Source: an uncultured Paraglaciecola sp.
GTDB taxonomy: Bacteria; Pseudomonadota; Gammaproteobacteria; Enterobacterales; Alteromonadaceae
DNA: 64,000 bases
Direction: 5' to 3'
Assembly: GCF_913058035.1 (NCBI RefSeq)
Contig: NZ_CAJXPA010000006.1
Span: forward strand, 1-64,000
Shown: piece by piece, positions 1 to 64,000 of the stretch
How the letters are laid out: each line of letters begins with the position of its first letter
Numbering within the stretch: the stretch's first letter is position 1
The notes under the pieces: model-generated
The model's database searches: none
The model's input: the letters and a program-made list of their open reading frames with translations, nothing else
Told to the model about the DNA's origin: nothing
Program-made: the position numbers and the translations under genes

Positions 1-410
1 CTATTAGAGCATTAACTAACGACATGGATTCACTGTAACAGCTTAAAACTTAACCATATTTGTATATTCATTTATTAAAAAACTTGGTTTACATCTTTAT
101 GAAGACTAATACAGTAACACCACATTTTGCTGTATCGGTTACTGACTTCAAAATTTGGTAGATGTTAACTCCAATTATTTAAATCTTTAAAAGCATATGT
201 TTTTTGATTGATTTGAGCATTTTATTGTTCGATTTCATGACTTAAATATTTATCTGTAGAACAGATTGAATAATACAATTGGCTTAAGAATAGACCTTAT
301 CTGGACAATACCCGTTCGCAATATGACTATTGAAGGACTTAAAATTTTTATTGCGTATGAGTTTCTTTATGTATCATTTTCCTTGTAAATTATAAGCCAA
401 ATTTATTATT
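1..410. other. Gene-free left edge
   Basis: AT-rich sequence with no reading frame I can support on either strand and no RNA gene or clear terminator. It lies downstream of the stop of the dehydratase-like gene, which runs leftwards. Confidence 0.5.
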
Positions 411-1406
411 TTAAATCAACAAACTAGGTATTTGATATAGATGATCGTCTTGCCATATTTTAGTCATTTTTTGTTGATCAATATTGCCGCCAGATAACAT
501 CACTAATACTTTTTGTTCACTGTTTTGTGATTTAAGCCACTCAACCACACCGCCCATGCTCATCGCACAAGTGGGCTCAACATGAATTTTCAATAGATGT
601 TGCAGCCACTGGGTCCAGTAAGCGATTTTGATTTCATCCACTTCATAAAAACCGTCTAGATCCTGCAGGTGTGGAAAAGTTTTTTCGCCAACTTGTAATG
701 TTGCAGCACCGTCAGCCAAAGTATTCGGCTGTTCCGGTAAAGTTTGAATAACACCAGTACGCAAAGATTGTGCGGCATCATTAGCCATTAAAGGCTCAGC
801 TCCCATCACACTTGCATTTGGATATAAAGCTCTGGTGCTAATCAGTGAGCCAGATACTAACCCGCCACCGCCAACTGGTGCAAACACACTGTCTACCTCG
901 CCTGTTTGCTCAAGAGCTTCAAGAGTAGCCGTTCCTTGGCCGGCTATAATATCGTTATGGTTAAAAGGTGGCATCCATAAAACGCCATCTTGTTTCGCAG
1001 CCTCTGCTACCTTTTCGTCAGCTTCTTTTCGGGTCGCACTTAAATCTAAGGTTGCGCCATAATACAAAGTGGCTGCAGCTTTCACTTTTGAAACGTTGTG
1101 CGCACTAAATATAGTTGCGCTGACACCCAAAATCTTAGCTGCATATGCCACCGCTTGTGCATGATTACCTGAGCTGCTGGCTACTACGTGAGTGCCAAGG
1201 CGGCCATCCTCCTTAGCTTTTAGCAACATATTTAGTGCACCGCGAATTTTAAACGCACCCGTTTTTTGAAAACATTCTGCCTTAAACAATATCTTATGCC
1301 CTAACCAACTGTTCAATAATTGAGATTCAAGCACTGGGGTTTTATTAATAAAAGGGCTAATACGTTTTTTAGCAGATTGCACGTCAGCAAAAGTCACACT
1401 GGACAT
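411..1406 (-). CDS. PLP-dependent threonine/serine dehydratase-like protein
   Basis: This 331-residue protein belongs to the fold-type II PLP enzymes (threonine ammonia-lyase, serine dehydratase, serine racemase). The PLP lysine is seen at residue 53 in AFKIRGALN. The substrate loop SSSGNHAQ follows at about 77-84, and the glycine-rich phosphate-binding loop GGGG at 179-182. There is no C-terminal ACT-like regulatory domain, so it is not a standard biosynthetic IlvA (about 500 residues). It resembles catabolic threonine/serine deaminases, hydroxyaspartate dehydratases or serine racemases, and sequence alone does not separate these. The ATG at 1404-1406 gives a normal N terminus. It stands alone, with a decayed gene upstream. 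Confidence 0.88.
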   Translation of the reverse strand: MSSVTFADVQSAKKRISPFINKTPVLESQLLNSWLGHKILFKAECFQKTGAFKIRGALNMLLKAKEDGRLGTHVVASSSGNHAQAVAYAAKILGVSATIFSAHNVSKVKAAATLYYGATLDLSATRKEADEKVAEAAKQDGVLWMPPFNHNDIIAGQGTATLEALEQTGEVDSVFAPVGGGGLVSGSLISTRALYPNASVMGAEPLMANDAAQSLRTGVIQTLPEQPNTLADGAATLQVGEKTFPHLQDLDGFYEVDEIKIAYWTQWLQHLLKIHVEPTCAMSMGGVVEWLKSQNSEQKVLVMLSGGNIDQQKMTKIWQDDHLYQIPSLLI

Positions 1407-1506
1407 ATATTTTTATCACCATCATTAGGATATTTTAGCGATATATACTCTAGCCTGTAGTTACAATTTTCGCATCAACAATTGTGCTGATTAATGACTA
1501 AAAACC

Positions 1507-1898
1507 TTGAAGATACAAAGTGGATCTCTTAACTCACTACTTGGTAACGCGTCTGATGTTAGTATCAGTAAAATAGCGAAACAACTAGCTTCGATTATCG
1601 GCGATACTGAGGGTCTGCATGTTATATTTATTATTGTACGGAACATGTATGCACTTACTAACAAATTCATTACCATAATCGAAAAAAAAGGTATGACTTG
1701 CCGTAAAGTTGATTACCATTCCATTCCACACCGCGCTATAACCCAATGTACAATCTAAACCGCTGGTCATTTTGATTTGAATGCAGAACTTAAAAACTGG
1801 ATATCTGGGCAAAACAATCCAATCGAAAAGGAGCTGAATAAAGATAGGTGTTAGGCATTCAAAAAACCTTAGCCGACCATATATTTGCTATAAGTTAA
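1507..1898 (+). pseudogene. Broken PH-domain (bPH_1-like) protein gene
   Basis: Frame 1 from 1507 encodes a sequence with LLGNAS, ALTNKFITIIEKKGMT, VDYHSIPHRAIT and then, past an in-frame TAA at 1756-1758, TAGHFDLNAELKNWISG and EKELNKD. This matches the layout of small bacterial PH-domain proteins (PF08000, about 125 residues), in which YHSIPY, ETAGHFDLDAELKIWISG and a C-terminal IQK-LA follow one another. The TAA sits where that family has Glu, consistent with a GAA to TAA change. The end of the gene (IQKTLADHI, 1857-1880, stop 1896-1898) is in another frame, so a frameshift follows the nonsense change. No ATG is in frame at the start. The family is recognised from memory; the function of intact members is not known to me. 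Confidence 0.75.
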
Positions 1899-2177
1899 TA
1901 TTAACGCATAGCATAGAGAGCAAATGCGTAAGTTTTAATAGATTGAAATTTAGAAAATTGCCGCCGGAAAGATAATTTATGCTTGTTTTAAGCTCGCAGC
2001 TCATAAATAAAAACACCCCGAAATCCCAAAAAACGCCTCAAATTGGTTGATCTTATTCATTCTAAATTTCTTATTAGCCTTTGTTCTCTTCATTAAGATA
2101 AGATGAAGTTTATTTTAAGGGCAACTCCTTTAACCGAATTGTAGGATTTTACTTACACTTATAATTGCAGGTAACAC

Positions 2178-2801
2178 ATGTTAAAAACAGCTTTGGTTTT
2201 AGGTGCTACGGGTTTAGTTGGTAAAGCTTTGGTAGAGCAACTTTGCCGAGACCGTCGCTACCAAACAGTCACTTGCTTGGTGCGTAAGCCATTATCAAAT
2301 GACTTTTTTACTGAAAATGCATCGAAAGTAAGACCTATAGTGGTTAACTTCGAAAATTTACAAGATTATCAAGGTTACTTTGGTGCCCAGCATATTTTTG
2401 TTTGTCTAGGCACAACAATTAAAAAAGCGGGTAACAAAAGCGCATTCCGAAGAGTAGACTTTGAATACGTGCATGTAGCTGCCCAACTTGCCAGAGCGCA
2501 GCGCGCAATTAGTTTTGTTTGGATTTCTTCTGTTGGTGCCAATGCTAAAAGTAGTAATTTTTACTTACGAGTAAAAGGTGAATTAGAGAATGCTATTATT
2601 AACATGTCGGGGTTGGATAATGCCTGTGCTGTAAGACCCTCTTTGTTGCTAGGTAAACGGGAGGAGATGAGGCCTACCGAGAAATTAGCTACCATGTTAA
2701 CTCCATTGTTATCACCATTAATGCTAGGTGGATTCAGCAAATATAAACCTGTTCAAGTAGCTGATGTGGCAGCTCAGATGATCCGTTTACAAGTTTTCTG
2801 A
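2178..2801 (+). CDS. Atypical SDR / NAD(P)-binding epimerase-like protein
   Basis: This 207-residue Rossmann-fold protein has the nucleotide-binding motif GATGLVG at residues 9-15. It belongs to the atypical short-chain dehydrogenases (NAD(P)H-binding, HTATIP2-like group). The segment FVWISSVGAN in mid-protein corresponds to the usual core strand with its serine. A YxxxK signature is recognisable only as YLRVKGELE, which is normal for this group. The substrate is unknown. Its TGA stop is one base before the GTG start of trmN, so the two are almost certainly co-transcribed. Confidence 0.8.
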   Translation: MLKTALVLGATGLVGKALVEQLCRDRRYQTVTCLVRKPLSNDFFTENASKVRPIVVNFENLQDYQGYFGAQHIFVCLGTTIKKAGNKSAFRRVDFEYVHVAAQLARAQRAISFVWISSVGANAKSSNFYLRVKGELENAIINMSGLDNACAVRPSLLLGKREEMRPTEKLATMLTPLLSPLMLGGFSKYKPVQVADVAAQMIRLQVF

Positions 2802-2802
2802 A

Positions 2803-3516
2803 GTGGGCTTTAGGTTCAAACAATTCATAATCAAGCACGATGCCTGTGCCATGAAAGTAGGTACTGACAGTATTATGTTAGGTAGTTGGGTACACCCTAA
2901 AAATGCTCAATGTATATTAGATATAGGCACCGGTAGTGGTTTATTAGGCATTATGTTGGCTCAAAAAGCGCAAAATGTTTGTACAATAGATGGTTTAGAT
3001 ATTGACGCAGCCGCTATTTTACAAGCTAAAGATAACGCTAAAAATTGCCCCTGGACACATCGACTGGCCTTTCATCATACTAGCCTACAACATGTTGTTT
3101 GTGGCAAAAATTATGATTTGATTGTCTGTAATCCCCCATATTTTTCAATCAATATTACTGCGAATAAAACATATGCTGCCAAAAGTCGATTCAATGCTCG
3201 GCAAACCACTGAGTTGGATCATGCAACACTTATACGAGCAGTTACAAAGCACCTATCTTCTAGCGGCCGATTTTGTTGTGTGTTACCAGTAGATGCGGCG
3301 AAGATATTCATTGTGGATGCTAAATCAGTTGGTTTGTATTGTACTCGGGAGCTTCAAGTGCAATCAAAACACAATACACACGCAATACGTCTTTTATTGG
3401 AGTTTAGGCGTACAAATCAATCAAAAATCAGTGAATTACTGAGCATTTACGACCATTTAGGTAATTATTCCAAAGAATATATTGCTCTTTGCAAAGATTA
3501 CTACTTGAAGTTTTAA
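2803..3516 (+). CDS. trmN: tRNA1(Val) (adenine(37)-N6)-methyltransferase
   Basis: A SAM-dependent methyltransferase (TrmN6/YfiC family, 237 residues) that methylates N6 of A37 in tRNA1(Val). The N terminus FRFKQFIIKHDACAMKVGTD is diagnostic for the family. The SAM-binding motif DIGTGSGLLG is at 40-49 and the amino-methylase motif NPPY at 110-113. Translation begins at GTG (2803), one base after the stop of the upstream gene, with no strong ribosome-binding site, so translational coupling is likely. Confidence 0.92.
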   Translation: MGFRFKQFIIKHDACAMKVGTDSIMLGSWVHPKNAQCILDIGTGSGLLGIMLAQKAQNVCTIDGLDIDAAAILQAKDNAKNCPWTHRLAFHHTSLQHVVCGKNYDLIVCNPPYFSINITANKTYAAKSRFNARQTTELDHATLIRAVTKHLSSSGRFCCVLPVDAAKIFIVDAKSVGLYCTRELQVQSKHNTHAIRLLLEFRRTNQSKISELLSIYDHLGNYSKEYIALCKDYYLKF

Positions 3517-3579
3517 CTGTTTTTGTACTTTTTCTTCTAGTAAGTTATATTTAAAATGCGTCAGCTGATGTAAGGGAAA

Positions 3580-3960
3580 ATGATGAAAACATTTGAATTA
3601 CCCAAGTCAATATCTTTGTTGGCTAAGGAACTACAAATAATCCAAATGGTTTGGCAAGGTGTGCCCGTTCAGATCCCTAAATTTGCAGTTTATGCCATTA
3701 TTGAAAAACCGATATTTGATAAGATTGTATTTCAAAGTGGTAGAAAAATAGGCCTTTTACATCTGGCAAGATACAAAATACCTGTCTTGGACCCTTTTCG
3801 TGGGGATATTGATTTTCATCCAAATTTTGCCCTCATTATGAGTCATAGTCGTGGAAACCGTTTCGGCTTGTATGGTTATCCAGCAGATCATATTGAGTCA
3901 AACATTCAGCTTTCTTGTTCTCATGCATCGGTAAGTAGGATTGTTAAAGATTACGTTTAG
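3580..3960 (+). CDS. Divergent CheW-like single-domain protein
   Basis: A 126-residue protein whose middle part (AVYAIIEKPIFDKI, then LARYKIPVLDPFRG, then FALIMSHSRGNRFGLYGYPADHI) follows the strand pattern of a CheW domain, in which L-RG--IPVIDL and a later G-L-VD-V segment are typical. The match is by eye and distant. No CheA, receptor or response regulator is nearby. If correct, it would be a scaffold coupling receptors to a histidine kinase, or a PilI-like adaptor for twitching. A GGGAAAA ribosome-binding site precedes ATG-ATG at 3580 and 3583, and either could be used. Confidence 0.5.
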   Translation: MMKTFELPKSISLLAKELQIIQMVWQGVPVQIPKFAVYAIIEKPIFDKIVFQSGRKIGLLHLARYKIPVLDPFRGDIDFHPNFALIMSHSRGNRFGLYGYPADHIESNIQLSCSHASVSRIVKDYV

Positions 3961-4040
3961 AATTGACTTGACTAAATTTTAAACTTTTTGCAGATTTGCC
4001 TGTGATCATTTATCAAAACACATGTTTTAGCTAATCACAC

Positions 4041-4082
4041 GTCCCTAACTAAGCGTCCCTAACTAAGCGTCCCTAACTAATC
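4041..4082. repeat. Three tandem 14-bp repeats at the 3' end of queG
   Basis: The unit GTCCCTAACTAAGC occurs at 4041-4054 and 4055-4068, and with one difference (GTCCCTAACTAATC) at 4069-4082. The last two copies overlap the final codons and stop of queG, so the repeat sets the last few residues of that protein. Confidence 0.9.
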
Positions 4083-5208
4083 CTTTTTCGATACTGCGAA
4101 CTAATCGTTTAGTTAATCGACTATCCTCTTTTTCATTCTGCGGCGTTTTATTTTCGTGCTGAGTCAAAGCCCATTGAATATGCTCTTTAACTAAATCTGT
4201 TGATTGGCTAAAAGCAGCCTCTAAAGTACTGACAATTTTAATTGAATAAGGTGCGTTACCTAAACCCACCGCTAAATTGCGTTGCCAACGTTCAAAGCCA
4301 ATACGCCTTATCGCCGAACCTTCGGTATTTTTTAAAAAAGTTTTCTCATCCCAAGCAAATAAATCGATCAATTCTTGGCTCATCAATTTTTGCCTTGGAT
4401 GGAAATCGGCTTCATCAGTAATATTGGCATAGCGATTCCACGGGCAGATAAGTTGGCAATCATCACATCCATAAACACGGTTACCAATCAACGAACGGTA
4501 TTGCTCAGGGATAGAACCCTTTTGCTCTATAGTCAGATACGAAATACAACGCCTTGCATCCACAACATAGGGCTCCACTATTGCTTGGGTGGGACAAATG
4601 GTCATGCAAGCGTTGCAACTACCGCAGTTTTCTTTCACCGCTTTATCAACAGGTAAAGGAATATCAACAAACAACTCGCCTAAAAAGAACCATGAACCTG
4701 CTTCTTTGTTGATGGTAAGTGAATGTTTACCTGTCCAGCCAATACCGGCTTTTTCGGCAATGGCATGTTCAAGTACTGGAGCTGAGTCAACAAAAGGTCG
4801 GAACTTTAATTCTGAACATTCAGTCTTAATTTTTTCACCAAGCTTCTTCAATCGACTACGCATCAACTTGTGATAATCTCGGCCTAGCGCATAACGGCTA
4901 ATGTAAGCTTGTTGTTTGTTTTTTAAGGTCTGGGCAAATTTTGCATTGGGAGGCAAGTAATCCATCCTAACACTGATAACTCTCATCGTACCGGGCAACA
5001 ATTCTGCAGGTCTGGCTCTTTTCATACCATGCTCTGCCATATAATGCATTTCACCCGCGTAGCCTTTATCAAGCCACGCTTGCAGATGAGATTCATGCTG
5101 TTTAAGATCAACATCACAAATTCCTACTTGTTGAAAACCTAGCACTTTACCCCAGGCCTTGATATTTTCAGCCAGAGATAATAATTCAGAGGCGTTAAGA
5201 GATGACAT
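4063..5208 (-). CDS. queG: Epoxyqueuosine reductase
   Basis: QueG catalyses the last step of queuosine synthesis on tRNA, reducing epoxyqueuosine with a cobalamin and two [4Fe-4S] clusters. The protein is 381 residues. It has the DSAPVLEH segment with the catalytic Asp (about 142), the first cluster CGSCNACMTICP (195-206) and the second GCDDCQLICPWN (247-258). The ATG at 5208 was preferred over a start 14 codons upstream because the extra residues do not match the family and would overlap nnr further. Its 5' end overlaps the divergent nnr start by 7 bp. The C terminus runs into a 14-bp tandem repeat. Confidence 0.95.
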   Translation of the reverse strand: MSSLNASELLSLAENIKAWGKVLGFQQVGICDVDLKQHESHLQAWLDKGYAGEMHYMAEHGMKRARPAELLPGTMRVISVRMDYLPPNAKFAQTLKNKQQAYISRYALGRDYHKLMRSRLKKLGEKIKTECSELKFRPFVDSAPVLEHAIAEKAGIGWTGKHSLTINKEAGSWFFLGELFVDIPLPVDKAVKENCGSCNACMTICPTQAIVEPYVVDARRCISYLTIEQKGSIPEQYRSLIGNRVYGCDDCQLICPWNRYANITDEADFHPRQKLMSQELIDLFAWDEKTFLKNTEGSAIRRIGFERWQRNLAVGLGNAPYSIKIVSTLEAAFSQSTDLVKEHIQWALTQHENKTPQNEKEDSRLTKRLVRSIEKGLVRDA

Positions 5209-6755
5209 TGACAAACCTGTTAACCGAGCAAGCGAACGCGAGTTTAGCACATAAAATAGTGAGTTCAGAACAAGTCAGAGCAATGGAACCTAAGGCAGCT
5301 CTCATAGCTGCATGTAGTATGTTTGAACTGATGCAGCGAGCTGGCAAAGCAGCGTTTCAACTGTTAATCAAAGAATGGCCCGAAACCCAAAATATTTTAG
5401 TTGTTGCTGGTAATGGAAATAATGCGGGTGATGGTTATGTATTAGCGACATTGGCTAAGCAGCAAGGTATAAATGTTGAGGTCGTGTGTGACCAACCCGT
5501 TAGAAAATTGTTTGGTGATGCACAACAAGCGCAACTGGAATGGCAAAATCTGGGTGGTAAAACATATAAATTTGGGGAGCGAGATTATACGCAATTTGAT
5601 GTGATAGTGGATGCATTGTTAGGTACTGGAGTAACTGGCGAAGTCAAACTAACGTTTAAAACCGTTATTCAACAAATTAACCAAGCACTTACTCCAGTTT
5701 TGAGTCTTGATTGTCCATCTGGAATGCACGCTGATACAGGGCGAGCGCTACCTATTTGTATCAATGCTGATGTGACCATCACTTTTATTGCAATCAAACC
5801 GGGATTAATCAGCGGTATGGGTAAAGAATATTGTGGCAAGGTCATTTTTACTGATTTGGCTGTAGGCTCGGAATTTTTTAGCATCGCCCGCATTGAGGCA
5901 CAATTAGTCGACATGCCTATGTTGCAACCATTTTGTGCCAGACCTATTAATGGCAATAAAGGCTCTTTTGGCAAATTGCTGTGTATAGGGGGAAATCAGG
6001 GCATGGCTGGTGCAATTCGACTCACTGCCGAATCTGCTTTACGCAGTGGAGTAGGGTTAGTAAAAGTTTATTGTCATGAAACAAGTAGCTTGACTATCTC
6101 TACTGGTCGTCCAGAAATTATGCTAACTCATAAAGAACTTGAGTTAGCGTTAGACTGGTGTAGTTGTGTAGTTATAGGACCGGGATTAGGTCAAGATGAT
6201 TGGGCGCAGCAGCAGTTTTATTGTTTATTGGCATACCTAAAACGTCATCCTAAACCACTAGTCATTGATGCTGACGCTCTAAACATTCTGTCAACCATGA
6301 CAATTGATGTGGACGTGCAGAACACGTTGACCCAACTACCCGCATTAGTACTGACACCTCATCCCGGGGAGGCGAGTCGATTATTAAACTGCAATATTGC
6401 AAAAATTGAAGATGATAGATATTTGGCCAGTAAAAACATGGCTCAAAAGTATGTAGCGACCTGTGTATTAAAAGGTGCTGGTACTATTATCCAAACGGAT
6501 GGTTCATTCTTACAGTCACAATGCTGGATATGCAAAGGTGGTAACCCTGGTATGGCAACAGCAGGCATGGGGGATTTATTGACCGGCATCATTGGCGCTT
6601 TCTTAGCACAAGGATTTACTGCTCAAAAAGCGGCTGTATATGGGGTATGCGCTCATGCTGAAGCAGGAGACAGAGTTGCCATACAATATGGTCAACGTGG
6701 TATGATTGCTTCAGATTTATTGCAACCTTTACGAGCTATTGTTAACGGATTATGA
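5202..6755 (+). CDS. nnr: Bifunctional NAD(P)H-hydrate epimerase / ADP-dependent dehydratase
   Basis: Repairs hydrated NAD(P)H. The N-terminal YjeF_N domain (about 20-220) epimerises R to S hydrate, with GNGNNAGDGY at 70-79. The C-terminal ribokinase-like domain (about 235-510) dehydrates the S form, with GPGLGQDDW, DADALNIL, TPHPGEASRLL and GGNPGMATAGMGDLLTG. The length of 517 residues is normal for the fused bacterial form. The ATG at 5202 lies inside the divergent queG start codon region; a start a few codons later is possible. It begins the co-directional block and overlaps tsaE by 4 bp (ATGA). Confidence 0.95.
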   Translation: MTLTNLLTEQANASLAHKIVSSEQVRAMEPKAALIAACSMFELMQRAGKAAFQLLIKEWPETQNILVVAGNGNNAGDGYVLATLAKQQGINVEVVCDQPVRKLFGDAQQAQLEWQNLGGKTYKFGERDYTQFDVIVDALLGTGVTGEVKLTFKTVIQQINQALTPVLSLDCPSGMHADTGRALPICINADVTITFIAIKPGLISGMGKEYCGKVIFTDLAVGSEFFSIARIEAQLVDMPMLQPFCARPINGNKGSFGKLLCIGGNQGMAGAIRLTAESALRSGVGLVKVYCHETSSLTISTGRPEIMLTHKELELALDWCSCVVIGPGLGQDDWAQQQFYCLLAYLKRHPKPLVIDADALNILSTMTIDVDVQNTLTQLPALVLTPHPGEASRLLNCNIAKIEDDRYLASKNMAQKYVATCVLKGAGTIIQTDGSFLQSQCWICKGGNPGMATAGMGDLLTGIIGAFLAQGFTAQKAAVYGVCAHAEAGDRVAIQYGQRGMIASDLLQPLRAIVNGL

Positions 6756-7243
6756 GTATTTCTTTAATTACCCAAAAAGCTGAATTGCCGCCAATTCATT
6801 ATGAATTAGCGAATGAAGAGGCCACAGTTGCTTTGGCTGGAAAATTGGCACAACATTGTCATCAAGGTATGGTGATTTATCTTGAAGGAGATTTAGGTGC
6901 AGGTAAAACTACATTTAGCCGAGGTTTCATTCAACAATTAGGACATAAAGGTAATGTTAAAAGTCCTACTTATACCTTAGTTGAACCCTATGAAATAGCT
7001 GACTGGCGAGTGTTTCACTTTGATTTATATCGTTTATCTGATCCTGAAGAATTAGAGTACATGGGCATTCGTGATTATTTTGATCCTGATTGTATTTGTC
7101 TGATTGAATGGCCAGACAAAGGTGCTAACCTCTTGGCACCAGCGGATTTACACATTACTATTGAGTTCAATCATACAGGTCGTGTTCTATCAATGCAGGC
7201 CAAGTCTGCAAAAGGCTCGAATTTGCTTAAACAATTAAACTAG
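6752..7243 (+). CDS. tsaE: tRNA t6A biosynthesis ATPase TsaE
   Basis: TsaE is the P-loop ATPase that, with TsaB and TsaD, transfers the threonylcarbamoyl group to A37 of ANN-decoding tRNAs. The 163-residue protein carries Walker A GDLGAGKTT at 46-54, the switch segment SPTYTLVEPY at 71-80 and the LIEWPDKG segment towards the C terminus. It overlaps nnr by ATGA and is followed after 10 bp by amiB, the usual gammaproteobacterial arrangement. Confidence 0.95.
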   Translation: MSISLITQKAELPPIHYELANEEATVALAGKLAQHCHQGMVIYLEGDLGAGKTTFSRGFIQQLGHKGNVKSPTYTLVEPYEIADWRVFHFDLYRLSDPEELEYMGIRDYFDPDCICLIEWPDKGANLLAPADLHITIEFNHTGRVLSMQAKSAKGSNLLKQLN

Positions 7244-7253
7244 AAAAATAATA

Positions 7254-8588
7254 ATGCAAACTTCTTGGTTAAAACAACTTAATTTACTGCTAATCAGTTT
7301 TTCGCTGATGAGTTTTAGTACTGTAAGTTTTGCTAAAAATACTATCGAGGGACTGCGTATTTGGCCTTCTCCCGATACAACACGCTTAGTTTTCGACTTA
7401 TCTAATACGCCCGAGTACACTTACTTTACATTAAAAAATCCACAGCGATTAGTCATTGATATAGAAAATACGCCTAATAACTTTGATTTTTCAACCATTG
7501 TAAATGAAAGTAAGTTAGTCAAAAAAGTACGTTACAGCACGGCCAAGAACTCTCAATCAGTTCGTGTAGTCGTTGAATTAAACAAAAAGCTCGAAAAAAA
7601 CATATTCGCGCTACCTCCTACCGCCCCTTATGGAAACAGGCTGGTGATTGATTTAAATGATCCAGACTCTTCTGCACCACAAATAGTGTTGAATTCAAAA
7701 TCCACAACAGACAGAGATATAGTCATTGTCATCGATGCTGGTCACGGTGGAGAAGACCCAGGTTCAGTTGGACCCAGTGGAAGTTATGAAAAGAATATTA
7801 CTTTAGGTATAGCTAAACGGTTAGAGTCTTTGATCAACAAAGAAAAAGGTATGAAAGCAGTGATGACACGTACCGGTGATTATTATATTTCACCAAATAA
7901 GCGCCCACAGCTTGCTAGAAAACATAAGGCGGATATGTTTGTGTCAATACACGCAGATGCATTCACTACACCCCATCCTAGAGGGGCTTCTGTGTGGGTG
8001 TTATCCATGAAAAGGGCGAATACCGAATTAGGACGCTGGATGGAAAGAACCGAACGGCATTCTGAATTATTGGGTGGTGCCGCTGAAATTATCCAAGATA
8101 CAGCAAATGAACGTTATCTAGCACAAGCGTTACTTGATATGTCTATGGACCATTCTTTGACCACTAGTTACGACGCAAGTCGCGATATGATTAAACACCT
8201 AAGTAAAGTCACAAAGTTACATAAAAAGACTCCGCAGGCAGCCAGCCTTGCAGTTTTAACTTCGCCAGATATACCTTCGATTTTGGTAGAAACTGGGTTT
8301 ATTTCTAACCCTCAAGAAGAGAAAAATTTGAATTGGTCTCAATATAGGCAGAGATTGGCGCAATCAGTATTTAATGGGTTAAGACAACATTTTACAAGCT
8401 CACCCCCTGATGGTTCTTTATGGGCTAAATGGAAACAAGAAAAACGCACTCATAAAGTACGAAGTGGTGAATCATTATCTTTACTGGCGCAACGTTACAA
8501 TGTACAAATTAGTACATTGAAAAAAGCCAATAATCTCAATACCGATGTAGTGCGTATCGGGCAGGTTTTGATGATCACCAGCACCTAA
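7254..8588 (+). CDS. amiB: N-acetylmuramoyl-L-alanine amidase AmiB
   Basis: A periplasmic zinc amidase that cleaves the stem peptide from peptidoglycan during daughter-cell separation. It has a signal peptide (1-27, ending SFA), an AMIN domain (about 30-140) for septal targeting, and an Amidase_3 catalytic domain (about 158-385) with [12 protein letters not shown], the Glu in SYEKN, SIHADAF and [10 protein letters not shown] single LysM domain (about 398-442, [20 protein letters not shown]) binds the wall. Length is 444 residues. It is expected to be activated by the EnvC/FtsEX pathway, as in relatives. Confidence 0.94.
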
Positions 8589-8649
8589 CTCTTTTTTTTT
8601 CATTTTATTTTTTCATTTTATATTTAGCATTTACATCAAGGTCATTGTT

Positions 8650-10458
8650 TTGCCGATTCAAATCCTCCCTGCAAGATTAGCCAACCAAATAGCCGCCGGA
8701 GAAGTGGTCGAACGTCCGGCTTCTGTAGTCAAGGAAATAGTAGAAAATAGCCTAGACTCAGGGGCTACGTCGATTGAAATTGATATAGAAAAGGGCGGTC
8801 ATAAACGTATCTTAATCCGCGATAATGGTAGTGGCATTCCCAATGAAGAACTTGCATTAGCTTTGAGCCGCCATGCCACAAGTAAAATAACCAAGTTAGA
8901 TGATTTAGAGGCTATATGTAGTTTGGGTTTTCGTGGTGAAGCTTTAGCCAGTATTAGCTCAGTTTCACGCTTAAGTTTAAGTTCTAAACCTAGAGAACAG
9001 AGCCAAGCCTGGCAAGCACATTGCGAAGGGCGTGATATGCAAGTACAAATAAATCCAGTTGCTCACCCTGATGGTACCAGTGTTGATGTAGTTGATTTAT
9101 TTTTCAATACTCCCGCGAGGAGAAAGTTTTTACGTACTGAAAAAACTGAATTTACACATATTGATGAAGTAGTCAGACGTATAGCACTTAGTCGATTTGA
9201 TGTAAGTTTTAGCCTAAAGCATAATGGTAAGCTGCTGCGAAGATACCCAGCAGTAAAAGCCCAAAGCACTGAACAAAAGCGCCTAGGTACGATTTGTGGT
9301 AAAGAATTCGCCGAGCAAAGCATTGCACTTAATAGCCAATATCAACAATTCGAATTAAAAGGTTGGTTAGCTCAACCAGAACAAGCCAAAAGCCAAGGTG
9401 ACTTTCAGTATTTTTATGTCAATGGTCGCATGATGCGCGATAAGTTAATCAATCATGCAGTTCGTCAAGCGTTTGAAGGCCTCATTGGTGCCGATTTACA
9501 TCCAGCCTACGTGTTGTTCTTGACCCTTGAACCGAACCAAGTCGATGTGAATGTGCACCCAGCCAAACATGAGGTGAGATTTCATCAAGCCCGTTTGGTG
9601 CATGATTTTATATACAGAGCACTAACAGATTCGCTCAATCAATATTTTGAAAAAGGTCAACAAGAGCCAAGTCTTGAGGTAAACGTATTGCCGCAAATGA
9701 AGCCTAATCATGACTACATACAGCCTTTGCAAAGACCAACATCCGAAATCAGTGTTGATGAGCGTTCACCTAGTTATTCTGGCGATGGCAACAAGTCATA
9801 TGATTCTTCAAGCACTCTGGCAAATAAAGGCAAAGCTGAGCATTTAGTCAACTCTTCACAAGTGATCAAACAATCTTCTAAAAACTATCAACAATTGATG
9901 GCATCTTCGCAACCAGTAACATCAAGTGAACAATCGGTCGCAATGCCAGGGCAATGGTTGCAAGTTTCAGATAAAAAGATACTACTTAACGTTGGACAAA
10001 ACTTTTATTTACTCGAAACTATGGCTCTTCATCTTAGTGTGATGTCTAAACTTTATTTGGATGCGATGCCAGTGAGCCAACCTTTGTTGATGCCTATTTC
10101 TATAAAAGCTAATGCAGATTTACTGGCACGAGCAAAATCACTCTATCAGCCTCTTTTAGAAAACAGTATAGAAATAGGCTGGACATCCAATAAAGTCATT
10201 TTACGTAAAGTACCTGCAGGATTAAGGCAATTTCGATGGGTAGGATGCTTAGAAGATATTTTGGGATGTTTAGAAAAAGAAACAAAGAAAGTACGAAAGC
10301 ACTTGTTAACCTGCATAGTTTCAAATGAAGAGATGACGCTTGTTCAGACACAAGAATTGTGGCAACAGTTTGTACATTCGTCGGCGAACTTAGAACATGA
10401 TATTGCTCAAATAGGCCAATCAGTAAATTTAGACGATTGGTTGAATACATATGAGTGA
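8650..10458 (+). CDS. mutL: DNA mismatch repair protein MutL
   Basis: MutL links MutS mismatch recognition to MutH/UvrD. The N-terminal GHKL ATPase shows [28 protein letters not shown] and [13 protein letters not shown] variable Ser/Gln-rich linker (about 340-430) leads to the C-terminal dimerisation domain. The start is TTG at 8650, with AAGG upstream; it gives the canonical [20 protein letters not shown]. No endonuclease DQHA-x2-E-x4-E motif is seen in the C-terminal domain, consistent with a MutH-dependent system. The 3' end overlaps miaA by 8 bp. Confidence 0.96.
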
Positions 10459-11404
10459 AAGCATAGGCAAAGCACCAAAATTGTTACCACCCGCATTATT
10501 TTTAATGGGACCTACAGCATCGGGGAAAACAGACCTTGCAATTAAGATTTGTGAAAATCTACCGTGTGAAATAATAAGTGTTGATTCTGCATTGATTTAT
10601 CGGAGCATGGACATCGGTACGGCGAAACCCACCGCTGAAGAATTGAAAAAAACCCCTCACAAATTAATAGATATCTTAGATCCTGCACAAAGTTACTCCG
10701 TGGCTGAGTTTCGTAAAGATGCCCTATCCAGCATGCAAGATATAACAGCAAGAGGCAATATACCTTTGTTAGTTGGTGGCACTATGATGTATTACAAAGC
10801 TTTAATTGACGGGCTTTCACCATTACCAGAATCAGACCAAAATGTGAGAAAAATCATAGAGAAAAAAGCTGAAGAATTAGGATGGGATACATTACATCAA
10901 CAACTAGCCCAAATAGATCCTGTTTCTGCTAAGCGTATTCATCCCAATGATCCTCAACGTTTAATGAGAGCCTTAGAAGTGCATCAACTCACTAATTGTT
11001 CAATGACGGACTTGATGGCAACTAGGTCTGACCCCATACCTTATAACATAAAGCAATTTTCTATCAACCCGGGGGATCGTAAAATACTACATCAACGCAT
11101 TGCTCAACGTTTTGAGCTGATGATTGATTCAGGCTTTCAGGCTGAAGTAGAAAAATTAAGGGTTAGAGGTGATCTACATTTGAACTTACCCTCTATTAGA
11201 TGTGTCGGTTATAGACAAATGTGGCAGTATTTAGATGGTGATTTCGATTTTAATACGATGCGTGAGAAGTCTGTAGCTGCAACGCGACAGTTAGCCAAAA
11301 GACAGTTGACTTGGTTAAGGGGTTGGGAAAATATTCATTTGTTAGATACATTTTCGTCAGACAATATGTCGAAAGTCATTGAACATAGTCAGTTTCAATC
11401 ATAA
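10451..11404 (+). CDS. miaA: tRNA dimethylallyltransferase
   Basis: MiaA attaches a dimethylallyl group to N6 of A37 in UNN-decoding tRNAs. The 317-residue protein begins with the P-loop [12 protein letters not shown], followed by the substrate-binding segment [16 protein letters not shown] and [20 protein letters not shown] and [12 protein letters not shown] are also family-specific. It overlaps mutL by 8 bp, so it is probably translationally coupled, and precedes hfq as in Escherichia coli. Confidence 0.96.
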
Positions 11405-11433
11405 GGCAGTCTATACAGCTATTTTTTTTTCTG

Positions 11434-11439
11434 TATAAT
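11434..11439 (+). promoter_or_regulatory. Possible -10 element for hfq
   Basis: A perfect TATAAT lies about 40 bp before the hfq ATG, inside an inverted repeat TATACAG (11412-11418) / CTGTATA (11431-11437) spaced by a T-rich run. No good -35 is visible at the normal distance, so this is only a candidate for a separate hfq promoter. Confidence 0.3.
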
Positions 11440-11465
11440 TGCTTTAGGGTAAAATTTCATAATAA

Positions 11466-11723
<258 letters not shown>

Positions 11724-11744
11724 ATATTGTTTTAGGAGAGCGGA

Positions 11745-13034
11745 TTGTTTGACCGTTATGAAGCAGGTGAACAAGCTGTTTTAGTGCATGTTGATTTTGC
11801 TGATGAAAATAGTAAAGAAGATTTATTAGAATTACAACTTCTTGTTTCTTCTGCTGGTGTAAAAGCTATAGATGTAGTAACAGGTTCTAGGCAAGCACCA
11901 CAGGTTCGTTATTTTGTGGGTAGTGGTAAAGCCGAAGAAATTGCTAATGCCGTCAGAGCGCACCAAGCAGACGTGGTAATTTTTAATCACAGTTTATCCC
12001 CATCTCAAGAAAGAAATCTAGAAGCGTTATGCAAATGCAGAGTACTAGACCGTACAGGTTTGATACTGGATATTTTTGCTCAGCGTGCTCGAACTCATGA
12101 GGGCAAATTACAGGTAGAACTAGCACAACTTCGCCACATGAGCACTCGGTTGATCCGCGGCTGGACCCACCTAGACAAACAAAAAGGCGGAATTGGTCTA
12201 CGCGGACCAGGTGAAAGTCAACTTGAAACTGACAGAAGGCTATTGAGGGCAAGAATCAAGGCAATTTTGCGTCGCTTGGATAAAGTACAGAAACAACGTG
12301 AGCAAGGTCGACGTTCGAGAGTTCGAGCAGAAATTCCAACTATATCACTTGTAGGTTATACCAACGCAGGTAAGTCAACGTTGTTTAACTCTATGACACA
12401 GTCTGGGGTTTATGTTGCAGATCAGCTTTTTGCCACACTTGACCCGACACTTAGAAAGATTCAATTACAGGATGTGGGTTCAGCGATTCTTGCTGATACG
12501 GTTGGTTTTATCCGTCACCTACCCCATGATCTAATTGCTGCTTTTAAAGCTACCTTGCAAGAGACACAACAAGCCAATCTTTTATTGCATGTTGTGGATT
12601 ATTCTGATGACCAGTTTCAAGAAAATACTGGACAAGTAAATGAAGTGCTTGAAGAAATAAAAGCTGAGGATATTCAGCAGCTGATGGTGTGTAACAAAAT
12701 TGATAGAATGGACGGCGTAAACCCGAAGATTGATCGTGATGAATCAGGCATGCCTATCCGTGTTTGGTTATCTGCACAGCAAGGTTTAGGCATCGATTTG
12801 TTGCTCAGTGCTATTACTGAGTGCTTATCAAAAAACATGGTACAGCATAGGTTATTGATACCCCCAAGTAAAAGTAACTTGCGTGGTGTGTTTTTTGAGA
12901 TGAATTGCATTGCTGCACAAGACTATGCAGATAATGGCGATTGGCAGGTTGATGTGCGAATGGAGCAAAGAGATTGGAACAGACTAATTAAACGTACTGA
13001 CGTTGATTTAGAGTCCTGTATAGTTGAACATTAA
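11745..13034 (+). CDS. hflX: Ribosome-associated GTPase HflX
   Basis: An OBG/HflX-family GTPase that binds the 50S subunit and rescues or splits stalled ribosomes. The N-terminal HflX domain carries YFVGSGKAEEI and the GGIGLRGPGESQLETDRR region. The GTPase domain has G1 GYTNAGKST, G3 DTVGFIRHLP and G4 NKID. Length is 429 residues. The start is TTG at 11745, 5 nt after a strong AGGAGAG site. It sits 21 bp after hfq, the conserved order. Confidence 0.96.
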   Translation: MFDRYEAGEQAVLVHVDFADENSKEDLLELQLLVSSAGVKAIDVVTGSRQAPQVRYFVGSGKAEEIANAVRAHQADVVIFNHSLSPSQERNLEALCKCRVLDRTGLILDIFAQRARTHEGKLQVELAQLRHMSTRLIRGWTHLDKQKGGIGLRGPGESQLETDRRLLRARIKAILRRLDKVQKQREQGRRSRVRAEIPTISLVGYTNAGKSTLFNSMTQSGVYVADQLFATLDPTLRKIQLQDVGSAILADTVGFIRHLPHDLIAAFKATLQETQQANLLLHVVDYSDDQFQENTGQVNEVLEEIKAEDIQQLMVCNKIDRMDGVNPKIDRDESGMPIRVWLSAQQGLGIDLLLSAITECLSKNMVQHRLLIPPSKSNLRGVFFEMNCIAAQDYADNGDWQVDVRMEQRDWNRLIKRTDVDLESCIVEH

Positions 13035-13114
13035 TTACAGATAACAGATCAAAAATATTAAAAAACTCGTAATGGTCACATGACCTATTTATTGAATTAA
13101 CTAGCTGGAGAGAC

Positions 13115-14275
13115 ATGATGGCTTGGAATGAGCCCGGTGGTAACAATAATGATCCTTGGAAAAACAAGGGCGGTCGAGACCAAGGCCCGCCTGATTTAGA
13201 CGAGGTATTTAAAAACTTGATGAATAAGTTTGGCAAGTTTGGTGGAGGTGGCTCTAATGGTTCGTCAGGCGGTAAAGGCCTCGGTGGAATCGGTGCTGCT
13301 GTAATTGTTGGCATACTTGTCATTGGCTGGGTGTTTAGTGGTTTTTACACTATTCGTGAAGCTGAACGAGGAGTTGTGTTACGTTTCGGTGAATTTAGCA
13401 ATTTTGTTGACCCAGGTTTGCAGTGGAAGCCGACCTTTATAGATGAAATTATACCAGTAGATGTTAAAACTATCCGCTCATTACCGTCTTCCGGTTCAAT
13501 GTTAACGGAAGATGAAAACGTGGTCCGGGTTGAGATGGAAGTTCAATACCGTATCCTTGAACCATATAAATATAGTTTTGCAGTGACTAGCCCTGAAGAA
13601 AGTCTGAGTCAGGCGTTTGATAGTGCTATTCGTTACGTGGTAGGACATTCAAAAATGGATGCCGTACTAACAGCTGGTCGTGAAGCAACGAGACAAAGCG
13701 TTAGTGATGAATTGACGGGCATTATCGAATCATATGATATGGGCATATCTGTAGTCGATATGAACTTTAAAGACGCAAGACCTCCAGAGGAAGTAAAAGA
13801 AGCTTTTGATGATGCAATTGCAGCACAAGAAGATGAACAACGTTTCATAAATGAAGCAGAAGCTTATTCTCGTGAAATAGAACCCCGAGCTCGTGGGCAA
13901 GTGAACCGTTTGGCACAAGAAGCTCAAGCTTACAAAGAACGTGTCACATTGGAAGCGCAAGGTGCAGTCGCACGTTTTGAAGAGTTACTTCCTCAATACA
14001 CAGCTGCGCCAGAAGTCACACGTAGTCGTATTTATCTTGAGTCGATGGAAGAAGTGTATGGCAATACCAGTAAAATATTGGTGGATACTGAAGGCACTGG
14101 CAACATGATGTATTTACCGCTAGACAAAATACTTGGAAATCAATCTGGACCAACCGTCCCGGCTAACATCCGCAGCACATTAGAAGGTTTGCGTAATCAA
14201 GATGAAGACACTCAACCGTTAAACGGCAACTCCATAAACAACCGCAACAACGGTTTACGTAGTGGGAGAAACTAG
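13115..14275 (+). CDS. hflK: FtsH protease modulator HflK
   Basis: An inner-membrane SPFH protein that forms the HflKC cage around FtsH and limits its access to membrane substrates. The N-terminal 60 residues are Gly/Asn/Lys-rich and cytoplasmic; one transmembrane segment follows (about 66-88). The SPFH/band 7 domain (GVVLRFGEF onwards) and a long Ala/Glu-rich helical region are periplasmic. The C terminus is Asn-rich. Length 386. ATG-ATG at 13115 follows TGGAGAG. hflC starts 4 bp after its stop. Confidence 0.95.
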   Translation: MMAWNEPGGNNNDPWKNKGGRDQGPPDLDEVFKNLMNKFGKFGGGGSNGSSGGKGLGGIGAAVIVGILVIGWVFSGFYTIREAERGVVLRFGEFSNFVDPGLQWKPTFIDEIIPVDVKTIRSLPSSGSMLTEDENVVRVEMEVQYRILEPYKYSFAVTSPEESLSQAFDSAIRYVVGHSKMDAVLTAGREATRQSVSDELTGIIESYDMGISVVDMNFKDARPPEEVKEAFDDAIAAQEDEQRFINEAEAYSREIEPRARGQVNRLAQEAQAYKERVTLEAQGAVARFEELLPQYTAAPEVTRSRIYLESMEEVYGNTSKILVDTEGTGNMMYLPLDKILGNQSGPTVPANIRSTLEGLRNQDEDTQPLNGNSINNRNNGLRSGRN

Positions 14276-14278
14276 GCT

Positions 14279-15166
14279 ATGAAAAATTTTATCGCATTAA
14301 TAATTGTAGCCTTAGGGTTACTTATATTTGGTTCGTTATTTGTTGTAGAAGAGGGCAACAAGGCAATTGTTATCCAGTTTGGTAAAGTGCAAAGAGATAG
14401 CGAGACGGGTGACACCACAGTTTTCGAACCAGGTTTACACTTAAAGTTACCTTTCTTTGACCGTATAGTAACCCTCGACGCACGTATTCAGACCTTGGAC
14501 GAACAGCCAGATCGTTTTGTGACTGCTGAGAAAAAAGATTTGATCGTCGACTTGTATGTTAAGTGGAAGATTGAGGATTTTGCTAAGTACTATTTAGCCA
14601 CTGGTGGTATTAAATCTAGTGCTGAAATATTACTACAACAGAAAGTTAATAATGGACTTCGTTCTGAGTTTGGTACCCGTACTATTCAACAAATTGTTTC
14701 AGGTGAGCGTTCAGAATTGATGGATGAAGCAATGGCTCAAGCATCCAGTAGCTCTGACGAACTAGGCATAAAGATCATTGATGTGCGTGTAAAACAAATT
14801 AACTTACCTTTGGAAGTAAGGAACTTTATTTTCCAACGTATGCGAAGTGAGCGTGAAGCCGTAGCCAGAGAACATCGTTCTGAAGGTAAAGAAAAAGCTG
14901 AATTTATTAAAGCTGATATCGATGCCAAAATCACTGTCATGTTGGCTGATGCAGAACGTAACTTGCGTAAACTTCGTGGTGAAGGTGAAGCCCAAGCGGC
15001 ACAAATTTATGCTGAGACATACACAAAAGATCCAGAATTCTACAGTTTTTTACGTAGTATGGATGCTTACAAGAAAAGCTTTAGTAGCAAACAAGACGTA
15101 TTGGTTGTAGAACCAGACAGCGACTTCTTTCGTTACATGAAAGACCCAAGCGGAAAACAGCAGTAA
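14279..15166 (+). CDS. hflC: FtsH protease modulator HflC
   Basis: Partner of HflK in the HflKC complex. The 295-residue protein has an N-terminal membrane anchor (about 4-22) and an SPFH domain (EEGNKAIVIQFGKV, PGLHLKLPF). It also has a coiled-coil Glu/Lys/Ala stretch around 190-245, and ends with EPDSDFFRYMKDPSGK, typical of the family. It is the last gene of the block and is followed by an intrinsic terminator. Confidence 0.95.
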   Translation: MKNFIALIIVALGLLIFGSLFVVEEGNKAIVIQFGKVQRDSETGDTTVFEPGLHLKLPFFDRIVTLDARIQTLDEQPDRFVTAEKKDLIVDLYVKWKIEDFAKYYLATGGIKSSAEILLQQKVNNGLRSEFGTRTIQQIVSGERSELMDEAMAQASSSSDELGIKIIDVRVKQINLPLEVRNFIFQRMRSEREAVAREHRSEGKEKAEFIKADIDAKITVMLADAERNLRKLRGEGEAQAAQIYAETYTKDPEFYSFLRSMDAYKKSFSSKQDVLVVEPDSDFFRYMKDPSGKQQ

Positions 15167-15185
15167 TAGTACATGCATAATTTAG

Positions 15186-15208
15186 AGCGCCGCAAGGCGC
15201 TTTTTTTT
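15186..15208 (+). terminator. Intrinsic terminator after hflC
   Basis: A 6-bp GC-rich stem AGCGCC/GGCGCT (15186-15191 with 15196-15201) closed by a GCAA tetraloop runs into eight T. It ends the nnr-to-hflC block. Confidence 0.9.
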
Positions 15209-15340
15209 GTGACGAGTTTATCCAATAATAAAACTATCTATTAACTAAGACATTAGTATTAACACCAATCCTTGCAACTCAAGACAAATTATCACACTAT
15301 AATTAATTACATCTGATCCAAAGTAGTCAAGGTATTATCT

Positions 15341-15727
15341 ATGAAGTTTTTTGCTGGTTTTATGACCTTTTTAGTCGCTCTTTTACATATAGGAATTATG
15401 GTGCTAGAAATGTTTTACTGGAATCATCCTGTTGGACAAAAAATATTTTCAATGACGGCAGAGGTGGCAAAATCTTCAGAAATATTAGCGATGAATCAAG
15501 GGCTATACAATAGCTTTTTGGGCTTCGGGTTACTATGGGCTCTCATGAGCGGTAACCAAAGTTTAAAAATATTTCTACTTATATGTGTCACTATTGCCGG
15601 CATATTTGGTGGGCTTAATGTCAACTCTAATATTCTATACATACAAGCACTGCCCGGGTTTATTACAATTTTGCTAGTATTAAAAGCCAAGAGACGTCAA
15701 GCAGGGGAAGCACGACTGTTCTCTTAA
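15341..15727 (+). CDS. DUF1304 membrane protein
   Basis: A 128-residue protein with four predicted hydrophobic helices (about 5-25, 48-70, 74-92, 97-115). The sequence matches the DUF1304 family from memory (HIGIMVLEMFYW near the N terminus, NQGLYNSFLGFGLLW in the middle). The function is not known. It is monocistronic, between two terminators. Confidence 0.75.
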   Translation: MKFFAGFMTFLVALLHIGIMVLEMFYWNHPVGQKIFSMTAEVAKSSEILAMNQGLYNSFLGFGLLWALMSGNQSLKIFLLICVTIAGIFGGLNVNSNILYIQALPGFITILLVLKAKRRQAGEARLFS

Positions 15728-16358
15728 CTGCGATTAAAGTAGACCGTTAATATTATTTAAAATTGATAAGTGTGGCTGATGTCATCATACTTAGTTGACT
15801 GTTTAGGTCGTTAACGGTATTGATTGCAAGTAGGCCCTTAAAAATTCTACATGCATACGCTTGCAAGCATTTTGATTTAACTTGTTACCACGCACAGATA
15901 CCTTACGTATCAATGCTGATAATTAGCTTGGCTTATCCTTCACTCACAATTTCCTTTTACATACCTAGCCTTATTGTCTCTTATGGGTTCATCTATCTCT
16001 CACACTCGCAATATCCTTGTGCCTATTATTAAAATAATGGGTACGGCTATTTTGAAGTGGTCTCAATACTAACCTCACCAGAGCTGTTCAGGTATCGAAT
16101 CATGACGCCTTGTTATGCCCTATTCTAAAGAACAGCATTAATCTAACTGAATATTGGAAACCATATTATTTTGAGCAACTACGAACAAATACTGCCCAAA
16201 TAGGTATTGCTTAGTCTTAAATCTAAATTTCTACGTTTTCCCCTCACCACTTCACACTGATAGTTATCAACACATTTGCCTTTCAAATTATTTTCTTCTG
16301 AGCTAGGGTGACTTCAAAGCATTTAAGTGCTCGGTTTTGCCGACTTTACTGGGCAAAC
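15728..16358. other. Gene-free stretch
   Basis: No supported gene on either strand. A 70-codon plus-strand frame (15820-16032) has no family resemblance and unconvincing composition. The right end holds the terminator of the leftward TPR lipoprotein gene. Confidence 0.5.
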
Positions 16359-16380
16359 AAAAAAGGCCACAAATGTGGCC
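16359..16380 (-). terminator. Intrinsic terminator of the TPR lipoprotein gene
   Basis: GGCCAC (16365-16370) pairs with GTGGCC (16375-16380) around a 4-nt loop, with A/T pairs extending the stem. Read leftwards it is followed by six T (A-run 16359-16364). It lies about 75 bp after the stop of the leftward gene. Confidence 0.8.
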
Positions 16381-16455
16381 TTTAAGTCATTGCTCTGTTT
16401 CTAATATTTAGCTATTTAACCTGAGCCTAAAGATAGGAGGATGGCTAAAAATATA

Positions 16456-19224
16456 TTAGTCAATACTGTAATCAGATTTCAGCTTCGCCACTCTGATAAT
16501 AGATATATCTTGTTTCATCTCGCGCTGATTAAGTTTGCGGTTGGCTAAAAAGGTTTCTTCGGCTAAAAATAATACTTCAACATAATTAAGGTAAATCTCT
16601 TCATCTTGCATGGCATCGTTTATTGCTCTACTGTAAAGGTTTAATGCTTCTTCATAGTCTTTTTCTGCAACATGTATTTGCGCTAGTGTGTCTAAAGCCG
16701 CAGAATTATCGGGTTTTAGTTTGACAGCTTTTTCTCCATAGCCTTTAGCCTTATCAATTTCCCCTTTTTGTAAATACAAATACGCTAAGTTATTGTTAGC
16801 AACATAATTTTTGGGGTTTTGACGTAAAGCCTCTTCGTAGGTCACAATAGCGCCGGACAAATCACCACCAATTTGTCTTTCTGCTAACAACATTTTTGCG
16901 GTTAAATCTGTAGGTTGTTGCTCAATATGCTGGTTAAGTAATTCCATTGTTTGATTTAGCTGATTCAATTTCTCGTAGGTAAATACCAGTAATATCAGGT
17001 TTCTACTATTGGGCGCCGCATTGTAAGCAATAAGCGCATTTTCCAGCGCTAACTCTGGTTGTTCATTTTGTATCTGAAAGCGAGATAGGAAACCTTTAAC
17101 TAAAGGTAGGCCAAGTACGTCATCTGGCAATGAATCATATATTATTTGTGCGGCTGGATAATCCCCCTGCATTAACAGAAAATGTGTGTTTAACAACTGC
17201 ATTTGTATATCGTCACGATTCTTAAGATAGCCTTGGGTTAATTCCGATGCTTCTACAAATTTATTTTGACTGTCCAATAACAACAACTTACCTATAATAG
17301 CGTCTTTATCATTAGGTTCTTCTGTTAACCACGCATCGTAATGCTGAGTTGCCGGACGAAGTTGGTTGCTTTTAATAAAGCTCTGGCCTAAAGTTTTCCA
17401 ATAAGCCTTTGGCAAATCTTTTTGATCCTTTACTTCAGTCAACAGCTCAATAGCGTCTTGATAGTTAGTTTCGACAACCTGAGCCCGTGCTAACAATAAC
17501 CTTACAGCAAAATTTGAAGGTTCGCGGTCAAAAGCAGACTGGATCTTTTCAATCCCTGCTGCTTGTTTGTTGCCTTGCTTGCTGACCAAATAATAAGTCG
17601 CTAAAGCAGGTACGTTATCTGGGTATTCGGTAAGTAATTGCTTTAATAGTAATTCAGCCTGTTGCATGTCTTTTTGTGTTACGGCTAAATTAACCATTGC
17701 TAACTTTGGCGAAACACTGATGGTGTCAATTTCTGATGCTTTTTCAAATTCTACTTTTGCTTTTTCGAATTTCTGTTGCCTTACATAAACATCGCCAGCT
17801 AACAGGTATGGTTTTGAATCATCTGGCTTTATATCTTTCCAGTTACTTGCCAGTTCTAGAGCTTTTTCATATTGCTTAGTGACGACATACGCTTTTGCTA
17901 GAGTAGTTTGTGCGCTCACTAATTCAGGCGACTTACTAACTGCCTCTTCTAAATTGACTATTCCATCAAGATTATTTAATGAAAGTTGTAATAGTCCTAA
18001 CCGTGTTAGATCTTCGGCAGTACGACTAATATTCGAAGACTTTTCAATTAACACTTTGGCTTCTTTTTCAAAGCCATCACGGAGTAATTCATAGCTTGCT
18101 TTGGAAAATAGAGGCGCATCTTTATCTGTCAGTTGGTCAAGTCTAGCTAAAACATCTCCGACTTCAGAGGTCAATCCTAATTGAAGTTGGCTAGCAGCAA
18201 GTAATTTAAGTCCAGGATGATTGTCTGGTAATAAATTCGCGATATACGTTAGATGCCGATTGGCACTTGAGAAGTCTTGAATTTGATAGGCTGAATATCC
18301 TGCGACCAACCTTAATGAAGCAGCATCAATACCACCAAGAATGGCAATTTCTGCTCGTTTAAGAGCATTTGCATAATCATTTTTTTGTGCATACGTTGCA
18401 GATTTCAATTGATTTAACAAAGGGTTTTGATCATTAAGTAAAAGAAGCTCGTCTATGTAAGGATCAGCCGCTTCTAAATCACCGACATCCACCAATAATT
18501 TAGCCAAAACAAAAATTGTTTGTGTATCCTCAGGATAAAACTGAACATATTCTTTGAATATATCAGCGGCTTCATCTGGTGCGCCAAGAGATAATTTCAG
18601 CTGAGCTAATAACTTCAATACTTCTGCATTTTGCGGAGCTTGTTCACGTAGCAATGTTACCGCGTTAGTAGCAGTGTCATAATCTTTATCTAAGACCGAC
18701 ATATAAGCTGCCGTAAGGCCCTTAAAAACAGAGCTAGTTTCAATTTCACTCAATTCTTCAATTAATAAGCGAGCTTCTACTATCTTGTTTAATCGAGTCA
18801 GTGCAACCACTTTAAAATAACCAATTTCAGAGCGCTCGACAGATGTTAAACCATTTTGTTCATGTTCTAATTTACTGATGGCTGAATAGGCGCCAGTGTT
18901 CTGATAAGCTAGCGCTAGAATTGGCAATACTTTTGATGCTTCATAACCATATTCTAAGGCTCTGTTAAGCTCTTTTTCGGCACTTTCAAACTGTTTTTGC
19001 TCGATATAAAGCTGACCAAGTTCGAATCTGGCCTGAGCTGAATTTGGCTCAATCTGTACCGCATTTTTCAAAGCGACAATCGCCGCTTTAGGATCGTTAT
19101 CTGCAATATATTGTTTAGCTTCTTTTATATACTCGTCACTAGTCTGTTTACCGCAGCCCAGTAACACTCCTAATGCAATAACCGCTAATGCATATTTTAA
19201 TTGTGTCGGATTAAAACTTTTCAT
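16456..19224 (-). CDS. prsT: PrsT-like TPR-repeat lipoprotein
   Basis: A 922-residue lipoprotein: a signal sequence ending in LGVLLGC (lipobox, Cys at about 24 of the chosen start), then TPR repeats over almost the whole length (for example NSAQARFELGQLYIEQKQF, ALDTLAQIHVAEKDYEEAL). Length and layout match the PEP-CTERM/exosortase-associated TPR lipoprotein PrsT, thought to act in exopolysaccharide or surface-protein export. No exosortase or EPS gene is in the window, so the assignment rests on sequence impression and could be another TPR lipoprotein. The ATG at 19224 gives a clean signal peptide; a start 8 codons upstream is less likely. Confidence 0.7.
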   Translation of the reverse strand: MKSFNPTQLKYALAVIALGVLLGCGKQTSDEYIKEAKQYIADNDPKAAIVALKNAVQIEPNSAQARFELGQLYIEQKQFESAEKELNRALEYGYEASKVLPILALAYQNTGAYSAISKLEHEQNGLTSVERSEIGYFKVVALTRLNKIVEARLLIEELSEIETSSVFKGLTAAYMSVLDKDYDTATNAVTLLREQAPQNAEVLKLLAQLKLSLGAPDEAADIFKEYVQFYPEDTQTIFVLAKLLVDVGDLEAADPYIDELLLLNDQNPLLNQLKSATYAQKNDYANALKRAEIAILGGIDAASLRLVAGYSAYQIQDFSSANRHLTYIANLLPDNHPGLKLLAASQLQLGLTSEVGDVLARLDQLTDKDAPLFSKASYELLRDGFEKEAKVLIEKSSNISRTAEDLTRLGLLQLSLNNLDGIVNLEEAVSKSPELVSAQTTLAKAYVVTKQYEKALELASNWKDIKPDDSKPYLLAGDVYVRQQKFEKAKVEFEKASEIDTISVSPKLAMVNLAVTQKDMQQAELLLKQLLTEYPDNVPALATYYLVSKQGNKQAAGIEKIQSAFDREPSNFAVRLLLARAQVVETNYQDAIELLTEVKDQKDLPKAYWKTLGQSFIKSNQLRPATQHYDAWLTEEPNDKDAIIGKLLLLDSQNKFVEASELTQGYLKNRDDIQMQLLNTHFLLMQGDYPAAQIIYDSLPDDVLGLPLVKGFLSRFQIQNEQPELALENALIAYNAAPNSRNLILLVFTYEKLNQLNQTMELLNQHIEQQPTDLTAKMLLAERQIGGDLSGAIVTYEEALRQNPKNYVANNNLAYLYLQKGEIDKAKGYGEKAVKLKPDNSAALDTLAQIHVAEKDYEEALNLYSRAINDAMQDEEIYLNYVEVLFLAEETFLANRKLNQREMKQDISIIRVAKLKSDYSID

Positions 19225-19788
19225 GATGATTTTCCCTTGTATACACACTAATAAATCTATAATGACATGTGTTTTTATTATATGCGACCAGCACTCTTTG
19301 TTTTATTAACATACGAATAAATTTTCCAACAATTATGTGTTAAAAAGTGAATTAACATAAAACATTCAACCATGATACAGAAGTTGAGATATTTCAACCT
19401 TAAATACAGCGAAAATGTTCAGCTTCTTTAAGAAAGTTTAAACGTTCGAGCATGGTATTCAGCGCTTTTTGATCTTAATCCTAAAACCGCTATCTAATGA
19501 AATTCTGGCATATATGAAAACCTTCCCTAAGATGTTAAATAACTAACACATTTTTCAAACAAGCTTGCAACAAAATTGACAATAAACTACAAAATTTGTA
19601 TCACAACATCACATTCTTGAAATTTATTGCAATTAAACAAAGCATTGCATGGAGTAAATGGTAAATATCGAATATAATTTGACCTTTGAAACCGTGCCGG
19701 CTTCGCCTTAAATAATTGTTTTACCGATTTTCGAAATTGTATTACCGATTCAAATAAAGCAGTGCCTGCCTGTACCCTGGGAAACTTG
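19225..19788. other. Divergent intergenic region, prsT / csdA
   Basis: A 564-bp AT-rich spacer between divergent genes. The side facing csdA is long, as expected for a DEAD-box helicase mRNA with an extended 5' leader, but I could not define a promoter or structured element by eye. Confidence 0.4.
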
Positions 19789-21543
19789 ATGACCACCACA
19801 TCTGAAATTACATTTAGAGATTTAAACTTACCTGAAGAACTACTGCAAGCACTAGACAAAGTCGGCTATGAAAAACCTACACCTATTCAAGCAGAATGTA
19901 TTCCACTTATTATTGCAGGACACGATGTATTAGGAACAGCGCAAACAGGTACCGGTAAAACCGCTGCTTTTGCCCTTCCTATGTTAGCCAACATTGATCC
20001 TGATGACAAAAACACCCAATTATTAGTGTTAACCCCTACTAGAGAACTAGCGATTCAGGTTGCAGAAGCCTTTCAGGTTTATGCCAGTTTTTCTAAGAAA
20101 ATTAACGTTTTGCCTATTTATGGTGGTTCATCTTATGATAACCAGATTCGTCAACTAAAACGTGGCACTCAAGTTGTAGTAGGTACACCAGGGCGCGTAA
20201 TAGACCATATTAAAAAAGGTACTCTTAAACTTGATAAATTAAAGTTTTTAGTACTTGATGAAGCTGATGAAATGTTACGCATGGGTTTCATCGATGACGT
20301 TGAATGGATCTTAGGCCATGCTCCAGCAGAACGTCAAACTGCGTTATTTTCAGCGACTATGCCGGATCCTATACGTAAAATAACAAAACGTTATTTAAAT
20401 GACCCTAAATCAGTCAAAATTGAATCTAAAGTGGCAACTGCTAGCACTATACGACAGCGTTACTGCCAAGTAGCTGGACACCACAAATTAGAAGCACTAA
20501 CCCGCATATTAGAGGTGGAAAGCTTTGATGGGGTGATCATTTTCGTGAGAACTAAAACCGCTACTATGGAGTTGGCTGAAAAGCTTTCTGCACGAGGTTA
20601 CGCGGTTGAACCACTTAATGGTGACATTCCACAAAATTCACGAGAACGTACTGTTGACCGTTTGAAGAAAGGCAAAATCGATATTTTAGTTGCTACCGAT
20701 GTAGTAGCTCGAGGACTTGATGTTGAACGTGTTAGTCACGTAATCAACTTTGACGTACCTTACGATACAGAATCGTATGTTCACCGTATCGGTCGAACAG
20801 GACGAGCAGGCCGTGAGGGTGATGCAATATTGTTTATCTCGCATCGTGAAAAACGTATGTTATTTTCTATTGAGCGCGCCACTAGACAAACAATTGCCCC
20901 CATGACTATCCCGTCTATCTCACAATTAAACGAAACGCGTTTGTCTCGTTTCAAAAGCAGTGTGATTGAAGCGATAGGTGATGCTTCAATTGAGACTTTG
21001 ATCCCCATTGTTGAGTCAATTCAAGCTGAAACCGAAGCTGCACCTGAAGTCATTATGGCTGCGTTAGCCAAGATAGCTCAAGGTGACGAACCACTTATCC
21101 TCAAGGATAGTGACCGTCCTGATTTAAATGCTAATCCCCCAAGAAATGACCGCAACGACAGAAATGATCGCGCACCAAGAGACCGTGGTGCACGTCCTGA
21201 ACGTGGTGGCGAACGTGGTGGCGGTGAGCGTGTTAAGCGCGAACGTAAATCTGGTCCGCCTAGTGAAGGTATGCAGCGTTATCGTATCGAAGTGGGTCAC
21301 ACCCATGGTGCTAAGCCAGGTAATATCGTAGGTGCTATCGCCAACGAAGCAGATATTAGCAGTAAAAATATTGGTTCTATTGAAATTTATGATAATTTCA
21401 GCACAGTAGACTTACCTAAAGACATGCCTCAGGCGACACAGGACACGTTACAAAAGACGCGTGTTGCAGGTCGAAGTCTTGGACTACGTGAATGGTCAGA
21501 GCAGCCACCCAAGAAGCGTGGCAATCCAGCAAATCGTGACTAA
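19789..21543 (+). CDS. csdA: DEAD-box RNA helicase CsdA/DeaD
   Basis: An ATP-dependent RNA helicase used in 50S assembly and mRNA turnover, especially in the cold. The 584-residue protein has the Q motif, motif I AQTGTGKT, PTRELAIQ, DEADEML, SATMP, VATDVVARGLD and HRIGRTGRAGR. The C-terminal part has an Arg/Asp/Gly-rich stretch (about residues 440-480: NDRNDR, RGGERGGG) and a DbpA-like RNA-binding fold (YRIEVGHTHGAKPGNIVGAI). The ATG at 19789 follows GGGAA; a GTG nine codons earlier is less likely. Confidence 0.94.
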   Translation: MTTTSEITFRDLNLPEELLQALDKVGYEKPTPIQAECIPLIIAGHDVLGTAQTGTGKTAAFALPMLANIDPDDKNTQLLVLTPTRELAIQVAEAFQVYASFSKKINVLPIYGGSSYDNQIRQLKRGTQVVVGTPGRVIDHIKKGTLKLDKLKFLVLDEADEMLRMGFIDDVEWILGHAPAERQTALFSATMPDPIRKITKRYLNDPKSVKIESKVATASTIRQRYCQVAGHHKLEALTRILEVESFDGVIIFVRTKTATMELAEKLSARGYAVEPLNGDIPQNSRERTVDRLKKGKIDILVATDVVARGLDVERVSHVINFDVPYDTESYVHRIGRTGRAGREGDAILFISHREKRMLFSIERATRQTIAPMTIPSISQLNETRLSRFKSSVIEAIGDASIETLIPIVESIQAETEAAPEVIMAALAKIAQGDEPLILKDSDRPDLNANPPRNDRNDRNDRAPRDRGARPERGGERGGGERVKRERKSGPPSEGMQRYRIEVGHTHGAKPGNIVGAIANEADISSKNIGSIEIYDNFSTVDLPKDMPQATQDTLQKTRVAGRSLGLREWSEQPPKKRGNPANRD

Positions 21544-21562
21544 GTATTAACTTATAATGATA

Positions 21563-21593
21563 AATAAAGGAGCCTAATGGCTCCTTTATTTTT
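21563..21593 (+). terminator. Intrinsic terminator after csdA
   Basis: A perfect 12-bp stem AATAAAGGAGCC/GGCTCCTTTATT (21563-21574 with 21579-21590) with loop TAAT, followed by more T. Confidence 0.9.
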
Positions 21594-21714
21594 GCAAAAA
21601 ATACTAGATCATGGTTTTTTAATAACCTAATGGAATATAAACTTAGTTTTAATTGGTTTGCACTTTTGCCTTGAAAGGGCACACTTGTTGTATTATTCCA
21701 ACAAGTACTGATAA

Positions 21715-23103
21715 ATGAAATATTTCCCAATATTTTTAGATACCACAGATCTAACCTGTTTAGTGGTAGGTGCCGGAGAAGTAGCCGCTCGTAAAGTTGA
21801 ATTACTGTTAAAAACGTCTGCACATATTACCGTCGTAGCACCTTGGGTATGTGATACGGTGCAACGATTTGCTAAGGAAGAAAAAATTCAGCTCATCGTT
21901 AGACCTTATATTGTTTCAGATATGAACGACAAACAAATAGTCTTTGTAGCCACAGATAATAGTGAATTAAACGAACAAATTCATGACCAAGCTCGGAAAC
22001 AAAAGATTTTAGTCAACGTGGTGGATAACACCCCACTTTGCCAATTTATTACTCCATCCATCGTAGACCGTTCTCCCATCATTATTGCTATGAGTAGCGG
22101 TGGCGTAGCGCCAGTATTGCTCAGATATTTAAGACAAAAACTTGAATCGGTTATCCCACAAAAAGTGAGTTTATTAGGGTTATTCTCAGAAAAATTTAGG
22201 GAGTCAGTGAAAAAACGTTTTCAATCAGTCACTGAAAGACGTTATTTTTGGGAGGATGTATTAGATGGCGACATAGCCGAGAATGTGTTGCAAGGCAACG
22301 AAAAAGTCGCTGAACAGAAGTTTTTAGAAAAATTAAATGCACCAGATGCTAGCAAAACGGTGGGCGAAGTATACTTAGTAGGCGCAGGACCCGGCGATCC
22401 AGATTTATTAACATTTAGAGCATTACGTTTGATGCAGAAAGCTGATGTTGTGGTCTATGACCGTTTGGTTTCTCCTCAAATACTCGAGCTAGTAAGGCGT
22501 GATGCCGAAAAAATCTATGTGGGTAAAGCCAAAAGCAACCACACTCTGCCACAAGACGAAATCAACGAATTATTAACCAAACAAGCTTTAGCAGGCAACA
22601 GAGTCGTAAGGCTAAAAGGTGGAGACCCTTTCATTTTTGGTAGGGGTGGTGAAGAACTTGAAACCTTAATCGAGCATGGGATCAGTTTTCAGGTCGTTCC
22701 GGGAATTACCGCAGCAAGTGGAGCGGCCAGTTATGCCGGTATTCCATTAACACACAGAGATCATGCTAAATCAGTAGTTTTTGCCACAGGTCACTTACGA
22801 GACAATAGCATCAACTTAAACTGGCAAGGGTTAGCTCAAGCAGACCAAACCATAGTGTTTTATATGGGATTAACTGGCTTACCCATTATTTGTGAACAGT
22901 TAATTAAACATGGACTGGCTTCTTCTACACCTGTTGCCATGGTGCAATCTGCCACCACAGCACAGCAAAAAGTAGTGATTGGTACTTTAGAAGATATTCA
23001 GCGAAAAGCAGAGGCGGCAAAGATAAAACCACCAGCTTTAATCATCGTGGGGTCGGTAGTGAATTTACATAATAAATTGAATTGGTTTAGACAGGGGAGT
23101 TAG
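21715..23103 (+). CDS. cysG: Siroheme synthase CysG (multifunctional)
   Basis: Makes siroheme, the cofactor of sulfite and nitrite reductases, from uroporphyrinogen III. The N-terminal half (about 1-205) is the precorrin-2 dehydrogenase/ferrochelatase, with GAGEVAARKVELLL and VDNTPLCQFITPSIVDR. The C-terminal half (about 215-460) is the SAM-dependent uroporphyrinogen methyltransferase, with YLVGAGPGDPDLLT, RLKGGDPFIFGRGGEE and VVPGITAASGAASY. The 462-residue length is the normal fused form. No sulfite or nitrite reductase gene is adjacent. Confidence 0.95.
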   Translation: MKYFPIFLDTTDLTCLVVGAGEVAARKVELLLKTSAHITVVAPWVCDTVQRFAKEEKIQLIVRPYIVSDMNDKQIVFVATDNSELNEQIHDQARKQKILVNVVDNTPLCQFITPSIVDRSPIIIAMSSGGVAPVLLRYLRQKLESVIPQKVSLLGLFSEKFRESVKKRFQSVTERRYFWEDVLDGDIAENVLQGNEKVAEQKFLEKLNAPDASKTVGEVYLVGAGPGDPDLLTFRALRLMQKADVVVYDRLVSPQILELVRRDAEKIYVGKAKSNHTLPQDEINELLTKQALAGNRVVRLKGGDPFIFGRGGEELETLIEHGISFQVVPGITAASGAASYAGIPLTHRDHAKSVVFATGHLRDNSINLNWQGLAQADQTIVFYMGLTGLPIICEQLIKHGLASSTPVAMVQSATTAQQKVVIGTLEDIQRKAEAAKIKPPALIIVGSVVNLHNKLNWFRQGS

Positions 23104-23416
23104 ACTTTAGACAAGAAACCATAACAGCCGCTATGTTCTAGTACCAAACATTTGATTCACTATAGTTTTCAAAAATTACAGCAGTTAATTTTTGCAGAAA
23201 ATTCAAAAACAGCCCTAATTTTAATCCTATTGAACGACAACTAGATGCAAATTGTCGTCATTAAGGTTCACAGCAACAAAACAAACGTGAACAGGTTGTG
23301 GACCTAATAAAGTTTGCAAAACTCCGTTGAAATCACAATTGATGGCATCAGTAAATATTAGACAGAATGTTACCAACAAATCACTCACGGAATCTAAAAT
23401 GTATATATTTCAATGC
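23104..23416. other. Gene-free convergent spacer
   Basis: Between the convergent cysG and MaoC-like genes. No reading frame, repeat or clear terminator seen. Confidence 0.4.
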
Positions 23417-23857
23417 TTAATTATTTTTACACTTGAAAAAAGCATTAGATTCTAATGTCATCACTGGCATACCATGTTGATTTACAATCTCATAATTCAC
23501 ACATATTAAACCCACGCCAGGTTTACTCTCAGATAATCGGCAATGACTCACACAACTTTTTACACTTAGAATATACCCTGGATATACAGGTTTTAACCAC
23601 TTGAGATTATTAATACCAGGTGATCCAAGTGAGCCATGTTCTTCTGGTAAATTATCAATCAGCATACGCATAAACATTGAAGCGGTATGCCAACCACTTG
23701 CACATAACCCTCCAAACAATGACTGTTTCGCCGCCTCATCATCTAAATGAAAAAACTGGGGGTCATATTTACTAGCAAATTCTTTTATCTCACTTTCAGT
23801 TACCTTATAAGCACCAAACTGAGATACTTGGCCAGGTTGATAATCTTCAAAATACAT
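23417..23857 (-). CDS. MaoC-like hot-dog dehydratase
   Basis: A 146-residue single hot-dog domain protein of the MaoC/(R)-hydratase family, which hydrates or dehydrates enoyl-CoA-type substrates. The hydratase-like motif is seen in ASKYDPQFFHLDDEAAKQS, followed by LFGGLCASGWHTASM. It stands alone with no fatty-acid or PHA genes nearby, so the substrate is unknown. Confidence 0.85.
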   Translation of the reverse strand: MYFEDYQPGQVSQFGAYKVTESEIKEFASKYDPQFFHLDDEAAKQSLFGGLCASGWHTASMFMRMLIDNLPEEHGSLGSPGINNLKWLKPVYPGYILSVKSCVSHCRLSESKPGVGLICVNYEIVNQHGMPVMTLESNAFFKCKNN

Positions 23858-24283
23858 ACGTTGCCCTATAATTTGATGCGTTAATACTCAATCAATATTT
23901 ATTATCGATACACCTAAAATAAATATCTCAAAACTAGAATTGAATGAAAATTTCAAATATAGTCACTTGATTATGCAAGATCTAAAATATAAACAATCAG
24001 CTATACCCGATTTATTGGTGTCTCAAAACTAATTTATTAACAAATGCAGTTTATAAATCCCAAAATAAAAATTCACTCTTAAAGTTCCAGTTGCTTGCAC
24101 TTACAAAAGTTATTAAGCATGTGGATAGATTCTACTTTTATACAACTGGAATACGTCGTTAAGCTGTGTCTTATGTAAAAGGCAACACACATACAATAGG
24201 CTATTTACCATATTTTGTATGCGTGACTCTATTATGAGTTAAGACTGTAATAGTGATTCAAATCAACACATATTTCGATGGGA
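23858..24283. other. Gene-free stretch
   Basis: 426 bp between the MaoC-like gene and the flotillin gene, both leftward. AT-rich, no reading frame or repeat that I can support. It should hold the MaoC promoter. Confidence 0.4.
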
Positions 24284-26023
24284 TCAGCGAACCTTTTCTG
24301 TCTCTCCATTATCAACTGAATCTGATGCATCCGTTGACTCAGCAGCAGTTTTACTCGCTACAAGGGTAGCTAAAGTATCGCCAGAAACAAGTTCTTCAAG
24401 GGAGCCGCCAAGACCTAACTCGTTTAGCAAAGCAGTGACAACAGGAGCTTGGGCTTTATAACCTAATGCAGCGTTTGTCAGCTGCGACATAGGATCACTG
24501 CCCGACGCCGAGCCTCCCGTTACATTTGAGGTACCAGAAGGCACTCCACCATAACCTTGAAGTATTTTAATACCTTCAATATTTTTAAGAGGTTCAACGG
24601 CTTGAGCAACCACCCGTGGTAATGTTTCAAGTGTGGCGAGTATTCGACGAAGTTCAACTTGTTGTTCACTCAAAGCATTATCAGCTTCATTGAGCATACG
24701 GCGACCTTCAGCATCAACAGCATATTGCCTCTCATCTGCTTCAGCTTTCATTATGATTGCATCCGCATCAGCTCTAGCAACGATCAACTTGGCATCAGCA
24801 TCATCTTGAGCTGCTTTTTTAGTGGCTTCAGCAGCAACAGTGATACCTACGGCTTCACGCTCAGCCACCTTGCGTGCGTCAATAACTTCAATTTGTTTCT
24901 GGCGCTCGGCTTTAGCAACCTCACCGGCGGTGATTACGCCTTCTTCTTTGATCACTCTATCCTGTTCTGCTTCTGCGGCCTTAGCACGCGCAGCAGATTC
25001 TGCTTCTGACTTTTCAGCAATAATAATTTGACGTTCCTGCTCAGCAACTTCAAGGTCACGCTGTTGATTGATTTTCATTTTATCAATCGCTAATTTCTTT
25101 TCAATTTCTGCCGCTTCAATAGTACGACTTTTCTCAATTTCAGCTGCTTCAATAGCACGGTTCTTTCCAATTTCAGCTTCACGCTCTTTCTGCTCTTGCT
25201 CTTCACGCTTAGCAGCTATTAAAGCTTTCTGCTCAGCTTCTTTAACTTGTATTTCCTGCTCTTGGGCAATTTCAGCTTCACGTTTTTGTTGCTCAATGGC
25301 GAGTGAATCTTTTTCAGCTTCAAGGTTACGTTGCTCAATAGCAATGCGATTCTCTTGCTCAACTTCATTAGTACGCTGTTTACGGCCTTCAATAGTCTCT
25401 GCAAGTTTTGCCCGGCCCTGAGCATCAAATGCGTTATTTTCATCGAAATACTCAAGTTTAGTCTGATCAAAACTAGTGAGTGAAACTGACTCAAGCTCAA
25501 GACCGTTTTGTGCCAACTCGTCAGCAATTGCATTTTGCACAGCAAGGATAAAATCAGGTCGATTTTTATGTAACTCATCCATTGACATCGAAGCAGCTGC
25601 TGAGCGAAGTGCGCCAACAAACTTAGATTCCATTAGTTCTTTCACTTTATCAGGATCATCTAAGCGATCACCAAGCGCTTGGGCGGCTTTAGCAATGGAG
25701 TCAGTATCACTAGCTACACGTACATAAAAATCAGCGCCGACATCGACACGCATACAATCTTCTGTGATGAGTGCTTCGCCTTCTCTTTTTTCAACACGAA
25801 TACGCAGGGTACGCATATTGACTCTCATTAGCTCTTGAAAGCCAGGTATCAACATTACGCCACCTGTTGTGATGACTCTTTCACCACCCAATCCAGTTTT
25901 CACTAAAGCCGAGTCCTTGGTCGACTTTTTATACATCCTCGATAATAAAAATCCAACAATGAAAAGTACAAGTAATAAGATACCTGCGGCTATTGCGTAA
26001 CCAATAATGTTACTTAATTCCAT
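24284..26023 (-). CDS. yqiK: Flotillin-family protein YqiK
   Basis: An SPFH/flotillin protein (579 residues) that organises membrane microdomains. One N-terminal membrane segment (about 7-28) is followed by the PHB domain (ALVKTGLGGERVITTGG, RIRVEKREGEAL). A long Glu/Ala/Lys coiled-coil region follows (about 215-440), rich in EIEKSRTIEAAEIEK-type repeats. The C terminus is Ala/Ser-rich, with the typical LPRVVAQAVEPLKNI. It lies downstream of yqiJ, the conserved yqiJK pair. Confidence 0.9.
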   Translation of the reverse strand: MELSNIIGYAIAAGILLLVLFIVGFLLSRMYKKSTKDSALVKTGLGGERVITTGGVMLIPGFQELMRVNMRTLRIRVEKREGEALITEDCMRVDVGADFYVRVASDTDSIAKAAQALGDRLDDPDKVKELMESKFVGALRSAAASMSMDELHKNRPDFILAVQNAIADELAQNGLELESVSLTSFDQTKLEYFDENNAFDAQGRAKLAETIEGRKQRTNEVEQENRIAIEQRNLEAEKDSLAIEQQKREAEIAQEQEIQVKEAEQKALIAAKREEQEQKEREAEIGKNRAIEAAEIEKSRTIEAAEIEKKLAIDKMKINQQRDLEVAEQERQIIIAEKSEAESAARAKAAEAEQDRVIKEEGVITAGEVAKAERQKQIEVIDARKVAEREAVGITVAAEATKKAAQDDADAKLIVARADADAIIMKAEADERQYAVDAEGRRMLNEADNALSEQQVELRRILATLETLPRVVAQAVEPLKNIEGIKILQGYGGVPSGTSNVTGGSASGSDPMSQLTNAALGYKAQAPVVTALLNELGLGGSLEELVSGDTLATLVASKTAAESTDASDSVDNGETEKVR

Positions 26024-26098
26024 TTATAATACCCCGTAGTAGATTGTTTGAATGTGTAAAGTTTTGAACGTTTACAATAAAATTATGCAAAATACGGC

Positions 26099-26719
26099 CT
26101 AGTTTTCATATGGGATAGCGAGCCAAATTGCGCTACCTTTTATTTGTTCAACCAAAATAACTTGGTCGCTCTGATTGAGGACAACACCATCGTCCATCGC
26201 TTGTACTCGAACATTGTGAGAGGTGTGATACTCATCAAGTACCACACCCATGGCAAATTTTGTGAACGTTGCATTACCAATTGTTATCTTGGCAACCCTT
26301 CCTGAAAAAGTGTCAGTACTAACAGCTGTTGTTTCGAATCGAGGAAAGGCTTTGGCAAACGCTTTGCACAGCGCCCCATTTATTATAAAAGACACAATAG
26401 CCACAGGTGCGATGCTTAACCAAATTGGTATTAACCCTGTTATAGAATTAGATATTGCGTTGGCGGCGTATCCGAGTGTTGAGAACAAGCCAAAAAAGAA
26501 TGTTAACCAGATAATCAACGGCACTTTACCCAAACCTAAAAGGCTAAGGTGACCACCGACATCGGTATCTACATCAAAATCAATTAAGCTGTCGAAGGAA
26601 TGACTTAGACTCATACCTATTAGCAATCCCAACACTTCAAAGACAAAAAGTATTACCAAAAAAGAAAGTGCAAAAAAATATGGAGCATTAGCTTCGTGAG
26701 TCAAAAATTCGAATACCAT
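26099..26719 (-). CDS. yqiJ: YqiJ-like inner-membrane protein with OB-type C terminus
   Basis: A 206-residue membrane protein with about three hydrophobic segments (about 13-35, 65-85, 97-115). A soluble C-terminal half follows (SGRVAKITIGNATFTKFAMG onwards), resembling the OB/NfeD-like domain that pairs with flotillins. The family is DUF1449/YqiJ. It starts the two-gene operon with the flotillin 75 bp downstream. By analogy it helps the flotillin assemble in the membrane; its exact activity is unknown. Confidence 0.85.
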   Translation of the reverse strand: MVFEFLTHEANAPYFFALSFLVILFVFEVLGLLIGMSLSHSFDSLIDFDVDTDVGGHLSLLGLGKVPLIIWLTFFFGLFSTLGYAANAISNSITGLIPIWLSIAPVAIVSFIINGALCKAFAKAFPRFETTAVSTDTFSGRVAKITIGNATFTKFAMGVVLDEYHTSHNVRVQAMDDGVVLNQSDQVILVEQIKGSAIWLAIPYEN

Positions 26720-27131
26720 ACTGTGTCCTTACAAGCTTTGATTTAATTATCATAAACGATGCAGATTTTCTATTCAACTTACTCAGTCTTAGGTTATGTA
26801 AGTTGATGTTTATGTCATATAGAACAGAATTAGGGAGTAACATTACGCGCAAGTTACATTAAGTAAATTAACAAAATCCCCCTTAAAAAATAGTTTTAAT
26901 ACAAACCTCCATTCGAGAATGTAAAAACAACATAGCCTGTATAATTAGCAATTGCTCAGCACTTTAATCACTCACGACATTAGGATATTTTCCGCAAATA
27001 TTTTTAATTTTTCATCTGCAAAAAACTTAGCTTTTCTGAAGGCCAAGCTCATGGGTGTAACATTAAATTTAAAACAACCATGCTTTGGTCGCAAGTAACA
27101 CTCGCAACTAACACTCGCAACTACTTTTAAT
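26720..27131. other. Spacer with short tandem repeat and possible gene remnant
   Basis: The promoter of yqiJK should lie at its left end. Near 27090-27125 two imperfect copies of a 13-bp unit AACTAACACTCGC occur just past the fpr stop. A leftward open stretch reading KHGCFKFNVTPMS and KFFADEKLKIFAENI (about 26972-27090) looks protein-like but matches no family I recognise and has no start. Confidence 0.35.
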
Positions 27132-27878
27132 CTACCAATACCGTTCCAAAGATATTTGCCCAGGTGAACGTCTAAGATGTTTAGATAAACCCAACTCAAT
27201 TAGGGTTTGAGTCGCCTCTTCAATCATAGCTGGATTACCACACAACATTACTTGGCTATGGTCTGCATGAATATCCAGACCTACTTGTTGTTGAATAAGT
27301 GATGTTTTAAGTAATAACGGGATACGCCCGTGTAATCTATCAGCCATACTTTCACGGCTTACGATTGGCACAAAGTGGAACTTATCTGGGTATTGTTTAG
27401 ACCAAGTGGCAATCAACTCTTTATAAGCTAGATCATCTTCATAACGAGCGCCGTAGACCAAAACTATATTTTCATAATTATGCCAAACTTGTTCTGTGGC
27501 TAAAATAGACAAAAAAGGTCCCACTCCGGTACCTGTTGCCATTAACCATAAATCACGACTCTTCGGCACTTCGTCAAGGATAAGAAATCCTGTTGCTGGT
27601 GACATGATTTTTAAAGGCTCACCGATTTGTAGCTTGTGTAACTTAGGAGATAAAGAACCATCTTCAACAGGTACAGCAATAATCTCTAACCCATTTTCGT
27701 CAGGTCCGCTGACAAGTGAATAAGGGCGAGATATTATTTTACCATCGTGTTCAATGCCTATCTTGGTAAATTGTCCGGCCTTAAACTGAGGAAACTCAGT
27801 GCAAGAGAACCGTAAACTAAATAAATGGTCATTCCAATCGGTTCTATTCACCACTGTTGTATCTAACCACTGTGCCAT
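27132..27878 (-). CDS. fpr: Ferredoxin/flavodoxin-NADP+ reductase
   Basis: An FAD enzyme moving electrons between NADPH and ferredoxin or flavodoxin. At 248 residues it matches bacterial Fpr. The FAD motif is RPYSLVSGPDENG, the NADP-binding motif is ATGTGVGPFLSIL, CGNPAMIEE follows, and it ends in the characteristic RYW. The ATG at 27878 is 7 nt after GGAGAG; an in-frame TTG four codons earlier falls in the ribosome-binding site and was rejected. It is divergent from the GGDEF gene. Confidence 0.94.
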   Translation of the reverse strand: MAQWLDTTVVNRTDWNDHLFSLRFSCTEFPQFKAGQFTKIGIEHDGKIISRPYSLVSGPDENGLEIIAVPVEDGSLSPKLHKLQIGEPLKIMSPATGFLILDEVPKSRDLWLMATGTGVGPFLSILATEQVWHNYENIVLVYGARYEDDLAYKELIATWSKQYPDKFHFVPIVSRESMADRLHGRIPLLLKTSLIQQQVGLDIHADHSQVMLCGNPAMIEEATQTLIELGLSKHLRRSPGQISLERYW

Positions 27879-27982
27879 GTGACTCTCCAATTTGTAAATT
27901 ATCTAAAATATCATAAGCGAATCTTAACAAAATTGGCTATTATTCCCTCCAATTAAGGATATGCTTGTAGCCGAATTCCAAG

Positions 27983-29170
27983 ATGGAAAAACAACTCTTT
28001 ATTAATTGGATGTTAAATCCTGCTCACAGAATGACATTAACTTATGTGATTTCACTAACAATTATTGCCGCTTTGTCTATCTTTGTGCATTTTACATTGG
28101 ATAAAATAATTATTGAGCAAATTGTATCTGGTAAACTTATTAATGTAAGTGGGCAACAACGGATGTTGTCACAACGCACCGTTTTGTATACAAATGAATA
28201 TATCGCAAGAGGTGTTGTTACCGACAAAAAAAAAGCACTATTTGCCCTCAACAAAATGAACAAAAACTATCATTATCTGCTCAAAGAACATTTTGAAAAA
28301 TTGAAACAAAATCAGGTATCTCCGCTTTCAGAACCTATGTCTGCACTATATTTTTCTGAACCTCATAATATTGCTCGAAAAATGACTGAATTTTCATCAT
28401 TAATCAATCAAATACTAGATCGCCCAAGAAGCTCTATAGATACTCAAAGCAATCTTGAAGGTTCAATCTTTTTATTCATGGCCAAGGAGCAAATACTAAA
28501 TAGTTTCAACATTACGGTGAAACTATATGAAGTAGAGAGTAACCAGCAAATTCATGAATTGCGCACTACCCAGCAACTGTTACTAATTATCATCATACTG
28601 ACCATTCTTATTGAATGTTTATTTTTTATTACCCCACTATCTATTAAATCTAATCGATATTCTAAAAGTTTATATGAGGAAGCCAACCACGATTATTTAA
28701 CGAATTTACTTAATCGCCGCTCTTTTGCAGTTTTAGCCAAGCAGTTCGTTGCTATTAGCAAACGTTATCACTCTGACTTGTCTGTCATAAGTTTTGATAT
28801 AGACCTATTTAAATCCATTAACGATAAATATGGTCACGATCTGGGCGATAAAGTTATTCAAAATGTTGCCGGCACTATCCAAGAAAACTGCCGAGACTCT
28901 GACTCCGTGTTTCGTTTTGGCGGTGAAGAATTTTTGATATTGTTACCTAAGACATCAATGTCAGAAGCAATCAAACTGGCCGAAAAAATTCGTAGCACTA
29001 TTACCAACTCACCCACTTTAGCGGATAAATTGATTATTGAAGTTACTGCTAGTGCAGGGGTATCACAATGGGACAGTGAAGAAAAAAATATAGAAAGTGC
29101 CCTGAAGCGGGCAGATGATGCTTTATACCAAGCAAAGAAACAGGGCCGCGATCGAGTCGTAGCAGGCTAA
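27983..29170 (+). CDS. Diguanylate cyclase with PilJ-type sensory domain
   Basis: A 395-residue membrane GGDEF protein that should make c-di-GMP. A transmembrane segment (about 19-38) leads to a periplasmic region with KLINVSGQQRMLSQRTVLY (51-69), the signature of the PilJ/NarX-type N-terminal domain. A second transmembrane helix (about 198-218) precedes the GGDEF domain. The active site is GGEEF (313-317), and the inhibitory I-site RDSD (304-307) is intact at the standard 5-residue spacing, so product feedback is expected. It is monocistronic and divergent from fpr. Confidence 0.92.
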   Translation: MEKQLFINWMLNPAHRMTLTYVISLTIIAALSIFVHFTLDKIIIEQIVSGKLINVSGQQRMLSQRTVLYTNEYIARGVVTDKKKALFALNKMNKNYHYLLKEHFEKLKQNQVSPLSEPMSALYFSEPHNIARKMTEFSSLINQILDRPRSSIDTQSNLEGSIFLFMAKEQILNSFNITVKLYEVESNQQIHELRTTQQLLLIIIILTILIECLFFITPLSIKSNRYSKSLYEEANHDYLTNLLNRRSFAVLAKQFVAISKRYHSDLSVISFDIDLFKSINDKYGHDLGDKVIQNVAGTIQENCRDSDSVFRFGGEEFLILLPKTSMSEAIKLAEKIRSTITNSPTLADKLIIEVTASAGVSQWDSEEKNIESALKRADDALYQAKKQGRDRVVAG

Positions 29171-29282
29171 CCTGGCTTCTCAGTTAGCCGATCATAAGAT
29201 GTGCCGAGTACCAAAAAAGCTATAACAATTTCAAGTTCCTTTTCATATTCCGTAAACTTACATTACCAGAGCCGTCATATTT

Positions 29283-29791
29283 TCATTTAAAATCAGTGGC
29301 ATCGTTAAGACTGATATTAGCAGACATGTTTTTTGCGTATATATCGCCTGAATAATTATCAATATTTAAGCCACCCACTAGACCTTTTAGATTGATCCCA
29401 CCACAGCGATCATCAATGCAAACGTCACCACGTAAATCTTCGACCACAACATCGCCAGAAAGATCTTCAATTTTCACACGACCTTCAATGTGACTCAAAT
29501 CGATATCACCCGAGCGGTCATTTAAGGTAAGTCCATTACTAATGGCTTCAATTAAGATACCACCACACCTATCATCTATTAACAGGGCCAAAGTAGATGG
29601 CATGCGGATCCACAGGTTAATTACTGCATTGTTGTATTTGTTGTCATTAAATTGAGCAATAAGTCGCACTTTTCAGCTTCTTTTTGAAGGCTAAGAACAT
29701 AATCATCATTCAATTTTTCACCAAACGCCAAAGCAATCCCTTGGCTGAAAAGTCTTACTAACAATACTAAATAAACAATCGTTGATCTTTT
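29283..29791 (-). pseudogene. Broken DUF4097-like beta-repeat protein gene
   Basis: The leftward frame 29283-29669 reads as a beta-helix-like repeat protein with recurring DDRCGGI / NDRSGDI / EDLSGDV units, typical of DUF4097-type surface or periplasmic proteins, but has no proper N terminus. Upstream, in another frame, lies a signal peptide (KRSTIVYLVLLVRLFSQ then GIALA) and LNDDYVLSLQKEAEK. Restoring one A in the AAAA run at about 29669-29672 joins the halves as EAEK-VRLIAQF. The codon where the start should be is TAA (29792-29794), so the start is also lost. Function unknown. Confidence 0.65.
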
Positions 29792-30258
29792 TTATAATGA
29801 GAACATTTCTACTTTTATTTAAGGGGGGGGCTATTTTTTATCTCGCCAAAAATGTCAAAAGGGTTTAAATAACTATTTGTTTAAGTTTTTCAGCATAAAG
29901 ATATATAAATTAGTTAGTACAGTAATTGTCATTCTCAATTTTTCAGCAAAATCTTTGGAACTAGGGAAAACAAAATTAGCATCAGTGCTTGATTGATTTT
30001 CCCATTATTCATAAAAATATGCATAAAATATTTTCAGGATCTTGATACACAGCATGGCTTATACAACCTGTTTCCTTGAACAAGTGAGCAACATGTTTTT
30101 GACAGATCTGCATAGCTTGATGCATGCTGACATCCTTGTTTCACAAATTCCCTGTAATAATGACATTTACAGCTGACTTTATAGTCTTCTATCTAAGTTA
30201 ATAGATTAAATAATAAGGTCTGGCATAATCGTAATTAAGGTACCCAACTGCATATCTA
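29792..30258. other. Gene-free spacer before the 5-oxoprolinase
   Basis: Contains a run of eight G (29823-29830) about 30 bp upstream of the broken DUF4097-like gene. The promoter of the rightward 5-oxoprolinase gene must also lie here, but I could not assign it. Confidence 0.4.
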
Positions 30259-33200
30259 ATGACTAAAGACTTCTGCACAAATTATAAAAATTGGCAATTT
30301 TGGATTGATCGCGGTGGCACTTTCACAGATATTGTTGCACGACATCCAGATGGCACACTGCTATGCAAAAAATACCTGTCTGAAAATCCAGAAGCCTATG
30401 ATGATGCGGCTGTATTTGGTATTAAATCAATTCTGGATATCCACCAATCTGATCCCGTGCCTGATGGACTAATCGACAAAATCAAAATGGGTACTACAGT
30501 TGCGACTAACGCTTTACTAGAACGTAAAGGTGACAGTGTGCTACTAGCGATCACAAAAGGTTTTAAAGATGCACTTGAAATTGGGTATCAAGCACGCCCT
30601 GATACCTTTGCCTTAAGGATTGAAAAACCAGATATTCTGTACACTCAGGTCGTGGAAATAAATGAAAGAGTCACTGCTAAGGGTGAAGTCTTACAAGCAC
30701 TGGATATTGAATTAACTAAAAAAGCGTTGGAAAGTGCTTTTAACCAAGGTCTAACGAGCATAGCAATAGTCCTAATGCATGGTTACCAATACAGCCAGCA
30801 TGAAAAACAGCTGATGCAGTTGGCCAAAGAGATTGGCTATAAACAAATTTCAGCCAGCCATGAAGTCAGTCCTCTACAAAAGCTAATTTCCAGAGGTGAA
30901 ACCACTTTAGTGGATGCTTATCTCACCCCTATACTATTAAGATACATACAAAATATTAGTAAAGGGCTAAATCAAAAAACGCCAGCACAATTGTTATTTA
31001 TGCAGTCATCTGGCGGCCTTACTAGCGCAGACACGTTCCGCGGGCGAGATGCGATTTTATCTGGCCCTGCAGGCGGCATAGTGGGTGCAGTGCACACCGC
31101 TAAACTAGCAGGGTTTGATAAAATCATTGGATTTGATATGGGTGGTACCTCTACCGATGTATCTCACTATGCTGGCGAGTTTGAGAAAGCCTACGAAACA
31201 CAAGTCGCGGGTGTGAGTATGCGTGTACCTATGTTACACATCCATACTGTAGCTGCCGGTGGTGGTTCAGTCTTACGTTACGAGGATGGACGTTTTCGGG
31301 TCGGCCCTGAGTCTGCAGGCGCCGTTCCAGGACCAGTATGTTATCGACGTAATGGCAAACTTGCAGTGACCGACATTAACCTGTGTTTAGGAAAAATTCA
31401 GGCTGATTTTTTCCCTAATATTTTTGGCCCAGAACAAAACCAGCCTTTAGATAAGACAAGTTCAGTACAAGCTTTTGCAGACATCGCGAAAATCATTGAC
31501 GATGGACGTTGCGCTGAAGACGTAGCGGAAGGTTTTCTAGCGATTGCTATTCAACACATGGCGCAAGCCATCAAAAAAATATCCATTGCCCGTGGTTATG
31601 ACGTGTCCAATTATGTGCTGAACTGTTTTGGTGGTGCAGGTGGACAACATGCTTGTTTGGTGGCTGAAAAGTTAGGCATTAAAACTATATTTTTACATAG
31701 TTATTCTGGCATATTATCAGCTTACGGTATGGGATTAGCCGATATACAAGTAGAGCGCCAGAAGGTAGCAAGCCCACTGATTCAAAGTGGTGACATGCAG
31801 GCCATTGATATGGCTGTTGAGCAACTTAAACTAGCTAATATGCAAGACTTAAACAGACAAGGCTTAAACAATAACCACATCACTCATCACTGTACTGCTT
31901 TACTCAAATACCTCAATACCGACACCAGCCTTAACATCCCCATAGATACTTTTGCAGCCATGCAACAAAACTTTAAAGAACAGCATGAACAACAGTTTGG
32001 CTTTAGTGGGACCGCTCTCAGTGGATCTGCCGGCAGTGCGCCTAGTAAAGCCATAGTGATTGATACTTTGATTGTTGAATCTTTTGGTGGCGCCGAAAAA
32101 ATTTCAGAAGCCAAACAAACGATAACCAGCGACGTGCCCATAAAAATACAAAACGTTAGGCAAATTTATAGCCAGGGTGAATGGTTAGAGACCCCTGTCA
32201 TAAAGCTATCCTCACTTAAATTTGGTCATGAAGTAACTGGCCCAGCTATTATTGTTGAGTCTACAGGCACCATTATTGTTGAAAAAAACTGGCGAGTGAA
32301 AGTCAATGTTAATGGCCATTTGGTGCTTCACTTTGAGAAAGTAAAAACGACATTAGACTCAGTCTCATCTTTATCTTTATCCTTACAACAAAACACGCTA
32401 GGTAAGGCAGACCCAGTCACACTAGAGCTATTTAACAGTGCTTTTATGAGCATAGCGCAGCAAATGGGCATAGTGCTGCGTAATACGTCACAGTCAGTTA
32501 ATGTTAAAGAACGTTTAGACTTTTCCTGTGCCATTTTTGATGCCACTGGGAACTTGATTGCCAACGCACCGCATGTGCCGGTGCATTTAGGCTCAATGGA
32601 TGCCAGTGTCAAAGTGATTATTAATGGTACTCAATCCATCAATGCAGGCGACGTATTTGTACAAAATAACCCCTACAACGGTGGCTCTCACCTACCCGAC
32701 ATTACAGTTATTACCCCAGTATTTGACTCGGCTAACGCTAATATTTTATTTTATGTCGCCAGCCGTGCCCACCATGAAGACGTAGGAGGTATTGCACCGG
32801 GTTCCATGTCTTCGCTGGCCACAGATATCCACCAAGAAGGCATATTACTAGACGGCGTAAAACTAATTGAACAAGGGCATTTTCAAACTGAGCGTATTGA
32901 AAAGCTTTTTTCTTCAGGTGATTATCCAGCTAGAAATATTGCCCAAAATATGGCTGATTTAATGGCGCAAACCGCTGCTAATAAAACAGGTGTAAATGAA
33001 TTACTGAAGCTGGTCGAGCAGCATAGTCTTAAAACCGTTTATGCTTATATGCAACATATCCAAGACAGCGCCAAAACCTCAGTACAAAAAGTGCTGGCTA
33101 GATTACAAGATGGTGAGTTTAGTTACCCGTTAGAATCGGGTGCCACCATTGTTGTTAAAATCATTATTGATAAAACCAAATTAAAGGCATGTATTGATTT

Positions 33201-33954
33201 TACAGGCACAAGTGAGCAACAAAACAATAATTTGAATGCCCCAAAAGCCATAACTCAAGCTGCTGTGATGTATGTATTTAGATGTTTGGTTAACGATGAT
33301 ATCCCGCTTAACGCAGGCTGCATGCAAGCGCTAGATATTATTGTGCCTGAAGGCTCGTTACTTAATCCATATTTCCCGGCGGCGGTAGTAGCAGGTAATG
33401 TTGAAACTAGCCAAGCGGTGACCAATGCGCTATTTGCTGCCTTAGGTGTATTAGGTTCAAGCCAAGGCACTATGAATAACCTCACCTTTGGAAATGAACG
33501 TTATCAGTATTACGAAACAATTTGTTCCGGCAGTCCTGCGGGAGTTATGCCTTCAGGGGAAGGTTTTAATGGTGTAGCCGCAGTGCATACCCATATGACA
33601 AATACCCGTATGACCGACCCCGAAATACTAGAGCAACGTTACCCGGTGATCCTCAAAGAATTCAGAATTGACCGCAATTCAGGTGGCAAAGGTAAATACA
33701 ATGCAGGAGACGGTATTACTCGCACCATTACCTTTTTAGAAGATATGCAGTGCTCGATTTTATCAGGACACCGAATAACCCCACCCTTCGGTCTTAACGG
33801 CGGTGAAGCGGGACGGATTGGACGCAACTGGTTAACAAAACCCAACGGCGAGCATCAATATTTAGCAGGATGTGAGCATACTACGGTTAACGCTGGGGAC
33901 AGTATATCTATTCAATCACCCACTGGTGGAGGGTTTGGAAAAGCCGATGGGTGA
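30259..33954 (+). CDS. ATP-dependent 5-oxoprolinase (fused HyuA-HyuB type)
   Basis: A 1231-residue fusion of the hydantoinase/oxoprolinase A part (about 1-690) and B part (about 715-1230), the eukaryotic-OPLAH-like layout. It should open 5-oxo-L-proline to glutamate with ATP. Seen: the N-terminal phosphate-binding [24 protein letters not shown] and [17 protein letters not shown] in part [33 protein letters not shown] and the C-terminal SPTGGGFG in part B. Hydantoinase activity is an alternative. The following Nramp-like gene starts 44 bp after its stop, so the two form a likely operon. Confidence 0.88.
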
Positions 33955-33998
33955 TGTACCCGCCTATCTCATAATAAGAAACAAGTAAGTTAAAACCT

Positions 33999-35216
33999 AT
34001 GTTAAAACGTATTAAAAACATCGGCCCAGGTGCCTTAATTGCGGCTGCGTTTATTGGCCCAGGAACCGTTACTGCTTGCACATTGGCAGGAGCAAATTAC
34101 GGCTACACCCTGCTGTGGGCTCTACTGTTTGCTACTGTCGCCACCATTATTTTGCAAGAAATGTCTGCTCGATTGGGGTTAGTCACCCAACAAGGTTTAG
34201 GCGAAACACTGCGAATTATGCTGAATCAGTCTGTCTGGAAATGGCCACTATTTAGTTTGATTATGGTGGCTTTGTATCTGGGTAACGCAGCTTACGAAGC
34301 CGGCAATTTATCAGGCGCAGCATTAGGCATTCAAGCACTAACAGATGAAAGACGGTCGCTTTACCGCATTTCTGTTATCGTAATTTCGCTGTTAGCGGGT
34401 ATTTTATTGTGGCGCGGTTCATATAAACAGATTGAACGTATGTTACTTGTGTTAGTGGCGATTATGGCACTAGCATTTATTGCCACTTTTATCTCAGTAG
34501 GACCAGACTTAACGGCGCTTTTTAAAGGACTTACCACACCCAACATTCCAGACGGTAGCCTATTAACCGTTATCGCTCTTATTGGTACAACAGTCGTGCC
34601 CTACAACTTGTTTTTACATGCCTCTGCGGTAAAAGCTAAGTGGTCATCGATTAACGATTTAAAACATGCTCGTGCAGATACTGCTACCGCCATTGGACTA
34701 GGTGGTTTGATTACAATATTGATAGCTTCCACCGCCGCAGCCAGCATCTTTGGCAGCGGTTTGAACATATCAGGGGCCGGCGATATGGCGACACAATTGG
34801 AGCCACTATTCGGTTCACTTTCAAAAACCATGTTAGGCATGGGCTTTTTTGCAGCGGGTTTAAGCAGTTCAATCACTGCCCCTTTAGCTACCGCCTATGC
34901 AGTGACAGAAATATTAGGGATCAAAGGCGGCACTTCGTCGCGAGTCTTCAAACTAATTGCCCTAAGTGTAATTTTTAGTGGTGCATCCTTTGCGTTAACC
35001 GGCATCAAACCCATAAGTATTATACTGACCGCACAATTTGCTAACGGATTATTATTGCCTATTATTGCCATGTTTTTGCTGGTTGTGATGAACCAGAAAA
35101 AACAGTTAGGGCAATACGTGAATAAATGGTTAGGCAATACGTTGGGTGCAATAGTCGTGATAGTGACTGCAGGGTTAGGTATCCGGTTGATAATGAGCGC
35201 TACTGGGGTGCTTTGA
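33999..35216 (+). CDS. Nramp-family transporter lacking canonical metal motifs
   Basis: A 405-residue protein with about 11 hydrophobic helices and the Nramp/SLC11 fold: TM1 begins IGPGALIAAAFIGPGTVTA, followed by GANYGYTLLW and QEMSARLG. The family's metal-binding motif DPGN is GPGT here (20-23), and the TM6 motif MPH is VPY (200-202, in GTTVVPYNLFLHAS). The residues that bind Mn2+/Fe2+ and the TM6 His are thus missing. It lies 44 bp after the 5-oxoprolinase. Family membership is clear; the substrate is inferred not to be the usual divalent metals and may be 5-oxoproline or a related acid. Confidence 0.85.
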   Translation: MLKRIKNIGPGALIAAAFIGPGTVTACTLAGANYGYTLLWALLFATVATIILQEMSARLGLVTQQGLGETLRIMLNQSVWKWPLFSLIMVALYLGNAAYEAGNLSGAALGIQALTDERRSLYRISVIVISLLAGILLWRGSYKQIERMLLVLVAIMALAFIATFISVGPDLTALFKGLTTPNIPDGSLLTVIALIGTTVVPYNLFLHASAVKAKWSSINDLKHARADTATAIGLGGLITILIASTAAASIFGSGLNISGAGDMATQLEPLFGSLSKTMLGMGFFAAGLSSSITAPLATAYAVTEILGIKGGTSSRVFKLIALSVIFSGASFALTGIKPISIILTAQFANGLLLPIIAMFLLVVMNQKKQLGQYVNKWLGNTLGAIVVIVTAGLGIRLIMSATGVL

Positions 35217-35297
35217 CCTGTAACGTCAATATTGCTTGAAAGAGCAGAATTAATCGAAAACTAATCTGAGTCAAAAGCAATGTTGAACTGCCTTAAT

Positions 35298-35363
35298 GGG
35301 AGTGGGAGTGGGATTGGGAGTGGAAGTGGGAATGGGAATGAGAATGGGAATGGGAATGAGACT
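35298..35363 (+). repeat. G-rich hexanucleotide microsatellite (11 units), G-quadruplex motif
   Basis: Eleven 6-bp units of the form GGGAGT/GGGAAT (some GGGATT, GGAAGT, GAGAAT). The first four units give G3-N3-G3-N3-G3-N3-G3, a textbook intramolecular quadruplex pattern on the plus strand. It starts about 80 bp after the stop of the Nramp-like gene. Confidence 0.95.
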
Positions 35364-35976
35364 ATGGCCTTAAGGTGATAATTACTTAACTTACATAACA
35401 CTCAAAATCGATCTTTACAAAGACACCCAAAATAATACGTTACCCAATCACAGCATGATCAACAATCACAAAGTAGTGGGTAGCTTTTCATTTAACGTTT
35501 TAAAGTGAGGAGTTTGAGATTGTTTAGAATTTGACAAAATGATTTGAATTAAATGGGTCGTCCAGCTGCAAAATGCAGGCAATATGGATGAGCACACGTC
35601 GTACGAAATTTATCAAACACCTCATCTTATAAACTTAAATAAAAATCTTAAAATACTAAGTTGATTTTTAGTTCATAAGTGGCTTTATGAAGCAGGTCGA
35701 AAGTTTTTATTCATTTGTATGAGTCAATGGATATTAACTATAAATTGACTTGTCCGTTGAATTCAAACAAAGCGTAACAACGTTTTAGCTACCATAACTT
35801 GAATATGCTGATGACCTGTGTGTTCTTTAAAATGGTTCATCGATTGCTTTGTTCTTTCGGCATAACAAAATGGTTTTTCAAACTCGGTAGTGAGGGTGAG
35901 CCCTGTTCGTCTGATTCGCCTAAATTTTTCAGAATGGGTTGTTGTTGATCGATATGTTCTGCTTTGTCATTTCTGA
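35364..35976. other. Gene-free stretch next to transposase relic
   Basis: No supported gene. The leftward frame beyond the transposase relic stop stays protein-like for some 60 codons (LPSLKNHFVMPKEQSNR and similar), so the relic may once have extended to about 35800, but stops then become frequent. Confidence 0.4.
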
Positions 35977-36676
35977 TTATCTTGCCAGTATGTCGACTAT
36001 CTCAGAGTAATCTTTGAGGGGAAATATGATACTTTTAGGCATATTTTGTTTTATCGACTTTAATCGCTTTTTAATGCCGGTGTGATTTGAAGTTTCTAGG
36101 GTCCTCGCCATTTTGGTTCGAATAGGATTAAGGTCAACATAAGCCATACAGGACAGTAATGCAGCTTCATCTAACAACGCTTGAGATTTAAACCTTCCTT
36201 CCCAGAACCTGCCCTACATTCATCCTCTTTGTTGGCTTGCCGGGCAATGTACTCATTTAGATTTCGCATCAGCCAGCTAATGTCATGAAACGTCTGCGAT
36301 ATTCGGTAATGGTGTCATCTAAGGTGAGCTGCTGGCCTTGGCTTATGGGAACTCATCTGGCAAACATTTGGTTGAGTTATGTGCCTTTGTGTAGGCGATG
36401 CCAACGCTAAACAACGTCATAGTCTGACCACTCTTGGGTTTACTTCACATCCTCATGCAACACAACATGTACGTGATTAACCATCACCGCATAGGCACCC
36501 TAATCTATGGCGAACACGGAAGATAAAAATAACAATCATTTTTAACCAGGCCGCAGCGGTGTTAATAGCTATATCCAGAATAATTATCTACACCCCACAA
36601 AAAAAGCGCCTTACGCAACGGGAAACGCGAGATAATTAGGAAGATCCAATCAACTAATTTGACAACTACGAGGTTG
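35977..36676 (-). pseudogene. Relic of a Y1 (HUH) transposase, IS200-like/RAYT type
   Basis: Read leftwards, the decayed frame gives in order QPRSCQIS (36676), a damaged segment ending DNYSGYSY, then YAVMVNHVHVVLHEDVK with the HUH motif H-V-H (about 36464-36475). EWSDYDVV, RWHRLHKGT, QGQQLTLDDTITEYRRRF, RQANKEDE and the still open last part [20 protein letters not shown] (ending 35977) follow. This is the layout of single-domain Y1 transposases. At least six in-frame stops and frameshifts break it. No REP-like hairpins or left/right ends were recognised. Confidence 0.8.
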
Positions 36677-37011
36677 GGGCACAACGTCAATCCTTTGATT
36701 TGTTTCCTCATCAAAGCCTAGCCTAGCTTATCTTGATAAATAGACAGACTGTTATGGGTGGCTTGGTAATTATGTTCAGTGGACAGGCCGTGAAACAATT
36801 CGCTCGTTTGCACTTAAAAATATTGGAGAGTTCGCTACTATGTTGTCATTTTAGTCCGACAACAGAATGGCGGCATTTATCGCACAAGTCATAAGCGACA
36901 ATAAATTTTGAACATGTTTTTCAGTCGTTTCGTATTGATTTTTGTTAGTTACAATCTCAACTAGAACGCAACTTAGTCAAATTGACTCTGAACCTTTAAT
37001 TGGCTCAGACC
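36677..37011. other. Gene-free stretch
   Basis: 335 bp between the transposase relic and the TTTTTA tract. No supported reading frame, repeat or RNA gene. Confidence 0.4.
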
Positions 37012-37080
37012 TTTTATTTCTATTTTTATTTTTATTTTTATTTTTATTTTTATTTTTATTTTTATTTTTATTTTTATTTA
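37012..37080 (+). repeat. TTTTTA hexanucleotide tract (about 10 units) upstream of msrB
   Basis: A nearly pure run of TTTTTA units from about 37012 to 37080, ending 58 bp before the msrB start codon. A plus-strand frame through it reads (FY)n, which is an artefact of the repeat. Confidence 0.95.
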
Positions 37081-37138
37081 GAAATAAATACTACCATTTA
37101 CGGTCTAGTTACTTATAAGTTACAAAAAGAGGCGCCTT

Positions 37139-37711
37139 ATGAACCGAAGAAAATTTATCACGTCAACTATTGCAGTGACCGCAAGCCTAGGATTAGGTAG
37201 CACCATGTTTTCGGCTTTTGCTGAGCCCGCGTTCAAAAAAACCAAAACTGCGCTCGCAGTACAGCAGGAATGGCGCGAGTTGCTTCCTAAAGGTTACAAC
37301 GACAGCTTAGTGTTAACGCCTATTGAATTGAGTGAGCAAGAATGGCAACAGCGTCTTAGTTCAGCTGCCTTTAAAGTGCTGCGAGATGAGCAAACAGAGC
37401 GGCCTGGTTCCTCTGCCTTAAATGAACAGCATAGTGAGGGCGTGTATGCCTGTGAAGGGTGTGATTTGCCGTTATTTACGTCAGCAATGAAGTTTGAAAG
37501 TGGTACAGGGTGGCCTAGTTTTATCACACATATACCTGGGCATTTGGCGACTAAAAGGGATTATAAAATGATTTGGCCACGAACCGAATATCATTGTATA
37601 CGCTGTGGTGGACATCAGGGCCATGTGTTCGATGATGGCCCTAAACCCACTGGTCAACGCTGGTGCAATAACGGTGTGGCACTGAAGTTTATAGCGATGA
37701 ACCCCAGCTAA
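37139..37711 (+). CDS. msrB: Tat-exported peptide-methionine (R)-S-oxide reductase
   Basis: Reduces methionine-R-sulfoxide in proteins. The 190-residue protein starts with a twin-arginine signal (MNRRKFITS, hydrophobic stretch, cleavage near AFAEP at about 28-30), so it should work in the periplasm as a folded enzyme. The MsrB domain (about 45-187) has zinc cysteines C105/C108 and C153/C156, SGTGWPSF, and the catalytic C176 in RWCNNGVALKF. The ribosome-binding site is AGAGG. It lies just after a TTTTTA microsatellite and is monocistronic. Confidence 0.92.
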   Translation: MNRRKFITSTIAVTASLGLGSTMFSAFAEPAFKKTKTALAVQQEWRELLPKGYNDSLVLTPIELSEQEWQQRLSSAAFKVLRDEQTERPGSSALNEQHSEGVYACEGCDLPLFTSAMKFESGTGWPSFITHIPGHLATKRDYKMIWPRTEYHCIRCGGHQGHVFDDGPKPTGQRWCNNGVALKFIAMNPS

Positions 37712-37808
37712 GTATAATTGATTGACCAAAAAGTAGGTTTTAACCAGCTAACACCATGGAAAATGCTGACCTTGCAAACCCTACCAGAACGTTACTAAAA
37801 TAAATGTA

Positions 37809-37950
37809 GTCGGTAAATGAACACTTCAAACATGACAAAATTGATGTCGGGTTCATTGACATTTTACCGACATAAAAACCAGTCATTCGATTAATCAAAC
37901 GATACTGACTGGTCATCGTTAAACGGAATAGTTAAACGGAATAGTTAAAC
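37809..37950. repeat. Cluster of inverted and direct repeats after msrB
   Basis: GTCGGTAAA (37809-37817) is inverted at 37863-37871. CCAGTCA (37879-37885) is inverted at 37906-37912. A 13-bp direct repeat GTTAAACGGAATA occurs at 37918-37930 and 37931-37943, with a third partial copy to 37950. The whole could be a decayed miniature element or regulatory RNA; no known family recognised. Confidence 0.6.
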
Positions 37951-38094
37951 ATCATAAATCAACAAGACACACTTCGTAACAGTAATGCCGTCTCTTTTGC
38001 TCGAAGGTGGCTGTCAGAGTCGAACATACCAAAATAACGTCTTGCCCTACCACACTGATGGGGAGACCTATATTTGAGTCACCATAATCTGATA

Positions 38095-38313
38095 TCAAAA
38101 ATTAGCATGCGCTAATCTGAGAGTGTTCCCTAACTGTGCTTTAGTTAATGTTAGAATAGCCGTTCGCGCATCAGCACTAATATCAATAAAACGCAGGGCA
38201 ACGGTAACCGACAAGATACTTAAAACAACAATCACAATAATAAGTTCAATTGGAGTAAACCCCCTTCTTATTATTTCCGAAAATCTTATAGTGACCCAAA
38301 ACTCCAACCTCAA
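38095..38313 (-). pseudogene. Stump of a type IV prepilin-like gene
   Basis: A 72-residue frame with a prepilin leader and processing site, RRG then FTPIELIIVIV, continuing as a hydrophobic helix and then RFIDISADARTAIL, typical of MSHA-type pseudopilins. It stops after about 55 mature residues with no C-terminal pilin domain, and no further matching sequence was found downstream in any frame. Residue 3 of the mature part is Pro instead of the usual Leu; the Glu at +5 is kept. Most likely a truncated remnant rather than a working pilin. Confidence 0.6.
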
Positions 38314-38721
38314 CCCTCAACCCTCCAAAGCACTTTAGCAAGAAAACACATAACTACCTCATATTAATGATAATAGAAATAAATAAAGAGTCTAAAAATA
38401 GTAAAATAGCGCCCTGTTCTTTTCAAAAAATCTACGTTGACAGCGTTCATCAACATGACGTCCATTTTGATAACCGTATAAATTTTTGTCCGAACTATCA
38501 ATCATCATGAAGCCACGATTTAATTGAATATTATTTAAGAGAAGTGTTTTATTTTCATATTTTTTTAGAAATATTATGAGGAGGGTAAAACAGAGCTGCT
38601 GAAATCTGTTTCTTTCCTCGATGTGAAGTTAATGCCATCCCATATCAATAGGATGGCATTAATAAGTATTGTTAGTTACAAATAATCAGCTACTTAATTT
38701 TAGTATTTGGTTATTAACAAT
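38314..38721. other. Spacer with hairpin and an unassigned protein-like stretch
   Basis: A 12-bp perfect hairpin TTAATGCCATCC/GGATGGCATTAA (38629-38640 with 38651-38662) lies downstream of the leftward M2 peptidase gene and may end its transcript, though no T-run follows. Leftward between about 38560 and 38405 an open stretch reads RGFMMIDSSDKNLYGYQNG and VDERCQRRFFEKNRA. It looks like protein but has no start and no family I recognise. Confidence 0.45.
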
Positions 38722-40548
38722 TTACCACCCACACTGACGGTCAGCATTTTGCTCATCTAACCAAACTTTCAGAGGTGCAAAATACGCCTCAATAGTGGAT
38801 GCATCCATATCTCGGCCACCCGTCATTGTTTGCAAAGCCTCTTGCCAAGGCTGACTCTTACCCATTTCAAGCATGTCATTTAAAGCTGTTCCAGCATCTT
38901 TACTGCCAACAATTGAACAGCGATGCAATGGCTCTTCACTGCCAGCAATATCGCACAATGCTTTATGAAATTGGAATTGTAAAATATGTGCTAAGAAATA
39001 GCGTGTGTAAGACACGTTGGCAGGCACATGATATTTAGCACCTGGGTCAAAAGCATCAGCATCTCTGCTTACAGGAGCAGATACGCCTTGGTATTTTTCA
39101 CGCAGTTCCCACCACAACTCGTTGTATTTATCTGGCGTGATGTCCCCTGCTAAGACCTGCCAGCGCCATTGATCAACCATTAAGCCAAAAGGAATAAACG
39201 CGATTTTATCAAGCGCTACTTTTAATAACATACCTATGTCGTTTGAAGTGTCAGGAATGTCATCGATTAATCCGAGGCCTTTTAAATACTTGGGAGTAAT
39301 CGACAAAGCAATAGTGTCACCAATTGCTTCGTGGAAACCGCTATTAGCAGAACCACGATAAAGAATGGGAAGGTCTTTATATGCACGTTGATAATAATTG
39401 TGACCTAACTCGTGGTGAATAACGTTAAATTCTTCACCGGTTATTTGAATACACATCTTAATACGCAGATCTTCTTTACTGTCTATGTTCCAAGCAGATG
39501 CATGACATTGCACATCACGTCCAGGTGGCTTTTGAAACATTGAACGTTCCCAGAACGTTTCGGGCAATTGTGCAAAACCCAAGGATGAGAAAAACGCTTC
39601 CGCTTCTTTGACCATTCTAATTTCATCGTAGCCTTGGTCAGCCATTGCTTTTGTGACATCAGGGACGTTCATTTCTTGTTCTGGTTTCACAATGTCGTAA
39701 ATGTTACCCCAGCTTTGCGCCCACATATTTCCTAAAAGATGTGCCGGAATAGGCTGGTCTAGCGGCACAGTCTCTTCACCATAATGCTCAGATAACTCGG
39801 CTCGTACATGGCATTGCAAGGCTTCATAAAAAGGCTTTACTTGGCCCCAAAGTCGGTCTAATTCTTTTGGGAATTCAGCGGCTGGCATGTCATATTTAGC
39901 ACGCCATAATTCAGAAGTATTTGCAAAACCTAGCTCTTTAGCACCTTCATTAGCAATCACCACTTGCTCCGCATAAATACCTTTCATGGGTTTTGAAATT
40001 TCGCGCCAACCTTGCCAATATTCTTGAAGTAATTCAGGATCACGGCTTGTGGCCATTTCAGCGCTCATTTGCACTAAAGACAAACAAATACCATCATCTC
40101 TACAGTACTCACCAGCCCCATAAATGCTGGTCATTTCAGAACCAATTGCTGCAAGTCGTTCAGCCTTTACAGGGTCTGCAGGTGGTGCTATTTCAAGTGC
40201 AGCTTTTAGGAGTTCTAATTGGCGTCTAGTATCCGCGTCAACTTCTACATCGTTAAATTTGGCTGCTGCAACGGCATACTGAGCGCTCAATACCGATGTT
40301 TGCTCTTTAAAATATGCGTTGACTTTGCCAGTATCGAAATTGATATGGGTTGCATAAGCCCATGAAGCGTGGGCTGCAGGCGTTTCTATCTTTTCCATTT
40401 CACTGGCATATTGTCCTAAAAATTCATTTGCGTCTGCAGCCGTTAAGGTCACAGCGCTGATAACTGTTTCAGGCTTGCTTGTGGGAGCGCAAGCAACGCA
40501 AGCAGCCAAAACGGCGACTGATATTAGGGTTTGTTGTATTATTCGCAT
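38722..40548 (-). CDS. M2-family (ACE-like) zinc dipeptidyl carboxypeptidase, lipoprotein
   Basis: A 608-residue metallopeptidase of the angiotensin-converting enzyme family, which removes C-terminal dipeptides. The zinc motif is HELGH at 379-383, with the third ligand Glu at about 407 in SGFHEAIGDTIALS. The N terminus is a lipoprotein signal with Cys at 17 or 20 (LAACVACAPTS), so it should be anchored in the periplasmic space or outer membrane. The family assignment is firm; the natural substrate is unknown. It is monocistronic. Confidence 0.92.
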   Translation of the reverse strand: MRIIQQTLISVAVLAACVACAPTSKPETVISAVTLTAADANEFLGQYASEMEKIETPAAHASWAYATHINFDTGKVNAYFKEQTSVLSAQYAVAAAKFNDVEVDADTRRQLELLKAALEIAPPADPVKAERLAAIGSEMTSIYGAGEYCRDDGICLSLVQMSAEMATSRDPELLQEYWQGWREISKPMKGIYAEQVVIANEGAKELGFANTSELWRAKYDMPAAEFPKELDRLWGQVKPFYEALQCHVRAELSEHYGEETVPLDQPIPAHLLGNMWAQSWGNIYDIVKPEQEMNVPDVTKAMADQGYDEIRMVKEAEAFFSSLGFAQLPETFWERSMFQKPPGRDVQCHASAWNIDSKEDLRIKMCIQITGEEFNVIHHELGHNYYQRAYKDLPILYRGSANSGFHEAIGDTIALSITPKYLKGLGLIDDIPDTSNDIGMLLKVALDKIAFIPFGLMVDQWRWQVLAGDITPDKYNELWWELREKYQGVSAPVSRDADAFDPGAKYHVPANVSYTRYFLAHILQFQFHKALCDIAGSEEPLHRCSIVGSKDAGTALNDMLEMGKSQPWQEALQTMTGGRDMDASTIEAYFAPLKVWLDEQNADRQCGW

Positions 40549-40860
40549 TATTTTCCCTGTCGTTTTTTATAGTAATTAGACATTAAAAAAAGCAGAAAGG
40601 ACAATCAATGAAACCTGACTTGGTAAGCGTCGCACTGATGATTTCTGTTACTAGTAAATTACAGTCATTGTTGAACAAAGACTGCAAATGGGTCAAGTCA
40701 TTTGATCATTAAAACTATTCAAAAAATGTTAAAGATCTTGATGTGTTTTGAATTTAAAAGAATGGCATTAAAGGGATCGTTGTCAATTTAAATAACAGTT
40801 TTCTCGCCAACTTGTGGGGTGTTAAGAGAGGTTGAAAATTGATATTGCTCAAATCAGATA
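40549..40860. other. Gene-free spacer upstream of the M2 peptidase
   Basis: Holds the promoter region of the leftward peptidase gene. No reading frame or repeat is supported. Confidence 0.4.
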
Positions 40861-41135
40861 TTAAGCAGTACACAACGTTAACCAGGCATCTGACGGGTTA
40901 ACGGAAACGCCGGGTGCATTGAGCTCGTTATAAAACACTTGCCCATGACTTGGTTTATCTAAACCGATCAGCGCTCTTAACTCAGCGCTCTTAACAATGA
41001 TGTCTTTCCAGCTTACGTCCGGCCTAACTTCATATTGAACGGGCCAGCGTTAAACCTGAGTGTAATGTCTTACAGATAACTGTGCTCTTCCACCATCAAG
41101 CTAACATCTTTTAATTCTAGCACCAACTGACACTG
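40861..41135 (-). pseudogene. N-terminal stump of a sugar-type ABC transporter ATPase
   Basis: Read leftwards: LVLELKDVSLMVEEHSYL, then a stop, DITLRFNAGPFNMKLGRT, another stop, AGKTSLLRAL, and in a second frame GLDKPSHGQVFYNELNAPG. This is the start of an ABC ATPase of the UgpC/MalK or glycerol (GlpS) type, with Walker A GRT(x)AGKTS. Removing one copy of a 14-bp tandem duplication (40968-40995) restores LLRALIGLDKPSHG in one frame. Nothing after about 90 residues remains: no Walker B or signature motif. Confidence 0.75.
40968..40995. repeat. 14-bp tandem duplication inside the ABC ATPase relic
   Basis: TCAGCGCTCTTAAC occurs at 40968-40981 and again immediately at 40982-40995. Since 14 is not a multiple of 3, the duplication shifts the reading frame of the relic at this point. 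Confidence 0.95.
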
Positions 41136-41217
41136 CGCCACTTTTATTTAGTAAACAAAAACATAACAGAATCAATATTGTAGCAAGTTGCTTTATATTG
41201 ATATGTATTCATAAACC

Positions 41218-42078
41218 TCAACACATTTCTATAAATGCATCGACAAAACGTTGCGGAGACTCAGCGTCCATATTGAAATATAGCGATGGCTCGATTAGCT
41301 CAATTTCTATGACCGCAAACTCACTTTTATGTCGTACTAAATCTATGCGTGCGTACAATACATCTGCGGGTAAAGCTGCTAAACAGTGTCTTGCAGTAGT
41401 CAACATCTCTTCGCATGGTTGAATTGATTTGAGTTGTCCTCCATGCTCTTCTTGTACTCTGAAGTCACCTAGTCCAGGCTGTTTTAAAATACTATGACTA
41501 TATTGCCCAGCAAAATAAAAAAGTGAGTATTCACCTTCTTCAATTATACCATTTAAAAAAGGCTGCAACATAAACTCACGTTCAGAAAAAACAGTTTTCA
41601 ATAGGTCTGATTGTTCTTCAAGAACTTCTGCTGTCATCCTGTATGTATGATCTGCGTTAGCACTAACTAAAGGTTTTAAGACTATTTCTGATGTATTAAA
41701 ATGACTAAAACCAAGTTGCAATTCAGCTAATGAAAAAGAGTCGAACCAGAGTGTAGGTACAATATTAATACCTTGATTTTGTAAATCTTTTAAGTAGCTT
41801 TTACTGATGTTCCACTCAACAATTTTTAAGCTGTTTTGTAATTTAGCGGATGAGGCCTCAATACGTTGCAAACACGCCATAAAATCTTCAACATCATCCT
41901 GATAATCCCAGGCCGTACGGATTACCACTACATCATAAACATTCCAATCAACATCAGTTTTTCGCCAAGATACCTCCTCAACTAACCAACCAGCCACTTT
42001 TAATGGTTCATATAACATTTGGTCGTGATGAAAGAAATCTTCGAGACTGTCCATAGATAAAAATGCACAATGTTTCAT
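41218..42078 (-). CDS. ATP-grasp domain protein
   Basis: A 286-residue protein of the RimK/glutathione-synthetase-like ATP-grasp superfamily. Seen: VIRTAWDYQDDVEDF and the hinge segment NISKSYLKDLQNQGINIVPT in the N-terminal half. IVLKPLVSANADHTYRM (nucleotide-binding Lys), EREFMLQPFLNGIIEEGEYS and the metal-binding end YARIDLVRHKSEFAVIEIEL follow. It should join a carboxylate to an amine, but substrates are unknown. The ATG at 42078 is chosen because GGGGAAG precedes it; an alternative start lies 21 codons upstream. Divergent from the RND pump genes. Confidence 0.85.
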   Translation of the reverse strand: MKHCAFLSMDSLEDFFHHDQMLYEPLKVAGWLVEEVSWRKTDVDWNVYDVVVIRTAWDYQDDVEDFMACLQRIEASSAKLQNSLKIVEWNISKSYLKDLQNQGINIVPTLWFDSFSLAELQLGFSHFNTSEIVLKPLVSANADHTYRMTAEVLEEQSDLLKTVFSEREFMLQPFLNGIIEEGEYSLFYFAGQYSHSILKQPGLGDFRVQEEHGGQLKSIQPCEEMLTTARHCLAALPADVLYARIDLVRHKSEFAVIEIELIEPSLYFNMDAESPQRFVDAFIEMC

Positions 42079-42278
42079 AAGTGTCTTCCCCATTATATTT
42101 TTGATGGACGTTATCATAATAAACCCAACCGTTTTTTTCACTATAGATCGTAAATTTTATATAACAATAAGCTAACAATAACTATTCAGAGATCATATAT
42201 TTTTACAAATGAGCTTATGTATCTTGCTTCGTGTAAGTTAGTATGAGCCTATCAGATTTGGTAATAGAGAAAAGCAGT

Positions 42279-43427
42279 ATGAAAAATAAGTGGCTTAAAG
42301 GAATATTACCCTTAGTAATACTGGTGATTGGTTTTGCCGCAATGGCGACTATAGAGGCCTCTGGCGAAAAAGATGAAGATAATGAGCCAGTAGATATTCG
42401 CCCCACGGTAAAAATAGAAACCGCTATAGCTGAAGATTATCAAGTTAGAATAACCAGCTACGGAGAAGTGCGCCCATTAGAAAGTACAATGGTGTCGGCA
42501 CAAGTATCAGGCGAGGTGCTTACTTGGCACCCTAATTTTGTGCCTGGTGGTTTAGTTTTTCGTGGTGATACCCTATTTACTATCGAGTTGGACACGTATG
42601 AGGCGGCATTGTTACAAGCCGAGGCTGACCTTAGCTTAGCCAGAGCAAACTTAATTGAAGAACAAGCCAAAGCTGAAGTAGCTGAACGAGAAGCAAAAGG
42701 CAGCAAAGTATCTGACCTGTATTTACGTAAGCCGCAAATGCTTAGTGCTCAAGCGTCTATAAAATCAGCACAAGCAAGATTTAAAATAGCTCAACGGGAC
42801 TTAGATAATTGTGCCATTAAAGCTCCTTATGATGCCTTAGTCGTTAGCCGTGATCTTGGGGTTGGGCAATACGTTAATCAAGGTTCTCAAGTAGGGGAGC
42901 TTTATAATATCGAATCTGCAGAAGTATCGATTCCTATTGCAGGTTTTGATAAAGAGTTTTTACCCAGTGACATTACTCAACACAAAGCGACTATTAGTAC
43001 TAAGGGTTACAATGCTATTACTCGTGAAGGAAAAGTTGCACGTGATTTAGGTATTATCGATCAAAGCACACGCATGAGTCAGCTGGTAGTGAGAATCGAA
43101 GATCCTTACGGCTTAAAATCGTCTGTACCACCATTAAAATTTGGACATTATGTAGAGGTTAGTTTTGCTGGAAAAACGCTAAATCAAGTTTATCGTTTAC
43201 CTCAAGAATTGGTGACTAACCGTATTATATGGTTGTTAGACGAAGAACAACAAATGCAGCCTCAACGGGTTGAAGTTTTGCGTGAAGAAGGTACCTATTT
43301 TCTGATTAGTGAGGGTCTGCAAGACCAAGACATACTAGTTACCACCTTACCTGAATACCCTCAGAAAGGTATGAAAGTCAAAATTGCCGAGCCAAAAGAA
43401 GACTTAGTCGTTCAGAAATTATTATAA
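42279..43427 (+). CDS. RND efflux periplasmic adaptor (membrane fusion protein)
   Basis: A 382-residue HlyD/AcrA-like adaptor. It has an N-terminal membrane segment (about 5-25), a barrel-sandwich start (VSAQVSGEVLTWHPNFVPGG), an Ala/Glu-rich helical hairpin (about 100-170), then APYDALVVSRDLGVGQYVNQG. The beta-barrel and membrane-proximal domains follow. It starts the pump operon, 10 bp before the permease. ATG at 42279 is chosen; an ATG 12 codons earlier (42243) is possible. No outer-membrane channel gene is adjacent, so a shared TolC is likely. Confidence 0.9.
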   Translation: MKNKWLKGILPLVILVIGFAAMATIEASGEKDEDNEPVDIRPTVKIETAIAEDYQVRITSYGEVRPLESTMVSAQVSGEVLTWHPNFVPGGLVFRGDTLFTIELDTYEAALLQAEADLSLARANLIEEQAKAEVAEREAKGSKVSDLYLRKPQMLSAQASIKSAQARFKIAQRDLDNCAIKAPYDALVVSRDLGVGQYVNQGSQVGELYNIESAEVSIPIAGFDKEFLPSDITQHKATISTKGYNAITREGKVARDLGIIDQSTRMSQLVVRIEDPYGLKSSVPPLKFGHYVEVSFAGKTLNQVYRLPQELVTNRIIWLLDEEQQMQPQRVEVLREEGTYFLISEGLQDQDILVTTLPEYPQKGMKVKIAEPKEDLVVQKLL

Positions 43428-43437
43428 GGGCAACACC

Positions 43438-46400
43438 ATGTCTACTGAAAATACAGGCAATTTACCTACCGAACCACACACTCCTGAACCAAAACAAACA
43501 GGCCTGATTGCATTTTTTGCGAATAACTCTGTTGCCGCCAACTTAATGATGATGTTCATTATTATTATGGGAATTTTTAGTTATTTCACTATTCAGCGGC
43601 AAATGTTCCCTAATTTTGAAATTAATTATATCAATATTAGCGCCGTCTATCGGGGTGCTTCACCTCAAGAGATTGAACAAAGCATTTTAATTAAAATGGA
43701 AGAAGTGCTCAAAGATATTACTGAAATAAAACAAAGCACATCTCGTGCTCGTCGCGGTAGTGGCTCAATTTCTTTGGAAATAGATGCAGACGAAGAGTTG
43801 TCTGAAGTGTTAGATAAGGTGAAAGCTAGGATAGATAGTATTGCTACTTTTCCTGCTGAAATGGAGCCGCCCAACATATCCCAAATTGAATTCCGCCAAG
43901 ACGTAATCGAAATGGCACTTGTGGGTGATCTGCCCATACGTGATTTAAAACCCATTGCCAAACAAGTCGAAGATGAGCTGATGGCATTACAAAACGTATC
44001 ATTGGTTCAATTAGAGGCTCCCGAAGATGAAATAGCCATAGAAATTAAACCAGAAACATTACGTAAATATAATTTGTCTATTGCTGATGTTACCCAAGCA
44101 ATTAGACGCTTTTCTACCGATATATCCGCCGGACAGTTGCGCACTGATTCAGGTGTGGTAGCAATAAGAGTAGAGAATCAACTTTACACGGGTGATGAAT
44201 TCAGAAAAATACCAGTCAAAATTGGCGACAACGGTGCCAAAGTATTACTTGAAGATGTAGCACAAATTAAAGATGGGTTCATTGAAGGTGAACGATATTT
44301 CAAATACTCTGGCGTAAATGCGATGTCTTTCAATGTTAAGGCCACTAAGGACCAGAGCTCTGTGCCTATAGCTGAATCAGTACAAGCCTACGTAGAAGCG
44401 CGCAACAAAACATTACCTCAAGGATTAGAACTAAAAATCTTAGTGGACATGACCTTTTATTTGAATGCACGTCTTGACATGATGCTCAAAAATTTATTTC
44501 AAGGCGCGCTTTTAGTGGCCTTAATGTTGACAATATTTTTGCGTTTTAGATTAGCATTTTGGGTAATGTTAGGCCTACCTGTTTGTTTCTTGGGTGCCAT
44601 AATGATGATGCCAGTTTTTGGTGTGACTATTAATGTTCTATCTTTGTTCGCCTTTATTATGGTGTTGGGAATAGTGGTGGACGACGCGATTGTGATAGGT
44701 GAAGCCGCATACACTGAGATTGAAGAAAAGGGAGGCGGTGTAGAAAGTGTTGTTCGAGGCGCAAAAAAAGTCGCCAAACCTGCTACCTTTGGGGTGTTAA
44801 CTACCATAGCTGTATTTGCACCCTCATTGTTTTCAAGTGGCCCAGAGGCTGCGTTTTTCACAAACATTTCAATGGTGGTGATTTTATGTTTAGTATTTAG
44901 TTTAATTGAGTCTAAATTGATCCTACCAGCACATTTGGCCAATATGAAATTTACGCCAATCAAACCAGATAGTTGGCGAGCACGATTTAACAAACGATTC
45001 TTTAATTTTGTAAACGGTCCGTACAAAAACTTTATCACACGTTGCATTGAATGGCGCTGGTTCGTATTTGCAACCTTCATCGCCATTTTGGTGATGAGTT
45101 GGGGCCTGATACAAGGTGATTACGTTAGAACGGTTATGTCGCCCAAAGTCGCCCATGATTTTCCGGGCATTAATATTCAAATGAATGAAAATGTTTCAGA
45201 CCAAACAACAATTGATACGCTCAAAACAATAGAATCGATGGTCTTTGAGGTAGATAAGAAAATTGTGGAAGAATACGGCAGCACAATGATGAAAGATATC
45301 ATGGTGTTTAATCAAGGTCGGACAGCTGGCAGGATTTTAGTACCTTTAGTGGATGAAGATGAACGTCATTTTGACGCTTTTGAATTAACCAGAAGATGGC
45401 GTGATGCGATGCCAATCATCCCGGGTATGAAGTCTATTACTATTCAAGATAATCTTGTTGGTGGCCCTAGCAGTGATGGTGAATTTGGCTTTATGTTGTT
45501 TGGTGCAGATATTGATTTACTGAATGCCGCAGGTCGTGAATTCATCTCCATGTTGCAACAACAAGAGGGATTATTTGACATCAGCTCAAGTATAGATCCA
45601 GCCAGTAAAGAGATCCAAATTGATTTATTACCTGTTGCTTACGATTTGGGTTTAGACTTAGCTAATATCGCCAACCAAGTGGGTGCCAGCTTTTTTGGTG
45701 GTGAAGCACAAAGAGTGATTCGTGACGGAGAAGAAGTTCGAGTTATGGTGCGTTATCCTAAACTCACTCGTGAACGCTTTTCTGAACTTAAATATGCGAT
45801 GATTACCACCCCATCGGGGCAAAAAGTGATGTTAGGTGATGTAGTCACTCTCACAGAAACACCCGGAATTAACTTTATACGCCGAGAACAGGGTTATAGA
45901 AGTGTCTATGTATATGGGTCCATTGACGAAGAAGTCGTAGAGCCAAATACTGTAATTGAACAAGTTGAAGAAAAGTTGTTGCCACAACTAAAATCTAACT
46001 TCCCTGGGGTAAAGTCTGAGTTGGGTGGTTCCATTGAAGAGCAGCAGGCTCAAGAAAGCGAACAGTACACATTCTTTATTATAGGCATGTTAATGATATT
46101 TATATTACTGGCCATACCGTTAAAAAGTTACGGTCAACCATTGATTATTATGTCAGTTATACCATTCAGCTTGACCGGTGCAATATGGGGACATTTTATC
46201 TTTGGCCTAGACCTAAGCATGTTGTCAGTATTTGGATTAATTGCAGCGGCAGGAGTAGTGATTAACGATAGCTTGGTAATGACGGATTTTGTTAATCAAA
46301 GACGAAAACAGGGATATGCTTTATTAACTGCGGTAACAGAAGCTGGTTGTGCTCGTTTTAGAGCGATCACTTTGACTTCAATTACTACCTTTGTGGGTGT

Positions 46401-46632
46401 TTTGCCTATCATGTTTGAAACCAGTACTCAGGCAAAAATTGTTATACCTATGGCGGTAGGACTTGGCTTTGCAGTGCTCTACGCCACACTAGTAACCTTA
46501 ATATTGGTACCTTGTTTATATATGATCTTAGAAGATCTTAAAGCAGGGTTTATATGGTTATTCCGCATGGCATCGCGTCTAGTTAATCGTATAAAAAGCT
46601 CTAAGGAAAACGCCACACCATCAGAGGTTTAG
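43438..46632 (+). CDS. RND efflux pump permease
   Basis: A 1064-residue inner-membrane RND transporter of the AcrB-like superfamily with the usual duplicated layout: TM1 (about 33-50), a large periplasmic loop, TM2-6 with GIVVDDAIVIGEA (the TM4 Asp pair used for proton relay), then a second periplasmic loop and TM7-12. NFEINYINISAVYRGASPQEIEQ and FSTDISAGQLRTDSG resemble the branch often found in marine gammaproteobacteria. Substrate unknown. A terminator-like hairpin follows directly. Confidence 0.92.
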   Translation: MSTENTGNLPTEPHTPEPKQTGLIAFFANNSVAANLMMMFIIIMGIFSYFTIQRQMFPNFEINYINISAVYRGASPQEIEQSILIKMEEVLKDITEIKQSTSRARRGSGSISLEIDADEELSEVLDKVKARIDSIATFPAEMEPPNISQIEFRQDVIEMALVGDLPIRDLKPIAKQVEDELMALQNVSLVQLEAPEDEIAIEIKPETLRKYNLSIADVTQAIRRFSTDISAGQLRTDSGVVAIRVENQLYTGDEFRKIPVKIGDNGAKVLLEDVAQIKDGFIEGERYFKYSGVNAMSFNVKATKDQSSVPIAESVQAYVEARNKTLPQGLELKILVDMTFYLNARLDMMLKNLFQGALLVALMLTIFLRFRLAFWVMLGLPVCFLGAIMMMPVFGVTINVLSLFAFIMVLGIVVDDAIVIGEAAYTEIEEKGGGVESVVRGAKKVAKPATFGVLTTIAVFAPSLFSSGPEAAFFTNISMVVILCLVFSLIESKLILPAHLANMKFTPIKPDSWRARFNKRFFNFVNGPYKNFITRCIEWRWFVFATFIAILVMSWGLIQGDYVRTVMSPKVAHDFPGINIQMNENVSDQTTIDTLKTIESMVFEVDKKIVEEYGSTMMKDIMVFNQGRTAGRILVPLVDEDERHFDAFELTRRWRDAMPIIPGMKSITIQDNLVGGPSSDGEFGFMLFGADIDLLNAAGREFISMLQQQEGLFDISSSIDPASKEIQIDLLPVAYDLGLDLANIANQVGASFFGGEAQRVIRDGEEVRVMVRYPKLTRERFSELKYAMITTPSGQKVMLGDVVTLTETPGINFIRREQGYRSVYVYGSIDEEVVEPNTVIEQVEEKLLPQLKSNFPGVKSELGGSIEEQQAQESEQYTFFIIGMLMIFILLAIPLKSYGQPLIIMSVIPFSLTGAIWGHFIFGLDLSMLSVFGLIAAAGVVINDSLVMTDFVNQRRKQGYALLTAVTEAGCARFRAITLTSITTFVGVLPIMFETSTQAKIVIPMAVGLGFAVLYATLVTLILVPCLYMILEDLKAGFIWLFRMASRLVNRIKSSKENATPSEV

Positions 46633-46642
46633 TTGCTCACAT

Positions 46643-46677
46643 AAGACAAAAAACATCATATAGATGTTTTTTGTCTT
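46643..46677. terminator. Long AT-rich hairpin after the RND permease
   Basis: A 15-bp perfect stem AAGACAAAAAACATC/GATGTTTTTTGTCTT (46643-46657 with 46663-46677), loop of 5. The T-run is within the 3' arm. It begins 10 bp after the permease stop and probably ends or attenuates that transcript before the DUF2157 gene. Confidence 0.75.
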
Positions 46678-46711
46678 AAATCCTGACTATTCAAGCGAGA
46701 TTAAAGAGTAT

Positions 46712-47791
46712 ATGGATATAACTGTAATATCACAAAGCGAAGCGCAAAAACGCGTTGAACAAATTCACGCATTTACACGCGAACTAGCGCAACTAAAACA
46801 ACAAGATGTTGTCTCATTAACCCCTCAACAATCAGCCAAGATCGCTACTTATCATTTGCAGCTCACATCAGACTTATCCAATACTTTTGATATTGATACC
46901 AATGTGCAATCCCAACAGTTATCGTTAGGTATGAAAATTGCCTCACTGGCTGGTGCCTTGGCAATGGCGAGTAGTTTATTCTTTCTTTTTTATCAATTTT
47001 GGGGACATCTAACAACTATCACTCAAGCCAGTGTTTTAGTGATTTCGCCACTCTTACTTTTTATTCTGACCTTAACGCTGGCAGATAAAGAAAAACATGC
47101 ATACTTTTCAAAAATGTCCGCACTAGTATGTTTCGCTAGTTTTGTGCTTAATATTTCTATGCTCGGGCAAATTTTTAATATCACACCTTCTCCCAATGCC
47201 TTTGTCACATTTTCTGCTTTTGCATTTCTTCTGGCTTATACCTGTAATACAAGATTAATGTTGATATTCGCCATAGGCTGCGCATGCAGTTTTATAGCTA
47301 TGCGACTAGGAACTTGGAGTGGCATATACTGGCTAAACTTTGGTGAGAGGCCAGAAAACTTTTTTATACCCGGTATTTTACTGTTTGTTATTGGGTACTT
47401 TGGTAGGCATAAACAATTTAACGACTTTAGCAGCACATACAGAATAACGGCACTAATGATTATATTTTCACCCATATTAGTACTCGCGAACTGGGCTCAA
47501 ATCAGTTACCTCACATTTCCAAATGAGATAATTGAAGGGGCATATCAAACACTAGGCTTTACTCTGTCTGCAGCACTTATCTGGTTGGGAATTAAACAAC
47601 AAAAGAGTGACGTAACCAATACTGCTAACGTTTTTTTATTATTGTTCATCTACACTAAATTCTTTGATTGGTGGTGGGATTTGGTGCCCAAATATGTATT
47701 TTTCTTTTTAGTAGGATTATCTGCTTTACTCGCACTTTTGGTGTTTAAACGTATTCGCAACATCTATTTATCTGTGGAGACACATATATGA
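46712..47791 (+). CDS. DUF2157-like polytopic membrane protein
   Basis: A 359-residue protein with a soluble N-terminal region (about 1-70) and about ten hydrophobic helices. It resembles the DUF2157 family from layout and partner gene; function unknown. The ATG at 46712 is preferred: a start at 46664 would lie inside the terminator hairpin. It overlaps the next gene by 4 bp (ATGA), so the two membrane proteins are probably made together. Confidence 0.65.
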   Translation: MDITVISQSEAQKRVEQIHAFTRELAQLKQQDVVSLTPQQSAKIATYHLQLTSDLSNTFDIDTNVQSQQLSLGMKIASLAGALAMASSLFFLFYQFWGHLTTITQASVLVISPLLLFILTLTLADKEKHAYFSKMSALVCFASFVLNISMLGQIFNITPSPNAFVTFSAFAFLLAYTCNTRLMLIFAIGCACSFIAMRLGTWSGIYWLNFGERPENFFIPGILLFVIGYFGRHKQFNDFSSTYRITALMIIFSPILVLANWAQISYLTFPNEIIEGAYQTLGFTLSAALIWLGIKQQKSDVTNTANVFLLLFIYTKFFDWWWDLVPKYVFFFLVGLSALLALLVFKRIRNIYLSVETHI

Positions 47792-48594
47792 AACGCTATC
47801 TCACACTAGGTTTATTGATCCTCATTTTAACTAACATCATGTTATTTGTAGGCGTTTGGATTAACCGCACAGGTCTAGCAACATCTGAATTGGTCTTAAC
47901 GGAACGAGAGCTCAGTCTTCCTTACCTGAATGTTTCTCAGCAAGAAGACTCAGGATTAGCATTGCAGATAAAATGGCGAATCCCAATCCAAGGAACTGAT
48001 CCAAGCCATCGCTATAATTATCAACGTTATATTGATATTACTGAGACTGAGCTGGTATCCCTTGGTTTTGAGCCTAAACGATCAATTCAAAGATCGAATG
48101 TATTAAAGAAAGAATTGTATTGGGCACTAGAGTTTGATGGCGAGTTATATCAAAAACAATTGAGTATTATTGAAGATCATTATCAGATTTTTTTAGCAAC
48201 TTTTACTAAAGATTCAGATAAAGAACAACATCGCCTAAAAATACGGCTAGAAGAAAGACTTGATGAAGAAAAGATACAATCCAGCCGTTTATTTCTCTTA
48301 GAAACAGCACAAAATTCAGAAGAATTGATAGAAAAATATATTAATCAAAAAAATATTTTGATTGTAAAAGGCCAAGCAAGACCTACTTATGACCAAAAAA
48401 CCAATGCTTTTAGATTACATCTACATACTTTGTCGAACCCAGACATAATGCTTACGCGGGAGCAAATGTTGCTGCTTAAAGAGCTGAAACCAGTGGACAC
48501 TAACGTTGTTAACAAACCTCGTTATACAGTCGATGTAAAATGGGGAAGTCGATTTGAACCTTGGGTGACCAGCTTAAAAAACTTAGCTGACTAA
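47788..48594 (+). CDS. DUF4824-like membrane-anchored protein
   Basis: A 268-residue protein with an N-terminal membrane anchor (about 5-26) and a soluble remainder outside the membrane. I believe it belongs to DUF4824, proteins found next to DUF2157 membrane genes; this is recalled, not computed. Seen: YLNVSQQEDSGLALQIKWRI, then a Tyr/Arg-rich stretch and FRLHLHTLSNPDIMLTREQ. It is translationally coupled to the upstream gene. Function unknown. Confidence 0.6.
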   Translation: MKRYLTLGLLILILTNIMLFVGVWINRTGLATSELVLTERELSLPYLNVSQQEDSGLALQIKWRIPIQGTDPSHRYNYQRYIDITETELVSLGFEPKRSIQRSNVLKKELYWALEFDGELYQKQLSIIEDHYQIFLATFTKDSDKEQHRLKIRLEERLDEEKIQSSRLFLLETAQNSEELIEKYINQKNILIVKGQARPTYDQKTNAFRLHLHTLSNPDIMLTREQMLLLKELKPVDTNVVNKPRYTVDVKWGSRFEPWVTSLKNLAD

Positions 48595-48630
48595 CACACC
48601 TGAGCTAATCTATTTTTTTCGAGAGAATAT

Positions 48631-49329
48631 ATGAAAATTGCAGCTGATTTTAGTCAACGAGAAATAGTACACAGTGCCAATATGCAGTGGATAAACTCTC
48701 CTATGACAGGCGTCACAAGAAAACCATTAGACCGAGTGGGAAATGAAGTTGCACGAGCTACTTCAGTAGTACGTTATGCATCTGGTAGCCATTTTTCGCC
48801 CCACATACATGCAGGTGGAGAAGAGTTTGTAGTGCTTGAAGGTGTGTTTCAAGACGAATACGGTGACTATCCAGCAGGCTCATATATTCGCAATCCACCC
48901 CAGTCTAGCCATACTCCAAGCTCAGAAGAGGGCTGTGTAATCTTTGTTAAATTATGGCAATTCCAACCTGAAGATAGAACACTGGTGCGGTTAAATATAA
49001 ATGAGTTAACGCCTGTACCACACTCAAGTGTGAAAGGTGTATCTGCCGTCTCGTTGTATACAGATAAACACGAACAAGTGTCTATTATTAATATCCAGCC
49101 AAATACACATCTAGAATTTACACCCGAGGGCGGAGCAGAATTATTTATTTTACAAGGCAGCGTAACAGAACAACAAGATACACTGTTACAACATAGTTGG
49201 TTGCGCGCTCCTATCGGTTGTTTGTTGTCTCTAAAAACAACTCAAATGGGTGCACAAATTTGGTTCAAAACAGGCCACTTAATAGATGTGGATCCTCAAG
49301 TACAAAGGGTAATGCAAGCTATTAAGTAA
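48631..49329 (+). CDS. ChrR-like double cupin protein
   Basis: A 232-residue protein with two cupin folds. The first (about 45-115) has the metal motif GSHFSPHIHAGGEEFVVLEG followed by GDYPAGSYIRNPP and SSHTP. The second (about 150-225) keeps the fold (LEFTPEGGAELFILQGS) but lacks the His set. This matches the cupin part of ChrR anti-sigma factors, but the N-terminal zinc anti-sigma domain is absent and no ECF sigma gene is adjacent. It may sense or detoxify an oxidant, or bind a small ligand; which is unknown. Confidence 0.8.
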   Translation: MKIAADFSQREIVHSANMQWINSPMTGVTRKPLDRVGNEVARATSVVRYASGSHFSPHIHAGGEEFVVLEGVFQDEYGDYPAGSYIRNPPQSSHTPSSEEGCVIFVKLWQFQPEDRTLVRLNINELTPVPHSSVKGVSAVSLYTDKHEQVSIINIQPNTHLEFTPEGGAELFILQGSVTEQQDTLLQHSWLRAPIGCLLSLKTTQMGAQIWFKTGHLIDVDPQVQRVMQAIK

Positions 49330-49396
49330 TAATTTAGTAGGTTGGAAGATTACAGTCAAGATGATCGCTTGAGCGATCTCAAAATCTCTGCACAAT

Positions 49397-49437
49397 GTCA
49401 CCTGTCGAATAGGTATGGCAGGTGGCTTATTCTTTTT
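49397..49437 (+). terminator. Probable terminator after the cupin gene
   Basis: GTCACCTGTC (49397-49406) pairs with GGCAGGTGGC (49417-49426) with two G-T pairs, loop of 10, followed by a T-rich run to 49437. Confidence 0.65.
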
Positions 49438-49554
49438 ACTAATAAAATATCGGGCAACATAAATGTACTCGATGCACCTGCTTTCTAAATGTAAAGTGTT
49501 AAGTCTAGAACCGAAGCTGAAATTAGCGGCCAAATCAAAACTAAGAAGTGACCT

Positions 49555-49818
49555 ATGCCAAAAATCGAACTAAAACCACTTGGCGAGATGGATGTTCAAC
49601 TGAGCGAACGTCGGAGCTGGCTAAAAGTGCATCGTGTGGTCATCGACGTGTTATCGGTCAAGCTGACGGGTGATAAAATCAATCCAGAGTTGACAAGAAA
49701 CGACGGGGCAGACTGGCTTACCGACAGCGATAACTTAACTCTAGGCGCACTTCACATTCGACTGACGTTGAAAACAGATGTCAGTGCACTATCTATGTCA
49801 AATACTGCGGCCAAATGA
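49555..49818 (+). CDS. Unrecognised small protein, doubtful
   Basis: An 87-residue frame with an ATG start but only a weak ribosome-binding site. The sequence (VQLSERRSWLKVHRVVIDV, LTGDKINPELTRNDGADWL) is not low-complexity and uses richer codons than the neighbours, but I recognise no family. It could be a remnant of a larger gene. The rest of the space to lacZ (to 50040) shows nothing else. Confidence 0.3.
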   Translation: MPKIELKPLGEMDVQLSERRSWLKVHRVVIDVLSVKLTGDKINPELTRNDGADWLTDSDNLTLGALHIRLTLKTDVSALSMSNTAAK

Positions 49819-50040
49819 ATATAGTCTCATGTATCATAGCCGTGACGACCAACATTTCTAGACAAGTGCACCTCACTCAATATAGCTGGATAAACCGAAT
49901 ACAGGCTGTTGCCGCAGGAGCAGTTGATTTTGAGACACGCAAGTTAACGTATACCCTTTACGAGCAATACTGAGTAAAGAGTTCTGGTTTAGTGTCCCCC
50001 ATTTTAATGGCCTATTTACTACCGCCCTTCGGTCTTAAGA

Positions 50041-53210
<3,170 letters not shown>

Positions 53211-53298
53211 TGCTTATGTTGTCTAATGTAGCGAAAATACTTTGTTTATATTATGCTTAAAACTCGCAAAATTTTATCTAAAGCTATCATTTAATTTT

Positions 53299-54126
53299 AT
53301 GAAAAATCACATTAAAGACGTACTCGATATTGGTCAAGATTGTTATGAACGCTTCATAGATTCAGATGTTCTGGCTGAAATGAAACATTTAGATATTACC
53401 TTAGCCGGATGTTCTAATTTATCAGGAAAATATTGCGTTTCACGCTCAGCTCCCCTTGAACACACGCTGTTTTATACGCTGAAAGGCCAAGGTAAACTGA
53501 CCACTATTGACAATGAATATGCACTGGTTGCCAATACGTTAGCTATTTTACCCCCCAAACAGAGTTTTGAGGTAAGCATAGCAGCAGAAAAATGGGATGT
53601 GATTTGGCTAAACCTATCAAGTACAAAACGTTGGCAACATATCGCTTTAGATCGAGCCGTGGTCATTATCGAGCAAAAACTGAAACCATTACATTTTGCC
53701 ATGGAGCTTTTGTATAGCGAACCAGATGCGACCTTACGCAAAGGTGTTATGCCGATATTAAGTTATTACCTCAATGCCACTCTGCAAGGTGACAATCAGA
53801 ACAAAACAAACAATCGACTACACAATTTATTTCAAGAGATTGAAAAACGCCTTCAGTATGACTGGACGATAGCAGCAATGTGTGAACAATTGCATTATTC
53901 ACCCCCCCATTTACACCGTTTGTGCCAAACACAATTCGGTAAGAGCCCGATACAAAAACTGATTCATCTGCGTATAGAGCGTGCAAAAAGTTTGTTACTT
54001 AATACCCGCTGGTCTATTCAACATATCGCTAGCTACGTCGGGTATACCAATATTTTTAATTTTTCAAAAAGTTTTAAAAAATTAGTCGGTGTTTCACCCA
54101 GTTTATTTCGACAAAGCAATCATTAG
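53299..54126 (+). CDS. AraC-family transcriptional regulator, likely controls lacZ
   Basis: A 275-residue regulator with an N-terminal cupin-like sensor domain (about 30-110, including TLFYTLKGQGKLTTIDNEY) and a C-terminal double HTH (about 175-272). The HTH shows MCEQLHYSPPHLHRLCQTQF, RAKSLLLNTRWSIQHIASYVG and FSKSFKKLVGVSPSLFR. ATG at 53299 is chosen because the extra 19 residues of a longer frame match nothing. Its divergent position suggests it senses a galactoside and activates lacZ. Confidence 0.88.
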   Translation: MKNHIKDVLDIGQDCYERFIDSDVLAEMKHLDITLAGCSNLSGKYCVSRSAPLEHTLFYTLKGQGKLTTIDNEYALVANTLAILPPKQSFEVSIAAEKWDVIWLNLSSTKRWQHIALDRAVVIIEQKLKPLHFAMELLYSEPDATLRKGVMPILSYYLNATLQGDNQNKTNNRLHNLFQEIEKRLQYDWTIAAMCEQLHYSPPHLHRLCQTQFGKSPIQKLIHLRIERAKSLLLNTRWSIQHIASYVGYTNIFNFSKSFKKLVGVSPSLFRQSNH

Positions 54127-54342
54127 GCATAAGTGTTGAAGAGTTTTTAGCTGAAATTGAAGAGCAAATCGAAATTTTCTATTGGCTGTGTATCTCTTTA
54201 TTACTAGGGATCTAAAATTAGCATACCAATAAATTGCAAAAGTTTAAGTTAGTTGCTCATACACACATATTCAATCGATGCTAATAGTAGGTGGCTATGA
54301 GTAACGTTTAATAAACAACTTGTTTTATGCTGCTCCATACTT

Positions 54343-54567
54343 TTATAAAGGTGACATACCTAAATTGAGTAACCTATCAAAGTTGAGTTGAGCGTACTTA
54401 ATTTTACGAAGAGGTAACAACGGACGTTTAACAACCACACCGTCAGGTTCGAAAGTAAACATCACTCCGGGCGAGTCTAAGAAGATAATAGACGACTTAT
54501 TTATGCTGAATGACTTTCCAGTAAGTGTTAGAAAATCACGAAATCTAATAAAACATTGATTTTTCAA
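54343..54567 (-). CDS. Unrecognised small protein, doubtful
   Basis: A 74-residue frame starting at TTG with AAGGA at a suitable distance. It contains FSINKSSIIFLDSPGVMF and ends LLPLRKIKYAQLNFDRLLNL. The alternating pattern looks like a small beta-rich fold, but I recognise no family. Confidence 0.35.
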   Translation of the reverse strand: MKNQCFIRFRDFLTLTGKSFSINKSSIIFLDSPGVMFTFEPDGVVVKRPLLPLRKIKYAQLNFDRLLNLGMSPL

Positions 54568-54870
54568 ACCGTATTCCTTATTTGTTTATTTGTTTATTAA
54601 AATTCAACGTTTTAAACGAAGCTTTGACCAAAATTTTTTGGGTGTAAAATCTAAAATTCACTTCAAAATAAGAATTTCGAAACTTATGACACCAATTTTA
54701 GCATTTGGTTTTTTGATTAATTGAAATAGATGCTATCTATTTCAATTGATCGCTAATTTACCCACGTGGAACTAAGACTACTCATATCGAAGAAAAATAA
54801 CCTGAAAGTGTAGACTTAGACTCAATCTTACTTAACTTGATGTTCATCACCGAGCAGAAATAATGACAAC

Positions 54871-54922
54871 CATTTATAACAATCACTTATAACAATCACT
54901 TATAACAATCATTTATGACAAC
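54871..54922. repeat. Four tandem 13-bp repeats
   Basis: CACTTATAACAAT is exact at 54884-54896 and 54897-54909. Variant copies flank it at 54871-54883 (CATTTATAACAAT) and 54910-54922 (CATTTATGACAAC). Not a CRISPR: there are no spacers. Confidence 0.9.
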
Positions 54923-55311
54923 CGTATTGAAGTTGATAAAATGCAGTAGAACTATCTTTCAAAAGCAGTTTATTATCTGCTGAATAGGCGATTCTGGGGT
55001 TATAACGGGTTTGTTAAAAGTAATCTGCAACCAGATTATTATTTGAACTAAGTGGAGGCTACCTCTTTGCTCCAACAATATTTGAAGTTAGTATTAAATA
55101 CTAATCGGGTTGCTTGTATCGTTCTCAGAGCCTTAAGTATTAATCGTTCTCAGCGCCTTCAGTAATAACTGTACAGTAAAAGTTAAACAAAATATTGGTA
55201 TTGGTCATTGACTAATTCTCATATCTACATAGGGTTAGTGGCACCGTAAATAGTGCGAGACACAGATAAACCCTTAGTTTTAAGACGTCACTGAACATGA
55301 TAGAGGCATAA

Positions 55312-56439
55312 ATGCAGCGTTATTTTGCAGAAAATTTGTTTGATGGAAAAACCATTAAAACCAATCAATTGATTAGCGTTGAAGACGGCAAAATACACTC
55401 AATTGAATCAGCAAAATTTCAAGATGATGCGATTCAATTTTCTGGCTTAGTCGTTCCTGGATTTGTAGATGTGCAAGTTAACGGTGGTGGCGGTGTATTG
55501 TTCAATAATCAACCCACTTTGCATACTCTGATGACGATGAGTCATGCCCATCAACAATTTGGTAGCACCTCTATTTTACCTACTCTTATCACAGATGATT
55601 TAACCACTATGCAATTGGCAGCTAATGCCATGGCCTCAGCCATCAAGCAAAATCTAAAAGGCATAGTTGGTATTCATTTTGAAGGTCCCCATTTAAGTCA
55701 GCCTAAAAAGGGTATTCACCCCTCTCAGCATATTCGACAACTTGGCCCTGAAGAAATGGCGGTATTTAAACGTACTGATTTAGGTTTAGTATGTGTCACC
55801 CTGGCTCCAGAAAACGTATCAGTCGAGATTATTAAGGAGTTGGTACAAGCTAAGGTAAAGGTGTGTTTAGGACACTCCAATGGAAGTGCCTCTCAGGCAT
55901 TTGCAGCCTTAAAAGCAGGCGCACAAGGCTTCACCCATTTATTTAATGCCATGTCACCTTTGCAAAGTAGACAAGCAGGTATGGTTGGAGCGGCATTGTT
56001 AGACTCAACTAGTTATTGCGGTTTGATTGTTGATAACGAACATGTGGATACTACCAGTTGCCAATTAGCCATTAAATGTAAAACACCTGAGCGCATTATG
56101 CTGGTTACCGATGCGATGTCTCACGTAGGTAGCGAGCAAATTGAATTACAATTCGCCGGCATGACAATCAATCGACAGGGCAACAAATTAACTATTGAAG
56201 GTGGTAGATTAGCGGGCTCGACCCTAGATATGGCTAGTGCTTTTCGTAACAGTGTGCTGACGTTAGGCTGTTCTATTCAAAACGCCGCCAAGATGGCCTC
56301 CACTTCTCCAGCGACATTTCTAGGCCTACAGCAAAAAAAGGGACATTTAGCCGCAGGATTCGATGCAGACTGGGTTGTATTAACCGACCAATATTTTGTG
56401 AGTGCTACTTATATAGCAGGTGAGCAAGTATCCAGTTAA
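55312..56439 (+). CDS. nagA: N-acetylglucosamine-6-phosphate deacetylase
   Basis: Deacetylates GlcNAc-6-P to glucosamine-6-P in chitin/amino-sugar breakdown and wall recycling. The 375-residue amidohydrolase has VVPGFVDVQVNGGGGVLFNN, the metal-binding GIHFEGPHL, LGHSNG, GFTHLFNAMSPLQSR and the catalytic Asp in VTDAM. It is alone here: no nagB, nagK or chitin transporter in the window, so the rest of the pathway must be elsewhere. Confidence 0.94.
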   Translation: MQRYFAENLFDGKTIKTNQLISVEDGKIHSIESAKFQDDAIQFSGLVVPGFVDVQVNGGGGVLFNNQPTLHTLMTMSHAHQQFGSTSILPTLITDDLTTMQLAANAMASAIKQNLKGIVGIHFEGPHLSQPKKGIHPSQHIRQLGPEEMAVFKRTDLGLVCVTLAPENVSVEIIKELVQAKVKVCLGHSNGSASQAFAALKAGAQGFTHLFNAMSPLQSRQAGMVGAALLDSTSYCGLIVDNEHVDTTSCQLAIKCKTPERIMLVTDAMSHVGSEQIELQFAGMTINRQGNKLTIEGGRLAGSTLDMASAFRNSVLTLGCSIQNAAKMASTSPATFLGLQQKKGHLAAGFDADWVVLTDQYFVSATYIAGEQVSS

Positions 56440-56766
56440 AACCAGACTTGACTTTATCGTTCTGGTTTATATAGTTTAACCTCTTTTGATGTCGAGCATG
56501 GCTAGTGTTAGCCACCTTTGGCCGCGACACTTGACGACTTCTTATGGTTTATCAACAAAACGTTTTGACAGTCAGTCGGCCTACTTAATGATGCCTTCAA
56601 GTTGCAGTAGTATTTTACTGTATGCACTGAAAAAACATCAAACTTAGAAGCGCACACCATTTTTTCACAAATATTTTACTTTTATGGGCAGAATATACGG
56701 CTAATTAAGCACACAGTGGTAATTATATGATAATACTATCAATAATCTTTTTTACTGGAAGTAGCC
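56440..56766. other. Gene-free spacer before acs
   Basis: 327 bp between nagA and acs. No reading frame is supported. The acs promoter probably lies in the AT-rich last 80 bp, but I could not fix the elements. Confidence 0.4.
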
Positions 56767-58707
56767 ATGTCTGAAATACTTTATCCTGTGCTAGAACAAG
56801 CCAAGCAAAATTCTTTTTTAGATGTCGAAAAATATCAGACAATGTATCAACAATCGATTGAGTCTCCCAACGAATTTTGGCAACAACAATCAGCTATTGT
56901 GGACTGGTATAAAGCTCCCACTATCATTAAAAACACTAACTTTACTAAAGACAATTTACAAATTAAATGGTTTGAAGACGGTCAATTAAATGTCAGCTAC
57001 AACTGTATCGATAGACACTTAGCTAAACAGGCACAGCAAACAGCTATTATATGGGAAGGTGACAGCCCTAACTCTGATCAAAATATTAGCTATCAAGAAT
57101 TACATGATGAGGTGTGCCGTCTAGCTAATGGTTTAAAAAAATTGGGGGTGACTAAAGGAGATCGTGTGGCTATTTATATGCCAATGGTACCCGAAGCCGC
57201 TTATGCTATGTTGGCTTGCACTAGAATTGGAGCAATACACTCTATTGTTTTCGCTGGATTTTCACCTAACGCCATAGCCGACCGTATCAATGATTGCGAT
57301 GCAAAAGTGGTTATCACCGCCGATGAAGGTCGTCGTGGTGGTAAAACCGTTCCCTTAAAAGTTAATGTCGATGAAGCCTTAAAAGATAATCGCTGTAACA
57401 GTATTGAACACAGCATAGTGTTTCAAAATACAGGTGCACAGGTACAGTTTAATGAACACGATGTTTGGTGGCATGAATTGGTCGTAGATTGTGCAAAAGA
57501 TTGTCCTCCTACTGTCATGAACGCTGAAGACCCTTTATTTATCCTTTATACATCTGGTTCTACAGGCACTCCTAAAGGTGTCGTGCACACCACTGGTGGT
57601 TATCTGGTATACACAGCGCTGACCCATAAATATGTATTTGACTATCATCCTGGCGAAATATATTGGTGTGCTGCAGATGTAGGCTGGATAACGGGTCACA
57701 GCTATATGGTGTATGGACCACTAGCTAATGGCGCCACTACATTGTTATTTGAAGGCATACCAACTTACCCTGATGTAAGACGAATTTGTCAAATAATAGA
57801 CAAGCACAAGGTCAATATTCTTTACACTGCACCCACTGCAATACGTGCATTGATGGCCCATGGGGATTATCCTGCCGATGGAACTCACTGTGATTCACTC
57901 CGATTATTAGGCTCAGTAGGCGAACCCATTAATCCCCAAGCTTGGCAGTGGTATTATGAAACTATAGGTAAAAATCGCTGCCCTATTGTAGACACGTGGT
58001 GGCAAACTGAAACAGGTGGCATCATGATCAGCCCACTGCCCGGCATAACCGCTTTAAAACCAGGCGCAGCCAGTATACCTTTCTTTGGGATCCAGCCCGC
58101 CATAGTCGATAAGGACGGCAAAGAGTTATTACACGCGGGCGAGGGAAATCTGGTGATCCGCGATAGTTGGCCCGGTCAGGCTAGAACAGTATACGGTGAC
58201 CATACTCGTTTCATTCAAACTTACTTTAGCGCCTATGAAAATCAATATTTTACCAGTGATGGTTGTCGAAGAGATGACGATGGTTACTACTGGATAACCG
58301 GACGAGTCGATGATGTGCTAAATGTGTCAGGTCATCGTTTGGGCACTGCCGAGATAGAAAGTGCACTGGTGTCCCACCCTGCTGTCGCTGAGGCCGCTGT
58401 TGTAGGTTATGCTCACAACATAAAAGGCCAAGGAATTTACGTTTTTGTTAGTCCTGTTGAAGGCCATAGCCATAACGAAGAACTCACCAAAGAGTTAAAA
58501 GACTGGGTACGCAAAGAGTTAAGTCCTATCGCTACCCCCGATATTATCCAATGGACCCAAGGTTTACCTAAAACACGCTCGGGTAAAATCATGCGCAGAA
58601 TATTGCGTAAAATTGCTGCCAATGAATATGACCAACTAGGCGATGTTTCGACTCTAGCCGACCCAAGTGTGGTAGAAAGCTTGATAGAAAATAGATTAAA
58701 TTGCTAG
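56767..58707 (+). CDS. acs: Acetyl-CoA synthetase
   Basis: Activates acetate to acetyl-CoA with ATP. The 646-residue protein has the P-loop [35 protein letters not shown], the hinge [20 protein letters not shown], and the C-terminal [14 protein letters not shown]. The Lys of SGK (607) is the site controlled by reversible acetylation in relatives. Length and motifs are standard. It is followed by a long hairpin and a convergent exonuclease gene. Confidence 0.96.
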
Positions 58708-58928
58708 TTTAATAATGGCGAAGGCTTGAAAGAAGCCAGTCATTTGGTAGATATCCAGGCTCATATACACAGGCTAGTAGAGCGATTAAACAACTATCTG
58801 ATGTTAGATTTTGTTCATAAATTGCTAAGGCGGTATTAGTGTTAAAAAATAGTTTGCAGGCGTGAGTAAAAATATTAAAATGAAAATCAGCTAAAGGATT
58901 AGCGTTCAGTCCTAATACCCTTAACAGG

Positions 58929-58967
58929 CTTGCTATTTATTGACTGTAACAGCCAATAAATAGCAAG
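58929..58967. terminator. Long hairpin between acs and the exonuclease gene
   Basis: CTTGCTATTTATTG (58929-58942) pairs perfectly with CAATAAATAGCAAG (58954-58967); the 11-nt loop can extend the stem by CTG/CAG. Between convergent genes, so probably a shared terminator, though there is no clear T-run on either side. Confidence 0.6.
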
Positions 58968-58999
58968 GGTACTACTTGTACCTGCACTTGCACCTTAAA

Positions 59000-59617
59000 T
59001 TACTGCTCTTGCAGTAACTTACTCACTGCATACTTTGGTGTTTTCTCAAGCCTTTTAATTAATCTAAATGGTACTTCTTTTGCCATTATTCTTTGTGAAA
59101 TATCTTGCAACATGGTCATCCACAATTTCGCAGTCATCTGTGAGTCAAATAAGGCTCTGTGAAAACCGCCCTCCGATGGAATATTTTTATAAGTGATTAA
59201 CGAACCTAATTTATGACTGGGAGCATCTTGATATAAACGTCTCGAAACCAATAAAGAACAAGCAAAATGGCCATTATACGTTCTAGAAATCCGCTCTAAC
59301 TCTGCATCCAAAAAACGTTTATCAAATGATGCATTATGGGCAACTAGATTACTGTCACCCATAAAATCAGCAAACTCATGCATAACTTCATTACAAGGAG
59401 CCGCTTTGCTTAACATACGGTTAGTGATACCAGTGTATTTTTCGATAAAGGCACTGACTGGTTTTCCAGGATCCATAAGTGCTTGAAAGCGTCCAACCAC
59501 CTGCCCTTTTTCAAGACGAACCGCACCAATTTCGATAGCTCTATCTCCAAAACCAGGCGAAAGTCCGGTAGTTTCAAAATCCAGTACAACAAGGGAATCA
59601 GCAAAGGTCTGCGTCAT
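59000..59617 (-). CDS. DnaQ-like 3'-5' exonuclease
   Basis: A 205-residue DEDDh exonuclease of the PolIII epsilon type. Motif I is LDFETTGLSPG, motif II AHNASFDKRF, and motif III HRALFDSQMTAKL with the DEDDh His. The C-terminal tail (about 165-205) is basic, and there is no polymerase domain, so it is not the replicative subunit itself. It may act in repair or RNA trimming. The ATG at 59617 is used; an in-frame TTG two codons earlier was rejected. Confidence 0.85.
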   Translation of the reverse strand: MTQTFADSLVVLDFETTGLSPGFGDRAIEIGAVRLEKGQVVGRFQALMDPGKPVSAFIEKYTGITNRMLSKAAPCNEVMHEFADFMGDSNLVAHNASFDKRFLDAELERISRTYNGHFACSLLVSRRLYQDAPSHKLGSLITYKNIPSEGGFHRALFDSQMTAKLWMTMLQDISQRIMAKEVPFRLIKRLEKTPKYAVSKLLQEQ

Positions 59618-59796
59618 AATCAAATTACCAGTAAGACGTAATCTTGTTATTTTAACAAAAAATAACGTTTTAGCCGATGATACATTTTGCTGGTAAGCTA
59701 TTTTATATAACTTTTGATATATCCATTTATACCCGTCTTATACGCGAGCTTTCTTTTATAGCCTCTAAAGACCAGACGAAAGTTAAGGGATACTCA

Positions 59797-60687
59797 TCAA
59801 TCTAGGCTTAATTCGGTATTGCTAGAAAAGGACCTTGTTTGATGTGTAACGGGATCAATAAATTGGATTTTTTGTGCTAATAATTGTAAAGGTTTACTGT
59901 AATCATCTAACTCTTTTGGCTGTAAGTTCGGATAGTAAGCATCATTTAATAACGGCCAACCCAGACTTTGCATATGTACCCTTAGTTGATGAGTTTTACC
60001 TGTTATAGGGCTTAATTCAAACAAAGCTGTATCAGCATTTTTTTTCAGACAACGAACTTGTGAATGGCTGTTAACCGGCCCTTCAACAATATGCATTAAA
60101 AACCTCGGCTCAGATTTCTCTAACCGATTTTTAATTTCCCATTGTTGGTTGACGCTCACAATCTTATTATTTATTTTGGCGATAGCCTGATACGTTTTAC
60201 TGACTTGATGTGTTGCAAACAAATTATGATAATGTTGACGTGAGTAGGGGTTAACCGAAAATAATACTAAGCCTGCAGTGCCATTATCAATGCGATGCAC
60301 GGCTTGTAATTGCTGATTACCAGTTTTATTACGCAAGCGATTTTGCAGGCATTCTTCAACATATTTCCCCCCTGGCATAACAGGTAAAAAATGCGGTTTA
60401 TATGCCACCAAAATCAACTCATCTTCAAACACAATTTCTTCTGCAAAAGGGATCACAGGCTCACGCGCCACTTCACGATAATAATACACCCGCTGCTGGG
60501 CCGCATAAGGGGTTTGCGCACTAATTAAGCTTCCGTCATGCCAATGCACTTTGCCATCAACCATACGTTGTAGCCATACATCACTTGTGATGCCGGGAAA
60601 TTTGAAAATAAGAAATTCTAGAACAGTTGCTACACCCGGATTGTGCTGAGGTAGGCTGAGCTTGGACGGGGAATTAGCTATAGCCAT
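59797..60687 (-). CDS. RluA-family pseudouridine synthase
   Basis: A 296-residue pseudouridine synthase. The catalytic motif is HRIDNGTAGLVLFS; LVAYKPHFLPVMPGG precedes it and SPITGKTHQLRVHMQSLGWP follows, the usual RluA order. An N-terminal S4-like extension is suggested (FLIFKFPGITSDVWLQRMV). The target (rRNA or tRNA position) cannot be told from sequence. Confidence 0.9.
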   Translation of the reverse strand: MAIANSPSKLSLPQHNPGVATVLEFLIFKFPGITSDVWLQRMVDGKVHWHDGSLISAQTPYAAQQRVYYYREVAREPVIPFAEEIVFEDELILVAYKPHFLPVMPGGKYVEECLQNRLRNKTGNQQLQAVHRIDNGTAGLVLFSVNPYSRQHYHNLFATHQVSKTYQAIAKINNKIVSVNQQWEIKNRLEKSEPRFLMHIVEGPVNSHSQVRCLKKNADTALFELSPITGKTHQLRVHMQSLGWPLLNDAYYPNLQPKELDDYSKPLQLLAQKIQFIDPVTHQTRSFSSNTELSLD

Positions 60688-61071
60688 AAATACACTCGTT
60701 GTTGACCCTATATAGACCGTTTAAATCTAAATTGATAACACATATACATCTTAAGTATTTCTTGATTGTCGATCAACTACCCTTAAGCCTTTTAACCTTA
60801 TTTGCCCCAAAATATGAAAGATAAACCTATCTATAATTCAAACACAGATATGCACAGCTCACCATTTTTTATATTGAAATGTATAAACTTCGAAAAGGCG
60901 GTTCTTTCTAAATACGTGCCTTTGTCAGTAGGTTAAGGACTTGTTCTGACGATGTTCACACAGCACATTAAATACTTAAAGATTGAGCAACCTTTAAGTA
61001 TTGGTCTAAAAAACATTGAGGCATCCCAGAAGTCTTTTATATTAATGAACAGCTAAGAAGCTGTCACGGGA
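60688..61071. other. Gene-free spacer
   Basis: 384 bp between two leftward genes. No reading frame, repeat or convincing terminator seen. Confidence 0.4.
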
Positions 61072-62256
61072 TCACTCCACCAGCATTTGGCTAATCAAGT
61101 TTTCACACGTCGCTTTATTCATGTAACGCGGAACCGCATAAGTGAAACGTGCTTCTTTTAAAGCTGCAGCAGCAATTTGCGGAATATCTTTACGCTGCAA
61201 AGCCGCTAGTTTTGTTGGAATATTGAACTTATGCTTCATCTCGCGAATGCGCTGGATAAAAGCCTCAGCTAATTGCTCATTATTAGCATTATTAGCATCT
61301 GCGAGGCCAATGTTGCAGGCCTTAGCCAAATCAGCTAATCGTAAGGTACAACTAGACTTAGAATAATCCAATACATAAGGCATAACTATTGCGTTAGCTA
61401 CGCCATGTGGAGTGTGATACAACGCACCAAAGTTATGGGCAATTGCATGCACGTAACCAACACCTGCCTGCGTAAAAGCCATACCAGCTAAATTTGATGC
61501 TCTTACCATTGCTTGCCGCGCAGCCACATTACTACCATCAGTTACTGCCGTGACTAGGTTTGCCATAATCAGTTGAGTAGCCTCAATTGCCTTTACGTCA
61601 GTGTGTTTTAGGGCATTTCGAGAAATATACGATTCAACCGCGTGGGTCAACGCATCCATTCCAGTGGCCGCTGTAATATGAGCAGGTAAGCCAGTCATCA
61701 ATTCACCGTCTAGTGCTGCGGCAACAGGCATCAGCTTTAAATCTATTATCGGCAGTTTACGTTTTTGTTTGGGATCTGAAACCACAGCAGCGATGGTCAC
61801 TTCAGAGCCAGTGCCCGCGGTGGTTGGAACAGCGTAAAGAGGTAGCGTACCACTAAAGTAAATCTTGAAAAGACCAGCCATATTGATAATCGACTTATCA
61901 CTTTTACCACGAGCAGCAATCACTTTTGCAGCGTCAATAGATGAACCACCGCCAACTGCCAGTATCGCCTTACAGTTATTGTCTTTTAGTACACTCACAC
62001 CCGCTTCGATTTGTGCAATAGTAGGATCTGGCATTACGCCGTCATATATCACGACGGTTATACCCTGTTTCTCTAGCTCCACTTGCATTGCATCCAACAA
62101 ACCTAGCTTGGCCAACATAGAATCTGTGACCAGTAAAATTTTTTTATGCCCTTGATTAGCGATGTACCGGCACAACTCAAGGGAAGAACCTGGCCCATCA
62201 AAAATTTTTGGCCACTTAAACGGTAAAATTACAGTGATACCTTTGAAGATTCTCAT
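61072..62256 (-). CDS. Iron-containing alcohol dehydrogenase
   Basis: A 394-residue group III (Fe-dependent) NAD(P) alcohol dehydrogenase. The nucleotide-binding GGGSSIDAAK and PTTAGTGSEVT are seen, followed by the metal-binding residues in HITAATGMDALTHAVESY and HAIAHNFGALYHTPHG. The ATG at 62256 gives a family-like start; a longer frame adds 12 residues. The substrate is not deducible; the neighbouring gcdH does not obviously share a pathway. Confidence 0.9.
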   Translation of the reverse strand: MRIFKGITVILPFKWPKIFDGPGSSLELCRYIANQGHKKILLVTDSMLAKLGLLDAMQVELEKQGITVVIYDGVMPDPTIAQIEAGVSVLKDNNCKAILAVGGGSSIDAAKVIAARGKSDKSIINMAGLFKIYFSGTLPLYAVPTTAGTGSEVTIAAVVSDPKQKRKLPIIDLKLMPVAAALDGELMTGLPAHITAATGMDALTHAVESYISRNALKHTDVKAIEATQLIMANLVTAVTDGSNVAARQAMVRASNLAGMAFTQAGVGYVHAIAHNFGALYHTPHGVANAIVMPYVLDYSKSSCTLRLADLAKACNIGLADANNANNEQLAEAFIQRIREMKHKFNIPTKLAALQRKDIPQIAAAALKEARFTYAVPRYMNKATCENLISQMLVE

Positions 62257-62619
62257 ATAAATTCTTAGACACAAAACTTTCAAAGCAAACATGTTCTATC
62301 CTAGAAGAAGAGGCTTACAGTGATGCTGCAAGCAAAGATAATAAACTGACGACTCAGGCTAAAATATTCGTCACGGTCAACCTGAATCAATCTAGTGACG
62401 GGCATTTAAAAGGTTTTGGAATACTAAATAACACACGATTTTTTGATAAGGCTTAAATTTTTCGGCCCTACCACAACAAATATAACAGAATTTATACTGG
62501 TAGGGTCAGTTTAAAAATCGGATTCCAACTAACAAACAAGCAGCAGATTTTTCCGGCAAAACACTCCGTAGTTATCTGGTTTTAGTCGACAGGATTAATG
62601 TCGACTAAAACGTTAATGA
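62257..62619. other. Spacer with hairpin downstream of gcdH
   Basis: Contains a perfect 12-bp hairpin TTTTAGTCGACA/TGTCGACTAAAA (62580-62591 with 62599-62610, loop of 7) 10 bp after the gcdH stop, probably its transcript end. Otherwise no gene. Confidence 0.55.
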
Positions 62620-63801
62620 TTAATAAAACGCTTGAATGTCAGTGATGGCACGACCTAAGATTAGTGCATGAACATCATGAGTACCTTCATAGGTATTGAC
62701 CGCTTCAAGGTTCATTACATGACGGATCACACCATATTCATCACTAATCCCGTTACCGCCATGCATGTCGCGGGAAACACGAGCAATATCCAGAGACTTG
62801 CCACAATTGTTACGTTTCATTAAAGAAATCAATTCAACTGGACATTGATTTGCGTCCATCAAACGGCCCATTTGTAAGCAACCCTGCAAGCCAAGTGCTA
62901 TCTCAGTTTCCATATCAGCAAGTTTTTTCTGAATTAACTGGTTGGCTGCCAAAGGGCGACCAAATTGTTCGCGATCTAAGGTGTAACTTCTAGCAGCATT
63001 AAAACAAAACTCTGCAGCGCCTATTGAACCCCAAGCAATACCATAGCGAGCCTTATTTAAACAACCAAATGGCCCTGCTAATCCTCTAATCTCAGGAAAC
63101 ATATTCTCATCTGGCACAAAAACATTGTCCATAACAATTTCGCCTGTTATCGAGGCACGCAAAGAAAATTTGCCTTCTATTTTTGGTGCCGATAAACCTT
63201 GCATACCTTTTTCTAACACAAAACCGCGGATTTTACCTTCGAGCTTACCCCAAACAACAAAAACGTCAGCGATAGGAGAATTAGTTATCCACATCTTATT
63301 GCCCGTTAAGGAATAACCACCGTCCACTTTTTTTGCATGAGTAGTCATAGACGCCGGATCACTGCCTGAATTAGGCTCAGTCAAACCAAAACATCCCACC
63401 CATTCACCGGAGGCCAGTTTAGGTAAATACTTCATGCGTTGTTCTTCGGTGCCATATGTATGAATAGGATGCATGACAAGTGACGATTGCACACTCATGG
63501 CACTACGATAACCACTATCTACACGCTCAACTTCTCGAGCAACTAATCCATAACTGACATAATTGACATCACTACCGCCATATTGAGCAGGTAAGGTGGC
63601 ACCCAACAGACCTAACTGACCTAATTCATTCATTATTTCGCGATCGAAGTGCTCATGTCTATTAGCTTCAAGTACACGTGGTAGCAGCTTTTCTTGGCAA
63701 TAATCATGAGCTGTGTCACGTATCATGCGTTCTTCTTCGCTTAATTGACTGTCAAGAAACATAGGATCTTGCCAGCTAAAAGAGGTTAGTTTTTGACTCA
63801 T
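62620..63801 (-). CDS. gcdH: Glutaryl-CoA dehydrogenase
   Basis: A 393-residue acyl-CoA dehydrogenase that oxidises and decarboxylates glutaryl-CoA to crotonyl-CoA in lysine/tryptophan degradation. The family's ALPAQYGG-like segment (TLPAQYGGS), [16 protein letters not shown], the FAD-contacting WITNSPIAD and the catalytic Glu in [16 protein letters not shown] are present. The FxWQDP start is typical of GcdH. A LysR-type gene is divergent, 128 bp away, as is common for gcdH. Confidence 0.92.
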
Positions 63802-63929
63802 AAGGTAACTCCGTTAAATACCGTGTAGGCATAGTCTAATTTATAACGTTACTGTATGCTTAAAACAGGAATAAATATAATATATAGTTTTTATATTTTT
63901 AATAACTTTTTATTATTGGGTGCATCGTC

Positions 63930-64000
63930 ATGAACTTAAAACGCCTTGAATATTTTTGTCAATTAGCTGCGCTCGGCAACTTTACTCGAGCAGCCCATAA
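63930..64000 (+). CDS. LysR-family regulator, N terminus only
   Basis: The window ends after about 23 codons. The visible part, MNLKRLEYFCQLAALGNFTR then AAH, is the start of a LysR-type HTH. It is divergent from gcdH, so it probably controls that gene in response to glutarate or a related acyl compound. The rest lies outside the window. Confidence 0.8.
   Translation, partial: MNLKRLEYFCQLAALGNFTRAAH

Follow-up and report, generated by a model that had tools for sequence, protein, structure and literature searches.

Gene content of the locus

The window, i.e. the whole analyzed stretch of 64,000 nucleotides from an uncultured Paraglaciecola sp., contains a gene for a fused 5-oxoprolinase-type enzyme and, on the same strand, a gene for an Nramp-related carrier (Table 1). 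An open reading frame (ORF) check recovered both genes and the short gap between them as described in an earlier note on this DNA. Because promoter- and terminator-like sites between positions 29600 and 37200 were no more frequent than in shuffled sequences, we infer an operon from gene spacing and synteny.

Table 1 Features of the enzyme and carrier genes in the window.
Feature	Position	Strand	Evidence
Fused 5-oxoprolinase-type enzyme (OplAH-like, 1231 aa)	30259–33954	+	ORF, Pfam, closest solved structure
Hydant_A_N domain, residues 14–193	30298–30837	+	Pfam
Hydantoinase_A domain, residues 212–499	30892–31755	+	Pfam
Hydant_A_C domain, residues 513–694	31795–32340	+	Pfam
Hydantoinase_B domain, residues 718–1228	32410–33942	+	Pfam
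Gap of 44 bp between enzyme and carrier genes	33955–33998	+	
Nramp-related carrier, GPGT/VPY clade, 405 aa, proposed 5-oxoproline importer	33999–35216	+	ORF, Pfam, linkage, model
TM1 unwound motif IGPGT, residues 19–23 (metal Nramps: DPGN)	34053–34067	+	Alignment, clade counts, model
TM3 residues 99–103 (Y E A G N); clade signature Y/F99, G102, N103	34293–34307	+	
TM6 unwound motif VPY, residues 200–202 (metal Nramps: MPH)	34596–34604	+	Alignment, clade counts, model

The four Pfam domains of the enzyme lie in a single polypeptide and in the same order as in OPLAH and N-methylhydantoinase, and the joined HyuA and HyuB halves are in keeping with a fused OplAH of about 1200–1300 aa. The solved structure nearest to the enzyme by sequence is the fused N-methylhydantoinase 7hk5 (E = 2e-124), to which it aligns over residues 15–1228.

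The carrier matches the Nramp family PF01566 with 287.1 bits (cut-off 29.8), covering positions 2–356 of the 357-position profile, but falls below the cut-offs of the NCBIfam models PRK00701 for MntH (150 bits, cut-off 430) and TIGR01197 (99.8 bits, cut-off 272.5). In an alignment with Deinococcus radiodurans MntH, the TM1 segment FIGPGTV stands opposite YMDPGNF and the TM6 segment GTTVVPYN opposite GATVMPHV, in agreement with the replacement of DPGN by GPGT and of MPH by VPY that the earlier note had pointed out. The Asp, His and Glu residues of the proton path in canonical Nramps are also missing. An AlphaFold2 model (mean pLDDT 88.5, pTM 0.89) predicts a LeuT-type fold with helix breaks at residues 19–20 in TM1 and 200–202 in TM6, so the changed residues would occupy the LeuT-fold substrate site. 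The predicted fold resembles that of D. radiodurans MntH (6d91; Z = 48.6, rmsd 2.5 over 386 residues), whereas sequence identity to this protein is 25% and none of the four metal-site residues (Asp, Asn, Met, His) is kept. The magnesium carrier EleNRMT is similar in fold (Z = 46.9) and likewise lacks DPGN and MPH, but has NDAG in TM1 and APW in TM6. In structure alignments, identity to the window carrier was 19–26% for metal Nramps and 28% for EleNRMT.

A distinct clade of Nramp-related carriers

The carrier belongs to a distinct PF01566 clade, for which we counted 115 members excluding the window locus, the genome-contig part of this sample being the best 80 of at least 578 matches. The dividing line was set at 340 bits; L022 (283 bits), which has a GPGT motif and no enzyme nearby, scored below it and was therefore placed among the 55 other Nramps. 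Duplicate places (L034, L036, L043, L166, L186) and short repeats of genomes represented elsewhere (L001–L017, L130–L163) were left out, as were frames shorter than 300 aa, hence there is no row for L188, a clade member interrupted by one TAG, or for the remnant L047. The control Nramps from the class and Actinomycetota samples were the top-scoring non-clade rows taken in order, and those from Bacillota were 13 non-clade places from a longer list, not strictly by rank. Genomes G040 and G041 were chosen as centers of two phylum samples because both hold the clade, and their loci belong to the genome-contig set.

GPG was present in 114 and Tyr202 in all of the 115 counted clade members, and His207 was retained by 114. 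None had the Asp and Asn pair in TM1 or the Met and His pair in TM6, while both canonical metal pairs occurred in 14 of the 55 other Nramps. Identity to the window protein ranged from 39 to 95% across the clade. The split between the clade and the other Nramps in the tree had weak support (17), which rose to 94 with the borderline row L170 placed outside. The clade occurs in bacteria and salt-loving archaea; a scan of viral contigs for clade carriers found none.

Linkage to two unrelated types of 5-oxoprolinase

A 5-oxoprolinase-type system was located within 5 kb of the carrier gene in 82 of the 115 clade members (the genome-contig part being the best 80 of at least 578 matches), compared with 1 of the 55 other Nramps. 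At loci with full flanks, the counts were 67/91 and 0/39, respectively. This is the enrichment beside two unrelated 5-oxoprolinase types on which the earlier note had made its proposal of a 5-oxoproline carrier depend. The linked loci comprised 51 with PxpABC, counted when at least two of the three genes were present (tree labels required one or more), and 31 with OplAH/HyuAB. Such a gene was lacking within 5 kb in 31 of the 115 members, and two more had a single pxp gene; among unlinked carriers, 25 of the 26 genomes examined encode PxpA or a Hydantoinase_B gene somewhere. The partner changed between PxpABC and OplAH/HyuAB at least five times on the carrier tree, and the carrier gene lies upstream of, downstream of or divergent from the enzyme genes. 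A DUF2891 gene was found at 22/115 clade loci, including an OplAH locus from the window genus (L038), versus 0/55 loci of other Nramps. The Campylobacter jejuni genes cj0552-4 include a DUF2891 gene, and a mutant lost growth on 5-oxoproline in what the cited text presents as a preliminary test (PMC12795558).

The two partner types were mutually exclusive in the window genus. Among 22 genomes, fused OplAH was present in 12, PxpA in 7 and both in none. The carrier co-occurred with fused OplAH in the absence of PxpA in 12 genomes and with PxpA in the absence of fused OplAH in 3, so all 15 carrier-bearing genomes have one of the two enzymes. This exclusion indirectly supports the putative action of the window enzyme on 5-oxoproline. 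Fused OplAH also occurs without the carrier in two relatives from the same order (G026, G038). A third relative (G039) likewise lacks the carrier, its Hydantoinase_B frame being unfused or partial.

As the common factor of the two unrelated enzyme types is their substrate, these data are best explained by a 5-oxoproline importer. Hence, we consider it likely, with a probability of roughly 80%, that the two window genes form a unit for uptake and use of 5-oxoproline (pyroglutamate), with the substrate deduced from the linked enzymes. It is unlikely that the carrier instead imports a related cyclic amide, such as hydantoin, N-methylhydantoin or another lactam, with the fused enzyme acting as the corresponding ATP-dependent amidase. 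The closest solved relative of the enzyme is indeed an N-methylhydantoinase, and the partners of the haloarchaeal and of 3/5 actinobacterial carriers are split HyuA and HyuB, in some cases followed by an Amdase/racemase-like gene, so that hydantoin or another lactam is a possible substrate at those loci. However, the many PxpABC-type loci argue against this alternative: representative PxpA and PxpB score above the cut-offs of the NCBI 5-oxoprolinase models, and representative PxpC passes the broader NCBI domain model, though not the PxpC equivalog cut-off. The mutual exclusion of PxpA and fused OplAH in the genus also speaks against it.

Relation to YcsG/PxpT and other Nramp groups

An Nramp-type 5-oxoproline carrier as such has been reported before. 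According to the cited parts of a 2026 study (PMC13274462), PxpT of Corynebacterium glutamicum is required for growth on 5-oxoproline, which is abolished by deletion of pxpT, PxpT is 50% identical to YcsG, and earlier work had found that ycsG deletion ended 5-oxoproline use by Bacillus subtilis. The earlier note had regarded such a carrier as undescribed and YcsG as the same transporter; the carrier reading is strengthened by the linkage data, but neither its novelty nor the equation with YcsG is supported. Judged indirectly by structure alignment with PDB 9a52 chain A, taken as YcsG by its entry title, the window carrier is 20% identical over 385 residues, a value not above that of metal Nramps and lower than that of EleNRMT, whereas its identity to the 115 clade members is 39–95%. 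Thus, YcsG appears to represent another Nramp-related group, and we rejected the view of the window protein as a YcsG/PxpT orthologue.

The group of PxpT, YcsG (= MntG) and PxpG of Clostridioides difficile resembles the window clade in that an Nramp-type carrier is encoded with 5-oxoprolinase genes, as at the window locus, but the only partner named in the cited text is PxpABC. A second Nramp-related group with ~20% identity, presumed to be YcsG-like, was located within 5 kb of pxp genes at 8 of another 20 PxpA loci from Bacillota. Its seven full-length members share IGPG, the TM6 Tyr and GN in TM3 with the window clade; they have GPGF/VGGY instead of GPGT/VPY and were 19–25% identical to four clade members. 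Two Nramps with GAGD in TM1 (L184, L208) were considered as the YcsG type and rejected: among the loci searched, no further member scored above 150 bits against their profile, and the PxpA loci L253–L272 yielded no match.

The residues of the clade match those of the Slc11 ‘orphan’ outgroup of Cellier. Matched by eye with the published substitutions (h1 Asp to Gly and Asn to Thr; h3 Y-N plus four Gly; h6 V-Y and Ala to Thr; h10 Ala, Asn, Gly; PMC10606218), the clade has Gly20 and Thr23, Tyr99/Asn103 with Gly95/102/106/110, Thr197 with Val200/Tyr202, and Ala345/Asn349/Gly350. The cited parts of that paper assign a substrate to none of the outgroup proteins. In the passages found by a literature search for an Nramp–5-oxoprolinase link, gallium-resistance papers use both words and draw no link between them.

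It is improbable that the window carrier, in the way claimed for YcsG/MntG and MumT, is still a manganese importer that feeds the neighboring enzyme or nitrogen metabolism. Cell manganese reportedly rose with raised ycsG expression, and an mntH mntA ycsG triple mutant was obtainable only with an extra ycsG copy (both PMC10448178); MumT was reported to support manganese accumulation (PMC5050338). Furthermore, the window carrier is the sole Nramp above the family cut-off in its genome, and it passes the broad NCBIfam model NF037982 ‘Nramp family divalent metal transporter’ (110 bits, cut-off 50). Against this stand the loss of both metal pairs throughout the counted clade and the indication that YcsG belongs to another group. 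A common metal need of the unrelated PxpABC and OplAH would also leave the partner swap unexplained, and some members of the genus lack the carrier, three genomes of 99–100% completeness (G003, G014, G019) having no match whatever to the protein.

Proposed function

The loss of the metal-binding residues, together with the frequent adjacency to unrelated 5-oxoproline-degrading enzymes, suggests that the carrier most likely imports 5-oxoproline and not metal. It would do so via the LeuT-fold site, with the TM1 GPGT turn and the TM6 Tyr standing for the metal ligands, and the fused ATP-dependent enzyme would then open the lactam to yield glutamate; substrate, transport direction and enzyme activity are putative. 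In APC amino-acid carriers, the substrate carboxylate is held by backbone amides of a turn. By analogy, our guess is that the GPG turn might bind the 5-oxoproline carboxylate through its backbone amides; that transport is coupled to an ion gradient is similarly a guess. The genetics of PxpT favor the importer reading, though the PxpT group probably differs from the window clade. That the pair is an exporter or recycling unit expelling 5-oxoproline or glutamate formed spontaneously in the cell is very improbable: 5-oxoproline does form spontaneously from glutamate and glutamine (PMC13274462) and the present evidence does not fix the transport direction, but export would be pointless beside an enzyme converting 5-oxoproline to glutamate, and the pxpT deletion, albeit probably in another group, lost growth on external 5-oxoproline (PMC13274462).

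With a 5-oxoproline importer, the Slc11 ‘orphan’ outgroup, which is without function in the structural literature, would gain a testable one, and as the substrate assignment rests on two unrelated enzymes, the question can be addressed experimentally. The cited parts of a 2026 preprint describe Nramp-related groups besides the NRMT-like and MntG-holding ones as entirely uncharacterised (PMC12873925). The data are also relevant to the conflicting reports on whether YcsG handles manganese or 5-oxoproline, and to the question of how metal transport arose among Nramps. Tentatively, and at somewhat less than even odds, several deep Nramp-related PF01566 groups may carry small organic acids, namely 5-oxoproline in the GPGT (window clade) and GPGF (presumed YcsG/PxpT type) groups and uronic or sugar acids in the GTGS group; metal transport by the Nramps with DPGN/MPH would then be derived, and the claimed manganese roles of YcsG secondary. 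In current annotation, the carriers at all ten plasmid loci examined for this clade are named divalent metal transporters.

The enzyme and carrier genes of the window

The pair formed by a 5-oxoprolinase-type enzyme and an Nramp-like protein with changed metal-binding motifs, which the earlier note had proposed as a system for uptake and use of 5-oxoproline, was confirmed in the window by the open reading frames (ORFs), Pfam domains, motifs and the 44-bp gap between enzyme and carrier. In the alignment with D. radiodurans MntH, DPGN in TM1 corresponds to GPGT in the window carrier, and MPH in TM6 to VPY. The solved structure nearest to the enzyme by sequence is the fused N-methylhydantoinase 7hk5 (E 2e-124), and the enzyme scored below the cut-off of all five NCBIfam models with listed matches. 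A search of the 348 contigs of the window genome retrieved no further Nramp above cut-off and no PxpA match, and a separate second Hydantoinase_B gene on a different contig. As judged by eye, short ORF fragments resembling a decayed REP-associated transposase sit in a 1.9-kb segment that lacks long ORFs and is flanked by two simple repeat runs.

An AlphaFold2 model of the carrier (pLDDT 88.5, pTM 0.89), for which the window protein was combined with those of 45 genome_contigs loci to give 46 sequences, contained helix breaks at residues 19–20 and 200–202, which would place the changed residues in the LeuT-fold substrate site. Its top structural matches were metal Nramps and EleNRMT (Z 35–49), among them the YcsG model (39.6), followed by AdiC, AgcS, SLC7A10, the potassium carrier KimA and the choline carrier CHT1 (Z 29–30), and ApcT (27.7). 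Such likeness in predicted fold is no proof of function.

Coordinates of features in the window and at comparison loci (L) or genomes (G)
Feature	Location	Strand	Remarks
Fused 5-oxoprolinase-type ORF, 1231 residues	window 30259–33954	+	Pfam Hydant_A_N, Hydantoinase_A, Hydant_A_C, Hydantoinase_B in a single chain
Nramp-family protein (carrier), 405 residues	window 33999–35216		PF01566 Nramp, 287 bits
GGGA(R)T-like repeat run	window 35299–35361		one flank of non-coding stretch
Transposase-like ORF fragments	window 35977–36600		e.g. 35977–36177, minus
TTTTTA repeat run	window 37018–37078		other flank
Carrier remnant, two stops	G005:C123:15961–16281		genus member with PxpA
DUF2891 gene	L090:8806–9984		Pfam run on L090 only
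DUF2891 gene	L038:7257–8381		window's genus
Gene annotated Asp/Glu racemase	L018:13863–14552		haloarchaeal plasmid; matches Pfam Amdase
Nramp-like protein, TM1 GAGD	L184:4396–5724		Streptomyces-phylum genome
Locus with further Nramp-like gene, TM1 GTGS	L048:3744–13318		G007, window's genus
Locus with further Nramp-like gene, TM1 GTGS	L049:6937–16716		G006, window's genus

A widespread clade of Nramp-related proteins

A profile built from nine relatives of the window carrier split the Nramps into two populations, with 115 proteins (the window's own locus excluded) at ≥348 bits and 55 at ≤283 bits. GPG and Gly102-Asn103 were each kept in 114 of the 115 clade members and Tyr202 in all of them. 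The canonical metal pairs were absent from the clade (0/115), whereas 14 of the 55 other Nramps possessed both. On the tree, the support separating the clade from other Nramps was 17, or 94 without locus L170, and the separateness of the clade rests on score and motif more than on the tree.

Clade members were found in Pseudomonadota, Bacteroidota, Bacillota, Actinomycetota, Acidobacteriota, one SAR324 bin and haloarchaeal plasmids. Their distribution was patchy: 7 of 101 genomes in the phylum of Terrisporobacter (here called Bacillota), 2 of 229 in the window's class and 7 of 119 in the phylum of Streptomyces (one of these seven with an internal TAG), each count including the centre genome, which was already known to hold a carrier.

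Linkage to two unrelated 5-oxoprolinase-type systems

At least two of pxpA, pxpB and pxpC were located within 5 kb of 51 of the 115 clade members, OplAH or HyuA/HyuB within 5 kb of 31, a single pxp gene near 2 and none of these near the remaining 31. Among the 55 other Nramps, one had a 5-oxoprolinase-type gene at this distance, in locus L184 beside a clade member's own HyuAB. When only loci with full 5-kb flanks on both sides were considered, 67 of 91 clade loci but 0 of 39 others were linked (Fisher p about 7e-17, with relatives treated as independent). The pxp families at representative loci were LamB_YcsF, CT_C_D and CT_A_B; NCBIfam models confirmed PxpA and PxpB, while PxpC exceeded the broader domain model and fell under the equivalog cut-off. 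The genome_contigs sample, made up of the 80 top-scoring loci among at least 578 matches, is thus biased toward the query. The small taxonomy-drawn samples agree with the linkage: in Bacillota, five of six clade members were linked to pxp genes and one to none (0/14 other Nramps), and in Actinomycetota three of five adjoined HyuAB, one pxp genes and one a single pxp gene (1/14 others). The lone clade member of the window-class sample, at a contig edge, was unlinked (0/19 others).

DUF2891 occurred within 5 kb of 22 of the 115 clade members, 21 of them linked to pxp genes and one (L038) to OplAH, vs 0 of the 55 others. In C. jejuni, DUF2891 is encoded together with DUF969 and DUF979 in the operon cj0552-4, and a preliminary experiment is reported in which a mutant of this operon no longer grew on 5-oxoproline (PMC12795558). 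An AlphaFold2 model of DUF2891 best matched the solved CJ0554 structure (Z 40), followed by barrels of the cellobiose-epimerase/glucuronyl-hydrolase type (Z about 16), with complement C3 domains at the same level. We regard DUF2891 as a supporting marker for the link to 5-oxoproline.

Some loci of haloarchaeal plasmids (L018, L025, L028) contain HyuA-HyuB followed by a gene annotated as Asp/Glu racemase, or in L026 as maleate cis-trans isomerase. Since these genes are Amdase/racemase-like, the substrate of the enzyme there could be D-5-oxoproline or a hydantoin. In eight of the nine haloarchaeal loci viewed, the carrier gene is preceded by one for a CopG-type regulator. A winged-helix regulator (HTH_27; Pfam on L040 only) lies about 5 kb or less from the carrier in 12 OplAH-linked loci (L033, L034, L038–L043, L052, L057, L059, L064; 10 distinct places); none was noticed beside the window pair.

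Exchange of enzyme partners

The enzyme type changed at least five times on the carrier tree (113 proteins), and the carrier lies upstream of, downstream of or divergent to the enzyme genes. Within the genus of the window (22 genomes searched), the carrier stood beside fused OplAH in 12, all lacking PxpA, and apart in three, all with PxpA and without fused OplAH; seven were carrier-free, four of these with PxpA and three with neither enzyme. Fused OplAH and PxpA thus never occurred together (0/22; hypergeometric p 7e-4, uncorrected). Among 26 examined genomes with an unlinked carrier, which are part of all such loci and include five short-flanked loci and two apparently identical genomes (G015 and G042), 25 encode PxpA or a Hydantoinase_B gene elsewhere; the sole exception is a 2.1-Mb bin (G043). 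As background, 9 of 16 carrier-free genomes from the order outside the genus hold PxpA or the OplAH/Hydantoinase_B type, two of them fused OplAH.

PxpABC and OplAH/HyuAB are unrelated and have 5-oxoproline as their common factor, which is the main argument for the 5-oxoproline assignment. Judged from genomic context, the assignment of the clade as 5-oxoproline carriers is strong and can be tested.

Relation to YcsG and to published carriers

Within 5 kb of 8 of 20 further Bacillota PxpA genes (taken from 42 such places), we found very divergent Nramp-like genes, one a short frame, with 31–77 bits on the clade profile. The seven full-length proteins (two 99% alike) shared 19–25% identity with four clade members. 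TM1 IGPG, a TM6 Tyr and TM3 GN are common to them and the clade, but they have GPGF/VGGY where the clade has GPGT/VPY; profile–profile comparison aligned 297 columns with a probability of 98.8. This second group presumably represents the YcsG/PxpT/PxpG type, because L255 and L256 have the order pxpA-carrier-pxpB-pxpC of the C. difficile operon and the window model shares 20% identity with a deposited YcsG model (PDB 9a52, identified by its title). Gene order alone is not decisive, since the clade loci L164 and L165 share it. The equation of the window carrier with YcsG in the earlier note is, given this low identity, probably wrong.

Growth of C. glutamicum on 5-oxoproline is reported to require PxpT and PxpABC, with uptake inferred by the authors and metal transport left possible; the same source names the C. 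difficile operon pxpAGBC (PMC13274462). YcsG has been claimed as the Mn importer MntG, with earlier 5-oxoproline data possibly polar (PMC10448178), and a 2026 preprint that groups Nramp-related proteins assigns MntG to 'G-motif 3' (PMC12873925). A. baumannii MumT has likewise been claimed as a Mn importer, in an operon termed urea metabolism (PMC5050338; PMC11796373). Cellier described an orphan outgroup of Slc11, in which the substitutions tested in print match the clade residues position by position (PMC10606218; PMC9606685); according to a 2014 paper, this outgroup may be regarded as connecting metal carriers with those that move non-metal substrates (PMC4072509). Our literature search, mainly of titles and abstract openings and thin on subscription journals, retrieved no paper visibly tying OplAH/hydantoinase genes to Nramps of the GPGT clade or of any other kind.

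The proposal of a 5-oxoproline carrier was largely right in substance, given linkage to both enzyme types, but not in its claim of novelty, as PxpT precedes it. New here are a separate, widespread Nramp-related clade, in print only as an outgroup as far as these sources extend, and its second enzyme partner.

Other Nramp-like genes

The GAGD protein of L184 adjoins HyuAB and a GPGT carrier and is 38% identical to its counterpart in L208. The two further GTGS Nramps, of L048 and L049, neighbor UxuA mannonate dehydratase, a mannitol-dehydrogenase-family enzyme, alginate lyase and an RbsD/FucU protein (Pfam on L048 only), and may be carriers of uronic or sugar acids. In L206, a GTGS Nramp adjoins an ORF whose start resembles, by eye, the UxuA ORF.
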